From the NCBI GenBank assembly GCA_902781455.1, contig CACZJF010000013.1, forward strand, positions 1 to 60,844: 60,844 nt of DNA, in the 5' to 3' direction. Each line of letters begins with the position of its first letter. Position 1 is the stretch's first letter. Below are positions 1 to 60,844 of the stretch, piece by piece. This DNA is from an uncultured Lachnospiraceae bacterium. Its GTDB lineage: Bacteria > Bacillota > Clostridia > Lachnospirales > Lachnospiraceae. The notes under the pieces were generated by a model. That model ran no database searches. It worked only from the letters and a program-made list of their open reading frames with translations, and was not told the DNA's origin. A program made the translations under genes and the position numbers.

Positions 1-44
1 AACTCCCTTCCTTCCTAAAACTCCGGTTTGAGACCCTGAGCTTT

Positions 45-73
45 ATCATAGGTTGGAGTTCTCTTTTTTTCAA
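45..73 (-). promoter_or_regulatory. Sigma-A promoter reading out of the window (probably ftsZ)
   Basis: On the minus strand TTGAAA (68-73) and TATGAT (45-50) are separated by exactly 17 bases, a good match to a housekeeping promoter. It lies just downstream of the ftsQ stop and points left. ftsZ usually follows ftsQ in dcw clusters, so the target is probably ftsZ, but that gene is outside the window. The short arms aactcc/ggagtt flank the -10. Confidence 0.6.
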
Positions 74-101
74 TCCGATGAAATCTTTACGCTAGCCTGC
101 A

Positions 102-1178
102 TCACTGGGCAAGCTGTCCTGTCGCAGGATCAATCTCATTCCAGTAAGCGTCCACCACATTTCCGTTCTCATTCACATAGCAGCCGTCAATCGGGTTGCC
201 ATAGCTGTCAACAACCTGACCGTCTGATACATGCGCGTCATAGCGCAGCGTCCCGCTTGAATCGAAAACCATGAACGGGGTTGAAGTGTTCTGCGGCTCT
301 TCCTCCTGGGCCGTATCATCCGGCGCTTCTGCCTCCGCGCTCCCGTCTTCCGCCGTGGCCTGTCCTTCGGCCCCTTCACCGGCCAGGGAGTCTTGCTGAC
401 TCTGGTTCTGGTCCTGCTCTGATCCGGTCTCTCCCTCCTGGGATTCTGTCTCCGGCGTCTGGTCCGCGGAATCCGCCTTGAAGGTAATCGCCTCATTCCT
501 GCCGGTGAATCCCTCCATGTTGAGGGTTCCCTCCTCCCCTTCCACCTGCGGATAGATGGAAACCAGGTTGGCGATCTTCTCCTCCAGATACTCGTCCTGT
601 CCCAGCAGGACCGTAACCGGACCAAGTCTTAAAACCATGTTCTGGCTGGCATCAAAGGTAACACTGTCCGGAATCAGCTCGCTTTTGATCAGAAGCTGCG
701 TGATGTTCAGCATCGTGCGCAGCAGGGAGCCGTTCTTGGTCACCATCCTCTGGTAAAGCTGCGGCGGCTCGATTTCGACGCCTGTCACCAGTGGGATCCC
801 CGCATAGATCGTATCGGTAATCTCCTGGACAACGCCGTCCGGATCATAATAGACATTGCTGTTCTCATACTGTACGCGGCCGACCAGCTGCCCCTCTTTC
901 ACGATAATTCTGACCGAAGCAGGAGAGAGCATGACAGCCTGGACGCTTTTCAGGTAAGGGGCATCCGCGGCAGGCTGCTCAGAGCGGTATTTCCACGAGA
1001 AATAGAGCGTATTACGCGTCTTGAAATCATAGATCAGGTCATCCCTGATCTGTTCCGCGGAATAGCGCTCATTTCCTCTGACATCAATCGACCGGATCTG
1101 AAAGACCCCGAGTACGATCGCGGCTGCCGCTCCCAGTACACCGACGAGAATCGCAATCGCTCTGATTCCTCTGCTCAT
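102..1178 (-). CDS. ftsQ: FtsQ/DivIB-type cell division protein with extra C-terminal tail
   Basis: Membrane-anchored divisome protein of the FtsQ/DivIB family, which links FtsL and the FtsB-like partner to septal peptidoglycan synthesis outside the membrane. A short cytoplasmic start precedes one membrane segment (about residues 6-27). A POTRA domain beginning with IRSIDVRGNERYSAEQI and the FtsQ beta domain follow (to about 230). An acidic, Gln/Glu-rich linker (about 238-300) leads to a tail at 302-358 containing FDSSGTLRYDAHVSDGQVVD and a YGNPIDGC turn. The protein is 358 residues, about 90 more than typical DivIB, and the tail explains the excess. A related tail is on the transpeptidase at 3835-6120. 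It is the last dcw gene in the window, separated from murD by a palindrome-rich gap. The ribosome binding site is weak, so the exact start is less sure than the identity. Confidence 0.88.
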   Translation of the reverse strand: MSRGIRAIAILVGVLGAAAAIVLGVFQIRSIDVRGNERYSAEQIRDDLIYDFKTRNTLYFSWKYRSEQPAADAPYLKSVQAVMLSPASVRIIVKEGQLVGRVQYENSNVYYDPDGVVQEITDTIYAGIPLVTGVEIEPPQLYQRMVTKNGSLLRTMLNITQLLIKSELIPDSVTFDASQNMVLRLGPVTVLLGQDEYLEEKIANLVSIYPQVEGEEGTLNMEGFTGRNEAITFKADSADQTPETESQEGETGSEQDQNQSQQDSLAGEGAEGQATAEDGSAEAEAPDDTAQEEEPQNTSTPFMVFDSSGTLRYDAHVSDGQVVDSYGNPIDGCYVNENGNVVDAYWNEIDPATGQLAQ

Positions 1179-1195
1179 ACCACACCCATGTTATG

Positions 1196-1360
1196 ATGCA
1201 CGGATCGCTCCGTTGCTTCGCAACTCTCGCGCTCCTCGGCCACTCCGCACTCTCGTAATTTGCTCAGGCAAATTACTGCGTGCTCCGTGTCCGGTGGGTC
1301 AACACCCCTTTCGCCTTTGGCAAGCAAGCTTGCCTCGGCTTCAGGGCTTTTGACCCTTAC
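1196..1360. repeat. Palindrome-rich intergenic element between murD and ftsQ
   Basis: The 213-base gap holds nested inverted repeats: gttgc/gcaac (1212-1224), gtaatttgc/gcaaattac with loop tcag (1255-1276), ggcaagc/gcttgcc (1319-1334) and long-range gggtcaa/ttgaccc (1296-1302 with 1350-1356). No convincing gene or clean T-tract terminator is present. The structure resembles dispersed REP-like intergenic elements; a second copy was not found in the window. It sits where ftsW and murG would often be. Confidence 0.5.
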
Positions 1361-1391
1361 ATCATGTTATCTGAAAGATGATTTTCCTTGC

Positions 1392-2822
1392 CTACAGTTC
1401 ATGAACCAGGTGCTTAAACACACGGCCTCTTTCCTCATAGTCCTTGAACATGCCCCAGCTTGCGCAGGCAGGGGACAGAAGCACCGCGTCACCCGGCGCT
1501 GCCATACTGACACAAGTTTCAAAGCATTCTTCAAATGTATCACACAGCCGCACATTTTCAAATCCGTGCTGCTTCGCGCACTGCGCGATTTTCTCTTTGG
1601 TCGCGCCCACCAGAACCAGTGCTTTCACCTTCCCATGGAAGCTCTCAATCCACGCGTCGTAGGAAGAATCCTTGTCATATCCTCCCCCGATCAGAACGGT
1701 CGGCCGCTTCATGGCCTCTACCGCCTTGATGGCAGCGTCCGGGTTCGTGCCCTTGGAATCGTTGTAATACTGTACGCCGTCAACCTCCGCGACGAATTCA
1801 ATCCGGTGCTCCACGCCGGAAAATGCTTTCAGCACCTCCCGGATCTGTTCCATCGGCATATGCACCGCGATTGCGCTGAGGCAGGCAGCGCTGACATTTT
1901 CATAATTATGGACGCCGAGAATTTTCAGCTCGTCCGTATGAATCACTTCCTGCACGGTTTCGCCGTCTGTATACTTCAGGATTCCATCCTCCAGGTACAT
2001 CCCGAAGTCGACAGGACGCCTGCCGGAGAACCATACGACGCGGGGGCCGTCCGACGGAATCTGCCTGCCGAACGCTCTCAGTACCTCATCTTCATAATTC
2101 AGGATGAGCACATCGTCTCTGGTCTGCCGTTCCGCGATCCGTTCCTTCACCCGGATGTATTCCTCCATCGTGTGATGGCGGTTCAGATGATCCGGCGTGA
2201 TATTCGTGATAACACTCACATGCGGATGAAATGACTGCGTGGTCTCCAGCTGGAAGGAACTGATCTCCGCGACGCAGACACTGCTGTCGGTCGTGGAAGC
2301 GGCGATGCCGGTATAAGGAATCCCGATATTGCCGACGACATGTACACGCTCCTCCCCCAGGAAATGCTTCATCAGTTCTCCAAGCAGGGTGACCGTCGTT
2401 GTCTTCCCGTTTGTTCCTGTAACGGCCAGGACTTCTCCTTTTGACAGGCAGTACGCAAGCTCCACCTCACCCCAGATGGGAACGCCTGCCGCCCTGATCC
2501 TGTTGACCGGTTCAATGTCCACGGGAACGCCCGGGCTGATCACACACAGACTGCATGCTTCAATCAGCGCGTCGTCCAGCGCTCCGGTCACGATCCGGAT
2601 TCCGGCGATCTCCTGCAGTCTGTCTGCAAGCTGTTTCCCGTCGTCCGGAAAGCAGAAGCCCTGCGCAGCGTCCTGAAACTGCTTCCGGACAGACGCCTCC
2701 TCCAGGGATTCATTTCCATCATAGAGCACCGGACAGGCGCCGCTTCCCAGAAGAAGAAGGCTTGCGGCCACACCGCTCCTGCCCGCGCCGAATACCAGTA
2801 CCTGTTTCCCCTTCAGATCCAT
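1392..2822 (-). CDS. murD: UDP-N-acetylmuramoyl-L-alanine--D-glutamate ligase
   Basis: Cytoplasmic Mur ligase that adds D-glutamate to UDP-MurNAc-L-alanine using ATP, the second amino-acid step of peptidoglycan precursor synthesis. The N-terminal Rossmann domain begins with VLVFGAGRSGVAA, where the UDP substrate binds. The central ATPase domain has the P-loop GTNGKTTT followed by ITPDHLNRH. The C-terminal domain has HRIEFV and the NDSKGTNPDA segment typical of MurD. The length of 476 is normal. AAAGGAG lies about 10 bases before the ATG. It sits 41 bases downstream of mraY in the same leftward operon. Function is confident from family motifs. Confidence 0.97.
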   Translation of the reverse strand: MDLKGKQVLVFGAGRSGVAASLLLLGSGACPVLYDGNESLEEASVRKQFQDAAQGFCFPDDGKQLADRLQEIAGIRIVTGALDDALIEACSLCVISPGVPVDIEPVNRIRAAGVPIWGEVELAYCLSKGEVLAVTGTNGKTTTVTLLGELMKHFLGEERVHVVGNIGIPYTGIAASTTDSSVCVAEISSFQLETTQSFHPHVSVITNITPDHLNRHHTMEEYIRVKERIAERQTRDDVLILNYEDEVLRAFGRQIPSDGPRVVWFSGRRPVDFGMYLEDGILKYTDGETVQEVIHTDELKILGVHNYENVSAACLSAIAVHMPMEQIREVLKAFSGVEHRIEFVAEVDGVQYYNDSKGTNPDAAIKAVEAMKRPTVLIGGGYDKDSSYDAWIESFHGKVKALVLVGATKEKIAQCAKQHGFENVRLCDTFEECFETCVSMAAPGDAVLLSPACASWGMFKDYEERGRVFKHLVHEL

Positions 2823-2863
2823 TCCGTTTTCTCTCCTTTGTCAAACCATGTTTTTGATCCGGC

Positions 2864-3835
2864 TCATTCAAAGCGGATCAGCGCCGCCAGGCACAGAAGC
2901 ACGGTAATGATCGTAAACACCGCGACGATTCTGGTCTCCGACCAGCCGCCAAGCTCAAAATGATGATGGATCGGCGCCATGCGGAAGATGCGCTTGCCGC
3001 CTGTCTTCTTAAAATAGGTCACCTGAATGATCACGGAAAGGACTTCAACCAGATAGATCAGGCCCACAATCGCGATGAACACCGGCATCTGCAGTACATA
3101 TGCCGCGCCGGCGACAAATCCGCCCAGAGCCAGGGATCCCGTGTCTCCCATGAAGACCTTCGCAGGATGCACATTGAACAGCAGAAATCCCATGAGCGCG
3201 CCGCAGACCGCTGCGCAGACAGGCTCAATGCCGCCGCCTGTCACCAGGGAAACATAGCAGAAAAAGGCTGCCGTGACAGCGGTGACAGAAGCGGCCAGAC
3301 CGTCCAGGCCGTCCGTAAAGTTCACGCCGTTCACGGTTCCGATGATGATGACGAAGGCTGCAATACTGGCAAAGATCCGGAAGGCAAACCCGGAAAGGAC
3401 CACTCCCTGTGAGAAAGGAATCCTCCAGTCAAGACAGGCCGGATCCCTCAGCCATGCATAGAGCAGAAAGATCAGCGTCACGACAATCTGGCCCGCCATC
3501 TTCTGTTTTGGCATCAGTCCGTCGGACCGTCTCAGGACAACCTTCAGATAGTCGTCCACAAAACCGATGATGCCGAAGCCGAGCGTCAGCACCAGTACCG
3601 GAAGAATTCTCGGATAGCGCGCCGCGAAGACAAGAGAAACAATCAGGACCGAAACAAGGATCGCAATCCCGCCCATGGTCGGTGTCCCTGCTTTCTTCAG
3701 GTGCGCCTGGACGCCTTCCTTCCGCTCTGTCTGCCCCACCTTCAGCCGGATCAGAAACGGAATCAGGAACGGAAGGATCAGCGCGGCTATTCCAAAAGAC
3801 AGAAATACAGCAGCCAGCGTATCTACAGTAATCAT
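2864..3835 (-). CDS. mraY: Phospho-N-acetylmuramoyl-pentapeptide transferase
   Basis: Polytopic membrane enzyme that moves phospho-MurNAc-pentapeptide from UDP to undecaprenyl phosphate, making lipid I. About ten membrane segments are visible. Signature features are the GTPTMGG segment near residue 52, the FVDDYLK motif, the NFTDGLDGLA motif with catalytic-site aspartates, and the HHHFE cluster near the C-terminus. The ATG at 3835 overlaps the upstream transpeptidase stop as TGATG and has GGAGG seven bases ahead. A GTG one codon earlier is possible but spaced worse. Translational coupling to the transpeptidase is likely. 323 residues is normal for the family. Confidence 0.97.
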   Translation of the reverse strand: MITVDTLAAVFLSFGIAALILPFLIPFLIRLKVGQTERKEGVQAHLKKAGTPTMGGIAILVSVLIVSLVFAARYPRILPVLVLTLGFGIIGFVDDYLKVVLRRSDGLMPKQKMAGQIVVTLIFLLYAWLRDPACLDWRIPFSQGVVLSGFAFRIFASIAAFVIIIGTVNGVNFTDGLDGLAASVTAVTAAFFCYVSLVTGGGIEPVCAAVCGALMGFLLFNVHPAKVFMGDTGSLALGGFVAGAAYVLQMPVFIAIVGLIYLVEVLSVIIQVTYFKKTGGKRIFRMAPIHHHFELGGWSETRIVAVFTIITVLLCLAALIRFE

Positions 3836-6120
3836 CACACGTCCTCCTCTTCTTCCTCATCCCCGGACGAAGCGCCGGTCCATGTTGTATCGTCCTGCCC
3901 GTCTCCCTCCACCGCTTCCGGAGGAGCTGCTATGTCGGGATTGTCCGCTGTCGGATCGATGTCCTCGTCAAGCAAAGCGCTGACGTCCACCTCAATCTCA
4001 TTGCCGTAGCCGTCTGTCACAATCCCCTTCTCCAGATCCGCGGTGCAGCCCTCAATGACATTGCCGGAAGCATCGATCACTTCCCCGTCTTTATTGATGG
4101 CGGCATCGTTGTACAGAATCCCTGAGGAATCAAAGCACTGGAAGGTTGCACTCTTCACCTCATTCTTCACGGTTTCATCAATGGTGATACCAAGGTACTG
4201 AAGCAGATCGTCCGTGACCGGCTCCGTCGGATAGATGCCCATATAAGGAAACAGTTCCGTCGCGATCTGCCGGAACAGAACCTGCGGATAGGTCGAGTCT
4301 GCCTGTTCCGCGACATTCGGTTCGTCAATGACGACATACAGGACAACCTTCGGATCATCGATGGGCGCCGCCCCGATAAAGGAGACCACATAATGGCCCT
4401 TCCATCTGGTTCCGTCACTCGGGTCAATCTTTTCAGCCGTTCCCGTCTTTCCGCCGGTCCGGTAGCCCGGAACCTGCGACTTGCGTCCGGTACCCTCCCG
4501 AACCGCTGTATTCAGATATCTTCTGACCAGCTTCGACACGGAGGTGGAAACCGGCTGCCGCAGAAGAAGCGGCTCCACCGTCTCAACAGAGGTTCCGTCC
4601 GCGCTCAGGATCTGCCCGACCACATGAGGCTGGTAATAATAACCGCCGTTGACCACCGCGCTGAACGCGGAAGCTTCCTGCACCATATTGATGGTGAAGC
4701 CCTGTCCGAAGGTACACGTAGCCAGCTCAACCTCATGCATCGTCTCCCGGTTGTAGACGACGCCCGCGTTCTCATTCGGCAGATCAATCCCGGTCGGGCT
4801 GCCGAAGCCGAACGCCTGCTGATAATTGATAAAGTTCGTGATTCCCATCTGCATGCCGATGGTCATAAGCGCGACGTTGCAGGAGTTGACGATGGCATAC
4901 TCGAGCGTCTCTTCCCCATGGCCGTAGATGTTGTCGCACTTGATGGTCGTATCCGTGATAAACAGAGAACCGTTGCAGACATAGCTGTCACCGTCATGAA
5001 CCGAGCCGGTCTCCAGCGCGGATGCAACCGTGATCGGCTTGAACACCGAACCGGGTTCGTAGCCTTCTGACACGCAGAAGTTCTCCCACTTCGTGTTCAG
5101 CTCATTGACATAGGTCTTGTCGTCCATGGACTTGATCTCGGCACCGGAATATCCCTCCGTCGTCAGGTCTGACGGATCGTTCAGGTTATATTCCCTGTTG
5201 GTCGCCATGCCAAGGATCTCGCCGGTATTCGGATCCATCGCGATCACGCCGACATTCTTCGCGCCTTTTCCGTTGTGCTGTTCGTCGCCATAGGTCTTGT
5301 CGAACGCGTCAATCTTCTCCTGCAGGATCTCCTGGATGTTCATGTCCAACGTCAGGCGCAGGGTTTTGCCATGCTCCGGTTCGATGGTGGTCCGCTCAAA
5401 CTCGGAATTGTCATTCAGGTATCCGAATTCCCTTCCTGCCGTTCCGTTCAGGAGGTCATTGTAGTAATTCTCGACACCGGTTGTTCCGACGTCAATCGCG
5501 TTCGAGAAGCCGACAACCTTGCTTGCGAGCGCATCGTACGGATAAGTCCGGATATACTTCTCCTCAAACCACACGCCCTGGATGTCCGCGCGCTCATTCA
5601 TCGCTTCATAGTAGGCGTCCCGTCCCAGATCCTTCATATCCAGGTCCGCCCCTCTTGCGTAGCGCTCAAACTCCTTCTTGACGTCCGCGGTGATGTTCTT
5701 CTCAATCACCTGGTAGCGGGATTCACTTGTCTTTTCCGAAAGGATCACGTCCCGGCTCTTCTGCTGATCGATTCCGATGATCTTCTCCAGCGCGTCGACG
5801 GTCGGTTCCAGATAATCCTCGTTCTGATTGACTGCCCAGCAGTCCAGCACAACATTGTAATAGCGGTCGCTCCTTGCCAGAATAATCGAATTCCTGTCCT
5901 GGATCTCCCCTCTTCTGGCCGGGATCGAGCGGGAATCATATGACTGCTGGGAGAGCACCTTCTTCGCGTACCGGTTCCCGCGGGTCGCGGAGATCGCCGC
6001 GATTCTGACCAGAAGAGCAACCAGTAATAACAAAACAAATGCAAAAGAAGCCAGAAGCTTTTTTTGCATCATTTTGGTAAACCGTCTTTCTTTTTTTGTT
6101 TTCCTGCCGCGCTGAGTCAA
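3835..6120 (-). CDS. Class B penicillin-binding protein (FtsI/SpoVD type) with non-PASTA tail
   Basis: Septal or sporulation peptidoglycan transpeptidase. Residues 1-20 are basic and cytoplasmic, about 21-43 span the membrane, the dimerisation domain runs to about 260, and the transpeptidase domain to about 625. Active-site motifs are intact: SVFK with nucleophile S358, SCN at 413-415 and KTG at 558-560. SpoVD/PBP2x relatives often end in PASTA domains. Here the end is instead a roughly 50-residue tail (660-711, FDSSGILYNDAAINKDGEVID and onward) homologous to the end of FtsQ, then an acidic Asp/Glu-rich terminus. The apparent start is TTG, with GGGGG nine bases upstream; an internal ATG pair near 6072 is the alternative. 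Whether this is the vegetative FtsI or the sporulation SpoVD paralogue cannot be told from this window. Confidence 0.93.
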   Translation of the reverse strand: MTQRGRKTKKERRFTKMMQKKLLASFAFVLLLLVALLVRIAAISATRGNRYAKKVLSQQSYDSRSIPARRGEIQDRNSIILARSDRYYNVVLDCWAVNQNEDYLEPTVDALEKIIGIDQQKSRDVILSEKTSESRYQVIEKNITADVKKEFERYARGADLDMKDLGRDAYYEAMNERADIQGVWFEEKYIRTYPYDALASKVVGFSNAIDVGTTGVENYYNDLLNGTAGREFGYLNDNSEFERTTIEPEHGKTLRLTLDMNIQEILQEKIDAFDKTYGDEQHNGKGAKNVGVIAMDPNTGEILGMATNREYNLNDPSDLTTEGYSGAEIKSMDDKTYVNELNTKWENFCVSEGYEPGSVFKPITVASALETGSVHDGDSYVCNGSLFITDTTIKCDNIYGHGEETLEYAIVNSCNVALMTIGMQMGITNFINYQQAFGFGSPTGIDLPNENAGVVYNRETMHEVELATCTFGQGFTINMVQEASAFSAVVNGGYYYQPHVVGQILSADGTSVETVEPLLLRQPVSTSVSKLVRRYLNTAVREGTGRKSQVPGYRTGGKTGTAEKIDPSDGTRWKGHYVVSFIGAAPIDDPKVVLYVVIDEPNVAEQADSTYPQVLFRQIATELFPYMGIYPTEPVTDDLLQYLGITIDETVKNEVKSATFQCFDSSGILYNDAAINKDGEVIDASGNVIEGCTADLEKGIVTDGYGNEIEVDVSALLDEDIDPTADNPDIAAPPEAVEGDGQDDTTWTGASSGDEEEEEDV

Positions 6121-6141
6121 GTGAACATGCCCCCATATAGC

Positions 6142-6615
6142 TTAATCAGGGATCTCCTCATACTGCTTGACGTAATCACTGGAGGCAGCATCGTAATAGG
6201 TGATCTGGCTCTGGGCAGGATAGCTCATGCCAAGCTCTTCCATCGCTTTCTCCCGGACATCCTCGAGGTCGATCCCGGAAATGATCTCGTTATAGACAAT
6301 GTCATTCTCGATCTTAAGATCCTTAAGCGTCGTCTGAAGCGATACTGTCTTCTTCTGCAGTTGTGTTGAGGTTGCCTGAAGTTTCAGAAAATAAACGCAG
6401 ATCGTTACGACGGCTACGGCCGCGACTGTCAGAAACAGAACATAACGAAGATTCATGCTGAGCGAACGCTCGCGCACAGCCTCAATCTGTGTGCGCCGAA
6501 GCTCGCGCTCCCGGATCTGGGGGACAGCGCTCATCGTTCGAACGGTATTCCCCTCGATCACTTCGTCAGTATAGCGCAATGCACTGTTTCTTTCAATCAC
6601 CCTGTTCTGCGGCAT
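6142..6615 (-). CDS. ftsL: FtsL-like septum protein
   Basis: Small bitopic protein at the usual ftsL position between rsmH and the class B PBP. An N-terminal cytoplasmic region of about 55 residues is followed by one membrane helix (YVLFLTVAAVAVVTICVYFL, about 57-76). A coiled-coil stretch follows (LQATSTQLQKKTVSLQTTLK, then EELGM near 128), the layout of FtsL/DivIC leucine-zipper proteins. It would act as scaffold with FtsQ and the DivIC partner in regulating FtsWI. The start is 5 bases after the rsmH stop, with its GAGG inside the end of rsmH, so translation is probably coupled. Assignment rests on layout and neighbours, because FtsL sequences diverge strongly. Confidence 0.8.
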   Translation of the reverse strand: MPQNRVIERNSALRYTDEVIEGNTVRTMSAVPQIRERELRRTQIEAVRERSLSMNLRYVLFLTVAAVAVVTICVYFLKLQATSTQLQKKTVSLQTTLKDLKIENDIVYNEIISGIDLEDVREKAMEELGMSYPAQSQITYYDAASSDYVKQYEEIPD

Positions 6616-6620
6616 GTCCC

Positions 6621-7571
6621 TTACGCCTCTTCCTTTTTCTTCTCAAATACGCGCATTTTCGCACTCTTTGCACGCGGATTGCGCTCCATCTCCTCTTCGG
6701 ACGGGAGACACGGCTTCCTCGTTATGACCTTCCCCTGGCTTTTGCGTCCGCATACACACACCGGAAAATCCGGCGGGCAGATACACGGATGCTCCGCAGT
6801 CCGGAACGCATCCTTCACGATGCGGTCCTCCAGCGAATGGAATGTGATGATACAGATCCTTCCGCCCGGGTTCAGCATGGAGATCATCTCTTTCAGAGAA
6901 TTCTCCAGAACGCGCAGTTCCCCGTTCACTTCAATCCGGATTGCCTGAAAGGCTCTCCTGGCAGGATGCCTGCCTTCCGCCCTCGCCCTCATCGGGATGG
7001 CGTCTTTGATAATCTGCGTAAGCTCCCCTGTTGTCTCAATCGGTTTCAGCTTTCTTTGCGCTGCGATCCTGCGGGCAATTCCGGCGGCGTATTTCTCTTC
7101 GCCGTACTCTCTCAGGATCCTCGTCAGGTCAGCTGGTTCGTAAGTGTTCACGACCTCCCTCGCCGTGAGCGCCTGCCTTTGATCCATTCGCATGTCCAAA
7201 GGCGCATCTTCGTCGCGGTAGGTGAATCCGCGAAGAGCGTCATCGAGCTGGTACGAGGATACCCCCAGATCCAGCAGGATTCCGTCTACTTTCAGAATGC
7301 CGATTTCTCTCAGCCTCTGCCCCATCCGGGCATAATTGTCCCGTATGATGGTCACCCTGTCTCCAAACTCCCCGAGGCGTTTTGCGGCTGCCTCGACGGC
7401 CGCGGCATCCTGATCGATTCCGATCAGCCTTCCTCCCTTTGAAAGCCTCTTCGCAATCTCAAAAGAATGTCCTCCTCCGCCCAGTGTCCCGTCGACATAG
7501 ATACCGTCCGGCGAAACACGCAGTGATTCGACGGCTTCATCGAGAAGGACTGATGTGTGTCTGAATTCCAC
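6621..7571 (-). CDS. rsmH: 16S rRNA (cytosine1402-N4)-methyltransferase
   Basis: SAM-dependent methyltransferase that modifies C1402 of 16S rRNA near the P site. The N-terminus [15 protein letters not shown] and the glycine-rich SAM loop GTLGGGGHS are diagnostic. [25 protein letters not shown] and [11 protein letters not shown] are further MraW blocks. The C-terminus has the usual Cys-rich part ([15 protein letters not shown]). I place the start at GTG 7571, because AAGGAGG lies five bases before it and homologues begin at (M)EFRHTSV; the longer ATG frame to 7604 has no such site. The 196 bases between mraZ and this start show nothing I can assign. Confidence 0.96.
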
Positions 7572-7767
7572 ACGCGCCTCCTTCCGGACTCTCCCAGCAG
7601 CCACTCCCCTGGCCGCCCGGTGAATCCCTCTTCGTCCACTGCCGCAGGCTTCTCCCTAAAACCTGCGCCTTCCCGGCTGCGTTCTGCAGTCCGGGACCGG
7701 TTTCCGAAGACCTCCCCAGGCTTCGGATTCCTCCTGCCGGCCGCTCCCTACAGCCGGAAGGCACTCC

Positions 7768-8199
7768 TTACAGATCGATATCCAATCCGTTCAGAGCATC
7801 CATGGACTCGTCGATCTCATCTGCCGAAGTCGCATCCATGTACTTCTCTCTGGCCCAAAGCTCAACACGCTTCATGGACCCCTCGACCACGACGTCCTTC
7901 TGCATTCCTGCAAATCCCCTCAGATTTTCCGGAATCAGGACTCTTCCCTGTTTGTCCATCTCGCAGAGGGTCGCGCCCGCGGCAAAGAACCTTACGACTT
8001 TCCTGGCGTCTTTATTTGTAAGCGGCAATTTCGACAGCTTTTCTTCGAAGGCACTCCACTCATCCATGGGATAAGCAAACAGACAGCCATCCAGTCCCCT
8101 TGTAATCATGAATTCCGCTCCAAGCTGTTCACGGAATTGCTTTGGGACGATCAGCCTGCCCTTGGCATCTAATGTATTTTTGTATGAACCGTAGAACAT
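7768..8199 (-). CDS. mraZ: Transcriptional regulator MraZ
   Basis: DNA-binding regulator of the dcw operon, first gene of the cluster. The 143-residue protein has two SpoVT/AbrB-like half domains. The first carries the DAKGRLIVPKQFREQLG motif (about 12-26) and the second DKQGRVLIPENLRG (about 85-98). These DxxGR motifs form the loop that contacts TGGGN-type repeats in MraZ family members. Matching GTGG repeats at 10-base spacing lie upstream (8264-8309), so autoregulation of the whole cluster is likely. GGTGGAGG precedes the ATG by about 12 bases. Confidence 0.95.
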   Translation of the reverse strand: MFYGSYKNTLDAKGRLIVPKQFREQLGAEFMITRGLDGCLFAYPMDEWSAFEEKLSKLPLTNKDARKVVRFFAAGATLCEMDKQGRVLIPENLRGFAGMQKDVVVEGSMKRVELWAREKYMDATSADEIDESMDALNGLDIDL

Positions 8200-8263
8200 G
8201 ATGCCTGACTGCCTCCACCGGAGCTGCTTCGTCAGGAACTGCGGAAACCTCCCTCAAGATTCA

Positions 8264-8309
8264 CCACAATTCCTCCCTTATGACCCACAACTCACCACTT
8301 TTCGCCACT
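8264..8309 (-). promoter_or_regulatory. MraZ operator: GTGG repeats at 10-base period
   Basis: On the minus strand AGTGG (8305-8309), AGTGG (8295-8299) and TGTGG (8285-8289) start exactly 10 bases apart, followed by a degenerate AAGGG and another TGTGG at 8264-8268. Repeats of this kind at one-turn spacing are the known binding sites of MraZ proteins. They lie just downstream of the predicted start of transcription, a position suited to repression. Confidence 0.8.
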
Positions 8310-8318
8310 CATGCGGCT

Positions 8319-8347
8319 ATCATAGTGTATTTTTTGTGATTCTGCAA
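8319..8347 (-). promoter_or_regulatory. Promoter of the mraZ/dcw operon
   Basis: TATGAT (8319-8324, minus strand) is preceded at 17 bases by TTGCAG (8342-8347). The -10 is strong and the -35 is partial. TTGCA-type -35 boxes also occur upstream of 27835 and 34544 in this window. Transcription would start near 8312, immediately before the MraZ boxes. Confidence 0.65.
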
Positions 8348-8458
8348 GATAGAACATCTGTTTTGAACAGCCTGTTTTGTGCACTTTTTCCGAAGCTGTT
8401 TTTTGCTTATGTTGCGCCTGGTCACTCCCTCCAACGCAAGATCTTGTGCCTGCCACGT

Positions 8459-8500
8459 AAAAAAGAACGTCCGGACTGCATCAAAACAATCCGAACGTTC
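8459..8500 (-). terminator. Intrinsic terminator after the RelA/TPR transcription unit
   Basis: The arms gaacgtccgga (8465-8475) and tccgaacgttc (8490-8500) form an 11-base stem with one G-T pair. Read on the minus strand the hairpin is followed by six T (8459-8464). It would stop transcripts from 8770-12496 before the dcw promoter. The other flank (8501-8510, aaaatttttt) gives a T-run on the plus strand too, so it may work both ways. Confidence 0.75.
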
Positions 8501-8525
8501 AAAATTTTTTCTCAGTTTCTTTCTC

Positions 8526-8744
8526 TGCTCATGGTGCCCGCCGCCATGCAACAGGCCAGGAGCCCCACCGGGCACCATGAGCAGGAGCGTCGACGGGATC
8601 CACTGCTTACGAAGACTTGGCGGCCGGGATATGAAGAAATCGTTCGCTGAATACCCCGGCCGCTTAGTCGCAGTTAGCAGTTAGCCCGGCGGAAGCGGGC
8701 TTTGGTGCCCGGCGGGGCGCCTGGCCTAATGTATGGCGGCGGGG
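8526..8744. repeat. Large imperfect palindrome with nested stems
   Basis: Of the gene-free stretch 8200-8769, this part is the most structured. Arms of 42 bases at 8536-8577 and 8703-8744 are inverted copies with roughly seven mismatches. Inside are a perfect 15-base stem (tgctcatggtgcccg, 8526-8540 with 8569-8583), a 9-base stem gcggccggg/cccggccgc (8620-8628 with 8654-8662) and a short agcccg/cgggct stem (8683-8701). The 15-base stem shares its left arm with the long fold, so two alternative structures are possible. It could be a structured 3' UTR of the 8770 gene, a small RNA or a MITE/REP-like element. No coding potential is convincing. Confidence 0.6.
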
Positions 8745-8769
8745 TTACGAACAGTAACAATTACAGTCC

Positions 8770-10755
8770 TCAGTCAGGAATGTCTGTCATGATATCCAGC
8801 TGGAATCCATTCCACATGTTCGCGTTCACATTCCAGTCCCGAAGGTCTGTCACGATACGGTGGTAGAATGCCTGGCCTCCGTATACGATATCATAGGTGC
8901 GGGCGTCTCCCCTGGCCTCCAGATGACGTCCGAAGGAGCAGTTCTTGACATCTTCTTCCCCGTAATCGTCCTGTGTGCCTCCCGGCCAGTAGATATAGAA
9001 GCGCGGGACCTGAGGCTCACTGGAAAAGCGTACATCTCCTGCCAGTTCCAGGATCTTTCTTCCCGTCGGCTCATAGCAGCACAGGACATGGGCATAGCGC
9101 CACACGGTTCTGGTAAAATCCGACACCCTGAACTGCCGCAGCCAGTCCTCGTTCATCATTCCCTTTCCGTCTTCCTTTGAAATGATCAGGACGATCGGAA
9201 ACTGACGCTCCTGGTCCAGGATCGCGCGCGCGACCGTCTGCGCCTCTTCCTCCCGCACGATTCTTCTTCTCCCGGAGCAGGGAAGCGCGCTGAAGATGCC
9301 GAGATTGTCCACAATATTCTTGTAGAATCCGGGATAGGAGAAATAGGTCGACTGCTGTTCCACAGTCACGGAATCCTCCCGCTCCGGCTGCGCGTACCCG
9401 TTCAGCACTTTCAGCCACAGGCCTGCCGTCGCGCCGCCCGCTTCCTCTTTCTGTTCATAGACTGAGGCTTCGGAATACCAGATCCTTCCTCCGACCTCCG
9501 GATCCATATGACGGACATGCATGTTCATGACATGGTCTTCCGGACGGTATTTCACCGTCACGTGATAGGCCAGCAGATCCGCATGGAATGTCTGCACCTC
9601 CTGCGGCATATTGTGGAAGAGCACCCCGTACTTCGCCTGAACCCATTTCCAGATCATCTTCGTACACTGGGAAAAGAGTTCGTCCACAGAGGGCGGCTCT
9701 GAGGCCGTCTTCAGACGGCTTCCGTCCAGACGAGTCTTCATCTGGAAGGCCACATGCCTTCTCAGAGGCCGGAGCTCATAGTGCCTGTTTTCCGTCTCGG
9801 AATCTTCCCTTCCGTCGTTGAAAACATCCATTCTGCGGAATACTTCCGTCAGCCGGTCATCATGAAACACGCTCTCGTTGAGAAGCGCGATGATCGTATT
9901 CACATTGATCGGCACATGACGCGTTCTCGACAGAAGCTGGCCGATCAGGATCGGCCTTGGGGTCCGGAAGATCTGCTTTGCCAGGTTGTCCGAACGGATC
10001 ATATCCTCATTCAGAATCTGCTCTACCTCCGGATACAGGGACGCTTCTCCGAGTTTCAGCCTGAAATGGCTCTTCAGCATGTCGCTCCAGCGCCCTGACT
10101 TGTACAGGGCATGTCCAAGGTCCTCAAACAGCGTGACCATGGATTTGTCGCACAGCTCAAGCGTTGCCAGGATCGAGTTGAAGTAGCGGGAGAATCCGGG
10201 ATAATGGCTCCACAGTTCCTCTCCTTTGTATCTCATATCATGCTCGACTTCGTGCCAGCCTTCGAAGAACATCGTCTTGATCTGTATCTCGAAGGTGTCA
10301 TCGATGCACATATCCCAGGTCTGCGGAGAGATCTCCGACTTCAGGTAGCCCGGAAGGCGGAATACGCCGTTGAGCTTGGCCGGCTTGAATTCATCTTCGC
10401 TGCGCTTGGACGTTGACCACTCTATAACATCAAATGTCTGTGCCATGATGTTCCGGCAGATATCCACATCATCGTCAAAATACAGGTTGATGCGAACGCC
10501 GATCAGATCCTGCAGCTTATGCTCTTCACTGAGATCCTTCAGCTCAAACTTCCGCGCCATGGACTGCGCGGTCTTTGTTCTGGAGAAACACCGGTAGTAA
10601 AGTCCGCACTGCTCCAGCCGGTCGCTGACAATACGCCTGAGGTCCTGTTCTACCAGCGGAGGAACCTTGACCGCCGCTGCCAGCTGCTCTTTCGTATAGG
10701 AGGCAGAAATCACCTCTTCCTGCGTGCCCTCTTTGTTCATGGTATAGCTGTCCAT
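8770..10755 (-). CDS. RelA/SpoT-domain protein with long uncharacterised C-terminus
   Basis: Predicted (p)ppGpp synthetase-type nucleotidyltransferase. The RelA/SpoT domain covers about residues 35-185. Residues expected in active synthetases are present: R59/K61/K69 in SRTKTAQSMARK, D83 and R88 in DLIGVRI, E157 and Q159 in FEIQIKT, and the WHEVEHDMRYK closing motif. There is no HD hydrolase domain and no TGS/ACT, so it is not the bifunctional Rel. At 661 residues it is far longer than small alarmone synthetases of about 210-260. The remaining ~470 residues are not a family I can name. They include a helical middle and an alpha/beta segment with FPIVLIISKEDGKG, YAHVLCCYEPTG and FYIYWPGG. It is 19 bases downstream of the TPR gene and probably in one operon. 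Product and trigger are unknown. Confidence 0.75.
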   Translation of the reverse strand: MDSYTMNKEGTQEEVISASYTKEQLAAAVKVPPLVEQDLRRIVSDRLEQCGLYYRCFSRTKTAQSMARKFELKDLSEEHKLQDLIGVRINLYFDDDVDICRNIMAQTFDVIEWSTSKRSEDEFKPAKLNGVFRLPGYLKSEISPQTWDMCIDDTFEIQIKTMFFEGWHEVEHDMRYKGEELWSHYPGFSRYFNSILATLELCDKSMVTLFEDLGHALYKSGRWSDMLKSHFRLKLGEASLYPEVEQILNEDMIRSDNLAKQIFRTPRPILIGQLLSRTRHVPINVNTIIALLNESVFHDDRLTEVFRRMDVFNDGREDSETENRHYELRPLRRHVAFQMKTRLDGSRLKTASEPPSVDELFSQCTKMIWKWVQAKYGVLFHNMPQEVQTFHADLLAYHVTVKYRPEDHVMNMHVRHMDPEVGGRIWYSEASVYEQKEEAGGATAGLWLKVLNGYAQPEREDSVTVEQQSTYFSYPGFYKNIVDNLGIFSALPCSGRRRIVREEEAQTVARAILDQERQFPIVLIISKEDGKGMMNEDWLRQFRVSDFTRTVWRYAHVLCCYEPTGRKILELAGDVRFSSEPQVPRFYIYWPGGTQDDYGEEDVKNCSFGRHLEARGDARTYDIVYGGQAFYHRIVTDLRDWNVNANMWNGFQLDIMTDIPD

Positions 10756-10774
10756 AGTGAATTACCCTGATCCA

Positions 10775-12496
10775 TTATTGATACACTGGATTCCCGTACA
10801 TATCATATCCCTGCCCGGTTGCCGGATCGGTCCACGCGATCTGCGCGGAAGAGGAACCGGACTGCGTGGAGTAAACCGGATTTCCGTACATATCGTACCC
10901 CTGTCCTGTCGTCGGATCGGTCCATGCGACAGCGTTCGAGCTCTGGCCGGTGCCGGAATACACTTCAATGTCATTCTGCGCGGAAGCGTTGCTGCTTCCC
11001 GCCTCAGACGTTCCGGACATGTTGTCCATGGAGGCCGCTCCCTGTGAACCGGACGTGTCAACCGATGAGGTCTGTCCGCCTGTCATGTATGGTGCCACGA
11101 TGGAAGCAGAATCCGGATACTTATCCGAGAACTTCTGGAATACCTCATTCGCCTTAGCCGAGTCTCCGGCGTTCATGTAGGCGAATCCAAGATAATACAG
11201 CGCGTCATAGTAGCGTTCACTCTCACCGCTCTCATCAGAGTCAATCGCCATCTGGAGCTGCTTCGCCGCTTCCTTGTAGTCCGCGGCGACATAGGCCGAG
11301 GTTCCTGCGTTATAGTACTGGTTGAACAGCGCGTCGCCCACCATCGCGGTCAGATCGTCGAACAGCTGCCTGCCCTCCGAGTCAAAATCGTCCGCGTTCA
11401 GTTCTCCCAGTGCCTCCACCGTCTTGGTCTGATCTCCCTTAACATAAAGATCCGCAACCTTCAGAAGCTCCGTGTAAGAATCGACACGGTCATTCGCACT
11501 CTGCGCTTCCTTCCTGGCCGTATCCGTATCCGCGTTCGCGGTATCCACCGCGTCCTCCAGATCCTGGACAGTCGCAGTGATGGTCGCCAGCGAGGTGTTC
11601 GCGTCTGACACCTGTTTGTTCGCCTTGTCATTTGCACCCTGGCGGATCGCCGGCACAGTCAGAAACCAGACAATGGCCGCTCCCAGCAGGATGCCGAGCA
11701 TGATGTTGATAAAGGTCGCCACAGTGGAGCTGTCCCGGAAGGTTGTCGGAGCAATGACGACGTCATTGCCGCTGACGTAGCGCAGCGCGATCTCGCGCGG
11801 TTCCTCCCTGGGTTCATCCTCTTTAAGAGGTGCCGAGCGCTCTACCTTCGGCCGGGTCCGCCGTCCGAACAAAGACGTCTTTCCCGTTGTCTCCTCCACA
11901 TGTGTGAGATAACGCAGTGTTGTCGTATTGGTATTGTCAATCCGGGCAGCCTTTTTCAGAAGAGAGCGTGCCTTCTCCCACTGCTCGGTACGCATGTATT
12001 CCAGCGCGAGCAGCTGGCAGGCCCTGACAAACTTCGGATTCTGGCTGACCACCTTCCGAAGCTGCATCTGTGCCAGATCTTCATTGCCCTGCTTCAGATA
12101 GGTCAGGCTCTGATTATACTTTCGGATGGCCGTATTATACTGATCCAGCCGCGTTTTTGAGTTTTGAAGCGCCTTGATGTAGGAGGCGGCAAGGTTCTTC
12201 CTGCCGTTCATGTTATTGCTGATGACCCACTCCACGAGCGCGCTGACAACCTCGCCCGTCTCAAAGTAGCACAGTCCCAGCAGGTTCCGCGCGTCGGTGT
12301 TTTCCTTGTTGAACTTCAGGGACCGCTGCAGACAGGAAATCGCCCCGGACAGATCCCTGACCTGGGCTTTCTCGAGTCCCTGGTTATACAAAAGATTCGA
12401 GATCCGGATAATCCGTCTGGGCAAAGTCAGATCCGCCCCGCAGATCCGGCAGTATTCTTCTGTTTGCGAAACCGCTCCGCAGTAGATGCATTTCAT
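10775..12496 (-). CDS. Zinc-ribbon, TPR and single-TM protein with duplicated C-terminal motif
   Basis: Membrane protein of unknown function. A zinc ribbon (C3, C6, C16, C19) opens the chain. Cytoplasmic TPR-like helices follow (about 36-205), then one membrane helix (about 261-283). Outside are a coiled-coil region (about 290-345), a second TPR block (about 375-475) and a Ser/Gly/Asn-rich linker. Two copies of AWTDPxTGQGYDMYGNPVY end it (523-542 and 553-572). The paired DNA repeats are at 10871-10930 and 10781-10840. The tail is reminiscent of, but less similar than, the tails on FtsQ and the division PBP. GAGG lies ahead of the ATG. The layout suggests a scaffold joining cytoplasm to cell wall, but no partner is proven. 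Confidence 0.7.
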   Translation of the reverse strand: MKCIYCGAVSQTEEYCRICGADLTLPRRIIRISNLLYNQGLEKAQVRDLSGAISCLQRSLKFNKENTDARNLLGLCYFETGEVVSALVEWVISNNMNGRKNLAASYIKALQNSKTRLDQYNTAIRKYNQSLTYLKQGNEDLAQMQLRKVVSQNPKFVRACQLLALEYMRTEQWEKARSLLKKAARIDNTNTTTLRYLTHVEETTGKTSLFGRRTRPKVERSAPLKEDEPREEPREIALRYVSGNDVVIAPTTFRDSSTVATFINIMLGILLGAAIVWFLTVPAIRQGANDKANKQVSDANTSLATITATVQDLEDAVDTANADTDTARKEAQSANDRVDSYTELLKVADLYVKGDQTKTVEALGELNADDFDSEGRQLFDDLTAMVGDALFNQYYNAGTSAYVAADYKEAAKQLQMAIDSDESGESERYYDALYYLGFAYMNAGDSAKANEVFQKFSDKYPDSASIVAPYMTGGQTSSVDTSGSQGAASMDNMSGTSEAGSSNASAQNDIEVYSGTGQSSNAVAWTDPTTGQGYDMYGNPVYSTQSGSSSAQIAWTDPATGQGYDMYGNPVYQ

Positions 12497-12508
12497 GTCA
12501 GGAATTCC

Positions 12509-12667
12509 TCATTTCCTTCCCTTGTTTTTGCGCTCTTTTTCATCGCGCATCATTTCCTTGAGAATATCTGTAACGTCTGTCAGATCGCGGCTGTAAATCG
12601 CGTCCTCCGCCTCATTCACGTCCATGCTCGGATGGAATTTCTTCAGTTCTTCTTCGTAATTCAGCAT
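12509..12667 (-). CDS. Small acidic/basic protein, 52 residues
   Basis: A short protein, MLNYEEELKKFHPSMDVNEA and onward, ending in a very basic KERKNKGRK. It has no membrane segment or signal. The start at 12667 is chosen because AAAGGAG sits nine bases ahead; the longer frame upstream overlaps folC. It lies between folC and the TPR gene in a tightly packed leftward run. I do not recognise the family. The acidic helix with a basic tail would fit a small binding protein. Confidence 0.6.
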   Translation of the reverse strand: MLNYEEELKKFHPSMDVNEAEDAIYSRDLTDVTDILKEMMRDEKERKNKGRK

Positions 12668-12710
12668 GTCTGTTGCTCCTTTGCCTGTGCTTTGCCACAA
12701 TGCCGTCTCT

Positions 12711-14033
12711 TCATACCTGCCTGCGTTCCATGGACAGGATCTCCCCTGCAAGGTACAAAGACCCCGCGCAGATCAGGACACTGCTTCCTTTTTCCCGCAG
12801 CGCCCTTGCATAGGCTCTGCCTGCGTCCGGTTCCTCTTCCACATGCTCCTGTCCGGCCAGACGGAACTCTTTGGCGAGTGTCTGTACATCAAGCTGTCTT
12901 CTGCCGCCCACCGATGTCACGATCACGCCGGCATAGTGTATGCCGCGGCACAGCTCCCGGACCATACGGGTGTGGTTTTTGTCAGATACAATGGCCGCAA
13001 GGAGCAGGACACTCCTCTTCTTCGCGATCCTTCTGATCTCTTCACTCAGCCGGCTCACACCGTCCGGATTATGGGCTCCGTCAAGGAATACATCCTCCCG
13101 GATCTCCTCCATGCGTCCCGGCCATCTGGTCCTGGCGATTCCATCCTGCAGCACACTGCGGTCCACACCCAGCCTGAGGGCACACAGGGCGGCAAGACAT
13201 GCGTTCTCCGCCTGGTACTCTGCCGCAAAAGGAACCTTCAGGTCCAGCGCCTCGCCTCCTTGCAGCGTCAGCCGGACCCGGACAGATCTCTCCTCACGCG
13301 CCGTGACGCGGAACATTTCTTCCGTCAGAGGGATCCGCTCCGCGCACAAAGCCTCGGCGCGGCGCGCGATGACCCGGCTGGCTTCCGGATCCTTCGCGCA
13401 GTAGATGACAGGCGTATTCTCCCGGATGATTCCGGCTTTTTCATACGCGATCTGCCCGACCGTATCCCCGAGCTGTTCCGTGTGATCCAGGCTGATTGAG
13501 GTGATCACGGCAGCATCCACTTTGTCAATGCTTCTGGTTGCGTCCAGCCTGCCGCCCAGTCCGGTCTCACAGACCATCAGGTCAATCCCGCACAAGCGAA
13601 ACCAGACAAGGCTCATGGCAAACAGATATTCAAAGTAGGTGAGCTCCTGTCCGCCTTCTTCCTTCAGCCTGTCCACCGCCCGTCTGACCTGGAGAAAAGA
13701 TTCCAGGAATCCTTCGTCCGGAATGCTCTGCCCTCTGACGCGGATCCTTTCATTGATCCGGACCAGGTGCGGTGAGGTAAACAGTCCGGTCTTTCGGCCA
13801 GCCCCGGAGAAGACGGACTCCAGAAAGGCACTCGTACTGCCTTTTCCGTTGGTACCGGCCACATGAACGATGTGAAATGCCTTCTCGGGACTGTCCAGAA
13901 GACGCAGCAGCCGGACCATGTTGCCGGGTTCATTTTTCTTGGTAAAGAACGGAAGCCTCTCAAAAAAAGCCACAGCTTCCGCGTATGTTTCTGGTTCTTT
14001 CATATCACGCCAAAGCCGGCAGCAGCCGGTCAC
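12711..14033 (-). CDS. folC: Folylpolyglutamate / dihydrofolate synthase
   Basis: Cytoplasmic Mur-ligase-like enzyme that adds glutamate to folates (and may add it to dihydropteroate). The P-loop is AGTNGKGSTSAFLES, followed by SPHLVRINERIRV, the LGGRLDATR block and SLDHTEQLGDT. The C-terminal domain has WPGRMEEI and DGAHNPDGV. The gene starts eight bases after the rpoD stop. A GTG at 14033 has GAGG five bases ahead, overlapping that stop. An ATG at 14003 matches the usual N-terminus better but has a poor site, so the first ten residues are uncertain. Confidence 0.93.
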   Translation of the reverse strand: MTGCCRLWRDMKEPETYAEAVAFFERLPFFTKKNEPGNMVRLLRLLDSPEKAFHIVHVAGTNGKGSTSAFLESVFSGAGRKTGLFTSPHLVRINERIRVRGQSIPDEGFLESFLQVRRAVDRLKEEGGQELTYFEYLFAMSLVWFRLCGIDLMVCETGLGGRLDATRSIDKVDAAVITSISLDHTEQLGDTVGQIAYEKAGIIRENTPVIYCAKDPEASRVIARRAEALCAERIPLTEEMFRVTAREERSVRVRLTLQGGEALDLKVPFAAEYQAENACLAALCALRLGVDRSVLQDGIARTRWPGRMEEIREDVFLDGAHNPDGVSRLSEEIRRIAKKRSVLLLAAIVSDKNHTRMVRELCRGIHYAGVIVTSVGGRRQLDVQTLAKEFRLAGQEHVEEEPDAGRAYARALREKGSSVLICAGSLYLAGEILSMERRQV

Positions 14034-14040
14034 GGATTCC

Positions 14041-15228
14041 TCAGTTCAGGAAATCCTTCAGCCGCTTGGAACGGCTGGGATGTCTGAGTTTTCTGAGCGC
14101 CTTTGCCTCAATCTGGCGGATACGCTCCCTCGTCACGTTGAACTCCCTGCCGACTTCCTCAAGGGTCCTGGCTCTCCCGTCTTCCAGGCCAAAGCGCAGC
14201 TTGACAACCTGACGCTCTCTCTCCGTGAGGGATTCCAGCGCATTGGCCAGCTCCTCACGCAGCATCGAGAAGGTCGCGCTGTCCGCCGGGGAAAGTGCCG
14301 TATCGTCCTCGATGAAATCTCCCAGGTGGGAATCATCCTCCTCGCCGATCGGTGTGTCGAGTGAAACCGGATCCCTCGAGATCTTCAAAACTTCCCGTAC
14401 CCTTGACGCAGGAACGCCAAGACGGTCCGCCACTTCTTCCGGCGTCGGCTCTCTTCCGAGCTCCTGCAGCAGTTGGCGAGTCATACGGAGTGTCTTGTTG
14501 ATCGTCTCGACCATGTGTACAGGCACACGGATCGTACGTCCGGTATCGGCAATTCCTCTTGTGATTGCCTGACGGATCCACCAGGTCGCGTAGGTCGAGA
14601 ACTTATAGCCCTTCGTATAGTCAAACTTGTCGACCGCTTTCATCAGGCCCATGTTTCCTTCCTGGATCAGATCCAGAAATGGCATGCCGCGCCCGACATA
14701 CTTCTTCGCGATGGAGACAACCAGTCTGAGATTCGCCTCGGTCAGCTCTCTCTTCGCCTGGACATCACCCGCTTCCACACGCATCGCAAGATCAACCTCC
14801 TGCTCGGATGTGAGCAGGGGGACATTGCCGATCTCCTTCAGATACATGCGGACGGGATCTTCTGTCGAGACGCCTTCCAGCACCTCGGCAGTCTCCTCGA
14901 CCCGGACCTCCTCGACCTCTTCGAGCTCTTCTATGACTTCGTCCTCCTCATCAAGGAGGTCGTCTCCTGTGTCGATCAGGATCTCCTCGGTCTCTTCGTC
15001 CGCCTCTTCACCGGAGGCGTCCATGGAAGGTCCTTTGCCCTGGGTCACGATGATATTCTGATTCTTCAGATAATCATAGATGCCCTCAATCTCCTCCTCC
15101 GGCAGATCCATACCTTCAAACGCAATGGAGATCTCATCAAAATTGATCGTCCCTTTATTCGCTTTTGCTTTCTCTACCAGCTTCCGAAGTGTTTCCAGAA
15201 AGATAGCCTGTGCGTCTTTCTCACTCAT
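14041..15228 (-). CDS. rpoD: Primary sigma factor RpoD/SigA
   Basis: Housekeeping sigma-70 factor. Region 1.1 lies at the N-terminus (about 1-70), then an acidic linker rich in Glu/Asp. Region 1.2 has [11 protein letters not shown]. Region 2 includes [24 protein letters not shown] and the -10-binding [12 protein letters not shown]. Region 3 follows, and region 4 has the helix-turn-helix with [28 protein letters not shown]. Length 395 is normal for Firmicutes SigA. The site GAGGGAG is upstream. dnaG, the common upstream partner, is not adjacent; a ClpX-type gene is. Confidence 0.98.
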
Positions 15229-15265
15229 ATTATTGATCAGCTCCCTCTTATGGCTTATTCTTCTT

Positions 15266-16720
15266 TTATTCCTCTGACTCTCCGGTCAGCAGCATATCTG
15301 CCGTTCCGCGCATGGTCACGACCGGACCGCCCTTATGCTCGATGTATTCCCTGGTAATCAGCACCTTGCCGATGTTGTCGTCCTTCGGGATCTCATACAT
15401 GATATCCAGCATGAATTCTTCAATGACGGATCTCAGGGCTCTCGCCCCGGTATCGCGTGACAGGGCCTCATCGGCAATCGCCTCCAGCGCGCCTTCATTG
15501 AAATCCAGCCTGACCTCGTCCAGCTCAAGAAGCTTCTGATACTGCTTCAGGATCGCATTTTTCGGCTCTTTCAGGATCCGCACCAGCATGTCACGGTCCA
15601 GCTTCCTGAGTGCGAAAACCATCGGAAGTCTTCCGATAAACTCCGGGATCATCCCGTATTCCCGCAGATCCTGTGTCGATGCCTTTGTCAGGATGTCAGG
15701 GTCATCATCGTAATAATCCTTCAGCCGGGATTCGAATCCCATCGTGGAAGATTTTGTCAGCCGTCTCTTGATGATATCCTCCAGCCCCGGAAATGCGCCT
15801 GCACAGATAAACAGAATGTTCTTCGTATTCACAGTGGTCATAGGGACCATCGCATTCTTGCTGGTCGCTCCGACCGGGACTTCCACCTCAGACCCCTCCA
15901 GAAGCTTCAGAAGCCCCTGCTGTACAGACTCGCCGCTGACATCTCTCTGGTTGGTGTTCGGCTTTTTGGCCAGCTTGTCGATCTCGTCAATGAAGACGAT
16001 ACCGGTCTGTGCCTTCTCCACATCATTATCCGCCGCAGCCAGAAGCTTGCTCAGGACGCTCTCCACATCATCTCCGATGTATCCGGCCTCTGTCAGCGCG
16101 GTCGCGTCCGCAAGGGCCAGCGGTACATCCAGAAGTCTTGACAGTGTCTTTACCAGATAGGTCTTTCCGCTTCCCGTCGGACCAATCATCAGCATATTCG
16201 ACTTCTCGATCTCGATCTCATCATAGGAGTTCGTGCCGGTCCTCACGCGCTTGTAGTGGTTGTACACTGCCACTGATATCACTTTTTTCGCGTATTCCTG
16301 GCCGATCACATAATCATCGAGCGCTGCCTTGATCCGGTGCGGCGCGGGAAGAGACCGGATATCAAAAACCGCTTCCGGCTTCTTCTCTTTTTTGGGTTTT
16401 TTCACTCCCTTCGGAGACGACATCTGCTCCTTGAGGATATCCATATTGAACATTCCCATGTCAGGGAAATTCTTCATGCCTGTAAAATTCTGCAGATTCA
16501 GCATATTCCTGATTTCAGGATTGTCCATCGCGTCAAAGGACTTCTGCATGCAGTCCGAACAGACGCTGATCCCGCCGGGGAGGCTGATGATCTTTCCCGC
16601 CTGACTCTCTGTACGATGGCAAAGAAAGCACACCTTTTCATAATTCTCTTTTTCCTGATCTTCGGAGGCGGTATCCTTCTTTTCATCCCCGGTCAGATCT
16701 GTCTTATCTATTTCTTTCAT
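15266..16720 (-). CDS. clpX: ClpX-type AAA+ unfoldase
   Basis: ATP-dependent unfoldase of the ClpX family. The N-terminal zinc domain has CFLC and CSDC. A Lys/Pro-rich linker of about 60 residues then leads to the AAA+ module. Walker A is GPTGSGKT, Walker [10 protein letters not shown], and the sensor/arginine region is near [12 protein letters not shown]. The pore-1 loop reads GYIG instead of the near-universal GYVG, and the ClpP-docking loop reads MGF in SSTMGFES instead of IGF. At 484 residues it is longer than usual (about 420). No clpP or tig is adjacent. These differences suggest either a divergent orthologue or a second ClpX paralogue, and ClpP pairing should not be assumed. Confidence 0.85.
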
Positions 16721-16752
16721 CCATTCTCCTGCAGCAGATTCTCATTCTTTCC

Positions 16753-19095
16753 TTACGAAAGCTCCACCATGACATAATTCTCATTGGATTCCTTGTAGGC
16801 ACCGTCCCCGTCTGGCCTGATGTAGAATACCTTAACCCTGTCTCCCTTTCCGAAGGCGGAAAGTGCCTCCTTGAGCTGCTCAACGGTCGCGACGCTCTCG
16901 TCATTGATCTTTGTGATCAGGTCACCGGACACAAGGCCGGCTGCCTGCGCGCCGGAGCCGGTCATCACTTCAGCTACGACCACTCCATCCGGAATGCGGT
17001 AGATGATCTGATTCTCCTTTGAGAATTCGCCGACCTGTATGCCAAGCTGTCCCGGTTCCTTCCCGGCCGCATCCTGCTCCGCTTCCGTCGCAGCTTCGAT
17101 CGTCTCTTCCTTCTGATCCTTCGGCTGCGCTTCGCTCTGACTGGTTTCTTCCTGTCTCTCCTGTGTCAGCGCCTCGGTCTGATTCTCGTCGTCCGATTCT
17201 GGTGTTTCGCTTTCTTCCTGCGCCAGCGCCAGAGTCAGAGGTTCTTTCTCCTTCTTCTCTTCTGTCTCCTTTTCACTGTTGGTCTCTTCCTCAGCCGCGG
17301 CAGGCGCTTCCTTCTCTTCTCCCAGGATCCGGCTGACAGCCGCTTTCGCATCATTGGAAGGGAACGCGAATCCAATCCCCTCAGCAGACTCTTCCGTGCT
17401 CTTCCCGGCGTTGATTCCGATCACCTCGCCTGCGTCGTTCAGCAGGGCGCCTCCGTAGTTTCCGTAATTGATGGAAGCATCTGTCTGAATCATTTCATGA
17501 ACCGCCGTTCCGTATTTCACCGGTCTGTGCACTGCTGATATGATCCCCCGCGTGACGGAAAGGCCTCTTCCCATCGCGTTGCCGATGGCAAAGACATTGT
17601 CCCCCGGCCTGAGCTGGTCAGAATCGCCCAGTGTCGCAGTCTGAACCAGAGAAAGAACCGTTTCATTCACCTGGTCAGCCGGCACCCGGATAACCGCCAG
17701 CAGGCTGTCTTCATCGATCCCCATCATCTCGGCCTGTGCGATGGTATCTTCCGTATCCAGCTGGCCGGAGGCTTCCATCTTAACGCTGAATCCGACCGTT
17801 ACCTCCTGCGCGCCGGCCACAATGACGCCATCTGTCACAATATACAGGTAATCCTCGTCCCGGCCGATGATGATCCCGCTTCCGGCTTCCGTCTGCAGAA
17901 TCTCCTGTTCTCCGCTGAAGAAATCCCAGACCTTCTGAACACCTGCGGCGGTGACGGATACGACCTCCGGCATTGCCTCCTCTACCAGATCCGATACATC
18001 CAAAGACGCGCTGACCGTGATCCCGTCAGTGGAGAACTTCGGGCCTTCTGGCACTGTCCCGGCTGCAGCTTCCTCCTCTGTTTCCGTTTCCGTTTCGATT
18101 TCGGTTTCTGTCCCGGTTTCAGCCCTAAGTGGTTTCAGCACAGGTTCCGCGACGGAAGATACAGCTTCACTTTCGCGCTCTGTCTGTGCGGCCTCTGTGC
18201 CCTCCGGTTCCGTCTGTGCCGCGGCTGTCTTTTCCGACTCTGTCTCCTGTGCGGCAATGGCAAGCGTCAGCTCTGTCTCAACAGGTTCTTTCTGCTGCAC
18301 GTCATTGTCGGACGGAAGGGCACCCGGCTTCACGGAATAGATAAACGCGCCGATCGCCAGTACGCTCACCGCGAATGTCAGGAACATGGCAGGAAGTTTC
18401 TTCTTCGGCTTATCCAGTCTCTCTCCGGTCTGGGTGTCAAACTTCGGTTCGTCGTCATCGAAGTCGTGCGCTGTCCCGAACCCCGGGCCGTCAGGGCCTG
18501 CCGGGCCGCCCGGGCCGCCCATGCTCTCCGGCATCGGGGCGGAAGCCTCCGTGAAACTGTCCTCTCCCGGCGTCTGGCCGGATTCAGGCGTGGGAATCTC
18601 TTCCCCCGGTTCCTGTCCAAAATCAGGCGCAGGAATCTCCTCCCCAGGCTCCTGACCAAAATCAGACGCAGGGATCTCCTCCCCAGGCGCCTGGCCAAAA
18701 TCAGGCGCAGGGATCTCCTCCCCAGGCTCCTGACTAAAATCAGGCGCAGGGATCTCCTCCCCAGGCGCCTGACTAAAATCAGGCGCGGGAATCTCCTCTC
18801 CCGGCTCCTGACCAGATTCAGGCGCAGGAATCTCCTCTCCCGGCTCCTGACTGAAATCAGGCGCAGAAAGATCTTCTGCAGGCATCGCCCCGTCCGGGTT
18901 TCCGGAACCGGAAGGCTCCGGTGCGTCCGGCGAAAATGTGCTTTCCGGATGCATCTCATCCTGCACCGGATCCGGGATCAGGTCTGACTCACTGTCAGCA
19001 TTTCTCGGCACACCGTACCCGGCATCCTCCGCGCCGGCAAATTCATCCGGATCAGCATTCAATATATTCTTTTCAAACGGATTCCACTTTGCCAT
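16753..19095 (-). CDS. HtrA/DegP-like PDZ protein lacking the catalytic triad
   Basis: Membrane-anchored HtrA-family protein that appears to be a pseudoprotease. The cytoplasmic N-terminus contains 13-residue repeats (78-179). One membrane helix is at about 234-254, then a Glu/Thr-rich linker. A trypsin-like domain (about 365-595), a second low-complexity linker and a PDZ domain (about 683-775) follow. Aligned by eye with active HtrA, IVTNNHV reads IVTDGVI so His is V424; the aspartate position in DLAV is L465; and GNSGG reads GNYGG so Ser is Y547. The surrounding fold motifs (GSGIIIG, DSDQLRPGDNVFAIGNAMG, IQTDASIN, GEVIGINAG) are well kept, so this is not decay. A binding, chaperone or sensor role is inferred. 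Confidence 0.85.
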   Translation of the reverse strand: MAKWNPFEKNILNADPDEFAGAEDAGYGVPRNADSESDLIPDPVQDEMHPESTFSPDAPEPSGSGNPDGAMPAEDLSAPDFSQEPGEEIPAPESGQEPGEEIPAPDFSQAPGEEIPAPDFSQEPGEEIPAPDFGQAPGEEIPASDFGQEPGEEIPAPDFGQEPGEEIPTPESGQTPGEDSFTEASAPMPESMGGPGGPAGPDGPGFGTAHDFDDDEPKFDTQTGERLDKPKKKLPAMFLTFAVSVLAIGAFIYSVKPGALPSDNDVQQKEPVETELTLAIAAQETESEKTAAAQTEPEGTEAAQTERESEAVSSVAEPVLKPLRAETGTETEIETETETEEEAAAGTVPEGPKFSTDGITVSASLDVSDLVEEAMPEVVSVTAAGVQKVWDFFSGEQEILQTEAGSGIIIGRDEDYLYIVTDGVIVAGAQEVTVGFSVKMEASGQLDTEDTIAQAEMMGIDEDSLLAVIRVPADQVNETVLSLVQTATLGDSDQLRPGDNVFAIGNAMGRGLSVTRGIISAVHRPVKYGTAVHEMIQTDASINYGNYGGALLNDAGEVIGINAGKSTEESAEGIGFAFPSNDAKAAVSRILGEEKEAPAAAEEETNSEKETEEKKEKEPLTLALAQEESETPESDDENQTEALTQERQEETSQSEAQPKDQKEETIEAATEAEQDAAGKEPGQLGIQVGEFSKENQIIYRIPDGVVVAEVMTGSGAQAAGLVSGDLITKINDESVATVEQLKEALSAFGKGDRVKVFYIRPDGDGAYKESNENYVMVELS
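18559..18864 (-). repeat. 39-base in-frame tandem repeat in the HtrA-like gene
   Basis: Seven full units and one partial unit of 13 codons encode variants of APDFSQEPGEEIP. Units differ mainly at D/E, S/G and E/A positions. The repeat encodes a Pro/Glu-rich cytoplasmic arm. Copy number is likely to vary between strains. Confidence 0.9.
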
Positions 19096-19136
19096 CTTCT
19101 ACCCCCGTTCCTGAAAGCACTGAACTGATCAGGCAG

Positions 19137-20075
19137 TCAACACTTCTCCCAGTAAGACTGGTTATCGGTCAGTCTTTTGATCAACCTTTTGGGAAGACGC
19201 CTGTAATTCTTTCCCAGACGGTATCCCAGGTACTTGGACGCGCTGTCGGCAGCAAGCGCGAACAGCTCTCCCGGCTTCCCCGACTTCACAAGGTACGCCG
19301 CGCACTGCTTCACCAGCCGGATTCCTTCCCCTTCAGAAGGATAGCTGGCAAACAGTTCCGGGTGCTGTGCCTGCGAGACGCCGAGGTCAAAGTTCCGCCG
19401 CATCTGCCGCGCGGGACTGTAATTATGAGAGTGCCACACTGCCGCGTCGGCGGCATAGGCAATCTTCCAGCCGCTCTCAATCAGCTTTCCTGCAAGGATC
19501 ATGTCCTCGTTGAAGATCACCGGGTGCTCGAATCCTCCGAGTTCAAAATAGACATCTCTTCTCCACATCGCGCACACGTCTGAGCAGAAAAAGGTCTTGA
19601 TGCCCATCGTTTCCAGGTCGTCCCCGGACTTTACCATCGACTGGTCAGGATAGTTGAACCGGCGGGTAAAAGCCTCCCGCGCGCTGCAGTTCTTCCCGGC
19701 CAGCTGCCTGCCGTACGCCACGGCCACCTTCGGATCGTCAAAGCAGCGTACAAGATGCTCGATCAGCCTGCTGCCTGCAGGAATCGCATCCTGCGTCATG
19801 CACAGAACCAGCTGTGTGTCAGAAAACTGAAACCCGAGGTTTCTTGTCCCGCCGTGATCAAAATCCTTTTTCTCCACATGGAAAACGGACAGAACCTCGA
19901 ACCGGTCCCGGAACGTGTCCACCAGCGCGCTGAGCTGATCGTCCTCATCTCCCTCAACCGTGTTCATGATCAGCACCCGCTTCGGCCGGACCGTCTGAAG
20001 GCTGAGGCGTTTCAGGAGAGTGCCAAATTGTTCCCCCGGCTTCCATACCGGGATTAAAACGGTTACCTGATCCAT
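19137..20075 (-). CDS. Family 2 glycosyltransferase (rhamnosyltransferase-like)
   Basis: GT-A fold glycosyltransferase, probably adding a sugar to a lipid-linked surface polysaccharide on the cytoplasmic face. The N-terminus has VTVLIPVWKPGEQF, followed by DHGGTRNLG and the metal-binding region MTQDAIPA (a DxD variant). FNEDMILAGKLIESGW resembles the ED acid/base motif. The C-terminal 60 residues are basic and may touch the membrane. The overall pattern resembles RfbF-type rhamnosyltransferases, but the sugar is not certain. AAGGAG precedes the ATG. It is the last gene of the polysaccharide set, 16 bases after the LCP gene. Confidence 0.85.
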   Translation of the reverse strand: MDQVTVLIPVWKPGEQFGTLLKRLSLQTVRPKRVLIMNTVEGDEDDQLSALVDTFRDRFEVLSVFHVEKKDFDHGGTRNLGFQFSDTQLVLCMTQDAIPAGSRLIEHLVRCFDDPKVAVAYGRQLAGKNCSAREAFTRRFNYPDQSMVKSGDDLETMGIKTFFCSDVCAMWRRDVYFELGGFEHPVIFNEDMILAGKLIESGWKIAYAADAAVWHSHNYSPARQMRRNFDLGVSQAQHPELFASYPSEGEGIRLVKQCAAYLVKSGKPGELFALAADSASKYLGYRLGKNYRRLPKRLIKRLTDNQSYWEKC

Positions 20076-20091
20076 TCACGCTCCTTCATCA

Positions 20092-21585
20092 TCAGTAGAT
20101 GCCGGTTGTGTTCGCGATCTCATTCGAAATCTCCTGCACGGTCTGCGTCGGCGTGTAGCCCGACTGCTGGTACAGATACGCGTGCAGCTCGGATACGTTC
20201 TGCGAAAGATTGACCGGTATGACACAGTCGCCGGCAGATACATTTGCAGCCTGCTGCTCAAACGGGAACCCGACAGAATCTACCATCGTACTGCCGGAAA
20301 TCGCTGACGCAATGCTCAGAAGCTCGGGGCTTGAGAAGCTTGTGGCGATATATGGCAGCATGGTGTCCACGATCTGGGCCATCCGCACCGGTCCCTGGCT
20401 CTTCGCCTGCTCAAAGATCTGCGAGAGCACAGCTCTCTGTCTCTCGGTCCTGCGGTAATCCCAGCCTTCCGTATAACGGATGCGGCAGTATGCCAGTGCC
20501 TGGATACCGTTCAGGTGCTGGTAGCCGGCTGATTCCACCGGCGTGATCTGCGCGCCTGTCACCTGTGCGTTCTCTGTCTGGTAGCCGTTGATGTAAGGAA
20601 GCTCTTCTTCCGTCACTTCCACGTCCACCCCGCCAATCAGATCCACCGCTTTCACGACAGCGTTGAAATCGACCGTGATGTAATCATGCAGGTCCAGATC
20701 CAGATTCTTGTTCAGCATATTCACCGAGCGGGACGGACCGCCGAAGTAATAGCATTCCGTCGCCTTGCGGTATTCCCCGTTGGTATTGTCCAGGTAAGTA
20801 TCGCGGTAGACACTCACCATTCTGACTTCTTTGGTGCTCTCATTCATGCTGCACACGATGATGGTATCGGAATGCGCGTCCTCTGTCAGGTTTCCTTCTC
20901 TGGAGTCCACACCATAGATGACAAATTCCTTAAACCCCGAAGGGGACGTGACACCGGCGTTCGTCAGAATATCCTTCAGCGAGATATGCTTCATTCTGGA
21001 AAAGCGCCACACCAGGGCAAGCACACAGACCGCGATCAGGAGCAGAATCAGCTTGATCACAAAGCCCTTCTTCGACTTCCCGCCTGCGCCCTTGTCTTTT
21101 TTCCTCTTTTTGTCATGCTCATACGCACGCGGATCATCCTCATATGGCCGTTCCCGGCCGCCGTACGTGCGCGGATCGTCCTCGTAGAACCGTTCCCGGC
21201 TGCCGTATGCGCGCGGATCCTCTTCGTAATACCGTTCCCGGCCGTCGTATGCGTCTGCCGTCTCCCGGTCATACGGATCGCCTCCGGAAATATCGTCATA
21301 CGGGACGTTCCTGTACCGGTCGTCCCTGTACGGGTCATCTCTGTACGGATCGTCTCCATACGAATCGTTCCTGTACAGTTCATCCTCCGGATAGCGGTCA
21401 TAATATCCTTCCGGACGGCCGTAGGAAGCCTGCCTGGTATAGCTGTCCGGAACGCCGTATCCGTTCGGCACAGCATCGCCGCCGTACGTCCCCGGCTCCT
21501 GCTGATCATCGTCATCCAGCCAGGGCTCCTCCACACGGGAATACCGGCTGGAAGGGTTTCTCTTCTCTTTCCTGTAACTGTTCAT
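20092..21585 (-). CDS. LytR-CpsA-Psr family glycopolymer transferase
   Basis: LCP enzyme that would transfer undecaprenyl-linked glycopolymer to peptidoglycan outside the membrane. A long Asp/Tyr/Arg-rich cytoplasmic arm (1-172) carries DDPYR-type 5-residue repeats (78-92) and three 14-residue repeats (112-153, for example AYGSRERFYEDDPR). One membrane helix is at 174-194. The LCP domain (about 220-425) has YGVDSRE, SDTIIV, SVYRDTYLD and YCRIRYTEGWDYRRTERQR, with the conserved Asp and Arg residues. The C-terminal 70 residues are a family extension. It sits between an initiating phosphotransferase and a glycosyltransferase, so the polymer is probably the one made by this operon. Confidence 0.92.
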   Translation of the reverse strand: MNSYRKEKRNPSSRYSRVEEPWLDDDDQQEPGTYGGDAVPNGYGVPDSYTRQASYGRPEGYYDRYPEDELYRNDSYGDDPYRDDPYRDDRYRNVPYDDISGGDPYDRETADAYDGRERYYEEDPRAYGSRERFYEDDPRTYGGRERPYEDDPRAYEHDKKRKKDKGAGGKSKKGFVIKLILLLIAVCVLALVWRFSRMKHISLKDILTNAGVTSPSGFKEFVIYGVDSREGNLTEDAHSDTIIVCSMNESTKEVRMVSVYRDTYLDNTNGEYRKATECYYFGGPSRSVNMLNKNLDLDLHDYITVDFNAVVKAVDLIGGVDVEVTEEELPYINGYQTENAQVTGAQITPVESAGYQHLNGIQALAYCRIRYTEGWDYRRTERQRAVLSQIFEQAKSQGPVRMAQIVDTMLPYIATSFSSPELLSIASAISGSTMVDSVGFPFEQQAANVSAGDCVIPVNLSQNVSELHAYLYQQSGYTPTQTVQEISNEIANTTGIY

Positions 21586-21599
21586 CTCATCCTCATCGG

Positions 21600-23000
21600 T
21601 CAGTACGCGTTTCTGTTGATGAATCCCTTAAATACCGTCAGTACCAGAATCTTAATGTCAAATGCAACCGACCAGTGCTCAATATAGTATATGTCATATT
21701 CAATCCGCTTCCGGATAGAGGTGTTTCCGCGGTATCCATTCACCTGCGCCCATCCAGTCATCCCCGGCCTGACCTGGTGCTTCACCATGTAGCGTGGAAT
21801 CTCCTCCCGGAACTTCTCCACATACTGTGGGCGCTCCGGTCTTGGTCCGATCAGGCTCATATCTCCCCTCAGCACATTGAACAGCTGCGGCAGTTCATCG
21901 ATGGAAGTCTTGCGGATCACCTTGCCTACCTTCGTGACACGGGGATCATTTTTGGTCGTCCAGCCCTTCTGTTCCTCATGCTCTTCCTGCACCCGCATCG
22001 AGCGGAACTTGAACATCCGGAACGGCTTGTTGTGCAGTCCGACTCTCTCCTGGCTGAAAATCAGAGGTCCCGGGCTGCTCCTTTTGATCGCGATGGCTGT
22101 AGCCAGCATAACCGGTGAAAACAGCACGATGGCAAGGAGCGAACCGACGATGTCCATCAGACGCTTGAGAAAGGAGTTAAAGGTGTCGGACAGCGGAACA
22201 TACCGGATGTTGATCACCGGCAGCCCCAGCAGATCCTCCGTATAAGGCCGGGACGGAATGATGTCCGTGTAGTCCGGGACAAACTGTGTGTGCACGCCGC
22301 TCTTCTCACAGGCCGCGACGATCATTTTCAGCTTGCTGTACTCGTCCAGGCCAAGTGTAATGGCAATTTCGTCAAGGTCATTTTCCCCGAGAATCGTGTC
22401 AATATCGTCAGTAGTCCCAATCACCGGTATATTGTGGTGCAGGCTGCCGATGTCGAAATTGTCATCCACAATTCCGTCGATCTGATACCCCCACTGCGGA
22501 TTGGCAAAGATCCTGTCAATATAGCCATCCGCTGCACTGGAATACCCCACAAGAATCATATGCTTGAGGTTCATCCCGCGTGAGCGGATATCCCGCAGCA
22601 CGATGCGGATGAAGTTGCGCTCACACAAAGTCAGCAGAAAATTAATCAGGGTGAAAATGAAAATCAGGCCTCTGGAGAAATCGCTCTCCTTCACCAGGAA
22701 CAATACGAAAATGAACCCAAGCAGGCCAACCATATTGGCAAGAAACAGATTGCCCGCCTCCAGCATCCGCCCGGATACCCGTTTCGGTTTGTACAGGTGA
22801 AACGCGTCATACAAAAGCAGATATCCCGGAACGACGAACAGAAGCGCCATCATATAGGTCTGCATGGGCAGCTTGCCTGCCTTCGGATCCGCAAGGAATG
22901 TAAACTGGATCCACCACGCCAGCAGGTAGGACACCACAATGATCAGCGCGTCCAGCACGACATGGAATCTATTCAGATGTCTCTGATTATCCTTGATCAC
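21600..23000 (-). CDS. Polyprenyl glycosylphosphotransferase (polysaccharide initiation)
   Basis: Membrane enzyme that starts repeat-unit assembly by moving a sugar-1-phosphate to undecaprenyl phosphate. The N-terminal half has about four membrane helices and a CoA-binding-like nucleotide domain (about 130-240). The catalytic C-terminal part has KRLMDIVGSLLAIVLFSPVM, GPLIFSQERVG, FRMFKFRSM, SIDELPQLFNVLRGDMSLIG, RPGMTGWAQVNG and EYDIYYIEHWS, all classic WcaJ/CpsE blocks. The start is GTG with AAGGGTG ahead. The initiating sugar (glucose, galactose or a diamino sugar) cannot be read from sequence alone. Confidence 0.94.
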   Translation of the reverse strand: MIKDNQRHLNRFHVVLDALIIVVSYLLAWWIQFTFLADPKAGKLPMQTYMMALLFVVPGYLLLYDAFHLYKPKRVSGRMLEAGNLFLANMVGLLGFIFVLFLVKESDFSRGLIFIFTLINFLLTLCERNFIRIVLRDIRSRGMNLKHMILVGYSSAADGYIDRIFANPQWGYQIDGIVDDNFDIGSLHHNIPVIGTTDDIDTILGENDLDEIAITLGLDEYSKLKMIVAACEKSGVHTQFVPDYTDIIPSRPYTEDLLGLPVINIRYVPLSDTFNSFLKRLMDIVGSLLAIVLFSPVMLATAIAIKRSSPGPLIFSQERVGLHNKPFRMFKFRSMRVQEEHEEQKGWTTKNDPRVTKVGKVIRKTSIDELPQLFNVLRGDMSLIGPRPERPQYVEKFREEIPRYMVKHQVRPGMTGWAQVNGYRGNTSIRKRIEYDIYYIEHWSVAFDIKILVLTVFKGFINRNAY

Positions 23001-23015
23001 AATGCTTCACCCTTA

Positions 23016-23981
23016 TCAGGAATCCTGAAGCAGCCCCGTAAGCTGGATCAGAACATTCTTCCACAGCGCAGGCTGGAGTTTCATGCAATTCATAAGCTGC
23101 CCGGAGGAAGGTCCCTCCATCTCTCCGGCACGTCCGAGCCCCTCCCGGAATCCGGCCGCGTATTCCTTCCCAAGTCCTTTTCTGACAAAGTACGCCCACT
23201 TCAAAGAGAATCCGGCCGTAAGCAGCGGAGCGTTCAGGACAATCTGGAACGGCGGCATGTTCTTCCTTACCAGCCAGACACTGTTGCGGGCCGCAAGGCG
23301 GACCTTGAACGCGTTGTGCCTGCTTCCGCTCGTCGCCGAGCCGGCATGGTACACAACCGCCTGCGGGATATACCAGTTTTCATATCCGAAGCGCAGCGCG
23401 CGGTAGCCGATGTCCACGTCCTCCAGATACGCGAAATGCCGCTCGTCAAACAGCCCGGTTCTCTCCAGCATGCTCCTGCGGTAGATCGCGCAGGCCGCGC
23501 AGCAGGCAAAAATCTTCTCTTTCTTCCCATACCGGTCCCGGCCTGCTCCCTTTCCGCGTGCCGCAGCCCATCCAAGGGCGGAATAGAAGTCCCCGGCATC
23601 GTCGATCTTTGTCGGATCCGACATCTGCAGAAGCTTCGCGCAGGCAGAGAACGCGCCCGGCCTTGCGTCCATCGCCTCGTGCAGGCGGCGGACCATGTCC
23701 CGGTCACAGACAACATCGTTATTCAGAAGCAGGACATATTCTGCTTGGCTGAGCCGGATTCCGGCATTGACAGCCTTGCAGAAGCCGGTATTGCGCCGGT
23801 AGGCGCGGATCCGGACCGAAGGGTAATGCGCCCTGACCCAGGAAACGCTTCCGTCCGTGGAGCCATTGTCGATCATCAGGACCTCAAAGTCCTGATCCGT
23901 CTGCTCTGACAGGCTTTTCAGGCAGCCTTCGAGGTACTGCATACCATTGAGATTCGGGATGACAACCGTAATACTTTTCAT
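23016..23981 (-). CDS. Family 2 glycosyltransferase
   Basis: GT2 enzyme of the rhamnosyltransferase/WbbL-like group. The start ITVVIPNLNGMQYLEGCLKS, IDNGSTDGS, RNTGFCKAVNAGI and the DxD-like LLNNDVVCD are typical. FAYLEDVDIGYRALRFGY provides the acidic ED motif. The final third is amphipathic and basic (KNMPPFQIVLNAPLL), suggesting membrane contact. It lies between the initiating transferase and a two-domain glycosyltransferase. 321 residues is normal. Confidence 0.88.
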   Translation of the reverse strand: MKSITVVIPNLNGMQYLEGCLKSLSEQTDQDFEVLMIDNGSTDGSVSWVRAHYPSVRIRAYRRNTGFCKAVNAGIRLSQAEYVLLLNNDVVCDRDMVRRLHEAMDARPGAFSACAKLLQMSDPTKIDDAGDFYSALGWAAARGKGAGRDRYGKKEKIFACCAACAIYRRSMLERTGLFDERHFAYLEDVDIGYRALRFGYENWYIPQAVVYHAGSATSGSRHNAFKVRLAARNSVWLVRKNMPPFQIVLNAPLLTAGFSLKWAYFVRKGLGKEYAAGFREGLGRAGEMEGPSSGQLMNCMKLQPALWKNVLIQLTGLLQDS

Positions 23982-24025
23982 AATCCTGTTCAGTCTGTCC
24001 TGCTTCAGTCTGCCGCCGGCAGATC

Positions 24026-25867
24026 TCAGGACTGAAGGGTATAATCCCAGCGCGAGAGAGAAAAATTCGGGTTATAGTACGGATCTCCCTCTTCATAGTA
24101 CGCAGGCCACTTTTCCTTCAGCCGCCCGGCCTCCTGCCTGAAGCGCTGTGCCTTGTCCTTCGTATACTCGTCTCCCCGGCTGACGGATTCATCGTGCACT
24201 GCCTGCGCGAAGGGATCATAGACCACCAGAAGTCCTTCCGCGCGGATCTTCAGGCACAGGTCAACATCATTGAACGCGACCGCCAGGTCCTCGTCAAATC
24301 CACCAACCTTCTGAAACACGCTGCGCCTGACAATCATCAGCGCCGCCGTCACGGCACTCAGATCCTGCATCAGCGAAGCCTTGTGGAGGTAACCGGAATA
24401 TGCGCTGTTCATACCGGCAAACAGACTGCCCGCCGTCTGGCCGATTCCGACCACGATTCCCGCGGACTGTATTCTTCCGTCCGGATAAACCAGCTTCGCC
24501 CCGGCCGCGCCCACATCCGGACGCTCGCACACGGAAAGCAATTCCTCCAGCCAGCCCTCGGTCACTTCCACGTCATTGTTCAGAAATACCAGGTATTCCC
24601 CCTTCGCGAAGCGTTCCCCGAAATTATTGATCGCGGAGAAATTGAAATCCGGCCCGCCATCCGGCGCCTTCCAGCGCACCACGCGGATCCCCTCCGCCCG
24701 AAGGGTTCTGTAACAGTCAAGAATCTCCCCGGAAGAGGAATTGTTCTCGACGACGATCACTTCATAGTTCTCATACCTCGTGTGCGCGCGGACCGCGCTG
24801 ATACACTTCTTCAGCAGATCCGGCGACTCACGGTTCGGAATGATGATGGAGACCAGCGGCCTGTGCGTCAGGGTGTACCGGATCCGGTAAAACCCATGAT
24901 CCTTCGTCTGGGAAACCTCCCCGGCAAGGCCCCGTCTTTCCAGGTGCTCCATGAGCGCCTTCCGGCCTGACTCATACGCGTACTGCTTGCTGTCCGGGTT
25001 GTCCGCGGTGGATTGTTCATGTGTCCGCCAGTGATAGAGCACCTTCGGGATATGTCCGATCCGCTCCGCCGCGATCCGGTCGACAAGGCGCAGAATGAAT
25101 TCATAATCCTGCGCTCCTTCAAACGCGCCGTTCAGTCCGCCGGCTTCTTCTGCCAGGCACCTTCTCACCATCAGGAAATGGCAGACGTAGTTGTTTGACC
25201 TGAGCAGATCCAAGTTGAAATCCGGCTTGAAATGCGGCTGAAAATGCTCCTGCATGCCGCCGGCACCATCCCGTACCTTGTCCTCATCCGTATAGATCAG
25301 ATCGACGTTTTTCGATCTGATCAGCTGCCACGCCTCAAACAGCGCATCCGGCGCGATCAGGTCATCATGGTCCATAAAGCAGACAAACCTGCCCCGCGCT
25401 GCCTGGATGGCCGCGTTCGTGTTCGCCGCGATCCCCCCGTTTTCAGCGAGAGGAAGAATACGGATCCTCTCATCGCCTTCCGCCGCCTCTTCCAGCATTA
25501 GGCGCATCTTCTCCTCTTTTGGGCTGGCGTTGGCGATGCAAAGCTCATAATCGCCGAAAACCTGATTCCGAACGCACGCAAGGAGCTCCTTCAGAAATCT
25601 GTCAGGGGTCCTGTATGCCGGCACAAGAATGGAAAACAGCGGACCGTCCGGCGTTTTCTCATATTCCTCGCGGAAGATCCTTCTCTCTTCCTCCAGGGTA
25701 CTCTCACTCGTTTTATGTGCCTCATACCATGGTCCGTAGGGAACCTCATCCGGCGTCATTCTCTCACGCACACGAATCAGGAAGTCCTTCGGTCCATAAT
25801 GTTTCAGGTACCGGAAAGCCTTCCTAACATAATAGGGCTTCAGTTTCTGAAGCAGTGATCTGCTCAT
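24026..25867 (-). CDS. Glycosyltransferase with two family 2 regions
   Basis: A 613-residue protein with two GT-A type units. The first (about 75-290) has FSILVPAYRTPDRFLKELL and CFMDHDDLIAPDA. The second (about 335-560) has VSIIIPNRESPDLLKKCI, VVENNSSSG, FSAINNFGERFAKGEYLVFL, NNDVEVTEGW and AFNDVDLCLKI. Double-domain GT2 proteins of this type build polysaccharide main chains, often with rhamnose. It overlaps nothing and starts one base after the aminotransferase stop, so translation is closely linked. Donor sugars are not determined. Confidence 0.87.
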   Translation of the reverse strand: MSRSLLQKLKPYYVRKAFRYLKHYGPKDFLIRVRERMTPDEVPYGPWYEAHKTSESTLEEERRIFREEYEKTPDGPLFSILVPAYRTPDRFLKELLACVRNQVFGDYELCIANASPKEEKMRLMLEEAAEGDERIRILPLAENGGIAANTNAAIQAARGRFVCFMDHDDLIAPDALFEAWQLIRSKNVDLIYTDEDKVRDGAGGMQEHFQPHFKPDFNLDLLRSNNYVCHFLMVRRCLAEEAGGLNGAFEGAQDYEFILRLVDRIAAERIGHIPKVLYHWRTHEQSTADNPDSKQYAYESGRKALMEHLERRGLAGEVSQTKDHGFYRIRYTLTHRPLVSIIIPNRESPDLLKKCISAVRAHTRYENYEVIVVENNSSSGEILDCYRTLRAEGIRVVRWKAPDGGPDFNFSAINNFGERFAKGEYLVFLNNDVEVTEGWLEELLSVCERPDVGAAGAKLVYPDGRIQSAGIVVGIGQTAGSLFAGMNSAYSGYLHKASLMQDLSAVTAALMIVRRSVFQKVGGFDEDLAVAFNDVDLCLKIRAEGLLVVYDPFAQAVHDESVSRGDEYTKDKAQRFRQEAGRLKEKWPAYYEEGDPYYNPNFSLSRWDYTLQS

Positions 25868-25868
25868 A

Positions 25869-27002
25869 TCAGTTCCAGTCCGGATAATTCAGGAGGCTCC
25901 GGACGACTTGCTCCATCTCCTCATCTTTCAGGTTATAGAACAGCGGAAGCCGCATCAATCGCTCCGACTCTTTCGTCGTGTAGACATCCTCGCCGTGAAA
26001 ACGTCCGAATCTCAGTCCGGCTTTTGACGAATGCAGAGGAACATAATGGAATACAGCCCAGACTCCCTGCTCTTTCAGATAGCGAATCAGCTTCGTCCTG
26101 GTCTCCAGATCTTTCGCCTTGATATAGTACATATGCGCGTTATGCTGTGCGTAATCCGGCACATACGGCTGCTCAATCAGCCCGGCATCCGCCAGCGGCC
26201 TGAGCGATTCATCATAATAATTCCAGATCGCAAGGCGCCTGTCATTGATTTCATCAAACTGTTCCAGCTGCGCGCACAGATAGGCCACGTTCAGTTCGCT
26301 GGGAAGATAGGAGGAACCATAGCCAACCCAGCTGTACTTGTCAATCTGGCCCCGGAAAAACTTACTGCGGTCCGTCCCCTTTTCACGGACGATCTCAGCT
26401 CTCTCCTGGTCCGCATCGTTGTTGAACAGCAGCGCGCCGCCCTCACCCATGGAATAATTCTTTGTCTCATGGAAGCTCCAGCATCCATAATCGCCGATTG
26501 TTCCGAGGGCACGCCCCTTATAGAAGGCATTCACACCCTGCGCCGCATCTTCCACAACCTTCAGTCCATGTTTTCCGGCGATCTCCAGAATTGCATCCAT
26601 ATCACAGGCTACGCCGGCATAATGTACCGGACAGATTACCTTCGTCCGCTCTGTGACAGCCTCCTCGATCTTTTCAGGATCGATATTCATGGTTTTCGGA
26701 TCAATATCGACAAATACGATCTTCGCGCCGCGCAGTACAAATGCATCCGCGGTGGATACGAAGGTATAGGACGGCATGATCACTTCATCGCCGGGCTGAA
26801 GATCACACAGCCAGCTTGCCATCTCCAGTGCGGAGGTGCAGGAAGTTGTCAGGTAACAGTGTTTTACCGAAAACCTGTTCCGAAACCATTCCGAAGCATG
26901 TGCAGTAAACGGGCCATCCCCGCACAGCTTCCCGTTCGCAAGTACCTTTTCAAAATATTTCTTCTCGGTGCCCAGCACCGGAGATCTGTTAAAATCTATC
27001 AT
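25869..27002 (-). CDS. DegT/DnrJ/EryC1 family sugar aminotransferase (RffA/WecE-like)
   Basis: PLP-dependent nucleotide-sugar 4-aminotransferase. The N-terminus FNRSPVLGTEKKYFEKVLAN, the TTSCTSALEMA pocket, and DPEKIEEAVTERTKVICPVHYAG closely follow RffA, which makes dTDP-4-amino-4,6-dideoxygalactose. The Schiff-base lysine is K181 in SFHETKNYSMGEGG, and D152 in VEDAAQG pairs with the PLP ring. AAGGGGAC precedes the ATG. It lies directly upstream of the glycosyltransferases and downstream of two SMR-type genes, so the operon's glycan probably contains an amino-deoxy sugar. The exact nucleotide sugar is inferred only. Confidence 0.9.
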   Translation of the reverse strand: MIDFNRSPVLGTEKKYFEKVLANGKLCGDGPFTAHASEWFRNRFSVKHCYLTTSCTSALEMASWLCDLQPGDEVIMPSYTFVSTADAFVLRGAKIVFVDIDPKTMNIDPEKIEEAVTERTKVICPVHYAGVACDMDAILEIAGKHGLKVVEDAAQGVNAFYKGRALGTIGDYGCWSFHETKNYSMGEGGALLFNNDADQERAEIVREKGTDRSKFFRGQIDKYSWVGYGSSYLPSELNVAYLCAQLEQFDEINDRRLAIWNYYDESLRPLADAGLIEQPYVPDYAQHNAHMYYIKAKDLETRTKLIRYLKEQGVWAVFHYVPLHSSKAGLRFGRFHGEDVYTTKESERLMRLPLFYNLKDEEMEQVVRSLLNYPDWN

Positions 27003-27014
27003 CTTGTCCCCTTT

Positions 27015-27395
27015 TTACATGGAGAAGATCACTATACCGACCAGCATGACCGCTATGCCCAGCAATCTTCTTCCTGAGATTTTTTCCTTCAGCACCAGCA
27101 CACCGATCACCGGAACAAAGATATAGCTCAGAGGCTCTATGATCGGTGAATAGATCAGAGGAACATATTTCAGCGCGTACATCGTCAGGAACGTCGACAG
27201 GAAAAAGATGCCGTACGCCGTAATCACCATCGGATTGAGGTATTCCTTCAGCCGGCTTTCATGCTTTTTATCCGCTTCCGCTTTCAGCATCACCTGCGCG
27301 ACGGACGAAATCAGTACGGATATGATCCACACAATAATATACTTTTCCAGGCCCTGGAACATGGAACCCGCGCCTGACAGCAATGCCGCCCTCAT
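27015..27395 (-). CDS. Small SMR/EamA-type membrane protein, second of a pair
   Basis: A 126-residue protein with four likely membrane helices, resembling one half of an EamA transporter or an SMR subunit. VLISSVAQVMLKAEADKK in helix 1 and LSYIFVPVIGVLVLKEKISGRRLLGIAVMLVGI in helices 3-4 are typical. AGGAGG lies seven bases before the ATG. The start overlaps the preceding gene's stop by four bases (ATGA), so the two are translationally coupled. The pair resembles ArnE/ArnF, which flip undecaprenyl-linked aminoarabinose. A similar lipid-sugar flipping role fits the neighbouring aminotransferase but is inference. Confidence 0.75.
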   Translation of the reverse strand: MRAALLSGAGSMFQGLEKYIIVWIISVLISSVAQVMLKAEADKKHESRLKEYLNPMVITAYGIFFLSTFLTMYALKYVPLIYSPIIEPLSYIFVPVIGVLVLKEKISGRRLLGIAVMLVGIVIFSM

Positions 27396-27835
27396 GTGCC
27401 TTCCTCCTGCCCGCCGGGCGCGTCTTCCACGCGCATGCTCTCTTTCACGGGAGGATCCTGTGTATCGGAAACCCCGATGACAATGCCGATCAGGATAATC
27501 ACAGAGCCCAGAATCATCTTCCAGCTGAGCGTCTCATGAAAGATGGACACCCCCCAGATCAGTCCCCATATGATCGTTACCGGCTTGTTCGTGAAGGCAA
27601 AAGTCAGTGACATATGCTTGAGGATCTGCTGCCATGCGATGGCAAATGCCATCGTAATCGCAAGCATGACGCCATACCAGAACACAAATCCGAATGACGC
27701 GAAATCATGTCTGCCGGCCAGCTTGGAAGCAGTTCCTGCCAGAGAATTAATGACCAGGCTGAGATGAAGCAGAACAAACCACTTCAGGGGAACCTCCCCC
27801 ACAAATCTGCCCTTTTTCTGATCCATTACAGACAT
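27392..27835 (-). CDS. Small SMR/EamA-type membrane protein, first of a pair
   Basis: A 147-residue protein with four predicted helices and a hydrophilic C-terminal extension. Visible segments are WFVLLHLSLVINSLAGTASK, FVFWYGVMLAITMAFAIAW, FTNKPVTIIWGLIWGVSIFH and the ETLSWKMILGSVIILIGIVIG end, where a conserved Glu is followed by helix 4 as in SMR/EamA proteins. It is the promoter-proximal gene of the polysaccharide operon, with GGGGAGG ahead of the ATG. It probably forms a heterodimer with the protein at 27015-27395. Confidence 0.75.
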   Translation of the reverse strand: MSVMDQKKGRFVGEVPLKWFVLLHLSLVINSLAGTASKLAGRHDFASFGFVFWYGVMLAITMAFAIAWQQILKHMSLTFAFTNKPVTIIWGLIWGVSIFHETLSWKMILGSVIILIGIVIGVSDTQDPPVKESMRVEDAPGGQEEGT

Positions 27836-27864
27836 TATCCTCCCCGGTACATAATAGACAAGTC

Positions 27865-27893
27865 AGTATAGCATAAAAGAAATCGTCCTGCAA
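27865..27893 (-). promoter_or_regulatory. Promoter of the polysaccharide operon
   Basis: On the minus strand TTGCAG (27888-27893), a 17-base spacer and TATACT (27865-27870) form a good sigma-A promoter about 30 bases upstream of the first SMR gene. No similar promoter was noticed between the genes down to 19137. Confidence 0.75.
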
Positions 27894-27938
27894 ACCCCGC
27901 CTGAAGTCCTCGCGGACGGTCCTTCACGAATGGCATTG

Positions 27939-28790
27939 TTACGATCCGTACTCATCCAGAAAGCTGTGCCGGACCATGTTTTTCTTATAGGCGATCACAC
28001 GGTCAAGATTGACATTCTGGGCACTCTTGAACAGATTGGCCTCGATATCCGGATTCGTTTCATGCAGCCTGCGAATCAGCTGCTTGGTCTCAAGCCGTTT
28101 GGACGTACTGCTGCCGTCCGGCCTGAGTTCGGAACAGGTTTCGGTGAAATGGCAGGCACAGCGCAGGAATACCAGGCTGTTTTTCTGTGCCCAGTCAATG
28201 ATATCGTCCTCCCGGATCAGATACATGGGCCGGATCAGCTCCATTCCTTCAAAGTTGCTGCTGTGAAGCTTCGGCATCATTGTCTGGAACTGGCCTGCCC
28301 ACAGCATGCTCATCAGGATGGTCTCGATCACATCATCAAAATGATGTCCGAGCGCGATCTTGTTGCACCCCATCTCCTGTGCCCACCGGTAGAGATATCC
28401 CCTCCGCATGCGTGCGCACAGATAGCAGGGATTCTTCGGGATGTTGTCCACCGCGTCAAAGATCCTGCTCTCACAGATACTGACAGGGATGCCGAGCCTG
28501 GCGGCATTCTCCATGATCAGCGCGCGGTTCGGCGCACTGTATCCGGGATCCATCACCAGATACTTCACATCGAAGTCAAACTTCTGGTGTTTCTTCAGAA
28601 TCTGGAACAGCTTCGCCATCAGCATGGAATCTTTCCCGCCGGAAATGCACACGCAGACCCTGTCCCCCGGTGAGAGCAGCTCATACCGGCTGACCGCCTT
28701 TGTAAAGGGGCTGACAAGCTTCTCGTGAAACCGTCTGTCCTTCTGAAGCTTCCGCTCCATCTCCTGTGCGTAATTCAATTCTGTACCCAT
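27939..28790 (-). CDS. PP-loop ATPase, TtcA-type tRNA 2-thiocytidine family
   Basis: Adenylating enzyme of the TtcA/TilS group. The ATP pyrophosphatase loop is SGGKDS (50-55), and C122/C125 in PCYLC fit the Cys pair needed for an Fe-S or persulfide site. LGHHFDDVIETILM is the second family block and CACHFTETCSELR gives further cysteines. TtcA proteins place sulfur on C32 of tRNA. The start at 28790 is taken because it lies five bases after the LysR stop with AGGG ahead; the longer frame overlaps LysR. 283 residues is the usual length. Substrate tRNA is not proven. Confidence 0.85.
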   Translation of the reverse strand: MGTELNYAQEMERKLQKDRRFHEKLVSPFTKAVSRYELLSPGDRVCVCISGGKDSMLMAKLFQILKKHQKFDFDVKYLVMDPGYSAPNRALIMENAARLGIPVSICESRIFDAVDNIPKNPCYLCARMRRGYLYRWAQEMGCNKIALGHHFDDVIETILMSMLWAGQFQTMMPKLHSSNFEGMELIRPMYLIREDDIIDWAQKNSLVFLRCACHFTETCSELRPDGSSTSKRLETKQLIRRLHETNPDIEANLFKSAQNVNLDRVIAYKKNMVRHSFLDEYGS

Positions 28791-28794
28791 TCTC

Positions 28795-29733
28795 TTACCC
28801 TGCCGTTCCTGAGTCGTGCAGGATCGCCTGCCAGCTGTCTCTCCTGCTGTAAAAGCCGTGCAGGAACCGCACAAAATCCTTTCTGAGGGAAGAAGAGATG
28901 TCATTTTTCCGCTGGACGACATAGAAGGAGCGTTCCGCGGATCCTTCCGGCAGATGGAAGCACAGGACCCGCTTTGCTTCGATCAGTTCCTCGGCTGCCC
29001 TGTAGGAAAGAAATGAGATGCCCAGGCCTCCCGCCACCATATTCTTGATAGCCTCCTGATCATTGATCCGGGCGACAACATGCAGGTTCTTCTCACTGAT
29101 GCCCTCTGAAGCCAGATAGAGATCTGCCGTCTTCAGGCTTCCGCTTCCTTCCTCCCGCAGGATGATCGGTCCGTCCAGAAGGTCCTTCACGCCTGCTTTC
29201 TTGTCTTTCATGTCCAGGTAATACCGGCTGACCGGTGTGATCAGGACCATCCGGTCCCTGCAGAATTCCTCCGCGGTCAGATTCTCCTCTTCCGGGCAGC
29301 GTCCGGTCAGGCCGATGTCAGACAGTCCTTCCAGGACGTCCCGCTCCACCCCGGCACTGTCGCTCTGGTGAATGGAAAAATACACTTCCGGATGCTCTTT
29401 TCCGAACTGCCTGAGCACAGTCGGAAGGATATACGCGGAAGGAATTGTGGACGCACTGATCGACAGTATGCTGTGGCCTCTCCTGGAGCAGTTCGCCAGG
29501 ATCCGGTCACGCAGGGCAAGGATGTCTTCCGCGTAGGAGCAAAGCCGCCTGCCCTCCGGTGTGATCTCGATCCGTCTGGTGGTGCGCATCACAAGTCTCT
29601 CTCCGAGCTCTTCTTCCAGCTGACGGATGTGCTGGCTCACGGTCGGCTGGGAAAGAAACAGGTTCTGTGCCGCATCGGTAAAGCTTCCGGTGTGTACGAC
29701 CTCCACAAAGGTTCTCAGCTGCTTGAATTCCAT
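28795..29733 (-). CDS. LysR family transcriptional regulator
   Basis: LTTR with an N-terminal winged helix (1-65: MEFKQLRTFVEVVHTGSFTD, AAQNLFLSQPTVSQHIRQLE) and a periplasmic-binding-like effector domain (about 88-300). GISFLSYRAAEELIEAKRV is the usual late block. GGAGG six bases before the ATG at 29733 fixes the start; the longer frame runs into the gap after the exporter gene. CysL/CysR-like proteins share this look, which would suit the sulfur-transfer enzyme just downstream, but the effector is unknown. Confidence 0.88.
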   Translation of the reverse strand: MEFKQLRTFVEVVHTGSFTDAAQNLFLSQPTVSQHIRQLEEELGERLVMRTTRRIEITPEGRRLCSYAEDILALRDRILANCSRRGHSILSISASTIPSAYILPTVLRQFGKEHPEVYFSIHQSDSAGVERDVLEGLSDIGLTGRCPEEENLTAEEFCRDRMVLITPVSRYYLDMKDKKAGVKDLLDGPIILREEGSGSLKTADLYLASEGISEKNLHVVARINDQEAIKNMVAGGLGISFLSYRAAEELIEAKRVLCFHLPEGSAERSFYVVQRKNDISSSLRKDFVRFLHGFYSRRDSWQAILHDSGTAG

Positions 29734-29800
29734 TCTCCGCCTCCAGATCCGCTGCTTCTTCATAAATCGGGCCGGCCCCGCAGGCCGGCCGGTCAATCAC

Positions 29801-31990
29801 TCAGTCGATATCCACTCTCTGCCGTTCCACAAGCTTCGCGAAAAGCCCGCCCTTTTCGATCAGTTCCTCATAGGTTCCCTGCTCCACAATCTTTCCGCTG
29901 TCCATCATCAGAATCCGGTCACAGTTCCGGATGGTCGAGAGTCTGTGGGCAATCACAATCCTGGTGCACTTCAGGGTATCCAGAGAATCCGATACAATCT
30001 TCTGTGTGATGTTGTCCAGGGCACTTGTCGCTTCATCAAACATCAGGATGGAAGGATTGCCGGCGATCGCCCTCGCGATCATCAGTCTTTGCTTCTGTCC
30101 GCCGGAGATTCCGCCCCCGCCTTCCTGAATCAGTGTATTCATTCCCATCGGCATGTGCTCGATGTCTTCCTTCATGCCGACCATCTCCGCCGCCTTCCAG
30201 GCATCGTCCACCGTCATGCTGGGGTTGGAGATTGCGATGTTCGAATAGATATTCCCCTGGAACAGGTTCCCGGCCTGAAGGACGACGCCGATCCTGCGGC
30301 GCAGCGACTTCATATCCAGCATCTGGATATCGCGGCCGTCATAGAAGATACCGCCCTTCTGCGGCTTCTCAAAACCAAGCAGCAGGCGGAGCAGTGTCGA
30401 CTTCCCGCACCCTGTTCTGCCGACAATCGCGACATACTCGCCCTTCTTGATCTTCAGTGACAGATTCTGCAGAACATAAGGCATGGTATCCGAGTAACGG
30501 AAGGAGACATGGTTGATCTCAATGCTGCCGCCCAGACGTTCCAGAACCTCCTTATCCTCCTGCATCTCCGGTGCCGTTTCAAACAAAGGCTTTGCCATAT
30601 TCAGCGCAGGTCTTACGCCCGCCACGGCGGCAGCCGCCCCGACCAGGCCGGTAAATGCGCCGGACATAATGGCATAGGCACTGTTGAACGCCATGTAATC
30701 AGCCGAGCTGACGCCTCCGCGCAGGGCGAAATAATACATGATAACCGTTCCGCCAAGGGTGATCATCTGGGAGATCGGACCATTCATCTTCACCAGGAAC
30801 GGCGGATTATACGTCAGCTGCGCGGAAGGCGCGTAGCACCTCGCCCATCTGGCAAATGCCCTCTTCTCCGCGCCGGCCACCTTGATCTTCGGAATTCCGT
30901 TCAGAAGCGCCAGCACCATACCGGTTTCCTTACTGTCATTCTCCATCCTGCGCTGTGTGACGCCCATCTGAATCAGCGCCGTCGCCAGAGACAGTCCTGC
31001 CGTCAGAAGCGTGATCGCCAGAGACGGAAGCAGAAGGCTTGGCGCGAAATGGAAAATCTGGACCAGGTAAACCAGTGAGAAAGCCGCGGTCAGCAAAACC
31101 GAGAAGAAGGTTGACGAGATCGTCGAGCAGACCGACGTCACCGCCGAGACCCTGGTCGTCAGCTCACCGGAATTAAACCTGGAGAAGAAGGAAATCGGCA
31201 GGGACAGAATCCGCATCATCGCCGCGCTCTCCACCTGCAGGTTCAGCTGTGCCTGAATGTTCTGGCTGAAGATGGTCTTCACCAGGTCAAACATCTGCCG
31301 TGACATCTCTGACAGCAGCATCACAAGGATAAAGCTGATCAGCAGCAGCCGGTTCCCCAGATTCAGAAAATTCTGGTCGTATACGATCTGTGTGATCCTG
31401 GGACCGATTGTCTGGACCAGCGTCACCACACCCGTCAGGGCGATCATCCACACATAGTCTCTCGGACGAAGCAAAGAGATGACATACTTTGCAACCTCCT
31501 TGATTCCGATGGCCTTCTGCGGAAACGGCTTGTAGAAGCACAAGGCTTCCACACTCAATTCCTTCGCCGTTTTTGCGTTGACATCCTCACGGCTGTCATT
31601 GGCCGGATCAACGATGGAATATCCCTTCAGCCTGCCGGGAATCAGGGCGACAACAGACCCGTCCTTCCGGGTTCCGAGCATCGCGCCGGTCGCGTCCTTC
31701 CACCACCTGTCAGTCAGCTTAACCTCCCTGCGCAGAATCCCCGAAGGCCTGAGCAGGTAATCCAGAATCTCCTTCGAGCTTTCCATGCTCTCCGGAATCT
31801 TTCTTGCGCGGACGCGGTAGTACTTCAGAATCTCTCCTACCGCCCGTGTAGCCATCTCCCGGTCGGACTGGAACAGAACCTCTATTTTCTTTTTCCCGAT
31901 GACCGCATTCGCTATCCGGGCATAAGCATCCGACAGAACGTCATCATCGTTCTGCACGCGCTGCCTTATCTGTTCATCAAACCATCCCAA
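29801..31990 (-). CDS. NHLP-type peptide export ABC transporter, peptidase-less subunit
   Basis: Fused permease/ATPase of 729 residues. About 150 N-terminal residues form an extra cytosolic domain of the kind seen in the second transporter of NHLP/NHLM bacteriocin cassettes. Six membrane helices (about 165-440) and an ABC domain with Walker A GRTGCGKS and signature GGGGISGGQKQR follow. The start is TTG with AAGGAG nine bases ahead. It follows the C39-peptidase partner by 20 bases and the two probably form a heterodimer. A GC-rich hairpin (ggccggcc arms, 29768-29791) after the stop lacks a good T-tract. Confidence 0.85.
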   Translation of the reverse strand: MGWFDEQIRQRVQNDDDVLSDAYARIANAVIGKKKIEVLFQSDREMATRAVGEILKYYRVRARKIPESMESSKEILDYLLRPSGILRREVKLTDRWWKDATGAMLGTRKDGSVVALIPGRLKGYSIVDPANDSREDVNAKTAKELSVEALCFYKPFPQKAIGIKEVAKYVISLLRPRDYVWMIALTGVVTLVQTIGPRITQIVYDQNFLNLGNRLLLISFILVMLLSEMSRQMFDLVKTIFSQNIQAQLNLQVESAAMMRILSLPISFFSRFNSGELTTRVSAVTSVCSTISSTFFSVLLTAAFSLVYLVQIFHFAPSLLLPSLAITLLTAGLSLATALIQMGVTQRRMENDSKETGMVLALLNGIPKIKVAGAEKRAFARWARCYAPSAQLTYNPPFLVKMNGPISQMITLGGTVIMYYFALRGGVSSADYMAFNSAYAIMSGAFTGLVGAAAAVAGVRPALNMAKPLFETAPEMQEDKEVLERLGGSIEINHVSFRYSDTMPYVLQNLSLKIKKGEYVAIVGRTGCGKSTLLRLLLGFEKPQKGGIFYDGRDIQMLDMKSLRRRIGVVLQAGNLFQGNIYSNIAISNPSMTVDDAWKAAEMVGMKEDIEHMPMGMNTLIQEGGGGISGGQKQRLMIARAIAGNPSILMFDEATSALDNITQKIVSDSLDTLKCTRIVIAHRLSTIRNCDRILMMDSGKIVEQGTYEELIEKGGLFAKLVERQRVDID

Positions 31991-32010
31991 AGCGATGTGC
32001 TCCTTCCGTC

Positions 32011-34206
32011 TTACTCGCTGGAGACCAGCTGCTTATAGAGTCCACCCTTCGCATACAGTTCCTTGTGTGTCCCCCGCTCCACGACGTGCCCCTGATCCAT
32101 CACGATGATCTCGTCACAGTCACGGATCGTAGACAGACGGTGAGCAACCACGATGCAGGTGATTCCTCTTTCCTGGACGGACTGGACAACTTCTGCTTCC
32201 GTCCTGGCATCGAGCGCGCTCGTCGCCTCATCCATGATCAGGACCGTCGGATCCTGCGCCAGAACCCGAGCGATTTCCAGCCGCTGCCGCTGGCCTCCGG
32301 ACAGGTCCTTTCCGTTCTCTCTCAGCACATAGTTGTATCCGCCGTCACGGTCGATAATATCCGAATGGATGCTGGCATCCCGCGCGGCGAGTATCACCTC
32401 GAAGTTCTCGATGGAGTTGTCCCACATCTTGATATTCTGCGCAATCGTATCTTCGAACAGCGTCACTTCCTGATCCACCTTTGCCACAGACCCTGTAAAC
32501 AGGTTGCGGTCAATCTCGTCCAGACGATGCCCGTCATAAAGGATTTCTCCGCTCCAGGGTTTGTACAGCCCGGTGAGCAGCTTCGCGATCGTGGACTTTC
32601 CGCAGCCGGAAGCGCCGACAAACGCGACCTTCTGTCCCGGTTCAACCGTGAGACTGAAGTTCTCGATCAAAGGCTTTGCCAGAGGAGAATAGCCAAAGGT
32701 GACGTTCTTCATCTCAACCCTGCCGCTCAGCTTGGCATAGCTGATCTCCTCATTCAGCTTCAGCGAATCCGGCGATACATCGGTCGGATATTCCAGGACG
32801 TCTTCGATCCGCTCCATGTCCGTACGCATCTCGCGGATCAGATCTCTCGCAGATGTCAGCTGTGTCACCGGCGCCGTAAAGCTGTTCAGAAGCGTCTGGA
32901 AGCCGAACACCATACCGATGGTAAAATTCCCGGACATGGTAAAGAGCAGCCCAAGCGCAAGGATGATGTCATTGGACAGTACCGTGACAAATCCAAGCAG
33001 CAGCCCGTAATACTGTGTAATGTGCTGGTTCTTCATGTCCTGGCGGTTCACCGAAGCCTGGTAGCCGGCCCATTTGGCAAAGAATGCATCCTCCACGCCG
33101 CTCGCCTTGATCGTCTCGATCATCTCGATGCCGGAGACAGTGGTGGACTGCAGCTTCGCGGCGTCGCGGAGCCTTACCCTGGAAACATTGATCTTCTTGT
33201 TGGAAATAAACCTGGAAAGGGTACTGTTGATCAGAATCGAAGCGATCCCTACCATGGACAGAATCACATTGTACCGGAGCATGACAACCAGGTAGAAGAT
33301 CATCATGCCAACATTCAGGATCAGCGGTGTAAACGTATTGATCATCGTCGATGCGATCGTCGCGTTGGTCTGCTTCCGCATCGCGATGTCTCCGGTCTGC
33401 CGCTGGGAATAGAACTCGACAGGCAGGCGGAGCACATGCCACATATATTCACTGTTCGACGTGATCGCCAGCTTCCCCTCCATTCTCAGGTTAAAGATCC
33501 GTTCCACCACTGCCGTCACCATCTGGATCACGGCAATCACGGATACCAGGATCAGGAACGGCGTCACCCACTCCGGATTCTTGCCCGTGAGCAGCTGGTC
33601 AAGGAAGATCCTCTGAAACGCGGGATTCAGCATGCCGACCAGAGCGGTGATCGCGGAAAGCAGGACCGCGAACAGGAAAGAAAATCCAAGGCCTTTCATC
33701 TTCCTGCGCACAAAGCCCATGATGCTCTTGGGCTCGCCGCCGGGCTCGAAGTTTTCCCCCGGTGACATCTCGATGATGATGCCCGAGAAGCTGTTCTCGA
33801 ACTCTTCTCTGGAAACCTCAACAAGGCCTCTGGCAGGGTCATTGAGCACCGCTCTCCCCTTCCGGAAGCCATCCAGTACAACAAAATGGTTAAAATTCCA
33901 GAACAGAATACAGGGGAAGATTCCCTCCTTTTCAAGATAAGAGGCTTCCACCTTATATCCGTCTGCATTCAACCCGTAATTGATTGCCGCACGGCGGACA
34001 CAGTTTGCGTTGGATCCGTCTCTGGAAACACCGCAGTCTTTGCGCACCTTCTCAAGCGGAATCCACTTGCCGTAATAGGCAAGGATCATGTCCAGGCATG
34101 CGGCGCCGCATTCCAGCGCCTCCAGCTGCATGATCACGGGAACCTTCGCAACCTTTTTCCCGGTTACAGGCTCCTTCGCAGCTGCCATCTTCTTCCATAT
34201 TCCCAT
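32011..34206 (-). CDS. NHLP-type peptide export ABC transporter with C39 leader peptidase
   Basis: Peptidase-containing ABC transporter. The C39 domain (about 20-150) keeps the triad: C33 in LECGAACLDM, H107 in NFNHFVVLDG and D123 in LNDPARG. Such domains cut leader peptides after a double glycine while exporting the cargo. Six membrane helices (about 170-455) and the ABC domain follow, with Walker A GASGCGKS and signature DLSGGQRQR. It begins five bases after the short HlyD-like gene. No leader peptide gene was recognised in the window, so the cargo is unknown. Confidence 0.9.
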   Translation of the reverse strand: MGIWKKMAAAKEPVTGKKVAKVPVIMQLEALECGAACLDMILAYYGKWIPLEKVRKDCGVSRDGSNANCVRRAAINYGLNADGYKVEASYLEKEGIFPCILFWNFNHFVVLDGFRKGRAVLNDPARGLVEVSREEFENSFSGIIIEMSPGENFEPGGEPKSIMGFVRRKMKGLGFSFLFAVLLSAITALVGMLNPAFQRIFLDQLLTGKNPEWVTPFLILVSVIAVIQMVTAVVERIFNLRMEGKLAITSNSEYMWHVLRLPVEFYSQRQTGDIAMRKQTNATIASTMINTFTPLILNVGMMIFYLVVMLRYNVILSMVGIASILINSTLSRFISNKKINVSRVRLRDAAKLQSTTVSGIEMIETIKASGVEDAFFAKWAGYQASVNRQDMKNQHITQYYGLLLGFVTVLSNDIILALGLLFTMSGNFTIGMVFGFQTLLNSFTAPVTQLTSARDLIREMRTDMERIEDVLEYPTDVSPDSLKLNEEISYAKLSGRVEMKNVTFGYSPLAKPLIENFSLTVEPGQKVAFVGASGCGKSTIAKLLTGLYKPWSGEILYDGHRLDEIDRNLFTGSVAKVDQEVTLFEDTIAQNIKMWDNSIENFEVILAARDASIHSDIIDRDGGYNYVLRENGKDLSGGQRQRLEIARVLAQDPTVLIMDEATSALDARTEAEVVQSVQERGITCIVVAHRLSTIRDCDEIIVMDQGHVVERGTHKELYAKGGLYKQLVSSE

Positions 34207-34211
34207 TCGAA

Positions 34212-34544
34212 TCAGCTACCTGTCATTCCATCTGTTACAAACGAAGCCGGCGTCACAGTCTGTGTTGTGACCTGCCCGTCCGGACTCCTTGTCTCCATCT
34301 CAAGCTTCGCGGTAAATCCCCAGATGATCAGCGCCGCAAGCAAAACAAGGATTGCAGTCACCAAAAGCCACATACCCGGTGTCGTGACACGGATATAGTC
34401 GTCTACCTGTTCCGGAGAAGAAATCCTGGAAGGTTTCTTGACGTCACCTGCCGGACTTGCCTGCGGCGGCGCAGCTCCTTCAGCCTGCGGCGGCACGGCT
34501 GTCTCCGCTTGATTGGCCACTCTCTCTTCTGCTTCCTGTCCCAT
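34212..34544 (-). CDS. Short HlyD-like NHLP secretion protein (anchor only)
   Basis: First gene of the exporter cassette. The 110-residue protein has a Gln/Ala/Pro-rich start, the block RISSPEQVDDYIRVTTPGMW, one membrane helix (about 60-79) and about 30 residues outside, ending near TDGMTGS. This matches only the N-terminal anchor of NHLM secretion (HlyD-family) proteins, which normally continue for several hundred residues. No displaced remainder exists, because the next gene starts five bases later. The start at 34544 is preferred because the promoter at 34607-34635 excludes the longer frame; the site GGGTAAG is weak. Confidence 0.7.
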   Translation of the reverse strand: MGQEAEERVANQAETAVPPQAEGAAPPQASPAGDVKKPSRISSPEQVDDYIRVTTPGMWLLVTAILVLLAALIIWGFTAKLEMETRSPDGQVTTQTVTPASFVTDGMTGS

Positions 34545-34606
34545 AGTCTTACCCGTCTGCCGGCCACAATGTCCGGCCTGTTCTGACAAAACGACTGTTC
34601 TCATAT

Positions 34607-34635
34607 ATGATATCAAGTTCACCCCTTGTTTGCAA
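34607..34635 (-). promoter_or_regulatory. Promoter of the NHLP export cassette
   Basis: Minus strand TTGCAA (34630-34635), a 17-base spacer and TATCAT (34607-34612). It would start transcription near 34600, about 55 bases before the preferred ATG at 34544. It diverges from the MFS promoter about 70 bases away. Confidence 0.6.
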
Positions 34636-34703
34636 TCCTCTGCCCGGCAGCTTCCCAAAGCCTTCCCTGAGCCGTTTCAGGCCGGATCCGTATGAGATTC
34701 TGA

Positions 34704-34732
34704 TTTACACCGGAAACGATTTGGGATATCAT
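34704..34732 (+). promoter_or_regulatory. Promoter of the MFS transporter gene
   Basis: TTTACA (34704-34709) matches five of six -35 positions. The 17-base spacer is followed by TATCAT (34727-34732). The leader of about 75 bases carries a weak hairpin (ggcac/gtgcc) before the ribosome binding site. Confidence 0.6.
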
Positions 34733-34812
34733 TACGAAAATCGCAGGGCACGGGACGCTTTTTGTGTGCCGTCTGCGCGTTCTGACAGAACAGATCATTA
34801 AGGAATGTGAAC

Positions 34813-35988
34813 ATGAATTACCGGAAAACCCTGATCGCCTGCTACCTGGGCTTTATCACGCAGGCAATCAGCGCCAACTTTGCCCCGCTGCTGTTTCTGA
34901 AATTCCACACGGATTACGGAATCTCTCTGGGCCGGATCGCCCTGATCCCGACCGTGTTCTTTCTGACACAGCTGCTGATCGACGTTTTCTGCGCCCGCTT
35001 TGTTGACAGGATCGGATACCGTCTGAGCATTGTCATCTCGGAAATCGCCAGTGCCCTTGGCCTCGCAGGGCTGGCAGTGCTGCCGGGCCTGTTTGCCGAT
35101 CCCTTTACAGGGATCATTCTCAGCGTGCTGGTCTACGCGGTCGGCAGCGGTCTCATCGAGGTTCTGGTCAGTCCCATCGTGGAAGCCTGTCCCTTCGAAA
35201 ACAAGGACGCCGTGATGAGCATGCTGCACTCCTTCTACTGCTGGGGCTGTGTCGGCGTGATCCTGCTGTCCTCCGCATTCTTCTTTGTCTTCGGCATAGA
35301 AAACTGGAGATGGCTGGCACTCTTATGGGCACTGATTCCCCTGTACAACATCTACAACTTCGCCACCTGTCCCATCGAGCGTCTGACAGAAGAGGGAGAA
35401 GGGATGACCATCGGCGCGCTGTTCAGAACACCGTTTTTCTGGATCGCGATCCTCCTGATGGTCTGCGCAGGGGCTTCGGAACTGTCGATGGCGCAGTGGG
35501 CTTCCGCTTACACGGAAGCAGCCCTGGGATTCCCGAAGGCAGCAGGCGATCTGATCGGTCCCTGCCTTTTTGCGGTGACCATGGGCATCAGCAGAGTCAT
35601 CTACGGCAGATACGGCGCGCGCATGAACCTGCACCGTTTCATGCTCGACTCCGGCATCCTGTGCCTGTGCTGCTATCTGCTGACCGCACTTTCCTCCGTT
35701 CCGGCGGCGGGACTGGCAGGCTGCATCCTGTGCGGGTTCAGTGTCGGGATCATGTGGCCCGGAACCATCAGTCTCTCCTCTCCCCGTCTGCCGCAGGGCG
35801 GCACAGCGATGTTCGCGCTGCTGGCGATGGCCGGCGACCTGGGAGGCGCCTTCGGCCCCGGTCTGGTGGGTGCTGTGACGCAGCGCGCGGGGGACAACAT
35901 GCAGACCGGTATGCTCGCCGGCAGCATCTTCCCGCTGATACTGATTCTTTCTCTGCTCCTGATCAGCAGGAAGCCACGTACGCCCTGA
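34813..35988 (+). CDS. MFS transporter
   Basis: Polytopic membrane protein of 391 residues with twelve likely helices, major facilitator type. The loop between helices 2 and 3 reads CARFVDRIGYRLS, close to the MFS motif DRxGRR. A conserved WPGTISLSS segment near residue 315 recalls sugar or fucose-type MFS members, but the substrate is not clear. The ATG at 34813 has AAGGAA eight bases ahead; a GTG six bases earlier is too close to that site. It is one of only three plus-strand genes, and its 3' end overlaps the convergent hydrolase gene by 26 bases. Confidence 0.88.
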   Translation: MNYRKTLIACYLGFITQAISANFAPLLFLKFHTDYGISLGRIALIPTVFFLTQLLIDVFCARFVDRIGYRLSIVISEIASALGLAGLAVLPGLFADPFTGIILSVLVYAVGSGLIEVLVSPIVEACPFENKDAVMSMLHSFYCWGCVGVILLSSAFFFVFGIENWRWLALLWALIPLYNIYNFATCPIERLTEEGEGMTIGALFRTPFFWIAILLMVCAGASELSMAQWASAYTEAALGFPKAAGDLIGPCLFAVTMGISRVIYGRYGARMNLHRFMLDSGILCLCCYLLTALSSVPAAGLAGCILCGFSVGIMWPGTISLSSPRLPQGGTAMFALLAMAGDLGGAFGPGLVGAVTQRAGDNMQTGMLAGSIFPLILILSLLLISRKPRTP

Positions 35989-36526
35989 CCGTCTGCATGG
36001 TGCCGCGCATGATCTCAATGTCGCGCTCCACATCACCTGTCTCCAGGGAATGATTTGCGCCTTCTGTTTCATAAAGCCGGATCCCGGCTTTGGCACAGCA
36101 GTCTTCCACCCGCTTCGTATCCGCCCAGGGATCCGCTGTTCCATGAAATGCAATCGCGCCGCTTCCAGCCCACCGGAACGTATCTTCCACCGGCGTAAAC
36201 AGAATCTGCCTGCACAGAATCTCATGGCTGCACGCATACGCGCAGCCGACCGCCGTTCCGATGCTCTTGCCGACAAACAGGATCTTTTCATACGAATCCC
36301 ATTCGATTCCTTTCAGGATCTCCCCGGCCTGTTCCAGCGCCATCACAGCACAGGAGCGCATTTTCTCCGCGTCCCCTTTCACGCCGGAGGGAAAGCCGCT
36401 GTAAGGAACCGGTACCACTTCCCAGCCCATTCCTTTCAGCAGCTTCCAGCTGTAGTACAGAAGAGGCTTGTCACAGGTATACCCGATCCCGGGAAACAGA
36501 CATGCGATCTTTCTGGGATGACTCAT
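35963..36526 (-). CDS. Small alpha/beta hydrolase
   Basis: A 187-residue alpha/beta-hydrolase fold protein. The nucleophile elbow is GKSIGT with S88, the acid is D132 in HGTADPWAD and the base is H159 in EGANHSLE, so a full triad is present. No signal or membrane segment is visible. AAAGGAG lies ten bases before the ATG at 36526, 16 bases after the ABC exporter stop. The substrate is unknown; small hydrolases of this shape often act on esters or lactones. Its end overlaps the MFS gene tail to tail. Confidence 0.8.
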   Translation of the reverse strand: MSHPRKIACLFPGIGYTCDKPLLYYSWKLLKGMGWEVVPVPYSGFPSGVKGDAEKMRSCAVMALEQAGEILKGIEWDSYEKILFVGKSIGTAVGCAYACSHEILCRQILFTPVEDTFRWAGSGAIAFHGTADPWADTKRVEDCCAKAGIRLYETEGANHSLETGDVERDIEIMRGTMQTVRAYVASC

Positions 36527-36542
36527 CTTTGTCTCACTCCTT

Positions 36543-38264
36543 TTATAATTCCTGCGCCTCATACAGCTGCGCGTATTCTCCGCCTGCCTTCAGCAGCTGC
36601 TCATGGGTTCCGGATTCTTTGATCTTTCCTTCTTCGATCACGACGATCCGGTCCGCGTTCCGCACGGTGGAAAGGCGGTGCGCGATGACAAAGGATGTCC
36701 TGCTCTTCATCAGCTCATCAAAACTTCTCTGGATGTGTTCCTCTGTGATGGTATCCAGGGCAGAGGTTGCCTCGTCCAGGATCAGCACCGCCGGATCCTT
36801 CAGGAAGATTCTCGCGATCGAGACCCTCTGCCTCTGACCGCCGGACAGTTTGGTTCCCCGCTCTCCCACATAAGTGTCAAACCCTTCCGGCATTCGGATA
36901 ATATCCTCGTAGATCTCTGCCCTGCGGGCTGCCTCTTCCACCTCCAGGTCTGACGCGTCCGGCCTTCCGTACCGGATGTTTTCCCGGATCGTATCCGCGA
37001 AGATAAACACCTCCTGCTGCACGATGCCCACACTGCTGCGAAGCGACTTCTTTGTCACATCCCGGATGTCGGTTCCGTCGATCCGGATGGAACCGGACAC
37101 GACGTCATAGAAACGCGGGATCAGCTGGCACAGCGTCGTCTTTCCGCCGCCGGACGCGCCGACCACCGCGATCATTTCCCCGCCGGCGACATGCAGGTCG
37201 ATGTCGTGCAGCACCTCCGGATTGTGGACATAGGAAAAACTGACATGGTCGATGTCAACACACCCTTCTGTCACCTTCAGTTCAGCGGCGTCCGGCTTCT
37301 CCTCCACACTCGGCTCCATTGCCATCACCTCTTCAAACCGGCGCAGCCCTGCCATACCGCTGGTAAAAATCTCGGCAAACTGTGCCATTTTCCTGATCGG
37401 TGTGACGAAGGAGCTCACAAACAGGGTGAAGGTGATCAGGTCGATGTAATTCATCTGCCCGTTCATGATCAGGAATCCGCCGACCGCGATCACGACCGCC
37501 GGCAGGATTCCCATAAAGAATTCCTGGGACGCGAAGAAGATGCCCATCGCCTGATAGAAATCCTTCTTCGCGGTGCGGTACTGCATATTCGCGTCGGTAA
37601 AGCGCTCGTTGTCCACTTCCTCGTTCGCGAACGCCTTGGACGTCTTCATGCCGGACAGGCTGGTCTCGATGCTCGTATTGATGCCGGCAAGCTTTTTCTT
37701 GACGTTCGTGGAAGTCTGGGACATATTCCGGCGCTGCATCACCGTGATGGCAAGGAAAACCGGAATCAGGACCGACACCACCAGCGCCAGACGCCATTCG
37801 ATGGTAAACATGATGATCAGAGATCCCACCACAGTCAGCAGGCTGATCAGAAGATCCTCCGGACCGTGATGCGCCAGCTCCGTGATCTCAAAGAGATCCC
37901 CGGTCAGACGGCTCATCAGGTTTCCCGTGCGCATCTGGTCATAGAACTCAAAGTCCAGGTCCTGCAGGTGCCGGAAGAGATCGGCGCGGATGTCCGCCTC
38001 CACGCGTGCGCCGAAGGTATGTCCCCAGTAGGTCATGACATAGAAGCAGACAGACCGGATCACATAGCTGACAGCCACCGCTGTCATCAACGCGAAGAAC
38101 GCGCCGAAGAGACGGTCCGGCAGAAGGGTATACATGGCATACCGGGACACCATCGGAAACGCGAGGTCGATCGCCGATGCCAGAACGGCGCAGAACATAT
38201 CCAGCAGAAACAGTTTCATATGCGGCTTAAAATACCGCAGCAGTGTCTTCAGCATACTTTTCAC
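36543..38264 (-). CDS. ABC exporter half-transporter (MsbA/BmrA type)
   Basis: Fused permease and ATPase of 573 residues that would act as a homodimer. Six membrane helices span about 15-315. The ABC domain has Walker A GASGGGKTT, signature KLSGGQRQR, Walker B VLILDEATSALD and the H-loop in VIAHRLSTV. Substrates of such exporters are lipids or drugs. The start overlaps the stop of the MATE gene by four bases (ATGA), so the two pumps are translationally coupled. Confidence 0.92.
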   Translation of the reverse strand: MKSMLKTLLRYFKPHMKLFLLDMFCAVLASAIDLAFPMVSRYAMYTLLPDRLFGAFFALMTAVAVSYVIRSVCFYVMTYWGHTFGARVEADIRADLFRHLQDLDFEFYDQMRTGNLMSRLTGDLFEITELAHHGPEDLLISLLTVVGSLIIMFTIEWRLALVVSVLIPVFLAITVMQRRNMSQTSTNVKKKLAGINTSIETSLSGMKTSKAFANEEVDNERFTDANMQYRTAKKDFYQAMGIFFASQEFFMGILPAVVIAVGGFLIMNGQMNYIDLITFTLFVSSFVTPIRKMAQFAEIFTSGMAGLRRFEEVMAMEPSVEEKPDAAELKVTEGCVDIDHVSFSYVHNPEVLHDIDLHVAGGEMIAVVGASGGGKTTLCQLIPRFYDVVSGSIRIDGTDIRDVTKKSLRSSVGIVQQEVFIFADTIRENIRYGRPDASDLEVEEAARRAEIYEDIIRMPEGFDTYVGERGTKLSGGQRQRVSIARIFLKDPAVLILDEATSALDTITEEHIQRSFDELMKSRTSFVIAHRLSTVRNADRIVVIEEGKIKESGTHEQLLKAGGEYAQLYEAQEL

Positions 38265-39682
38265 TCACTCCTCTTTTTCGGGGACCAGCCCTCCATGGCC
38301 GCGATCCCCTCCGGTGTTACCGGACGGATCCATTTCCCGCTGAACAGGTGGCGCTGCATCAGCACATAACGGATGGGCTCATCGACATAGCAGCAGGCAA
38401 AGACCAGCAGCGTCGGCCAGTGCCATACCATGCCGGACAGCACGACGACAGGCAGCACCACAGCCCACATAAAGATGATCTCCATCACCGTACCGTAGAC
38501 GGAATCTCCCGCGGCACGGAATGTGTCATTCTGGACCCAGTTCCCCATACGGATCAGGCCTGCCGCAGCATAGACGCAGATCATGCCGAAGGCAATCCGG
38601 AAACTGTCCCCGTGCATGCCCATGACAGACAGGATGGGTGTATGCAGCAGGATCAGCGTCAGTCCAAGCATGCCGATGATGCCCTGGCACAGATACACCA
38701 GCCGCCATGCCCGTTCATAGGCAAGATCGATCTGCCCGGAACCGACCTTCGTGCCGACCAGCACAGACGCTGCGTTGGAGAAGCCCGCAAAGAAACCGAT
38801 CACCAGTCCTTCCAGGGTCCGGAACACCGCAAGCGCGGCGATGGCTTCCTCCGGCTGACGTCCCAGGACAATATTGATCACCATGTTCCCAAGTCCGATA
38901 AAGATTTCATTCATCAGAATCGGGAAACACTTCCTGAAGTATACCCGGAAAAATGCGCCCGTCAGGCGAAAGTGTCTGTGGACGGCAAGCAGATAAGGGT
39001 GCTTCCTTTTCGCGGCAAGAAGCACGATCACCAGGATGCCGGCAGCCTGCGCCATCACCGTGGCCGCGGCCGCGCCTCTCACACCCATCGCCGGGATGGC
39101 GAAGAAACCGAAGATCAGGATCCGGTTCAGGATGATATTCGTCAGGACGGAAACAATGGAAGCATAGAGAGGAATCCGCACCTGTCCTGTGCAGCGCAGC
39201 AGGGCGGCCATCCCCATGGACAGGACCATCAGCGGATAGGAGAATCCGGCGATCCGAAGATACTGGATCCCCATCTGGCGGATGGCCTGCTTATCCGTAT
39301 ACAGGCGCATCACCGTGCCTGGAAAACAGACTGCCAGCACACAGAACAAGACGCCTACCGTCAGCATGCAGACCAGCGTCATGCCATAGGACCGGTTGAT
39401 TCCGTCATCGTCCTCCGCGCCCCAGTACTGGGAGAAGAACAGCATGCCGCCGCCCACGAATCCCCAGAAACAGGCAAACATCAGGGAGGAAAACTGCGCG
39501 CAGAGTCCCACCGCGCCAACCTGCCTTGTTCCCAGGGACGCGATCATCATCGTATCCACCATGGAACCGGTTGTTGTCAGCAGATTCTGCAGTGCTACCG
39601 GGACGGCAATCACCGCCACTTTCTTCAGGAATTCCCCCCAGGGAAAGGATCCTTTTTTTATACCGGTTTCCGGTTTCTGCAT
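38261..39682 (-). CDS. MATE family efflux transporter
   Basis: Membrane protein of 473 residues with about twelve helices in two MATE bundles. Early segments are VAVIAVPVALQNLLTTTGSMVDTMMIASLG and VGLCAQFSSLMFACFWGFVGG, characteristic of MATE helices 1-2. These proteins use Na+ or H+ gradients to expel cationic drugs or metabolites. Its first 25 bases overlap the end of the DMT permease gene and its end overlaps the ABC exporter start, giving a run of three coupled export genes. Confidence 0.93.
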   Translation of the reverse strand: MQKPETGIKKGSFPWGEFLKKVAVIAVPVALQNLLTTTGSMVDTMMIASLGTRQVGAVGLCAQFSSLMFACFWGFVGGGMLFFSQYWGAEDDDGINRSYGMTLVCMLTVGVLFCVLAVCFPGTVMRLYTDKQAIRQMGIQYLRIAGFSYPLMVLSMGMAALLRCTGQVRIPLYASIVSVLTNIILNRILIFGFFAIPAMGVRGAAAATVMAQAAGILVIVLLAAKRKHPYLLAVHRHFRLTGAFFRVYFRKCFPILMNEIFIGLGNMVINIVLGRQPEEAIAALAVFRTLEGLVIGFFAGFSNAASVLVGTKVGSGQIDLAYERAWRLVYLCQGIIGMLGLTLILLHTPILSVMGMHGDSFRIAFGMICVYAAAGLIRMGNWVQNDTFRAAGDSVYGTVMEIIFMWAVVLPVVVLSGMVWHWPTLLVFACCYVDEPIRYVLMQRHLFSGKWIRPVTPEGIAAMEGWSPKKRSE

Positions 39683-40641
39683 GATGGTCCGCCCTCCAGA
39701 TTGACAATGATGACACCTGCCGTCACCAGAAGCAGAGACACAATTCCTGCCGCAGAAAATGCCTCACCGGTTTCTCCCAGCACGAGTGCCGAGATCATGA
39801 CTCCGAAAACAGGGTTGAAAAAGCCCAGGATGGACACCCTGCTGACGGGATTATACTTGAGCAGTACGCTCCAGAGGGTATATGCCCCGGTGGATACAAG
39901 TGCCAGATACAGAAGGACGATCACGCAGGAAGGATGGTAGAAGGTCAGCCTTCCGCCCATGCCAAGTCCGGCCAGAAGCAGCACCAGGCCGCCCACAACA
40001 AACTGATAGCCGCACAGGACAACCGGATCTTCTTTTTTCGCGAACACCTTTGTCAGGCACGCCCCTGCCGCGATGAAAAGATCTGCCGCCACCATGGCAC
40101 CTTCCCCGGACAGTGTTATCGCGCCCCCCGACAGGATGGACTCGCCGTTGCTGACGATCAGTATGACTCCGCACATGCCGATGATGCAGCCTGTCATTTT
40201 CCGCAGCGTCATCTTTTCAAACCGGAACAGATAGACCGCGAACAGAATCGTGAGAAAGTTTCCGCAGGCATTGATGATGGAGCTCCGCACACCGGTCAGG
40301 TGTGCCAGTGCCATGAAGAAAAAGAAGTACTGGCCGGATGTCTGTATCAGCCCCAGAAGGACGATCTTCGGCCAGGATTCCTTCTTCGGGATCAGGCGTT
40401 TCTTTTCCAGCGCTGATCCGATCAGGATCGTCAGCACGCCCGTAATGGTAAACCGGGTCCCCGCAAGCACGATCCGGGAGGCTGTGTCTTCGGATCCGAT
40501 CCGAAACTGCCGGTATGCGATCTTGATCGCGGCCGGCGCGCTTCCCCATAAAACGCAGCAGAACATTGCTGTCAGGAGCAGTACCGGGAACCATGCCCAG
40601 ACCGCCCGCTTTTCCTGTCTGTATGCTTCATTCCTGTTCAT
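39658..40641 (-). CDS. EamA-type drug/metabolite transporter
   Basis: A 327-residue DMT protein with ten predicted helices in two EamA repeats. The first repeat includes AIKIAYRQFRIGS and ends with the Lys/Glu signature before IGMCGVILIV. The second has LWSVLLKYNPVSRVSILGFFNPVFGV followed by LVLGE. Many EamA proteins export amino acids or purines, but substrate cannot be assigned. It is the first gene of the coupled DMT-MATE-ABC-hydrolase run. No strong promoter was found in the 73-base gap before it. Confidence 0.92.
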   Translation of the reverse strand: MNRNEAYRQEKRAVWAWFPVLLLTAMFCCVLWGSAPAAIKIAYRQFRIGSEDTASRIVLAGTRFTITGVLTILIGSALEKKRLIPKKESWPKIVLLGLIQTSGQYFFFFMALAHLTGVRSSIINACGNFLTILFAVYLFRFEKMTLRKMTGCIIGMCGVILIVSNGESILSGGAITLSGEGAMVAADLFIAAGACLTKVFAKKEDPVVLCGYQFVVGGLVLLLAGLGMGGRLTFYHPSCVIVLLYLALVSTGAYTLWSVLLKYNPVSRVSILGFFNPVFGVMISALVLGETGEAFSAAGIVSLLLVTAGVIIVNLEGGPSCRNRKPV

Positions 40642-40714
40642 TTCTGCAATACCGCCTTATTTCGTTCCGATTCGCGGCCCCGTCGGCGGCGGTGCCGTGA
40701 ACTGTAACCTTATC

Positions 40715-41836
40715 TCAGAACACGCCGGCGGAGGCATTTCCTGCCAGCAGCGCTTCCACCTGGTCACGCTTCTCGTACAGCACACAGCCTCCTTCGTGGT
40801 CGTCCAGCAGAATATCCCCGCTCTGCAGGGCTTTAAACAGAGGGGACCGGATCGCGTCACGCAGAGAGCCTGTCTTCACATTGACGTCTGAGTACGGGGA
40901 AAAGGGACAAGGCTCCGCCCCGCCGTGGGAGTTGATGTGAAAGAAGCCTCTGCCCGCTGCGACACAGCCGCCGGAACTCTTCTCATCTCCGGGAAAGGAG
41001 ACATAGACCATCTCCGGTTTCTCCTGCCTGAGGCGCATGATTTCCCGCTTCAGGTATTCCCGCTCTTTCTCTCCGGGCGCGAGCTCTTTGCTCTCGTCCG
41101 TCACCGGCACGAATTCCACAAAGACAACCGCCCTGCAGCCTCTGGCCGAGAGCCTGTCCAGGAAGGCGTTGGAAGTGACTTCTCCAAGATTCTGTACGGT
41201 CACCGTCACCGACGCGCCGAATACCAGTCCTCTTCTGTAAAATGCGTCCATGCCGGCAACAAGCTTTTCATAGACGCCTTCACCGCGTCTTGCGTCCGTG
41301 GTCTCTTTCCCGCCTTCGATGCTTATGACCGGAATCAGATTGCGGGAAGCGTCAAACAGGTCCAGATACCGGTCATCGATAAAGGTACCGTTTGTGAAGA
41401 TCGGAAAGAGAATGTTCTGCTTCTTTCCTGCCGCCTCGATGATATCCCGGCGCAGCATGGGTTCCCCGCCGGCCAGAAGAATGAAGCTGATCCCCAGCTC
41501 ATCCGCTTCTTCGAATATCCGGAGCCACTGCGCGCCGGTAAGCTGGCTCACAGGCTCCGCGTCTGTCGTCGCATGGTTGCAGCGGGAATAACAGCCGGCA
41601 CAGTGCAGGTTGCACTTGCTGGTGATGCTGGCGATGAGAAAAGGCGGGATATGCTCTCCCGTTTTCTCCAGGGCATTTCGCTTTCTGGACGCGGAGCGGC
41701 TCGCGAGAGCGAACTTCGCCATGAATGCTGCTTCCCTCGGGTTTTTGAGCGTTGCCCGCACCGCGTCGGACACGACCCGCTCCACTCCCTTCGTCATATA
41801 TTCCTGAATATCAAATGCCTTTTCCATACCGATCAT
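40715..41836 (-). CDS. Radical SAM protein with C-terminal cysteine region
   Basis: The radical SAM cluster motif is CNLHCAGC (C75, C79, C82), followed by GGEPMLRRDI for SAM binding. The C-terminal part has cysteines in SSGGCVAAGRG, GAEPCPFSPY and EGGCVLYE, resembling a reduced SPASM-like auxiliary region. The fold resembles peptide- or heme-modifying radical SAM enzymes, but I cannot name a product. It stands alone between a DMT permease and a large ABC protein, with no small precursor gene nearby. The ATG at 41836 has TGGAG close ahead; an in-frame ATG nine bases on is possible. Confidence 0.82.
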   Translation of the reverse strand: MIGMEKAFDIQEYMTKGVERVVSDAVRATLKNPREAAFMAKFALASRSASRKRNALEKTGEHIPPFLIASITSKCNLHCAGCYSRCNHATTDAEPVSQLTGAQWLRIFEEADELGISFILLAGGEPMLRRDIIEAAGKKQNILFPIFTNGTFIDDRYLDLFDASRNLIPVISIEGGKETTDARRGEGVYEKLVAGMDAFYRRGLVFGASVTVTVQNLGEVTSNAFLDRLSARGCRAVVFVEFVPVTDESKELAPGEKEREYLKREIMRLRQEKPEMVYVSFPGDEKSSGGCVAAGRGFFHINSHGGAEPCPFSPYSDVNVKTGSLRDAIRSPLFKALQSGDILLDDHEGGCVLYEKRDQVEALLAGNASAGVF

Positions 41837-41869
41837 TTACTCCATAGAACCCGGATACGGGATGTCTTT

Positions 41870-44767
41870 TCACTCACTCCGCAGCGCTTCCACCGGATCC
41901 TGCCTGGAAGCCTTGCACGCCGGCAGGAAGCCGCCGATCAGGGTCAGTACAACACACAGGGCAATCAGAACCACGGCCGCTCTGGCCGGCAGGAAAGCCG
42001 ACACAGGCTGGTCAGTATAGGAGTGGATTGCCATGTTGATCGGGATCAGCGTGAGCAAGGTCAGAGCCACACCGAATGCCCCGGCCAGAATGCCGATGAT
42101 AAAGGTCTCCGCGTTGAATACCTGGGTGATATTGCCGCGGGAGGCACCCATCGCCCGCAGGATGCCGATCTCTTTTCTCCGCTCCAGCACCGAGATATAG
42201 GTGATGATGCCGATCATGATGGAAGAAACCACCAGGGACACCGCGACAAACGCGATCAGCACATAGGTGATGACATCGATGATCGTCGTTACAGAACTCA
42301 TCAGAGAGCCGACATAGTCTGTATACGAAATCACCTTATCCTCGTAGCCCTCCTTCTCCATCGTGGAATTGTAGGCCTCCAGAAGAGCGATCACCCTGTC
42401 CTTGCTCTCAAAATTGTTCGGATAGATGGTAATCATGGAAGGCTCATCCACATCGGCATAGCCGAAACGGATCAGGTTGGAACGAAGGCTGGATTCCTGC
42501 GTGCCGGGCTGGCGCATATACATCTCCCGCATCTTCTCTTCGTCCATCCGGAGAGAAACCGCCTCGGAGATTTTGCTTTCATCGATCTTGAACAGCTCCA
42601 TCAGAGCAGGAAGCAGATCGTCGATCACCTCCTGCAGCGTAGGCGATTCCCCGGTTCGCGTCAGTTCCCGGATCACATGCACCGTCTGGACCGCGCTCAG
42701 CCTTCCATGCTCCTCCATCACCCGGTCCAGCGCGTCGAAGTCAAATGACACGGCGTCCGGAAGCTTCTCCGGATGAATCTCGATCATATCCAGAAGCGCA
42801 TTTGTCAGGAGATCGCCGTCCTCTCCGAACTTTGCCCCGGTCAGGACGTCCGTGTCAGGATCTGACAGCTGCTGCCTGACAATCTCACTGTCCGCAGCCT
42901 CCTCGAGCAGCTCGTCCATCAGTTCCGGACGGTAGTCGATGCCAAGTTCCAGGAGCCCGATGGAATTTCTGTCCTTCGGCGCGACCACGCCGCAGATCCG
43001 GATCTTCTTCGCTTTGTCAAGGAGGGCATTCATCTTATCCGGATCACCGGCATCGTTCAGCCAGATGCCGAGTTCCTCATCATACGAATAGGTTCTGCAG
43101 GCCGGAAGCACGCTGAAAGAGATTCCGAGGAATTCCTCCGGCGCGTACTCCTTCGAGCTGTCCATGGAAGTATCAACGGTATCTCCGTTCACCACATTGT
43201 TGATGATCGCGTCACGCTCGGAAGCATCCTTTAAACCCATGGAATAGAGCAGATAGTCCGGAACGCCGCCTCCCGGCAGCAGTACCAGGACACATTCATC
43301 GCTCCCGTCCGGCCAGTGTCCCGCGAGCACATGATAGGAATCCTGATAGATCTCTTCCTTGTCAGGCAGCCTGCAGAACAGATCATTGCTGTTCCACACG
43401 CTCATCATGGAAGAGAGATTGTCACTCATGGAGATCCCGACCGCGGACATGGTCTGGTCCGGGTTGACCTGGCGGTACCCGTCTTCCTCCTTCAAAAAGA
43501 CCTGGGGACTGATCCCGTATGCATAGCTGACACAGCGGGTGACATCCTCGATCCCGCTGTAGCCGCTGTCGAACCACCTTTTCAGTGACGCGAGGTCATT
43601 GGTCCCGGATCCTGCAAGCATGCTGCCCAGGATCTGCTTCTCCTCCACCTGGCCTGACCGGGATTCTTCTTCCGCGCCACGGTTCATCAGCCCCATCGTG
43701 GAAAATGAACTCATCATGGATTCCATGGAGAAGGAAGAGGACGTTATCTGAAGCGGGTATTCACTCAGCGCGTTCTCCTCCATCCGATTGATGTAGTCAT
43801 GCGCGCCGGTGGACAATGACAGAATCAGCGCGATTCCCGTGATGCCGATCGACGCCGCGAAGGCGACCAGGATGGTCCTTGCCTTTTTGGAGAGCAGGTT
43901 TGACACGGACAGCGACAGTGCTGTGAAAAAGGACATGGAGGGCTTCTTCACGCGGCGGCTTCTGCGCCCGGCGGACGGACTCCTGAGAGCAGAATCAGCC
44001 GGCCGTTCCGGCTGCATTGTCTCCGGAGCAGCCTCCCTGGCCGCTTCCGGCGAGGAAGACGCCGGCTTGGCTGCTTCCGGCGCGGAGGGATCATACGGAT
44101 TGCTGTCCGACTTCACCCTGCCGTCACGCAGTCTGATGATTCTGGTCGCGTAGCGCTCCGCAAGCTCCGGGTTGTGCGTGACCATGATGACCAGATGGTC
44201 CTTCGCCACCTCCTGGAGAAGCTGCATCACCTGCTCACCGGTTTCACTGTCCAGCGCGCCCGTCGGCTCGTCTGCCAGCACGATCGTCGGATCATTGACC
44301 AGCGCTCTTGCGATGGCAACCCGCTGCATCTGCCCGCCCGACAGCTGGGCAGGCTTCTTGTGCATCTGCTCTCTCAGGCCGACCTTCTCCAGCTCTTCCT
44401 CTGAGCGCGCCCTGCGGTCCACGCGGCTGCTGCCTGCCAGCGTCATCGCGAGCTCGACGTTTCTGCGCAGCGTCTGGTGCGGGATCAGGTTATAGCTCTG
44501 GAAGATGAAGCCGACGGAGTGATTGCGGTACGCATCCCAGTCGCGGCTTTTGAACTTCTGCGTCGGAATGCCGTCGATGATCAGCTCTCCGCTGTCACAG
44601 TGGTCCAGCCCGCCGATCACATTGAGCAGTGTCGTTTTTCCGGAACCGCTCGGCCCGAGAACAGCGACAAATTCACTTTCCCGGAATGACAAAGATACGC
44701 CGTCCAAAGCTTTCTGGACGAGCGTACCTGTCTTATATTCCTTGTGAATATTCCTGATCTCAAGCAT
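41870..44767 (-). CDS. MacB/FtsX-like ABC protein with ATPase and permease fused
   Basis: A 965-residue protein. Residues 1-225 are a LolD/MacB-type ATPase with Walker [13 protein letters not shown], signature QLSGGQMQR and Walker [12 protein letters not shown]. An Ala/Glu/Pro-rich linker leads to a basic stretch and the first membrane helix (about 300-325). A large extracytoplasmic domain of about 500 residues follows, then three helices of an FtsX unit (about 835-955, ending DPVEALRSE). MacB-like proteins are mechanotransmitters rather than channels, working on envelope substrates. An acidic anchored protein is encoded immediately upstream and may be its partner. Confidence 0.9.
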
Positions 44768-44810
44768 ATACTGTCTTTCTGCAGATAAGCCGGCGCTTCA
44801 GCCATAAGCA

Positions 44811-45167
44811 TCAGGCCGATGCTGTCTCAGCTTCCGTTTCTGCTTCTGTCTCTTCCTCAGTCTCATCTGAAAAATGTTCTTCGATATCCAGCTTCGTGTT
44901 CTCCGCGATCTCCTGCACATCGTTGACGAACTCTTCTGTCTTCTTGTAGGCGTCCGTATCCTTCAGCTCGGATTCAAAGGTTTCCCTGCGCTCCTCGGCC
45001 GCGGCAGACACATCGTCCACGATGCCCGCGGCTTCATCCACAATCACGTCCATATGCGCCTGTACCTTCTGCTCCAGTTCCGTGTCCCTCTGCGGGTCAC
45101 GGCTGGCGGAAACGCCTGCGCTGAAGCCAAGCACCAATGCCAGCAGCCATCCCAGTAATTCCTTCAT
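44811..45167 (-). CDS. Acidic coiled-coil protein with N-terminal membrane anchor (YtxH-like)
   Basis: A 118-residue protein. A hydrophobic start (LLGWLLALVLGFSAGVSA) serves as anchor or signal. It continues as an acidic helix (LEQKVQAHMDVIVDEAAGIV and onward) with coiled-coil character and ends in Glu/Thr repeats. The ATG at 45167 is chosen because AGGAGG lies seven bases ahead; a GTG one codon earlier is spaced too tightly. It is 43 bases upstream of the MacB-like gene and probably co-transcribed. Function is unknown; YtxH-like stress proteins share the layout. Confidence 0.65.
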   Translation of the reverse strand: MKELLGWLLALVLGFSAGVSASRDPQRDTELEQKVQAHMDVIVDEAAGIVDDVSAAAEERRETFESELKDTDAYKKTEEFVNDVQEIAENTKLDIEEHFSDETEEETEAETEAETASA

Positions 45168-45215
45168 CACATAACCTCCTCATACATACCTGACAGTTGC
45201 ACTGAAATGATCCTT

Positions 45216-45698
45216 TTACGATCCATAACCTGTTTTTGGTCCGCCCGGATCATGTCCCGGTGTATGAAAGCGATTGTTCCCACGCATCTTTGAGACGCGG
45301 GCGGACAGTTCCTTCAGTTCCTCTTTTGACAGTTCGGGCAGCCGTTCCATCTGATCCAGAACAGCAGTTATCGTCTCCTTGTTCTTTATCTCTATCATAT
45401 TTGTATAGTAGTTGACAACCACACCGGTAACGATCGCAATGACCAGCACCGAATAAGCCGTCAGGATAAAAGACAGAATCCTGGGAAGCGGATGGGTCAC
45501 TACCACATCGCCGAATCCTGCAGTGGAAATCACGGCATAACAGTACCACAGTGCCTCCCGGTACGTCCTGATGGTTGGTTCTGTCACCCAGATCAGCAGG
45601 GCATCCACAAGCACAAACCCCGTATACGATGCCATGACCTTATCAGCCCCTGTATTTTGCAGGATCCTTTTCAGCACCCTGAGGCGATGTCCGTTCAT
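45216..45698 (-). CDS. Two-helix potassium channel-like protein
   Basis: A 160-residue protein with a first helix (about 22-39), a pore helix and selectivity filter TAGFGD (59-64) in YAVISTAGFGDVV, and a second helix (about 77-97). The filter resembles the K+ signature TVGYGD with V to A and Y to F changes, both of which have parallels in other channels. A short cytosolic coil (KNKETITAVLDQMERL) ends it, and no RCK domain is present. GGGAGG is ahead of the ATG. It starts 17 bases after the MscS gene stop, so ion and osmotic channel genes are linked here. Confidence 0.82.
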   Translation of the reverse strand: MNGHRLRVLKRILQNTGADKVMASYTGFVLVDALLIWVTEPTIRTYREALWYCYAVISTAGFGDVVVTHPLPRILSFILTAYSVLVIAIVTGVVVNYYTNMIEIKNKETITAVLDQMERLPELSKEELKELSARVSKMRGNNRFHTPGHDPGGPKTGYGS

Positions 45699-45714
45699 GC
45701 TGTCCTCCCTCGAT

Positions 45715-48700
45715 TCACTGCTCTTTCCAAAGACCGCTCGAACCAATATTTTCTTTCTCCATGATGACCAGCAGTTCCCGGGTGAGTTCACGTTCCACCT
45801 TAACCCGGTCGCCTTCCCTGCACTTCGTCTGGAACAGCAGAAGTACAAAGTGCGGATCTGACTGGTCTACTCCGCAAAGCACGATCTCATCGAGTGCCTC
45901 CGGAATCTTCTTCCGGACGCCGGGAAGTGCCTTCTTGAAGATCGATTCCACCTTCTCTACAGACTCTGCCCGGCTTACGTGAATCTTCGCCTGGGCAATG
46001 GAAAAGCGCTCGGTCATATTGATAACGCCGCTGACTGCACTGTTGCGGAAGATCTTCACATTTCCCATGGACATGATCTTCGTGGTACGGACGCCGATCT
46101 CCTCCACCTCACCCCTGAAATCGCCGATCTGCACGATGTCTCCTGTCCGGAATTCCCCTTCAAACACAATCGCGATTCCTGCGAGAATATCTGACACGAG
46201 ATCCTTTGCTCCGATACTGATGCCCAGTCCCACAATCCCTGCCGACGCGAGGATCGCTCTTGTGTCCACACCAAGACACATCAGAAAGTACAGAACAGAG
46301 CCGATCGCGGCCGCATAACCGATAAAACTGTCGAAGAGGCGGGCAATCGTCTCTCCCCTGCTTCCCATATTCTCACCGGCCAGCATGATCAGCTTCCTGA
46401 CCAGCAGCGCCGCGATATAGATGGCAAGAACCACCAGGATGGCAAAGGAGACCGCGTAGACATTGACCCCGTTGCGCCAGGACCGCTGCAGGAGGTAGGC
46501 AATGGTGCTGCCCATGATTCCCTCCAGGCTTTTGTACTCATAGAGAAGGAATCCGGACACAAACAGTACCGCAAGGGCGAACCGGATCAGCGAATGGATC
46601 TTCTCATCGGCGGACTTCGTCCGGAAGGGCATCTTCAGTCCCTGCCACCTGCCAACAGCACCGCGGTCAGCGTGCAGCTCTCCGCCGCGTTCCCGATAGT
46701 AGGAAGCATTCTCTTCCTGCCTCTCCTCTTCGTGCTGCGCTTCCCTGAGGGCCGCCTCACGCTGCTTTTTCTCCGCCTTTGTTTCTTTTCCCGGCGGAAC
46801 CGTGCCATCTGCCGCTGCGCCATGCCCGGATCCGGCCGGCAGCGGTATGGGTTCCAGATTCGTCCACATCTTTTTCTGGCTGCGTAAAACCAGCCGGAAC
46901 ATCAGAATGACAAGCAGCAGCCCGACCGCGATTGTCTTGAGAAGCACCGGGAAATACAGCATTGCCAGGTATGACAGGTCTGCGGCAATCAGGCTCGCCC
47001 TTTCTTCCTTCGCCCTGGTCTGCACAAAGAACCTTCTGCCATCCAGCATGATGTCTCCGACAAATCCATCTTCACAGACCCTTTCCGTCAGACCGATCGA
47101 CCCCGCCTTCATGCCATAATACGTTTCGTCCGAACTTGACAGAATCTCTCCTGTTGCTGTATTGACCGCGAAAAGAAGCAGCCCCTCGGGTACATGATAA
47201 TTCGCGTAGTATTCCGCCAGAGAGACCGTATGGAGAAGATCGTCCAGAAGGAGCACCATACCGCCCACATCGTTCCGCCTGGTAGCCCAGCACTGGAAAT
47301 CAGTGCCATTCATCTGCACAGTCAGGGATATATGGTCTGCCTTACCCTCCAGGACATTCTTCAGCGGCGCCCACTCGGAATCCGGATCTGACAGAGGAGA
47401 AAGATCATACTGCTCCAGCGAGGAGGCTTCCACCTTCCCATTTTCCTGTATGACCAGAACCTCCTCCTGGAACGCGGAACTCAGGTCAAAGATGGCTTCA
47501 TTCTCCATCTGCCCGGGTACATCAGACAGAAGGGTGGCAATTCTGTCGACAAGCTGGATCTGCTCTGTGTCCCTGGCATGGGAGACATACCCGGCATTCT
47601 CTTCGCCTTCCCGGAAGAATTCCTCAATATCCGACAGAATCCTGCTTCCCCAGACTCTGGTGTCATCGACTACAAACAGAGACACACCTACAATGAGCAC
47701 GGCGAGCATGCATGCCAGCAGCAGGAAGAACATCAGCCGCACATGCCGGCGCAGCAAAGAGAACATATCCTGTCTGCCCCGGAAGTGATTCTCCTGTTCC
47801 ACCCTTCCGCGCCGGATATCAATCCGCAGAAACCATGCATACAATACGGTCAGCAGAAACAGCACCGCAAACATCAGCGCCGGAAGGACCGGTGACAGAA
47901 CACTCCTGGAAGAAACGGAATCGACCGGAACCAGGGCATACACGCAGTACCCGGAAGAATCAGCAGTTCCGGAGACATACCACGTATCCCCAATCTTCAG
48001 CCGGCCATCCTGTCCTGTTTCCGCTTCCAGAATATCCCCCTCCGCAACATCGAGGCTTCCTTTTGTCCGCAGAACCCTGTTGTCGGCAAGCTGTACCAGC
48101 ACAATCTTAATGTCTCCGCCCGGCATGTCGCCATCAATAAATGACAGAAAGTCCTCCTGCTGATCCATGGGATTCAGCGCTTCTGAAGGATTCCTGCTGA
48201 TGACAATCGAATCCGACTGCAGAAGGCAGGAAGAATAATACCAGTTGTCTCCGTCTGTTGTCAGAGCAGAATTCCCTTCCAGATAACCGCCCTGTTTCCC
48301 TGCATTCCCGCCGTCATGGACAGAGAAAGTCCAGCTTTCACTGAGGTTATCTCTCGCCTCCCAGGCAGCGTCGAATTCTTCCCTTGGGAATTCTCCCAGC
48401 AGGACATGATAGTCATCTCCATGAAGAAATGCCAGACCTTCCGGCAGTTCAGATCCCTCAAAGATTTTCCTGATCCCGTCCTCATCTGTTCCGGCATAGA
48501 GGTAAGCCCACGCGGCCAGCGCATTCAGGTCGCATTTCTGCTGCCGTATGTTCCGTATCCGTTCTGAAACGCTTCTCACGTCGTTGACGCTCTGTTTGAG
48601 CAGGGCTTCCGCGATCAGCTCACATTCCTGCCTGGTGTGCGCTTCGGTCCGTTCCACCCAGATCAGGTTAAACAGCGGCATTAAAACCAGCGCAATCAGG

Positions 48701-48783
48701 ACCGCTGCCGCGATCCAGAGTACGCCTGTTTTCCAGTTCATTTCCTTTTTCTGTGCCTGACCGGCCGGCTGTTTTTTTTCCAT
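45715..48783 (-). CDS. MscS-type mechanosensitive channel fused to large sensor region
   Basis: A 1022-residue membrane protein. One helix at about 20-42 precedes an extracytoplasmic domain of roughly 250 residues with Cache-like features. A second helix (near 300-320) is followed by a cytosolic loop and a third helix (near 355-378), then another extracytoplasmic domain and a further helix. A charged Lys/Glu-rich cytosolic stretch leads to the MscS unit with its helices and beta domain: GIVGLGISIGAKDLVSDILA, FEGEFRTGDIVQIGDFRGEV and IFRNSAVSGVINMT. Ordinary MscS is about 280 residues. The fusion suggests gating or activity influenced by a ligand, but no ligand is evident. Confidence 0.87.
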   Translation of the reverse strand: MEKKQPAGQAQKKEMNWKTGVLWIAAAVLIALVLMPLFNLIWVERTEAHTRQECELIAEALLKQSVNDVRSVSERIRNIRQQKCDLNALAAWAYLYAGTDEDGIRKIFEGSELPEGLAFLHGDDYHVLLGEFPREEFDAAWEARDNLSESWTFSVHDGGNAGKQGGYLEGNSALTTDGDNWYYSSCLLQSDSIVISRNPSEALNPMDQQEDFLSFIDGDMPGGDIKIVLVQLADNRVLRTKGSLDVAEGDILEAETGQDGRLKIGDTWYVSGTADSSGYCVYALVPVDSVSSRSVLSPVLPALMFAVLFLLTVLYAWFLRIDIRRGRVEQENHFRGRQDMFSLLRRHVRLMFFLLLACMLAVLIVGVSLFVVDDTRVWGSRILSDIEEFFREGEENAGYVSHARDTEQIQLVDRIATLLSDVPGQMENEAIFDLSSAFQEEVLVIQENGKVEASSLEQYDLSPLSDPDSEWAPLKNVLEGKADHISLTVQMNGTDFQCWATRRNDVGGMVLLLDDLLHTVSLAEYYANYHVPEGLLLFAVNTATGEILSSSDETYYGMKAGSIGLTERVCEDGFVGDIMLDGRRFFVQTRAKEERASLIAADLSYLAMLYFPVLLKTIAVGLLLVILMFRLVLRSQKKMWTNLEPIPLPAGSGHGAAADGTVPPGKETKAEKKQREAALREAQHEEERQEENASYYRERGGELHADRGAVGRWQGLKMPFRTKSADEKIHSLIRFALAVLFVSGFLLYEYKSLEGIMGSTIAYLLQRSWRNGVNVYAVSFAILVVLAIYIAALLVRKLIMLAGENMGSRGETIARLFDSFIGYAAAIGSVLYFLMCLGVDTRAILASAGIVGLGISIGAKDLVSDILAGIAIVFEGEFRTGDIVQIGDFRGEVEEIGVRTTKIMSMGNVKIFRNSAVSGVINMTERFSIAQAKIHVSRAESVEKVESIFKKALPGVRKKIPEALDEIVLCGVDQSDPHFVLLLFQTKCREGDRVKVERELTRELLVIMEKENIGSSGLWKEQ

Positions 48784-48816
48784 CTTCTACCCTGTGAACA
48801 CATACATGCGGTGTTC

Positions 48817-50070
48817 TCACGCCTCAGACGGTACGAAACGCTTCTCCTTTACCGCGCACGCGATGGAGATTCCACCCTGACAGTATGGAATCAGTGTTGC
48901 CTGGAAAGCATGATACAAGTCATTCTTCCCCGGCCAGACCGTACCGATGACATGGTTTTCACGGTCCATCTGGTGGAACCAGGATCCATTCACATGATCC
49001 ACAACCTTCTCATCCAGATATTTCATAAACTGCGCGTAATCATCCGCGTACTCCGGTTTTCCGGTCACACGGTACAAGGTTGCGGCTGTATTGATCGCCT
49101 CTGCCAGCACCCAGTGCATCCTGTCATGCACCACCGGCTTTCCCGTCCAGTCTGTCGTATAGACCAGCCCCGGAGCGCCGTCTGCGTTCCACGCGTCCGT
49201 CACCGCACGCAGGAACAGCCGCTCCGACGCATCGATATATTTCGATACATCGGTCTCACCCTTCTCCGCTGCCGACAAAGCCCACTGAGTAATCAGCCGG
49301 CTCCACTCGATGCCGTGTCCGGGCGTCGCGCCGTACGGTTTGAACGGATCTGCCGGCCTGTCCTGGTTCAGTTCCGGCTGCGGATTCCATGCGCTGTCAT
49401 AATGCTCCGGCAGCCTCCATTCATACGCAGAGGCCCATCCAATCACCCGGTCAATCATCCGGCGGCAGCGTTCCCGGTATTCCTCTCTCCCGGTCACGTC
49501 TGCGGCGGCAAGGAATGCCTCGACCGTATGCATATTCGCGTTCAGGCCGCGGTAGTCATCCGGAATGGTAAACTCCGTATTCCAGGTATCACAGGCAAGC
49601 TGATCCTTCTCGATCCAGAAGAAGCGGTCATACACTTCAAGCGCCTCCTCCAGCAGCTCCTTCGCGCCTTCCCTGCCCGCAAGAAGCGCTGAGGAAGCCG
49701 CCAGAATGACAAAAGCATGCGCGTAGCACAGCTTGCCGGGAAGCGGACTGCCATCCGCGGCGATTCCCGCGTACCAGCCCCCGTGCTCCGTATCCTTCAG
49801 CTCTCCCTGAAGTCCCTTCAATGCCGCGTCCACGAGTGCTTCACTCCCGGGATGGCCAAGGAAGGAGCCGATACTGTACACATGTGCCATCCGGCAGGTG
49901 ATGAATGTTTCCCGTGGACGGTCTGTCCAGGGCGTTCCGTCATCTCCAAGATAATACGCGCCTCCGCCCGGAGATGGGAAACGATGTCCGAACTGCAGCA
50001 GATCATCGGTCAGAGACTTCATAAATGTCCGGTTCTCATCGGTATCAATCAGGTACTTCCGCTCTATCAT
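48817..50070 (-). CDS. AGE-family epimerase/isomerase
   Basis: A 417-residue protein of the N-acylglucosamine 2-epimerase superfamily, with an alpha/alpha barrel. Visible blocks are CRMAHVYSIGSF, GGWYAGIAADG, KLCYAHAFVILAASSALLAG, NANMHTVEAFLAA, PGHGIEWSRLI and HWVLAEAINTAATLY, with His and Arg/Glu residues expected for the active site. The family includes mannose isomerase, cellobiose 2-epimerase and GlcNAc 2-epimerase, and sequence by eye does not decide among them. AAGGAG lies 11 bases before the ATG. An inverted repeat and a -10 box upstream suggest its own control. Confidence 0.88.
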   Translation of the reverse strand: MIERKYLIDTDENRTFMKSLTDDLLQFGHRFPSPGGGAYYLGDDGTPWTDRPRETFITCRMAHVYSIGSFLGHPGSEALVDAALKGLQGELKDTEHGGWYAGIAADGSPLPGKLCYAHAFVILAASSALLAGREGAKELLEEALEVYDRFFWIEKDQLACDTWNTEFTIPDDYRGLNANMHTVEAFLAAADVTGREEYRERCRRMIDRVIGWASAYEWRLPEHYDSAWNPQPELNQDRPADPFKPYGATPGHGIEWSRLITQWALSAAEKGETDVSKYIDASERLFLRAVTDAWNADGAPGLVYTTDWTGKPVVHDRMHWVLAEAINTAATLYRVTGKPEYADDYAQFMKYLDEKVVDHVNGSWFHQMDRENHVIGTVWPGKNDLYHAFQATLIPYCQGGISIACAVKEKRFVPSEA

Positions 50071-50107
50071 AACACGATCACTCCTTCCGTCCGCCGGCAG
50101 AAGACAT

Positions 50108-50130
50108 CAATTCCGCCATCGGCAAAATTG
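50108..50130 (-). repeat. Leader motif copy 1 (ATC-loop hairpin)
   Basis: CAATTCCGCCATC (plus strand 50108-50120) begins a symmetric hairpin: CAATT, two unpaired bases, GCC, loop ATC, GGC, two unpaired bases, AATTG. It is 38 bases upstream of the AGE ATG. The same 13 bases recur at 51469-51481, and a variant is at 59035-59047. Confidence 0.5.
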
Positions 50131-50180
50131 CGTCCGGGCGCGGTGCAGCATCAGCTGCCTTTCACTGCGTACAAGACAAA

Positions 50181-50215
50181 GACAGCGTCCCTAAGTACGC
50201 TGTCATGGTATCATA
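50181..50215 (-). promoter_or_regulatory. Possible promoter and operator of the AGE gene
   Basis: TATGAT on the minus strand (50210-50215) is followed by a perfect inverted repeat GACAGCGT-N8-ACGCTGTC (50181-50204) at the expected transcription start. No good -35 was found at 17 bases. The repeat could be a repressor site, or a stem ending the upstream reductase transcript, since CTTTGTCTT follows it. Confidence 0.4.
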
Positions 50216-50274
50216 ATGCGGCTTTTTCATCCACTCTTTCACACAAGTTCAGTGCGGGTTTGTACGGGCCGGTT

Positions 50275-51399
50275 TTACACCTCCAGTTTCGCCGCGGCAT
50301 CTTTCATCAGCTCAATAATCGGCAGATGCTGCGGACATACACTCTCACACTGGCCGCAGGCAATGCAGTCAGACGCCTTCCCGCTCGATGTGGAGGCAAG
50401 CATGCCTTTGTAGAATGCTCTGGGTCTGAATTCCTCATTGTACAGGGTCATGGTATTGACCGCACGGAACACATCCGGGATGCTGATCGAACTCGGGCAG
50501 CCATCACAGCAGTATCTGCAGGAAGTGCAGCCGATCAGCGGAATATCCAGCATAATTGCCCTGACATCGTCAAGAACGCGCCGTTCCTCTTCGCTCAAGG
50601 GCTCAAACGCGGTAAACGTCGAAAGGTTATCCCGCATCTGCTCCTCGTTCGACATGCCGGAGAGAATCGTCATCACACCCGGAAGGGAGGCAGCGAAACG
50701 GAATGCCCATGACGCGATGGATTTGTCCGGCCTTGCCTTCTTATACCTCTCTTCCAGTTCCGGCTTCAGGCTGGCAAGCGTTCCTCCCTTGGCCGGCTCC
50801 ATCACGATAATCGGGATCTTTCTCTCCTCCAGGATCCTGTACAGCGCCCCGGACTGGACAATCTGGTTGTTCCAGTCTATGTAATTGAGCTGGATCTGAA
50901 CGAACTCCACCTCCGGGTGCGCGTCAAGCACTCTTTCAAGCAGCTCCGGGCTTCCATGGAAGGAGAATCCGAAATGCCTGATCTTTCCCTCCTTCTTTTT
51001 CTCAACGCCCCAGCTGAAACAGTCCAGCTTCTCATAAGTGTCGATGTTTCCGTCTTCCACCGAATGGAGCAGATAAAAATCATAGTAGTCCACGCCTGCC
51101 CGCTCCAGCTGTTCGTTGAAGATTCTGTCCCGGTCCGCCTTCTCTTTCATCTCCCACGCGGGAAGCTTCGTCGCGATGCGGAAGGACTCTCTCGGATAGC
51201 GCTCAACCAGCACCTTTCTCGCGGCAACCTCGGAAAGGCCGCCATGGTAAACATAAGCCGTGTCGAAATAATTCAGGCCTGCTTCCATATACAGGTCCAC
51301 CATCCTGGAAAGATGGCTGATGTCAATCTCGTCGTTGATCTGCGGCAGCCTCATCAGGCCAAACCCCAGCTTCGGCATCTCACTGACATTGATACTCAT
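50275..51399 (-). CDS. Aldo/keto reductase with C-terminal 4Fe-4S domain
   Basis: NAD(P)H-dependent oxidoreductase barrel of about 290 residues. The catalytic tetrad regions are visible: FDTAYVYHGG (Asp and Tyr), ATKLPAW (Lys) and LLHSV (His). The C-terminal part carries two ferredoxin-like clusters, GCTSCRYCCDGCP and CIACGQCESVCP. This aldo/keto reductase-ferredoxin fusion is common in anaerobes, but the substrate is rarely known. AAGGAGG precedes the ATG at 51399; the longer frame would translate a GC-rich hairpin region and is rejected. 374 residues fits the family. Confidence 0.92.
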   Translation of the reverse strand: MSINVSEMPKLGFGLMRLPQINDEIDISHLSRMVDLYMEAGLNYFDTAYVYHGGLSEVAARKVLVERYPRESFRIATKLPAWEMKEKADRDRIFNEQLERAGVDYYDFYLLHSVEDGNIDTYEKLDCFSWGVEKKKEGKIRHFGFSFHGSPELLERVLDAHPEVEFVQIQLNYIDWNNQIVQSGALYRILEERKIPIIVMEPAKGGTLASLKPELEERYKKARPDKSIASWAFRFAASLPGVMTILSGMSNEEQMRDNLSTFTAFEPLSEEERRVLDDVRAIMLDIPLIGCTSCRYCCDGCPSSISIPDVFRAVNTMTLYNEEFRPRAFYKGMLASTSSGKASDCIACGQCESVCPQHLPIIELMKDAAAKLEV

Positions 51400-51468
51400 G
51401 TCTTTCTCCTCCTTCTGTTCCTCTTTTCTGCCTCCGGCGCAATCGCCCCCGCAGCAAAACGGTGCTGT

Positions 51469-51523
51469 CAATTCCGCCATCACCGGCACCTGCGCGGTGC
51501 CGGCAATCCCAGCCGTTCCGGCT
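51469..51523 (-). repeat. Leader motif copy 2 with GC-rich hairpins
   Basis: The 13-mer CAATTCCGCCATC (51469-51481) is identical to that at 50108. It is followed by a hairpin ccggcacc/ggtgccgg (51483-51503) and a small stem agccg/cggct (51511-51523). It lies in the leader of the aldo/keto reductase gene, 70 bases from the ATG. Confidence 0.5.
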
Positions 51524-51537
51524 GCATGATCGCATCT

Positions 51538-51566
51538 ATCATACAGGACGGTTTTTCTGCTGACTA
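51538..51566 (-). promoter_or_regulatory. Possible promoter of the aldo/keto reductase gene
   Basis: TAGTCA (51561-51566) matches four of six -35 positions and is 17 bases from TATGAT (51538-51543). The -35 overlaps the stop codon of the upstream phosphatase gene. Confidence 0.45.
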
Positions 51567-53786
51567 TGCATTCCGTGCAAGATTTGATACCTTTCCGGGC
51601 TTACCGGGTCCCCTGTATTCCAGACAGAGCATCGTCAGGTCATCGAACTGCGGTGTTTCACCGACAAAATCGTCAATCTGTTCCCGGACCGCGCGAAGGA
51701 ACAGGTACAGATCCATGTCATCCGTTTTCTGATCTCCGCCAAGCTCTCTTAAGCTTCTGTCAAGAGAAGTCAGCATCCGCTCATTGCCGAACAGCTCATG
51801 CGCGCTGTTGTTTGCCTCCGGAACACCATCCGTATACAGGAAGAGCAGATCCCCCGGATGCATCTTCCACACTGCATCCTTATACCGCACGTCTTCCATG
51901 CCTCCCATGGCCAGACCATGCGGATCCTTCTCCAGAATAAAGCCTTCTTTCTTGCGGTAGAACACAGGGTATTCATGTCCCGCGCAGGCAGAAAGCAGGC
52001 TGCCGTCGGAGATTGTCAGGATTCCCAGCCACGCTGTGACAAACATGTTATCCTCGTTCCCTTCGCACAGGCGGTTGTTGACATCCTTCAGGATCTCCGC
52101 CGGGCTGGTGTATACGCCGGAGAGTGTCACATTCTTGATCAGCGTCTTCGAAATCACCATAAACAGCGCCGCGGGAACGCCCTTGCCTGAAACGTCCGCC
52201 ACAACGACAGCCAGGTGGTCATCATCAATCAGGAAGAAATCATAGAAGTCACCGCCCACTTCACGGGCAGGATCCATGACCGCGTACAGGTTGAATTCAT
52301 TTCTGTCAGGAAATGGAGGAAAATGCGTCGGCAGCATATTTTCCTGAATCTGGGACGCGACAGACAGCTCGGTCTCCAGCCGCTGTTTTTCGGATGTGAT
52401 CGCGACGATTTCCGCCACATAGCCCTGCATTTTCACGGACATGTCTTCAAATGACCTTGCAAGGACTTCGATCTCGTCTCCTGTCAGCATGGCCTGATCC
52501 ACATGGAAGGACATATTGTCCCCCTCCATCTGGGAAACCCGCTGCGTCATGCGCCTGATCGGCCGGACCAGGCCGTTCGCGAGAACCATGGACGCCAGCG
52601 TAGCCAGGACGAGCAGCGCCGCTGCGATCGCAAGATCTCCCAGGACTGTCATCGACTCCGTCTTGCGGACTTCGGTCAGGGACTTCTCCATCACGGAATC
52701 CGTCTTCTCCATCAGGACACGGCCTGTCAGGTTCAGGTCCTCCTGTGAAATGACAAGCAGCTGCGTCCACCCGACCGTTTTGACGGGCGCATAAGCGATG
52801 TAGGTATTCTCCCCGTCAATTGTGATCAGGGAAAACCCAACGTCTCCTTCCAGCGCCTCACTCACCAGAGCCACCAGCTGCGGATTGCTGCTTTCCTGGA
52901 GGCTTTTCAGGCCGTTGGTCTCAAGCCCGAGCTCGCCTTCCGACCTGGAGGAATAGAGGACATTCCCGTTCTCATTGATCAGGCAGGAATCCGTATAATC
53001 ACCCAGCTGCGCGTTTGAAACGATATTTCCCATCGTTTTCATCCGGATCGAGCCGCCGCAGACAGCTGCCAGCTCCCCGTTGACATAGACCGGCACGCCC
53101 ACCATAATCTGAGGTTCTCCGGTATAGGCATCCAGATTCACCGGCGTAAAATAGGTTCTCTCATGGACAAGCGCGCCGACGTACCAGGGGCGTCTTTTCG
53201 CGTCAAAGGGCCAGATCGTCCCATCGGCCCGCACTTTCAGTTCCGGGACATCATCCGCTATGATGCTCGCCCCGCCCGGCAGGGATACCACACAGTCGAT
53301 CAGGGAGTCAATTCCGCTGACCATCTCCAGCATCATGGATCCCAGACCGCCGATCCGGCGGACCTGATCTGTCAGGTTCTGATCCGTGCTGTCGGCGTCC
53401 TCAGAAAAAAGCAGCTGCAGGCACAGCTGTCCCGCTTTGTCTCTGGACGGCTCCGGCACGCTGACGCCGGCATACGACAGCGGGCGTGAAAGTACCATCT
53501 CCACCTGCCTCGCGAGCACTTCCAGATCATGCTTCATGGCAGTGAACTGGCCGTCCAGCACTTTGGCCTCCGAAACGACATATTTCTGGAAGTCTTCCGT
53601 CGCGATGTCTTCCATGGTGTCCTGCATGGTATTCATGATCACGTTGTTCTGTTCATGGTTCCCCTGCTCCATGATATTGGCAAAACGGCGGACCTGGCCG
53701 ATACCGAATATCATGAACACAATGACTGCCGCGGCGACAGATATGATATTAATCCGAAATACTTTGAAGCGTAGGCTGCGTTTCAT
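51564..53786 (-). CDS. SpoIIE/RsbU-type PP2C phosphatase with dCache and HAMP domains
   Basis: Membrane signalling phosphatase of 740 residues. A helix at about 12-32, an extracytoplasmic dCache-like domain (about 35-380; WYVGALVHERTYFTPVNLDA, PQIMVGVPVYVNGELAAVCG), a second helix (about 383-405), HAMP (about 405-455), a coiled coil and the PP2C domain follow. Catalytic metal sites lie in REVGGDFYDFF and VVADVSGKGVPAALFM, with FLYTDGVPEANN later. Such proteins dephosphorylate anti-anti-sigma factors in response to ligand. The ATG at 53786 has GGAGG ahead. It is 36 bases after a peptide-binding lipoprotein gene, with no permease between them. Confidence 0.9.
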   Translation of the reverse strand: MKRSLRFKVFRINIISVAAAVIVFMIFGIGQVRRFANIMEQGNHEQNNVIMNTMQDTMEDIATEDFQKYVVSEAKVLDGQFTAMKHDLEVLARQVEMVLSRPLSYAGVSVPEPSRDKAGQLCLQLLFSEDADSTDQNLTDQVRRIGGLGSMMLEMVSGIDSLIDCVVSLPGGASIIADDVPELKVRADGTIWPFDAKRRPWYVGALVHERTYFTPVNLDAYTGEPQIMVGVPVYVNGELAAVCGGSIRMKTMGNIVSNAQLGDYTDSCLINENGNVLYSSRSEGELGLETNGLKSLQESSNPQLVALVSEALEGDVGFSLITIDGENTYIAYAPVKTVGWTQLLVISQEDLNLTGRVLMEKTDSVMEKSLTEVRKTESMTVLGDLAIAAALLVLATLASMVLANGLVRPIRRMTQRVSQMEGDNMSFHVDQAMLTGDEIEVLARSFEDMSVKMQGYVAEIVAITSEKQRLETELSVASQIQENMLPTHFPPFPDRNEFNLYAVMDPAREVGGDFYDFFLIDDDHLAVVVADVSGKGVPAALFMVISKTLIKNVTLSGVYTSPAEILKDVNNRLCEGNEDNMFVTAWLGILTISDGSLLSACAGHEYPVFYRKKEGFILEKDPHGLAMGGMEDVRYKDAVWKMHPGDLLFLYTDGVPEANNSAHELFGNERMLTSLDRSLRELGGDQKTDDMDLYLFLRAVREQIDDFVGETPQFDDLTMLCLEYRGPGKPGKVSNLARNA

Positions 53787-53822
53787 GTTTCCTCCAAAAC
53801 CCGGCACTGCATCGATTCTCTG

Positions 53823-55511
53823 TTACCGGTTCTCTTCTTTCAGGCTGACATCCCGCAGGTACATGGAGCTCCAGCCTGCCCAGAACGGGCTGAAGCTCTC
53901 AAGTCTGCTCCCGAGAACGAAGAAATGATCTGACGACAGCAGCGGCACCCAGACTGCTTCATCCTGGATCAGGACACGCTCCAGGTCTGCGTACTCAGCC
54001 ATACGCGCCTCCTCGTCCTGGATTGCCCTTGCGCCGTTGATCCGGCGGAAGATCTCTTCATTGGCATAGTTGCCGGACCGGTACTGTGTCTTCTCCCGGT
54101 TTCCGAAAAAAGTATAGATGAAGTTGTCCGGATCGTTGTAATCCGCGCTCCATTCACTGGAATACGCCATCAGCTCCCCTGCCTTGCGCAGGTACATGAA
54201 GCTGTCCGAATCATAGCTCACGATCATCGTATTCAGTCCTGCGGCACTCAGGTCCTGGCGGATCATCTCCATCATGGTGAGCCTGCGGGTATTGCTCTGG
54301 GAATTGACAGCCAGCTCCAGCGTGATCTCGTCCGCTCCGGGAACCTCGCTGATCAGTCTTTTCGCTTCCTCCGGATCATATTTCAGCCAGCCCTGATTCT
54401 CTTCACAATAGCCGATCAGGCCTTTGGGGAAGATGCCGTCTGTCAGGATTCCCCCGATCCCGCCGTACAGTTCTTCCAGAATCCGGTCGCGGTTGATGGC
54501 CATCTGCACAGCCTTCCGGATCCTGACATCCTTCAGCACGCCCTCATCCACATTCATCATCAGGTACTGGATCTCCACACGGCTCCGGGCTATGAGATGG
54601 CTGCCCCACTCCTTTGAGGTGAAGTATTCCTGTGCCGCGTCCGGATTGATATTATTCAGATCCAGAAGATCCAGTCCGCCTTCGCGGAACGTCTGATCCA
54701 TAAGCGCAGGAGGAAGAATCAGAACTTCCGCCCTTGAAACGGACAGCTCCTCTCCTTCATGGCAATGATAATACGGATTCTTCTCCAGCATGATCCGCTC
54801 TTTGCTGAATCCGGTCACCATATACGGGCCGGATCCAATGGTTGTCTCGGCCAGGCTGCCATAACTGTCTCCTGCTTCGTTGACAAAGGATTCACTCAGA
54901 ATGCTGCAGGAGGGAGCGGCCAGCAGGTGAATATATCCCGCGAAGGGCTCCTTCAGCTCGATCTGAATCTGTGCATCATCGAGGACGCGGATTCCTTCAG
55001 GCCGGTCTGCTTCACCGCGCATCACCGCGTCCGCGCCCAGAATCATATCCGCGAAATCCGTCTGTACGCTCTCTTTCATCGACAGCATGCGGGAAAATGT
55101 GAATGCAACGTCAGATGCTTTCACCTGTGTCCCGTCAGCAAAATACGCGTCGTCACGCAGCGTAAACAGAAAGGTCCTGCCATCTTCCGAAACAGTGTAA
55201 TCCCGGGCCAGCCCGTTCACCACCTCCGAGTTCCCGTCCGCGTCTGCCTTGATGTCAAAGAGCCTCTCATAGATATTGAGCGGGATCATGTAGTCTTCCG
55301 TTGTTTTCTGGACGTCCAAGGTACTGACCGGATCCGTAAGTCCGATCCGGACGAGGCCATGTAAGACACTGGCCGGTCCGTCCACGGTAACTCCCTCCGT
55401 CATGCTGCCGGAATCCGCTGCGCAGCCGCAGAAGGATACTGCCATGCTCATAATCAGAGCCGGCAGGATGAAACCCAATTTATGCAGAATGAATCCCTTC
55501 TTTTTCATCAT
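53823..55511 (-). CDS. Family 5 solute-binding lipoprotein (oligopeptide type)
   Basis: Extracytoplasmic binding protein of the DppA/OppA group. An N-terminal hydrophobic signal (LGFILPALIMSMAVSFCGC) leads to a probable lipidated Cys, though the lipobox is imperfect. Typical blocks are PLNIYERLFDIKADADGN, DGRTFLFTLRDDAYFADGTQ, VKASDVAFTFSRML, IGSGPYMVTGF and KAVQMAINRDRI. No DppB/C/D/F genes are adjacent. It is the first gene of a pair with the SpoIIE-type phosphatase, so it may supply ligand for sensing rather than uptake. The start is placed at 55511 because the -10 at 55557-55562 makes the longer frame nearly leaderless; 55508 is also possible. Confidence 0.88.
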   Translation of the reverse strand: MMKKKGFILHKLGFILPALIMSMAVSFCGCAADSGSMTEGVTVDGPASVLHGLVRIGLTDPVSTLDVQKTTEDYMIPLNIYERLFDIKADADGNSEVVNGLARDYTVSEDGRTFLFTLRDDAYFADGTQVKASDVAFTFSRMLSMKESVQTDFADMILGADAVMRGEADRPEGIRVLDDAQIQIELKEPFAGYIHLLAAPSCSILSESFVNEAGDSYGSLAETTIGSGPYMVTGFSKERIMLEKNPYYHCHEGEELSVSRAEVLILPPALMDQTFREGGLDLLDLNNINPDAAQEYFTSKEWGSHLIARSRVEIQYLMMNVDEGVLKDVRIRKAVQMAINRDRILEELYGGIGGILTDGIFPKGLIGYCEENQGWLKYDPEEAKRLISEVPGADEITLELAVNSQSNTRRLTMMEMIRQDLSAAGLNTMIVSYDSDSFMYLRKAGELMAYSSEWSADYNDPDNFIYTFFGNREKTQYRSGNYANEEIFRRINGARAIQDEEARMAEYADLERVLIQDEAVWVPLLSSDHFFVLGSRLESFSPFWAGWSSMYLRDVSLKEENR

Positions 55512-55556
55512 CCGGTCACCCCAGGTTTTCCTTCCGTTCAATGGTTCCCTGTCCTC

Positions 55557-55562
55557 ATTGTA
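55557..55562 (-). promoter_or_regulatory. -10 box of the SBP-SpoIIE pair
   Basis: TACAAT with an upstream TGC (extended -10) lies on the minus strand. The -35 at 17 bases is poor. A start near 55550 gives a leader of about 39 bases. Confidence 0.45.
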
Positions 55563-55587
55563 GCATAAAACCGCTCCGGTCTGACGC

Positions 55588-57834
55588 TCAGTTGTCCAGC
55601 TTCATGGTCAGGCCGATTCTTTTGCGGACGGGATCAACCGTCAGTACCTTCACGTCCACAATGTCACCGACAGAAACTACTTCAAGCGGATGCTTCACAA
55701 ACCGCGTCCCGCTCATCTGGGAAATATGCACCAGTCCGTCCTGATGCACCCCGATATCGACAAATGCGCCGAAGTCAATGACATTCCGTACGGTTCCCTT
55801 CAGGATCATGCCCGGTTTCAGATCTTCCAGACGCAGGACATCTGACCGCAGGATCGGACGGGGCATGTCACTGCGCGGGTCCCGTCCCGGCTTTTCCAGC
55901 TCTTTGGCGATATCGATGAGCGTCTCCGTCCCGGTTCCCAGTTCCTGTGCCAGACGTTCTGCCTTCCTGCGGTCTTTCAGCCGCTCACTCAGTCCCGTAA
56001 TTTTCGCGTCCCTGACGTCCTGCAGGCTGTATCCCGCCAGCGCAAGCAGCCTGGAAGCAGTCTCATAGGACTCCGGGTGTACGCCGGTCATGTCAAGCAC
56101 CTGCTTCCCGCCGCGGATCCGCAGAAATCCGGCGCACTGCTGGTAAGCCTTCGGCCCAAGTCCTGCCACTTTCAGAAGCTGTCTCCTGCTGGTAAACGCA
56201 CCGTTTTCATCTCTCCACGCGACAATCGAGCGCGCGGTTTTCTTCGTGATGCCGGAAACGTATTCCAGCAGGGAATAAGAGGCGGTATTCAGGTCAACAC
56301 CGACCTCGTTGACGCATGTCTCGACAACGCTTCCCAGCTTCAGGTCCAGTTTTTTCTGATCACAGTCGTGCTGGTACTGACCTACCCCGATGGACTTCGG
56401 ATCGATCTTGACCAGCTCGGCAAGCGGATCCTGCAGGCGGCGCGCGATCGACGCGGCACTTCGTGTCCCGACATCATATTCCGGGAATTCCTCTGACCCA
56501 AGCCTGCTTGCCGAATAGACAGACGCGCCGGCCTCATTGACGATGACATACCCAAGCTTCGGCAGATCACCTGTCTGTTCTTCTTTGGAAGAAGCGTTCG
56601 TCTCAGACCGGCGCCGCGCCCTGTCTGCATTCACCTGCGCAACGATCTGCGCGATCACCTGCTCCGACTCACGCGATGCCGTGCCGTTTCCGCAGGAAAT
56701 CAGCGTGACACGGTCCTTCTCCACCAGCCTTTTGACCGTCCTCTTTGCTTCCTCAATTTTGGCCGGCGTGGTCGGCGCTGTCGGGTAGACAACCGTTTTG
56801 TCCAGGACCTTTCCCGTGCTGTCCACGACCGCGATCTTGCAGCCTGTGCGGAAGGCCGGATCCCAGCCCAGAACCACCTGACCCGTAACCGGCGGCTGCA
56901 TCAGCAGCTGGCGCAGGTTCTTTCCGAATACGTCAATTGCCCCGTCCTCAGCCCGTTCGGTCAGCGCATTCCTGAATTCGCGCTCGATGGCAGGCGCGAT
57001 CAGCCGCCGGTAGGCATCCGCGCAGGTCTCTCTCAAAACCTGCACGGTGTTGAAGCTGTCCGGGTGATCCAGCGACAGCACCATCTTTTCAACCGTACGG
57101 ATCAGCTCATCTTCATCGACCTGTATCGATACGGAGAGAACCTTTTCCTTTTCACCGCGGTTCAACGCGAGAATCCTGTGTCCCGGAATCCGCTTTGCCG
57201 CTTCTTCAAAGTGAAAATACTGCGCATAGACGGATTCCGGCTGTTCCATGCCCTTCTTCACTTCGGACACGATCACACCGCTTTCAAAGGTCTTTCTCCG
57301 GACCTGGGATCGGACGTCCGCGCGCTCGGAAATCATCTCCGCGATGATATCTTCCGCCCCATGAAGAGCTGCCTGCGCGTCAGGAACATCCTTCCCGGGA
57401 TCAACGAAAGCTTCCGCTCTTTCCGCCGCCGGAAGCTTTATCTTCTGAGACAGAATCTCCCGGGCAAGCGGTTCGAGTCCCCGCTCTTTCGCGATGGTCG
57501 CCCTTGTGCGGCGCTTCGGCCGGTACGGAAGATACAGATCTTCCAGGGCAGACTGCGTTCCGGCCGCCTCGATCTGCGCTCTCAGCTCCTTCGTGAGACT
57601 GCCCTGCTCCTCGATGGAAGCCAGAATCACGTTTCGCCTTTCTTCCAGCGCTCTCAGATAGCGGAGGCGCTCCTCCAGGCTTCGAAGCTGTTCATCGTTC
57701 AGGGCGCCATGCGCCTCTTTCCGGTATCTGGCAATAAAGGGGATCGTATTCCCCTCATCAATCAGGCGGACGACAGCCTCCGCCTGCCAGCTTTTTATTC
57801 CCACGTCTTCTGCGATTGTCTGTATGATATTCAC
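55588..57834 (-). CDS. tex: Tex family S1 RNA-binding protein
   Basis: Conserved cytoplasmic nucleic-acid-binding protein linked to transcription. The N-terminal helical part has the TIPFIARYRKEAHGALND block. A YqgF/RNase H-like domain follows (VVLGWDPAFRTGCKIAVVDS), then helix-hairpin-helix motifs (GITKKTARSIVAWRDENGAF, LLKVAGLGPKAYQQCAGFLR), and a C-terminal S1 domain (GMILKGTVRNVIDFGAFVDI). Length 748 is slightly above the usual 720-730. A minus-strand TATCAT at 57900-57905 may be its -10, with a weak -35. Confidence 0.96.
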   Translation of the reverse strand: MNIIQTIAEDVGIKSWQAEAVVRLIDEGNTIPFIARYRKEAHGALNDEQLRSLEERLRYLRALEERRNVILASIEEQGSLTKELRAQIEAAGTQSALEDLYLPYRPKRRTRATIAKERGLEPLAREILSQKIKLPAAERAEAFVDPGKDVPDAQAALHGAEDIIAEMISERADVRSQVRRKTFESGVIVSEVKKGMEQPESVYAQYFHFEEAAKRIPGHRILALNRGEKEKVLSVSIQVDEDELIRTVEKMVLSLDHPDSFNTVQVLRETCADAYRRLIAPAIEREFRNALTERAEDGAIDVFGKNLRQLLMQPPVTGQVVLGWDPAFRTGCKIAVVDSTGKVLDKTVVYPTAPTTPAKIEEAKRTVKRLVEKDRVTLISCGNGTASRESEQVIAQIVAQVNADRARRRSETNASSKEEQTGDLPKLGYVIVNEAGASVYSASRLGSEEFPEYDVGTRSAASIARRLQDPLAELVKIDPKSIGVGQYQHDCDQKKLDLKLGSVVETCVNEVGVDLNTASYSLLEYVSGITKKTARSIVAWRDENGAFTSRRQLLKVAGLGPKAYQQCAGFLRIRGGKQVLDMTGVHPESYETASRLLALAGYSLQDVRDAKITGLSERLKDRRKAERLAQELGTGTETLIDIAKELEKPGRDPRSDMPRPILRSDVLRLEDLKPGMILKGTVRNVIDFGAFVDIGVHQDGLVHISQMSGTRFVKHPLEVVSVGDIVDVKVLTVDPVRKRIGLTMKLDN

Positions 57835-57982
57835 GTCAGTCTTCCTTTCCGGTTCACGGCTTCTTCCTCCGGTTGTCCGGGTCGTTTGATGCCGTCTTTA
57901 TGATACCACAGATTTCTCAGCGATTAACCCGCGCAGGCGGCTGTTTTCGGCGCAAATCATGAACACAACTCCCGCCAGGCAG

Positions 57983-58011
57983 ATGACGATGGCCCCCGGA
58001 CATGGTATGAT
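57983..58011 (+). promoter_or_regulatory. Promoter of the superoxide reductase gene
   Basis: ATGACG (57983-57988) matches four of six -35 positions and is 17 bases from TATGAT (58006-58011). The start would be near 58018, giving a leader of about 38 bases. Confidence 0.55.
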
Positions 58012-58019
58012 CATGATAA
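58005..58019 (+). promoter_or_regulatory. PerR-like operator over the -10
   Basis: GTATGATCATGATAA matches 11 of the 14 specified positions of the 7-1-7 PerR consensus TTATAATnATTATAA. It covers the -10 box, so a bound repressor would block transcription. In Clostridium acetobutylicum, desulfoferrodoxin is known to be PerR-controlled; here this is inferred from the site alone. Confidence 0.6.
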
Positions 58020-58055
58020 CACATCATCGTGCAGGCAAGACAAAAGGAGGCTGTT

Positions 58056-58427
58056 ATGAAATTCTATATCTGCAAAGGCTGTGGAAAGATCGTCGGAATG
58101 GTCAGACCATCCAAATGTCCCGTGAAGTGCTGCGGGGAGCCGATGGAAGAAATGATCCCGAATACCACCGACGGCGCGCTCGAGAAGCACGTTCCGGTTG
58201 TTGAGATCAACGGAAGAGACGTCACCGTAACGGTCGGATCCGTGGCGCATCCGATGCTGGAGGAGCACTGGATCCAGTGGGTTGCCCTGGAGACGAAGGA
58301 AGGCGCGCAGAGGAAAGAACTCAGGCCGGGTCAGGCGCCCTGCGTCTCCTTCGCCCTCTCCGAAGGGGACGAAGTCGTCGCGGCATATGAATTCTGCAAC
58401 CTGCATGGATTCTGGAAATCCAACTGA
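58056..58427 (+). CDS. dfx: Desulfoferrodoxin / superoxide reductase
   Basis: Cytoplasmic iron protein that reduces superoxide to peroxide without making oxygen. The small desulforedoxin part has the four cysteines C6, C9, C25 and C26 for a rubredoxin-like iron. The catalytic centre has E43, K44, H45 (EKH), H65, H71, C114 and H117 (CNLH), the full SOR set. Length 123 is typical. AAAAGGAGG lies ahead of the ATG at 58056. It stands alone on the plus strand under a PerR-like site, facing the cupin gene across paired hairpins. Confidence 0.95.
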   Translation: MKFYICKGCGKIVGMVRPSKCPVKCCGEPMEEMIPNTTDGALEKHVPVVEINGRDVTVTVGSVAHPMLEEHWIQWVALETKEGAQRKELRPGQAPCVSFALSEGDEVVAAYEFCNLHGFWKSN

Positions 58428-58446
58428 AGCCGCGTCACCTTCAGCC

Positions 58447-58474
58447 GGGCAGGGAGGATGCATCCTCCCTGCCC
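58447..58474. terminator. Perfect 28-base palindrome between convergent genes
   Basis: gggcagggaggatg and its exact complement form a 14-base stem without loop. It has no T-tract itself but lies just before a second hairpin at 58480. As extruded stem it could back up termination from either side. Confidence 0.6.
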
Positions 58475-58479
58475 GTTCC

Positions 58480-58508
58480 AGGAACGCCGCCGGCGTTCCT
58501 GTTTTCTG
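58480..58508 (+). terminator. Intrinsic terminator of the superoxide reductase gene
   Basis: aggaacgcc/ggcgttcct (58480-58500) is a 9-base stem with a 3-base loop, followed by gttttc. It ends plus-strand transcripts from dfx just before the cupin stop codon. Confidence 0.7.
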
Positions 58509-58509
58509 A

Positions 58510-58995
58510 TTAACGATCTTCGGTGGTAAGCCGGCAGATGGCCGCATCCGCTTCAGGCCAGCGTGCAATAAGGTTCTTTCTGCTGCCATGCGAATAGCAC
58601 TCCTGCGTATAGCCCGGCGCCATCGTTGTTCCCAGCAGCGCATAGCCGCACCCTTTGGGCGCTCCTGATCCCGGAAAAGACGCAATCCTGCAGGATCCCT
58701 GCCAGACACCGGCAGGGACCACATGCTGCACCTGTTCCCCCGCGGTCAGATTCTGGCCCAGAATGGTCATGCCGCACCTTCCGTCCTCATACAGTTCCCA
58801 CAGACAGACGGGATCTCCCAGATAGAAATGATAGACCTCATCATATGCAAGACGGTGAAAATGTGAAAACGAGTCCCCGTCCAGCAGATAGTAGATCGCC
58901 GTGCCATGCGCGGAGCACCAGGTCTGCCGGTACAGGCCGCCCTCCTGCTTGAGGGGCGATAACTGAAGCTGTTTCACGATCTCCTGAAGTACCAT
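58510..58995 (-). CDS. Cupin family protein (DUF985/Cupin_5)
   Basis: A 161-residue single-domain cupin. Blocks typical of the family are GGLYRQTWCS, TAIYYLLDGDSFSHFHRLAY, DEVYHFYLGDPVCLWEL, HVVPAGVWQGS and GYALLGTTMAPGY. No enzyme activity is established for most members. The ATG at 58995 is chosen because GGGAGAG is upstream and homologues start near MVLQEIVKQL; the longer frame would read through a GC-rich hairpin. It converges with dfx. Confidence 0.85.
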   Translation of the reverse strand: MVLQEIVKQLQLSPLKQEGGLYRQTWCSAHGTAIYYLLDGDSFSHFHRLAYDEVYHFYLGDPVCLWELYEDGRCGMTILGQNLTAGEQVQHVVPAGVWQGSCRIASFPGSGAPKGCGYALLGTTMAPGYTQECYSHGSRKNLIARWPEADAAICRLTTEDR

Positions 58996-59034
58996 CTTTT
59001 CTCTCTCCCTGTTCAGTAACACCGCCTGCATGAT

Positions 59035-59071
59035 CCATTTCGCCATCGGTGAAATGGCGCGCGGGCGCGCC
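59035..59071 (-). repeat. Leader motif copy 3 (ATC-loop hairpin plus GC stem)
   Basis: ccatttcgcc/ggtgaaatgg (59035-59057, one G-T pair) forms a 10-base stem around loop ATC, followed by ggcgcg/cgcgcc (59056-59071). It shares 11 of 13 bases with the motif at 50108 and 51469, and lies 40 bases upstream of the cupin ATG. Confidence 0.5.
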
Positions 59072-59164
59072 GCGTCCGGCGCGAAACCATGCGGCGGATT
59101 TTGTGCTTCGTGTTTCCTTCGCCAATTTACCATGAATTCAAAGAGGAAACAACCAGCCTGGCTC

Positions 59165-59196
59165 TTGATCAGCCTATCCGCCTACTATATAATAGG
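59165..59196 (+). promoter_or_regulatory. Promoter and operator-like palindrome of the Rrf2 gene
   Basis: TTGATC (59165-59170), a 17-base spacer and a perfect TATAAT (59188-59193). A 16-base near-palindrome CCTACTATATAATAGG (59181-59196, a single mismatched pair) covers the -10. That is a position for autorepression by the Rrf2 protein. Confidence 0.7.
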
Positions 59197-59228
59197 GAAA
59201 AGGGGAAAACATGAGAGGAGGCTCTGAC

Positions 59229-59663
59229 ATGATTTCGACAAGAGGACGCTATGCGATCCGGGTCATGATTGACCTGGCAGAACATGACAGCGGCAGCTAT
59301 ATCCCGCTGAAGGATATCGCTGCCAGACAGGGCATTTCCAAAAAATACCTGGAAATCATCGTAAAAGATATGGTCGGAGGGAAACTGCTGGTCGGCGCCA
59401 GCGGCAAAGGAGGAGGCTACAAGCTTCTCCGCAGGCCGGAAGAATACACAATCGGCGAGATTATCGAACTGATGGAAGGATCCCTTGCCACTGTCGCGTG
59501 TCTGGCTGACGATGCGCAGGTCTGCCCGAGGGCGTCATCGTGTGAAACACTTCCGCTGTGGGAAGAATATGACAGGCTGACGCATGACTTCTTTTATGGC
59601 AGGCATCTCAGCGACCTGATCCGCAAAAACCAGACTCAGGAAAAAGATCCTCCGTCTGCGTGA
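59229..59663 (+). CDS. Rrf2 family regulator with three conserved cysteines
   Basis: A 144-residue winged-helix regulator. STRGRYAIRVMIDLAEHD starts the DNA-binding domain and GISKKYLEIIVKDMVGGKLL plus GKGGGYKL complete it. C91, C99 and C105 (C-x7-C-x5-C) match the place where IscR/NsrR-type members hold an Fe-S cluster, so it may sense oxygen, NO or iron-sulfur status. GAGGAGG precedes the ATG at 59229. Its last 28 bases overlap the convergent hydE gene. Confidence 0.9.
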   Translation: MISTRGRYAIRVMIDLAEHDSGSYIPLKDIAARQGISKKYLEIIVKDMVGGKLLVGASGKGGGYKLLRRPEEYTIGEIIELMEGSLATVACLADDAQVCPRASSCETLPLWEEYDRLTHDFFYGRHLSDLIRKNQTQEKDPPSA

Positions 59664-60721
59664 TGCCGGACATGATCCCCCCGGCTCTGCACCACCTGAT
59701 ATCCTGTCCTGGATACCCGCGCAGTCATACAGCGGATGCATTCCGCCGCTTCGTCACCGGTGCAGATCTTATTGTCATACAGAAGATACTTTCCCCGGAC
59801 GCTGGTCGGAGACAGGTTCGGCATGATCACATTGGCGCCTGCCAGCAGTCCCTTTTCACGGCCCTTCGGATCCATGGTTCCAAGCGCGGTCGTAGCCGGA
59901 AGCAATACTTCCGGAAGCATCAGGCGGATCACGGACAGAAGACGGAGCGTCATCCGGACAGATCCCGGCTGACAATGGGCATACTCTGTATCATGATGCG
60001 GAATAAAGGGACCGATTCCAACCATTTCCGGCCGGAATGCCTGCAGGAATCTCAGGTCCTGTACCAGGTGCTCTGTCGTCTGCCCCGGAGAACCGACCAT
60101 CATGCCGCACCCCACCTGATAACCGATTTCGTGCAGATCCCTGAGGCACTGCATTCTGTGCTCATATGACATGGCTGACGGATGCAGCAGACTGTAGTGG
60201 TCCGGATTGGCTGTCTCATGCCGCAGCAGATACCTGTCCGCGCCTGCGTCAAACATTCTTTGATAGCTGTCTTTGTCCCGCTCTCCGATCGAAAGCGTGA
60301 GCGCGGTATCCGGATGTCTTTCCTTGATCCTTCGTATGATCCTGATCATCCGTTCATCCGTATCATACGGATCTTCTCCTCCCTGCAGCACAATCGTCCT
60401 GAATCCGAGCTCATATCCCGCGTCAGAACACGCAATGATCTCGTCTTCCGTCAGGCGGTATCTCTGCGCGTTCCGGTTGCCGGCGCGGATCCCGCAGTAT
60501 CTGCAGTTATTCCTGCAGTAATTGGTATATTCAATCAGGCCGCGCAGATATACATCCTTGCCGTAGACGCGCTCACGCACCTTTCTTGCTTTTTGGGACA
60601 GGTACGCGTCAAATTCCGGATCCTCGCTGAGCAGGATGCCGGCAAGCGCTTCATCTGTCAGATTTTCCCCGTCTGCCAGCAGGTCCGCCAGCTTCAGGCA
60701 ATCATTCTGGTTCCGACTCAT
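59636..60721 (-). CDS. hydE: [FeFe]-hydrogenase H-cluster maturase HydE
   Basis: Radical SAM enzyme that helps build the diiron part of the H-cluster. The cluster motif is CRNNCRYCG in YTNYCRNNCRYCGIRAGN. LQGGEDPYDTDERM, the LRHETANPDHY block, GCGMMVGSPGQT and VGIGPFIPHHDT are HydE hallmarks, and the C-terminus has PNLSPTSVRGKYLLYDNKIC. The ATG at 60721 has GGGGGAA ahead; the longer frame starts inside a leader hairpin. HydF, HydG and the hydrogenase itself are not in the window. 361 residues is normal. Confidence 0.94.
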   Translation of the reverse strand: MSRNQNDCLKLADLLADGENLTDEALAGILLSEDPEFDAYLSQKARKVRERVYGKDVYLRGLIEYTNYCRNNCRYCGIRAGNRNAQRYRLTEDEIIACSDAGYELGFRTIVLQGGEDPYDTDERMIRIIRRIKERHPDTALTLSIGERDKDSYQRMFDAGADRYLLRHETANPDHYSLLHPSAMSYEHRMQCLRDLHEIGYQVGCGMMVGSPGQTTEHLVQDLRFLQAFRPEMVGIGPFIPHHDTEYAHCQPGSVRMTLRLLSVIRLMLPEVLLPATTALGTMDPKGREKGLLAGANVIMPNLSPTSVRGKYLLYDNKICTGDEAAECIRCMTARVSRTGYQVVQSRGDHVRHHADGGSFS

Positions 60722-60740
60722 AGAACATTTCCCCCAGTGC

Positions 60741-60774
60741 CAGGTGGTAGTGTCAAACACACCACCTGTTTTTT
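60741..60774 (+). terminator. Terminator-like hairpin in the hydE leader, plus orientation
   Basis: caggtggt/accacctg with an inner gtgt/acac pair (60741-60768) is followed by six T (60769-60774) on the plus strand. Relative to hydE it lies in the 5' leader and is oriented against it, so it would stop plus-strand transcripts running antisense to hydE. Confidence 0.6.
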
Positions 60775-60795
60775 GTCCAAAAACCTTGATTCTAC

Positions 60796-60834
60796 GGGAG
60801 GTTGCAGCAAAAAGAGCATTGCCTCCCCTTTTTT
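60796..60834 (+). terminator. Second plus-strand terminator-like hairpin at window end
   Basis: gggagg/cctccc (60796-60801 with 60822-60827) is followed by six T (60829-60834). A TATAAT (60837-60842) comes directly after, at the window edge. The -35 at 17 bases does not match, so promoter function is uncertain. Confidence 0.45.
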
Positions 60835-60844
60835 GGTATAATGT

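Follow-up and report, generated by a model that had tools for sequence, protein, structure and literature searches.

Results

Organization of the dcw locus

The window, the whole stretch of 60,844 nucleotides analysed here, belongs to a Lachnospiraceae assembly of 2.39 Mb in 65 contigs that is 81% complete. Its minus strand carries a dcw cluster with mraZ, rsmH, ftsL, a gene for an FtsI-type PBP, mraY, murD and ftsQ. Pfam scans covered FtsQ, the PBP, the FtsL-like protein and the pair of genes that lie upstream of mraZ; the remaining genes were named by sequence reading. FtsQ scored 23.5 bits against FtsQ_DivIB_C (cut-off 21) and 20.6 bits against POTRA_1, just below the cut-off of 23; judged by this domain, the near-cut-off POTRA and the dcw location, the protein is an FtsQ/DivIB. 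The FtsL-like protein reached 19.5 bits against Pfam DivIC, below the cut-off.

Table 1 Features of the window that bear on the FtsQ and PBP tails
Feature	Position	Strand	Remarks
FtsQ/DivIB, 358 aa	102..1178	-	last dcw gene inside the window; adjoins murD
FtsQ tail module, residues 299-358	105..284	-	conserved block 123-275
FtsQ linker, ~residues 235-298	285..476	-	acidic, low complexity, hypervariable
FtsI-type class B PBP, 761 aa	3835..6120	-	Transpeptidase and PBP_dimer
PBP tail module, residues 660-710	3991..4143	-	shortly after the transpeptidase domain
PBP end beyond the module	3838..3990	-	conserved ADNPDIAxPP...TTWxG; mean pairwise identity 0.41
TPR protein, 573 aa	10775..12496	-	Pfam TPR families; terminal units 10778-10936

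The PBP, whose length is counted from the TTG start picked in ORF calling, matched Transpeptidase (226 bits) and PBP_dimer (52.5 bits), both above the cut-off, which makes it FtsI-type class B. No other PBP was found in the dcw cluster of the assembly, which is 81% complete; PBP_dimer occurs twice in the genome, the second copy on a different contig. Against the SpoVD equivalog (TIGR02214) the protein scored 430 bits, below the curated cut-off of 688; this cut-off was passed by none of the 60 family genomes and may therefore be too strict here.

In the window, murD leads directly to ftsQ (1179-1391) and the PBP gene is followed by mraY, whereas in G183, G193 and G069 (loci L203, L204 and L223) a SpoVD-type PBP comes after the tailed PBP and murD is separated from ftsQ by extra genes, which in G183 and G193 look FtsW-like and MurA-like by eye. 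The window's genome has three FTSW_RODA_SPOVE matches, all on other contigs. Between mraZ and the TPR gene lies the gene of a 661-aa RelA_SpoT-domain protein (8770-10755, minus strand); such a gene is found at the cluster in 15 of the 19 genus genomes. An HtrA-like protease (by eye; 16753-19095, minus strand) carries about eight tandem PAPDFGQEPGEEI-type repeats at its N-terminal side, before the membrane segment.

FtsQ and the PBP end in homologous tails

An earlier note, made from the letters of this DNA, had aligned the two tails by eye and taken them for homologous. BLASTP agreed on both points, with 27 of 54 positions identical (50%) between FtsQ 299-350 and PBP 657-710 (48.9 bits, E 2e-10); the shared FDSSG starts at residue 305 in FtsQ and at residue 663 in the PBP. 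The local score of tail against tail was 119, and the best of 5000 shuffles reached 49. Consistently, the profile of 17 FtsQ tails from the genus matched that of 18 PBP tails with 99.3% probability (E 2e-20), so the similarity is significant at the profile level as well. An all-against-all comparison of the 459 ORFs of the window (stop to stop, at least 60 aa) yielded 13 pairs at E ≤ 1e-4. We read the other 12 as relatives among ABC transporters, as glycosyltransferases or as reading frames lying opposite genes of these kinds; FtsQ with the PBP is thus the single pair whose similarity is confined to a tail. On these alignments, FtsQ and the PBP each carry a copy of a small unnamed module, about 55 residues long, and within its own assembly the full module occurs on these two proteins only.

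Both proteins were readable in 54 of the 60 family genomes; left out were the window's genome, four genomes where FtsQ was not matched and one whose PBP is cut. FtsQ ended fewer than 30 residues past the BLAST match to the core of the window's FtsQ in 48 of these 54 Lachnospiraceae of other genera, and extended at least 30 residues past it only in G028, G063, G068, G069, G070 and G094. The window's FtsQ is thus longer than usual, as had been noted. The accompanying remark that the PBP tail stands where PASTA domains often lie was a fair one, with no PASTA match listed for the whole PBP by Pfam at E up to 5. The placement of both tails on the outer side of the membrane finds support in the topology of the two families, from which the tails would be extracytoplasmic and part of the same complex.

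The module is predicted to fold and is conserved

AlphaFold2, run on the FtsQ tail with an alignment of 54 tails, returned a confident small all-beta domain (pLDDT 96.3, pTM 0.82). Comparison of this fold with known structures, including the PDB, gave no clear match. Among the 54 tails, no Pfam match to PASTA, SPOR or CW_binding was listed at E up to 1, a range in which HMMER filters remove most matches above E 0.1. Of the weak signals, DUF3659 came first, with a weak match in 48 of the 54 tails (best E 4.4e-5); for the FtsQ tail of the window it scored 17.6 bits, below the gathering score of 24.8. Ig-like families came next: Big_1 matched 12 of 54 tails (best E 0.00048) and CarboxypepD_reg 16 of 54 (best E 0.0021), both weakly. 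DUF3659, which is mostly fungal, presumably has a DG-x-V-x-D-xx-GN pattern similar to that of the module; the likeness in sequence is weak.

The tail is the most conserved part of FtsQ. Mean pairwise identity among 30 FtsQ sequences was 0.77 in the tail, 0.57 in FtsQ_C, 0.55 in POTRA and 0.22 in the linker, and the ratio of median dN to median dS was 0.05 in the tail, 0.08 in the core and 0.40 in the linker. By these measures the FtsQ tail is under strong purifying selection. In the PBP (25 sequences), identity was 0.74 in the transpeptidase domain, 0.58 in the dimer domain and 0.52 in the tail, and the corresponding ratios were 0.04, 0.07 and 0.06. All these ratios are rough, since they rest on 18 FtsQ pairs and 10 PBP pairs and overall dS reaches 1.2. 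With an identity of 0.52 against 0.77, the tail of the PBP is the faster-evolving of the two, so that constraint on them is unequal.

Paired tails mark one clade

The tails are present in close relatives, so neither refuting outcome named in the earlier note, insignificant profile similarity or absence from such relatives, was observed. An FtsQ-tail query gave a strong match in all 19 same-genus genomes, the window's own included; outside the genus, 42 relatives yielded no match at E ≤ 0.05, the best value being 0.077. Within the genus the tail was found on FtsQ in 17 of 19 genomes and on the PBP in 18 of 19. The contig of G014 stops within the tail-coding part of ftsQ; G016 (72% complete) has no FtsQ match, and its PBP contig stops about 2.5 kb beyond the PBP gene; G011 (75% complete) has no PBP tail match, and its ftsQ lies on a contig of 3485 bases. 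A search of 397 Lachnospiraceae genomes returned 11 with a match at E ≤ 0.01. Six were strong (G000, G006, G018, G183, G193 and G267), each with both proteins tailed and none with one only, the FtsQ tail of G267 being cut by a contig end. The other five were weak (E 0.0016-0.0079), and BLAST labelled neither FtsQ nor a PBP at their best-matching loci.

We further compared 29 named loci, titled Lachnospiraceae, Clostridia, Clostridiales or Porcincola, which were picked for the FtsQ tail and all show it. The locus extends to the PBP gene in 24 of the 29, and a profile built solely from the 17 FtsQ tails of the genus found the PBP tail at the right place in all 24 (E 1e-14 to 2.2e-5), or in 25 of 25 counting the PBP of the window. 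At least 17 of the 29 loci are on contigs equal in length to contigs of genomes already counted, so the counts overlap; given this overlap, the selection by FtsQ tail and the single carrier clade, the co-occurrence may rest on one evolutionary event.

A quick tree of 84 PBP cores, rooted at the midpoint, placed the module carriers in a single group (28 rows, SH-aLRT 98), to which G069 attaches (29 rows, SH-aLRT 99). Adjoining them were G068, G028, G100, G070 and genus g287, 35 rows together (SH-aLRT 99). The carriers are, by this tree, one clade of Lachnospiraceae from gut and rumen that includes Porcincola; cells of Porcincola intestinalis are Gram-positive coccobacilli arranged in pairs and chains (PMC7738495).

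Looser repeat tails occur nearby. Read by eye, FtsQ of G069 (L223) has the C-terminus TDENGNIITDGYGYIDPYTGS and the PBP of this genome carries terminal TDEYGNVISSG repeats; in two g287 genomes (L250 and L251; G704 and G706, a third, G304, being left out) the terminal repeats are of the DxxGN type on the PBP and of the YDExGNY type on FtsQ. These ends differ in sequence from the window's module, and profile searches gave no confirmation that they belong to it: the g287 PBPs alone reached a score (E 0.0003 and 0.0057), G069 lies at E 35-41, and the g287 FtsQ tails are not listed. Extending the carrier label to G069 and g287 needs two changes on the tree. Acidic PBP tails are common, and PBP C-termini with at least two DPxTG units occur in five of the 54 genomes of other genera with no matching FtsQ tail; such tandem ends are seen on FtsI-type PBPs at L196, L198, L199, L201 and L208. 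With FtsQ short in 48 of 54 and DPxTG ends on the PBP alone, repeat tails are commoner on the PBP and the FtsQ copy is the rarer addition; the module may have been copied from the PBP to FtsQ.

By eye, no tail is present on the SpoVD-type PBP that neighbours the tailed one in G183, G193, G069, G706 and G704. The module thus goes with the division pair, in keeping with the earlier view that the module is confined to the two division partners.

The TPR protein of the window may be a third carrier. By eye it has a zinc-ribbon start, a membrane segment and a coiled coil, and it ends in two WTDPxTGQGYDMYGNPVY units; across the genus it ends in one to four WTDPxTGQxYDxYGN units. All 19 genomes of the genus contain matches to this type of unit, whereas none of the 42 others does at E ≤ 0.1. 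When 21 units from nine genomes were combined into a profile, FtsQ ranked second after the TPR protein among the 459 ORFs (E 0.0011), the remaining ORFs scoring E 1.5 or worse, which is a weak hint of a third carrier. We take the outer part of the protein to resemble a coiled coil plus TPR, as in CpoB.

Discussion

How FtsQ (DivIB) switches on the FtsW–FtsI synthase is still debated, and in Gram-positive bacteria the gamma tail of DivIB and the PASTA C-termini of PBPs are a suspected contact. For S. aureus, excerpts of published work describe a structure prediction in which the DivIB beta and gamma domains meet the PASTA domains of PBP1 (PMC10994846), a lowering of the PBP1–DivIB and PBP1–FtsW two-hybrid signals by PASTA truncation (PMC9426605), and a gamma domain suggested to be necessary for activity and localisation (PMC11988411). 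A B. subtilis paper cited in PMC9426605 states in its title that the PBP2B PASTA domains strengthen the DivIB interaction. This work makes contact between the two C-termini plausible. The FtsQ tail, like the gamma domain, sits at the extracytoplasmic C-terminus of FtsQ/DivIB, and differs from it in being predicted to fold, highly conserved, held at the end of a tether and homologous to the PBP tail. The PBP tail occupies the same place as the PASTA domains of PBP1, PBP2x and PBP2B, after the transpeptidase domain; in contrast to them it has no PASTA match listed, and its module is also present on FtsQ.

The earlier note had proposed a common binding target or a septal localisation tag; direct pairing of the tails is added here as a rival. 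We give about an even chance to the reading that the tails are a paired docking module, one that joins FtsQ and the PBP at the septum by way of a common ligand or of each other. The positions of the tails, at those of gamma and PASTA, and the restriction of the module to the division pair favour such a role. The module would have been duplicated inside the dcw operon and both copies kept since. The FtsQ copy would hang on its long, presumably disordered tether, and the PBP copy would stand shortly after the catalytic domain, at the PASTA position of other Firmicutes. Docking would then join the activator FtsQ to the synthase PBP at the septum, take over the role of the DivIB gamma/PASTA contact and possibly affect synthase activity. 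It may proceed through a common extracytoplasmic ligand, either septal wall or a protein, or through binding of tail to tail; we lean slightly towards the shared ligand.

Alternatively, each tail may bind septal peptidoglycan or a secondary wall polymer independently, in the manner of SPOR or PASTA domains, with the two proteins unlinked. We consider this possible but rather unlikely. In its favour, DivIB binds peptidoglycan and PASTA domains bind the cell wall in S. aureus, according to excerpts of PMC11988411 and PMC9426605, respectively; the five weak genomic matches include a choline-binding-type WYY repeat protein in G258, C-LytA appears among the insignificant Foldseek rows (E 2.4), and similar units terminate the TPR protein encoded close to the cluster. 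It is opposed by the lack of any wall-binding family among the 21 Pfam families listed for the tails, by the absence of the choline-binding WYY pattern from the tails (one W in FtsQ, none in the PBP), and by the restriction of the full module to FtsQ and the PBP in its own assembly.

It is less probable still, in our view, that the module is self-associating and was duplicated into a heterodimer that ties FtsQ directly to the PBP. The same module on two known partners, the consistent co-occurrence of their tails and the match of tail positions to the predicted gamma/PASTA contact would fit such pairing. Several observations weigh against it. Tail distances showed no extra co-divergence beyond the cores (partial r -0.13, a value equalled or exceeded in 919 of 999 permutations; 25 genomes), and own-genome tail pairs were no more alike than cross pairs (0.461 versus 0.462; 24 loci), which speaks mildly against tight pairing. 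In addition, the tails are unequally conserved and carry like charges, both being acidic (net charge -8 and -9). These same points, together with PBP repeats that have no FtsQ tail and the possibly single origin of the co-occurrence, also count against paired docking.

A bolder form, which we regard as improbable, would make the duplicated self-associating module a zipper: FtsQ and FtsI would be held, on a long tether, as a paralogous heterodimer, and septal wall synthesis would be gated in this way, with the GN-type repeats of g287 and G069 as further versions. Finally, the DPxTG ends and the common acidic tails of PBPs could suggest a largely passive extension, a PBP repeat C-terminus copied to FtsQ with little function, but the strong purifying selection on the FtsQ tail, its identity across the clade (0.77 against 0.22 in the linker) and the confident fold prediction make this very unlikely.

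To our knowledge, SPOR is not found on both FtsQ and FtsI. SPOR is reportedly likewise a septal module common to several division proteins (PMC6895207, PMC7642682); the present tails differ in having no SPOR match listed (54 tails, E ≤ 1). Among the titles and abstract openings listed for open-licence PMC papers on FtsQ/DivIB and PASTA, none describes the module, and no such paper was found for DUF3659 or for a C-terminal extension of FtsQ.

Whether paired docking acts through a ligand or through the tails themselves, a clade with the same small, predicted well-folded module on both partners offers a clean handle on the FtsQ–PBP contact: one can produce the module by itself, delete it from one partner or the other, exchange the copies, and look for the ligand.
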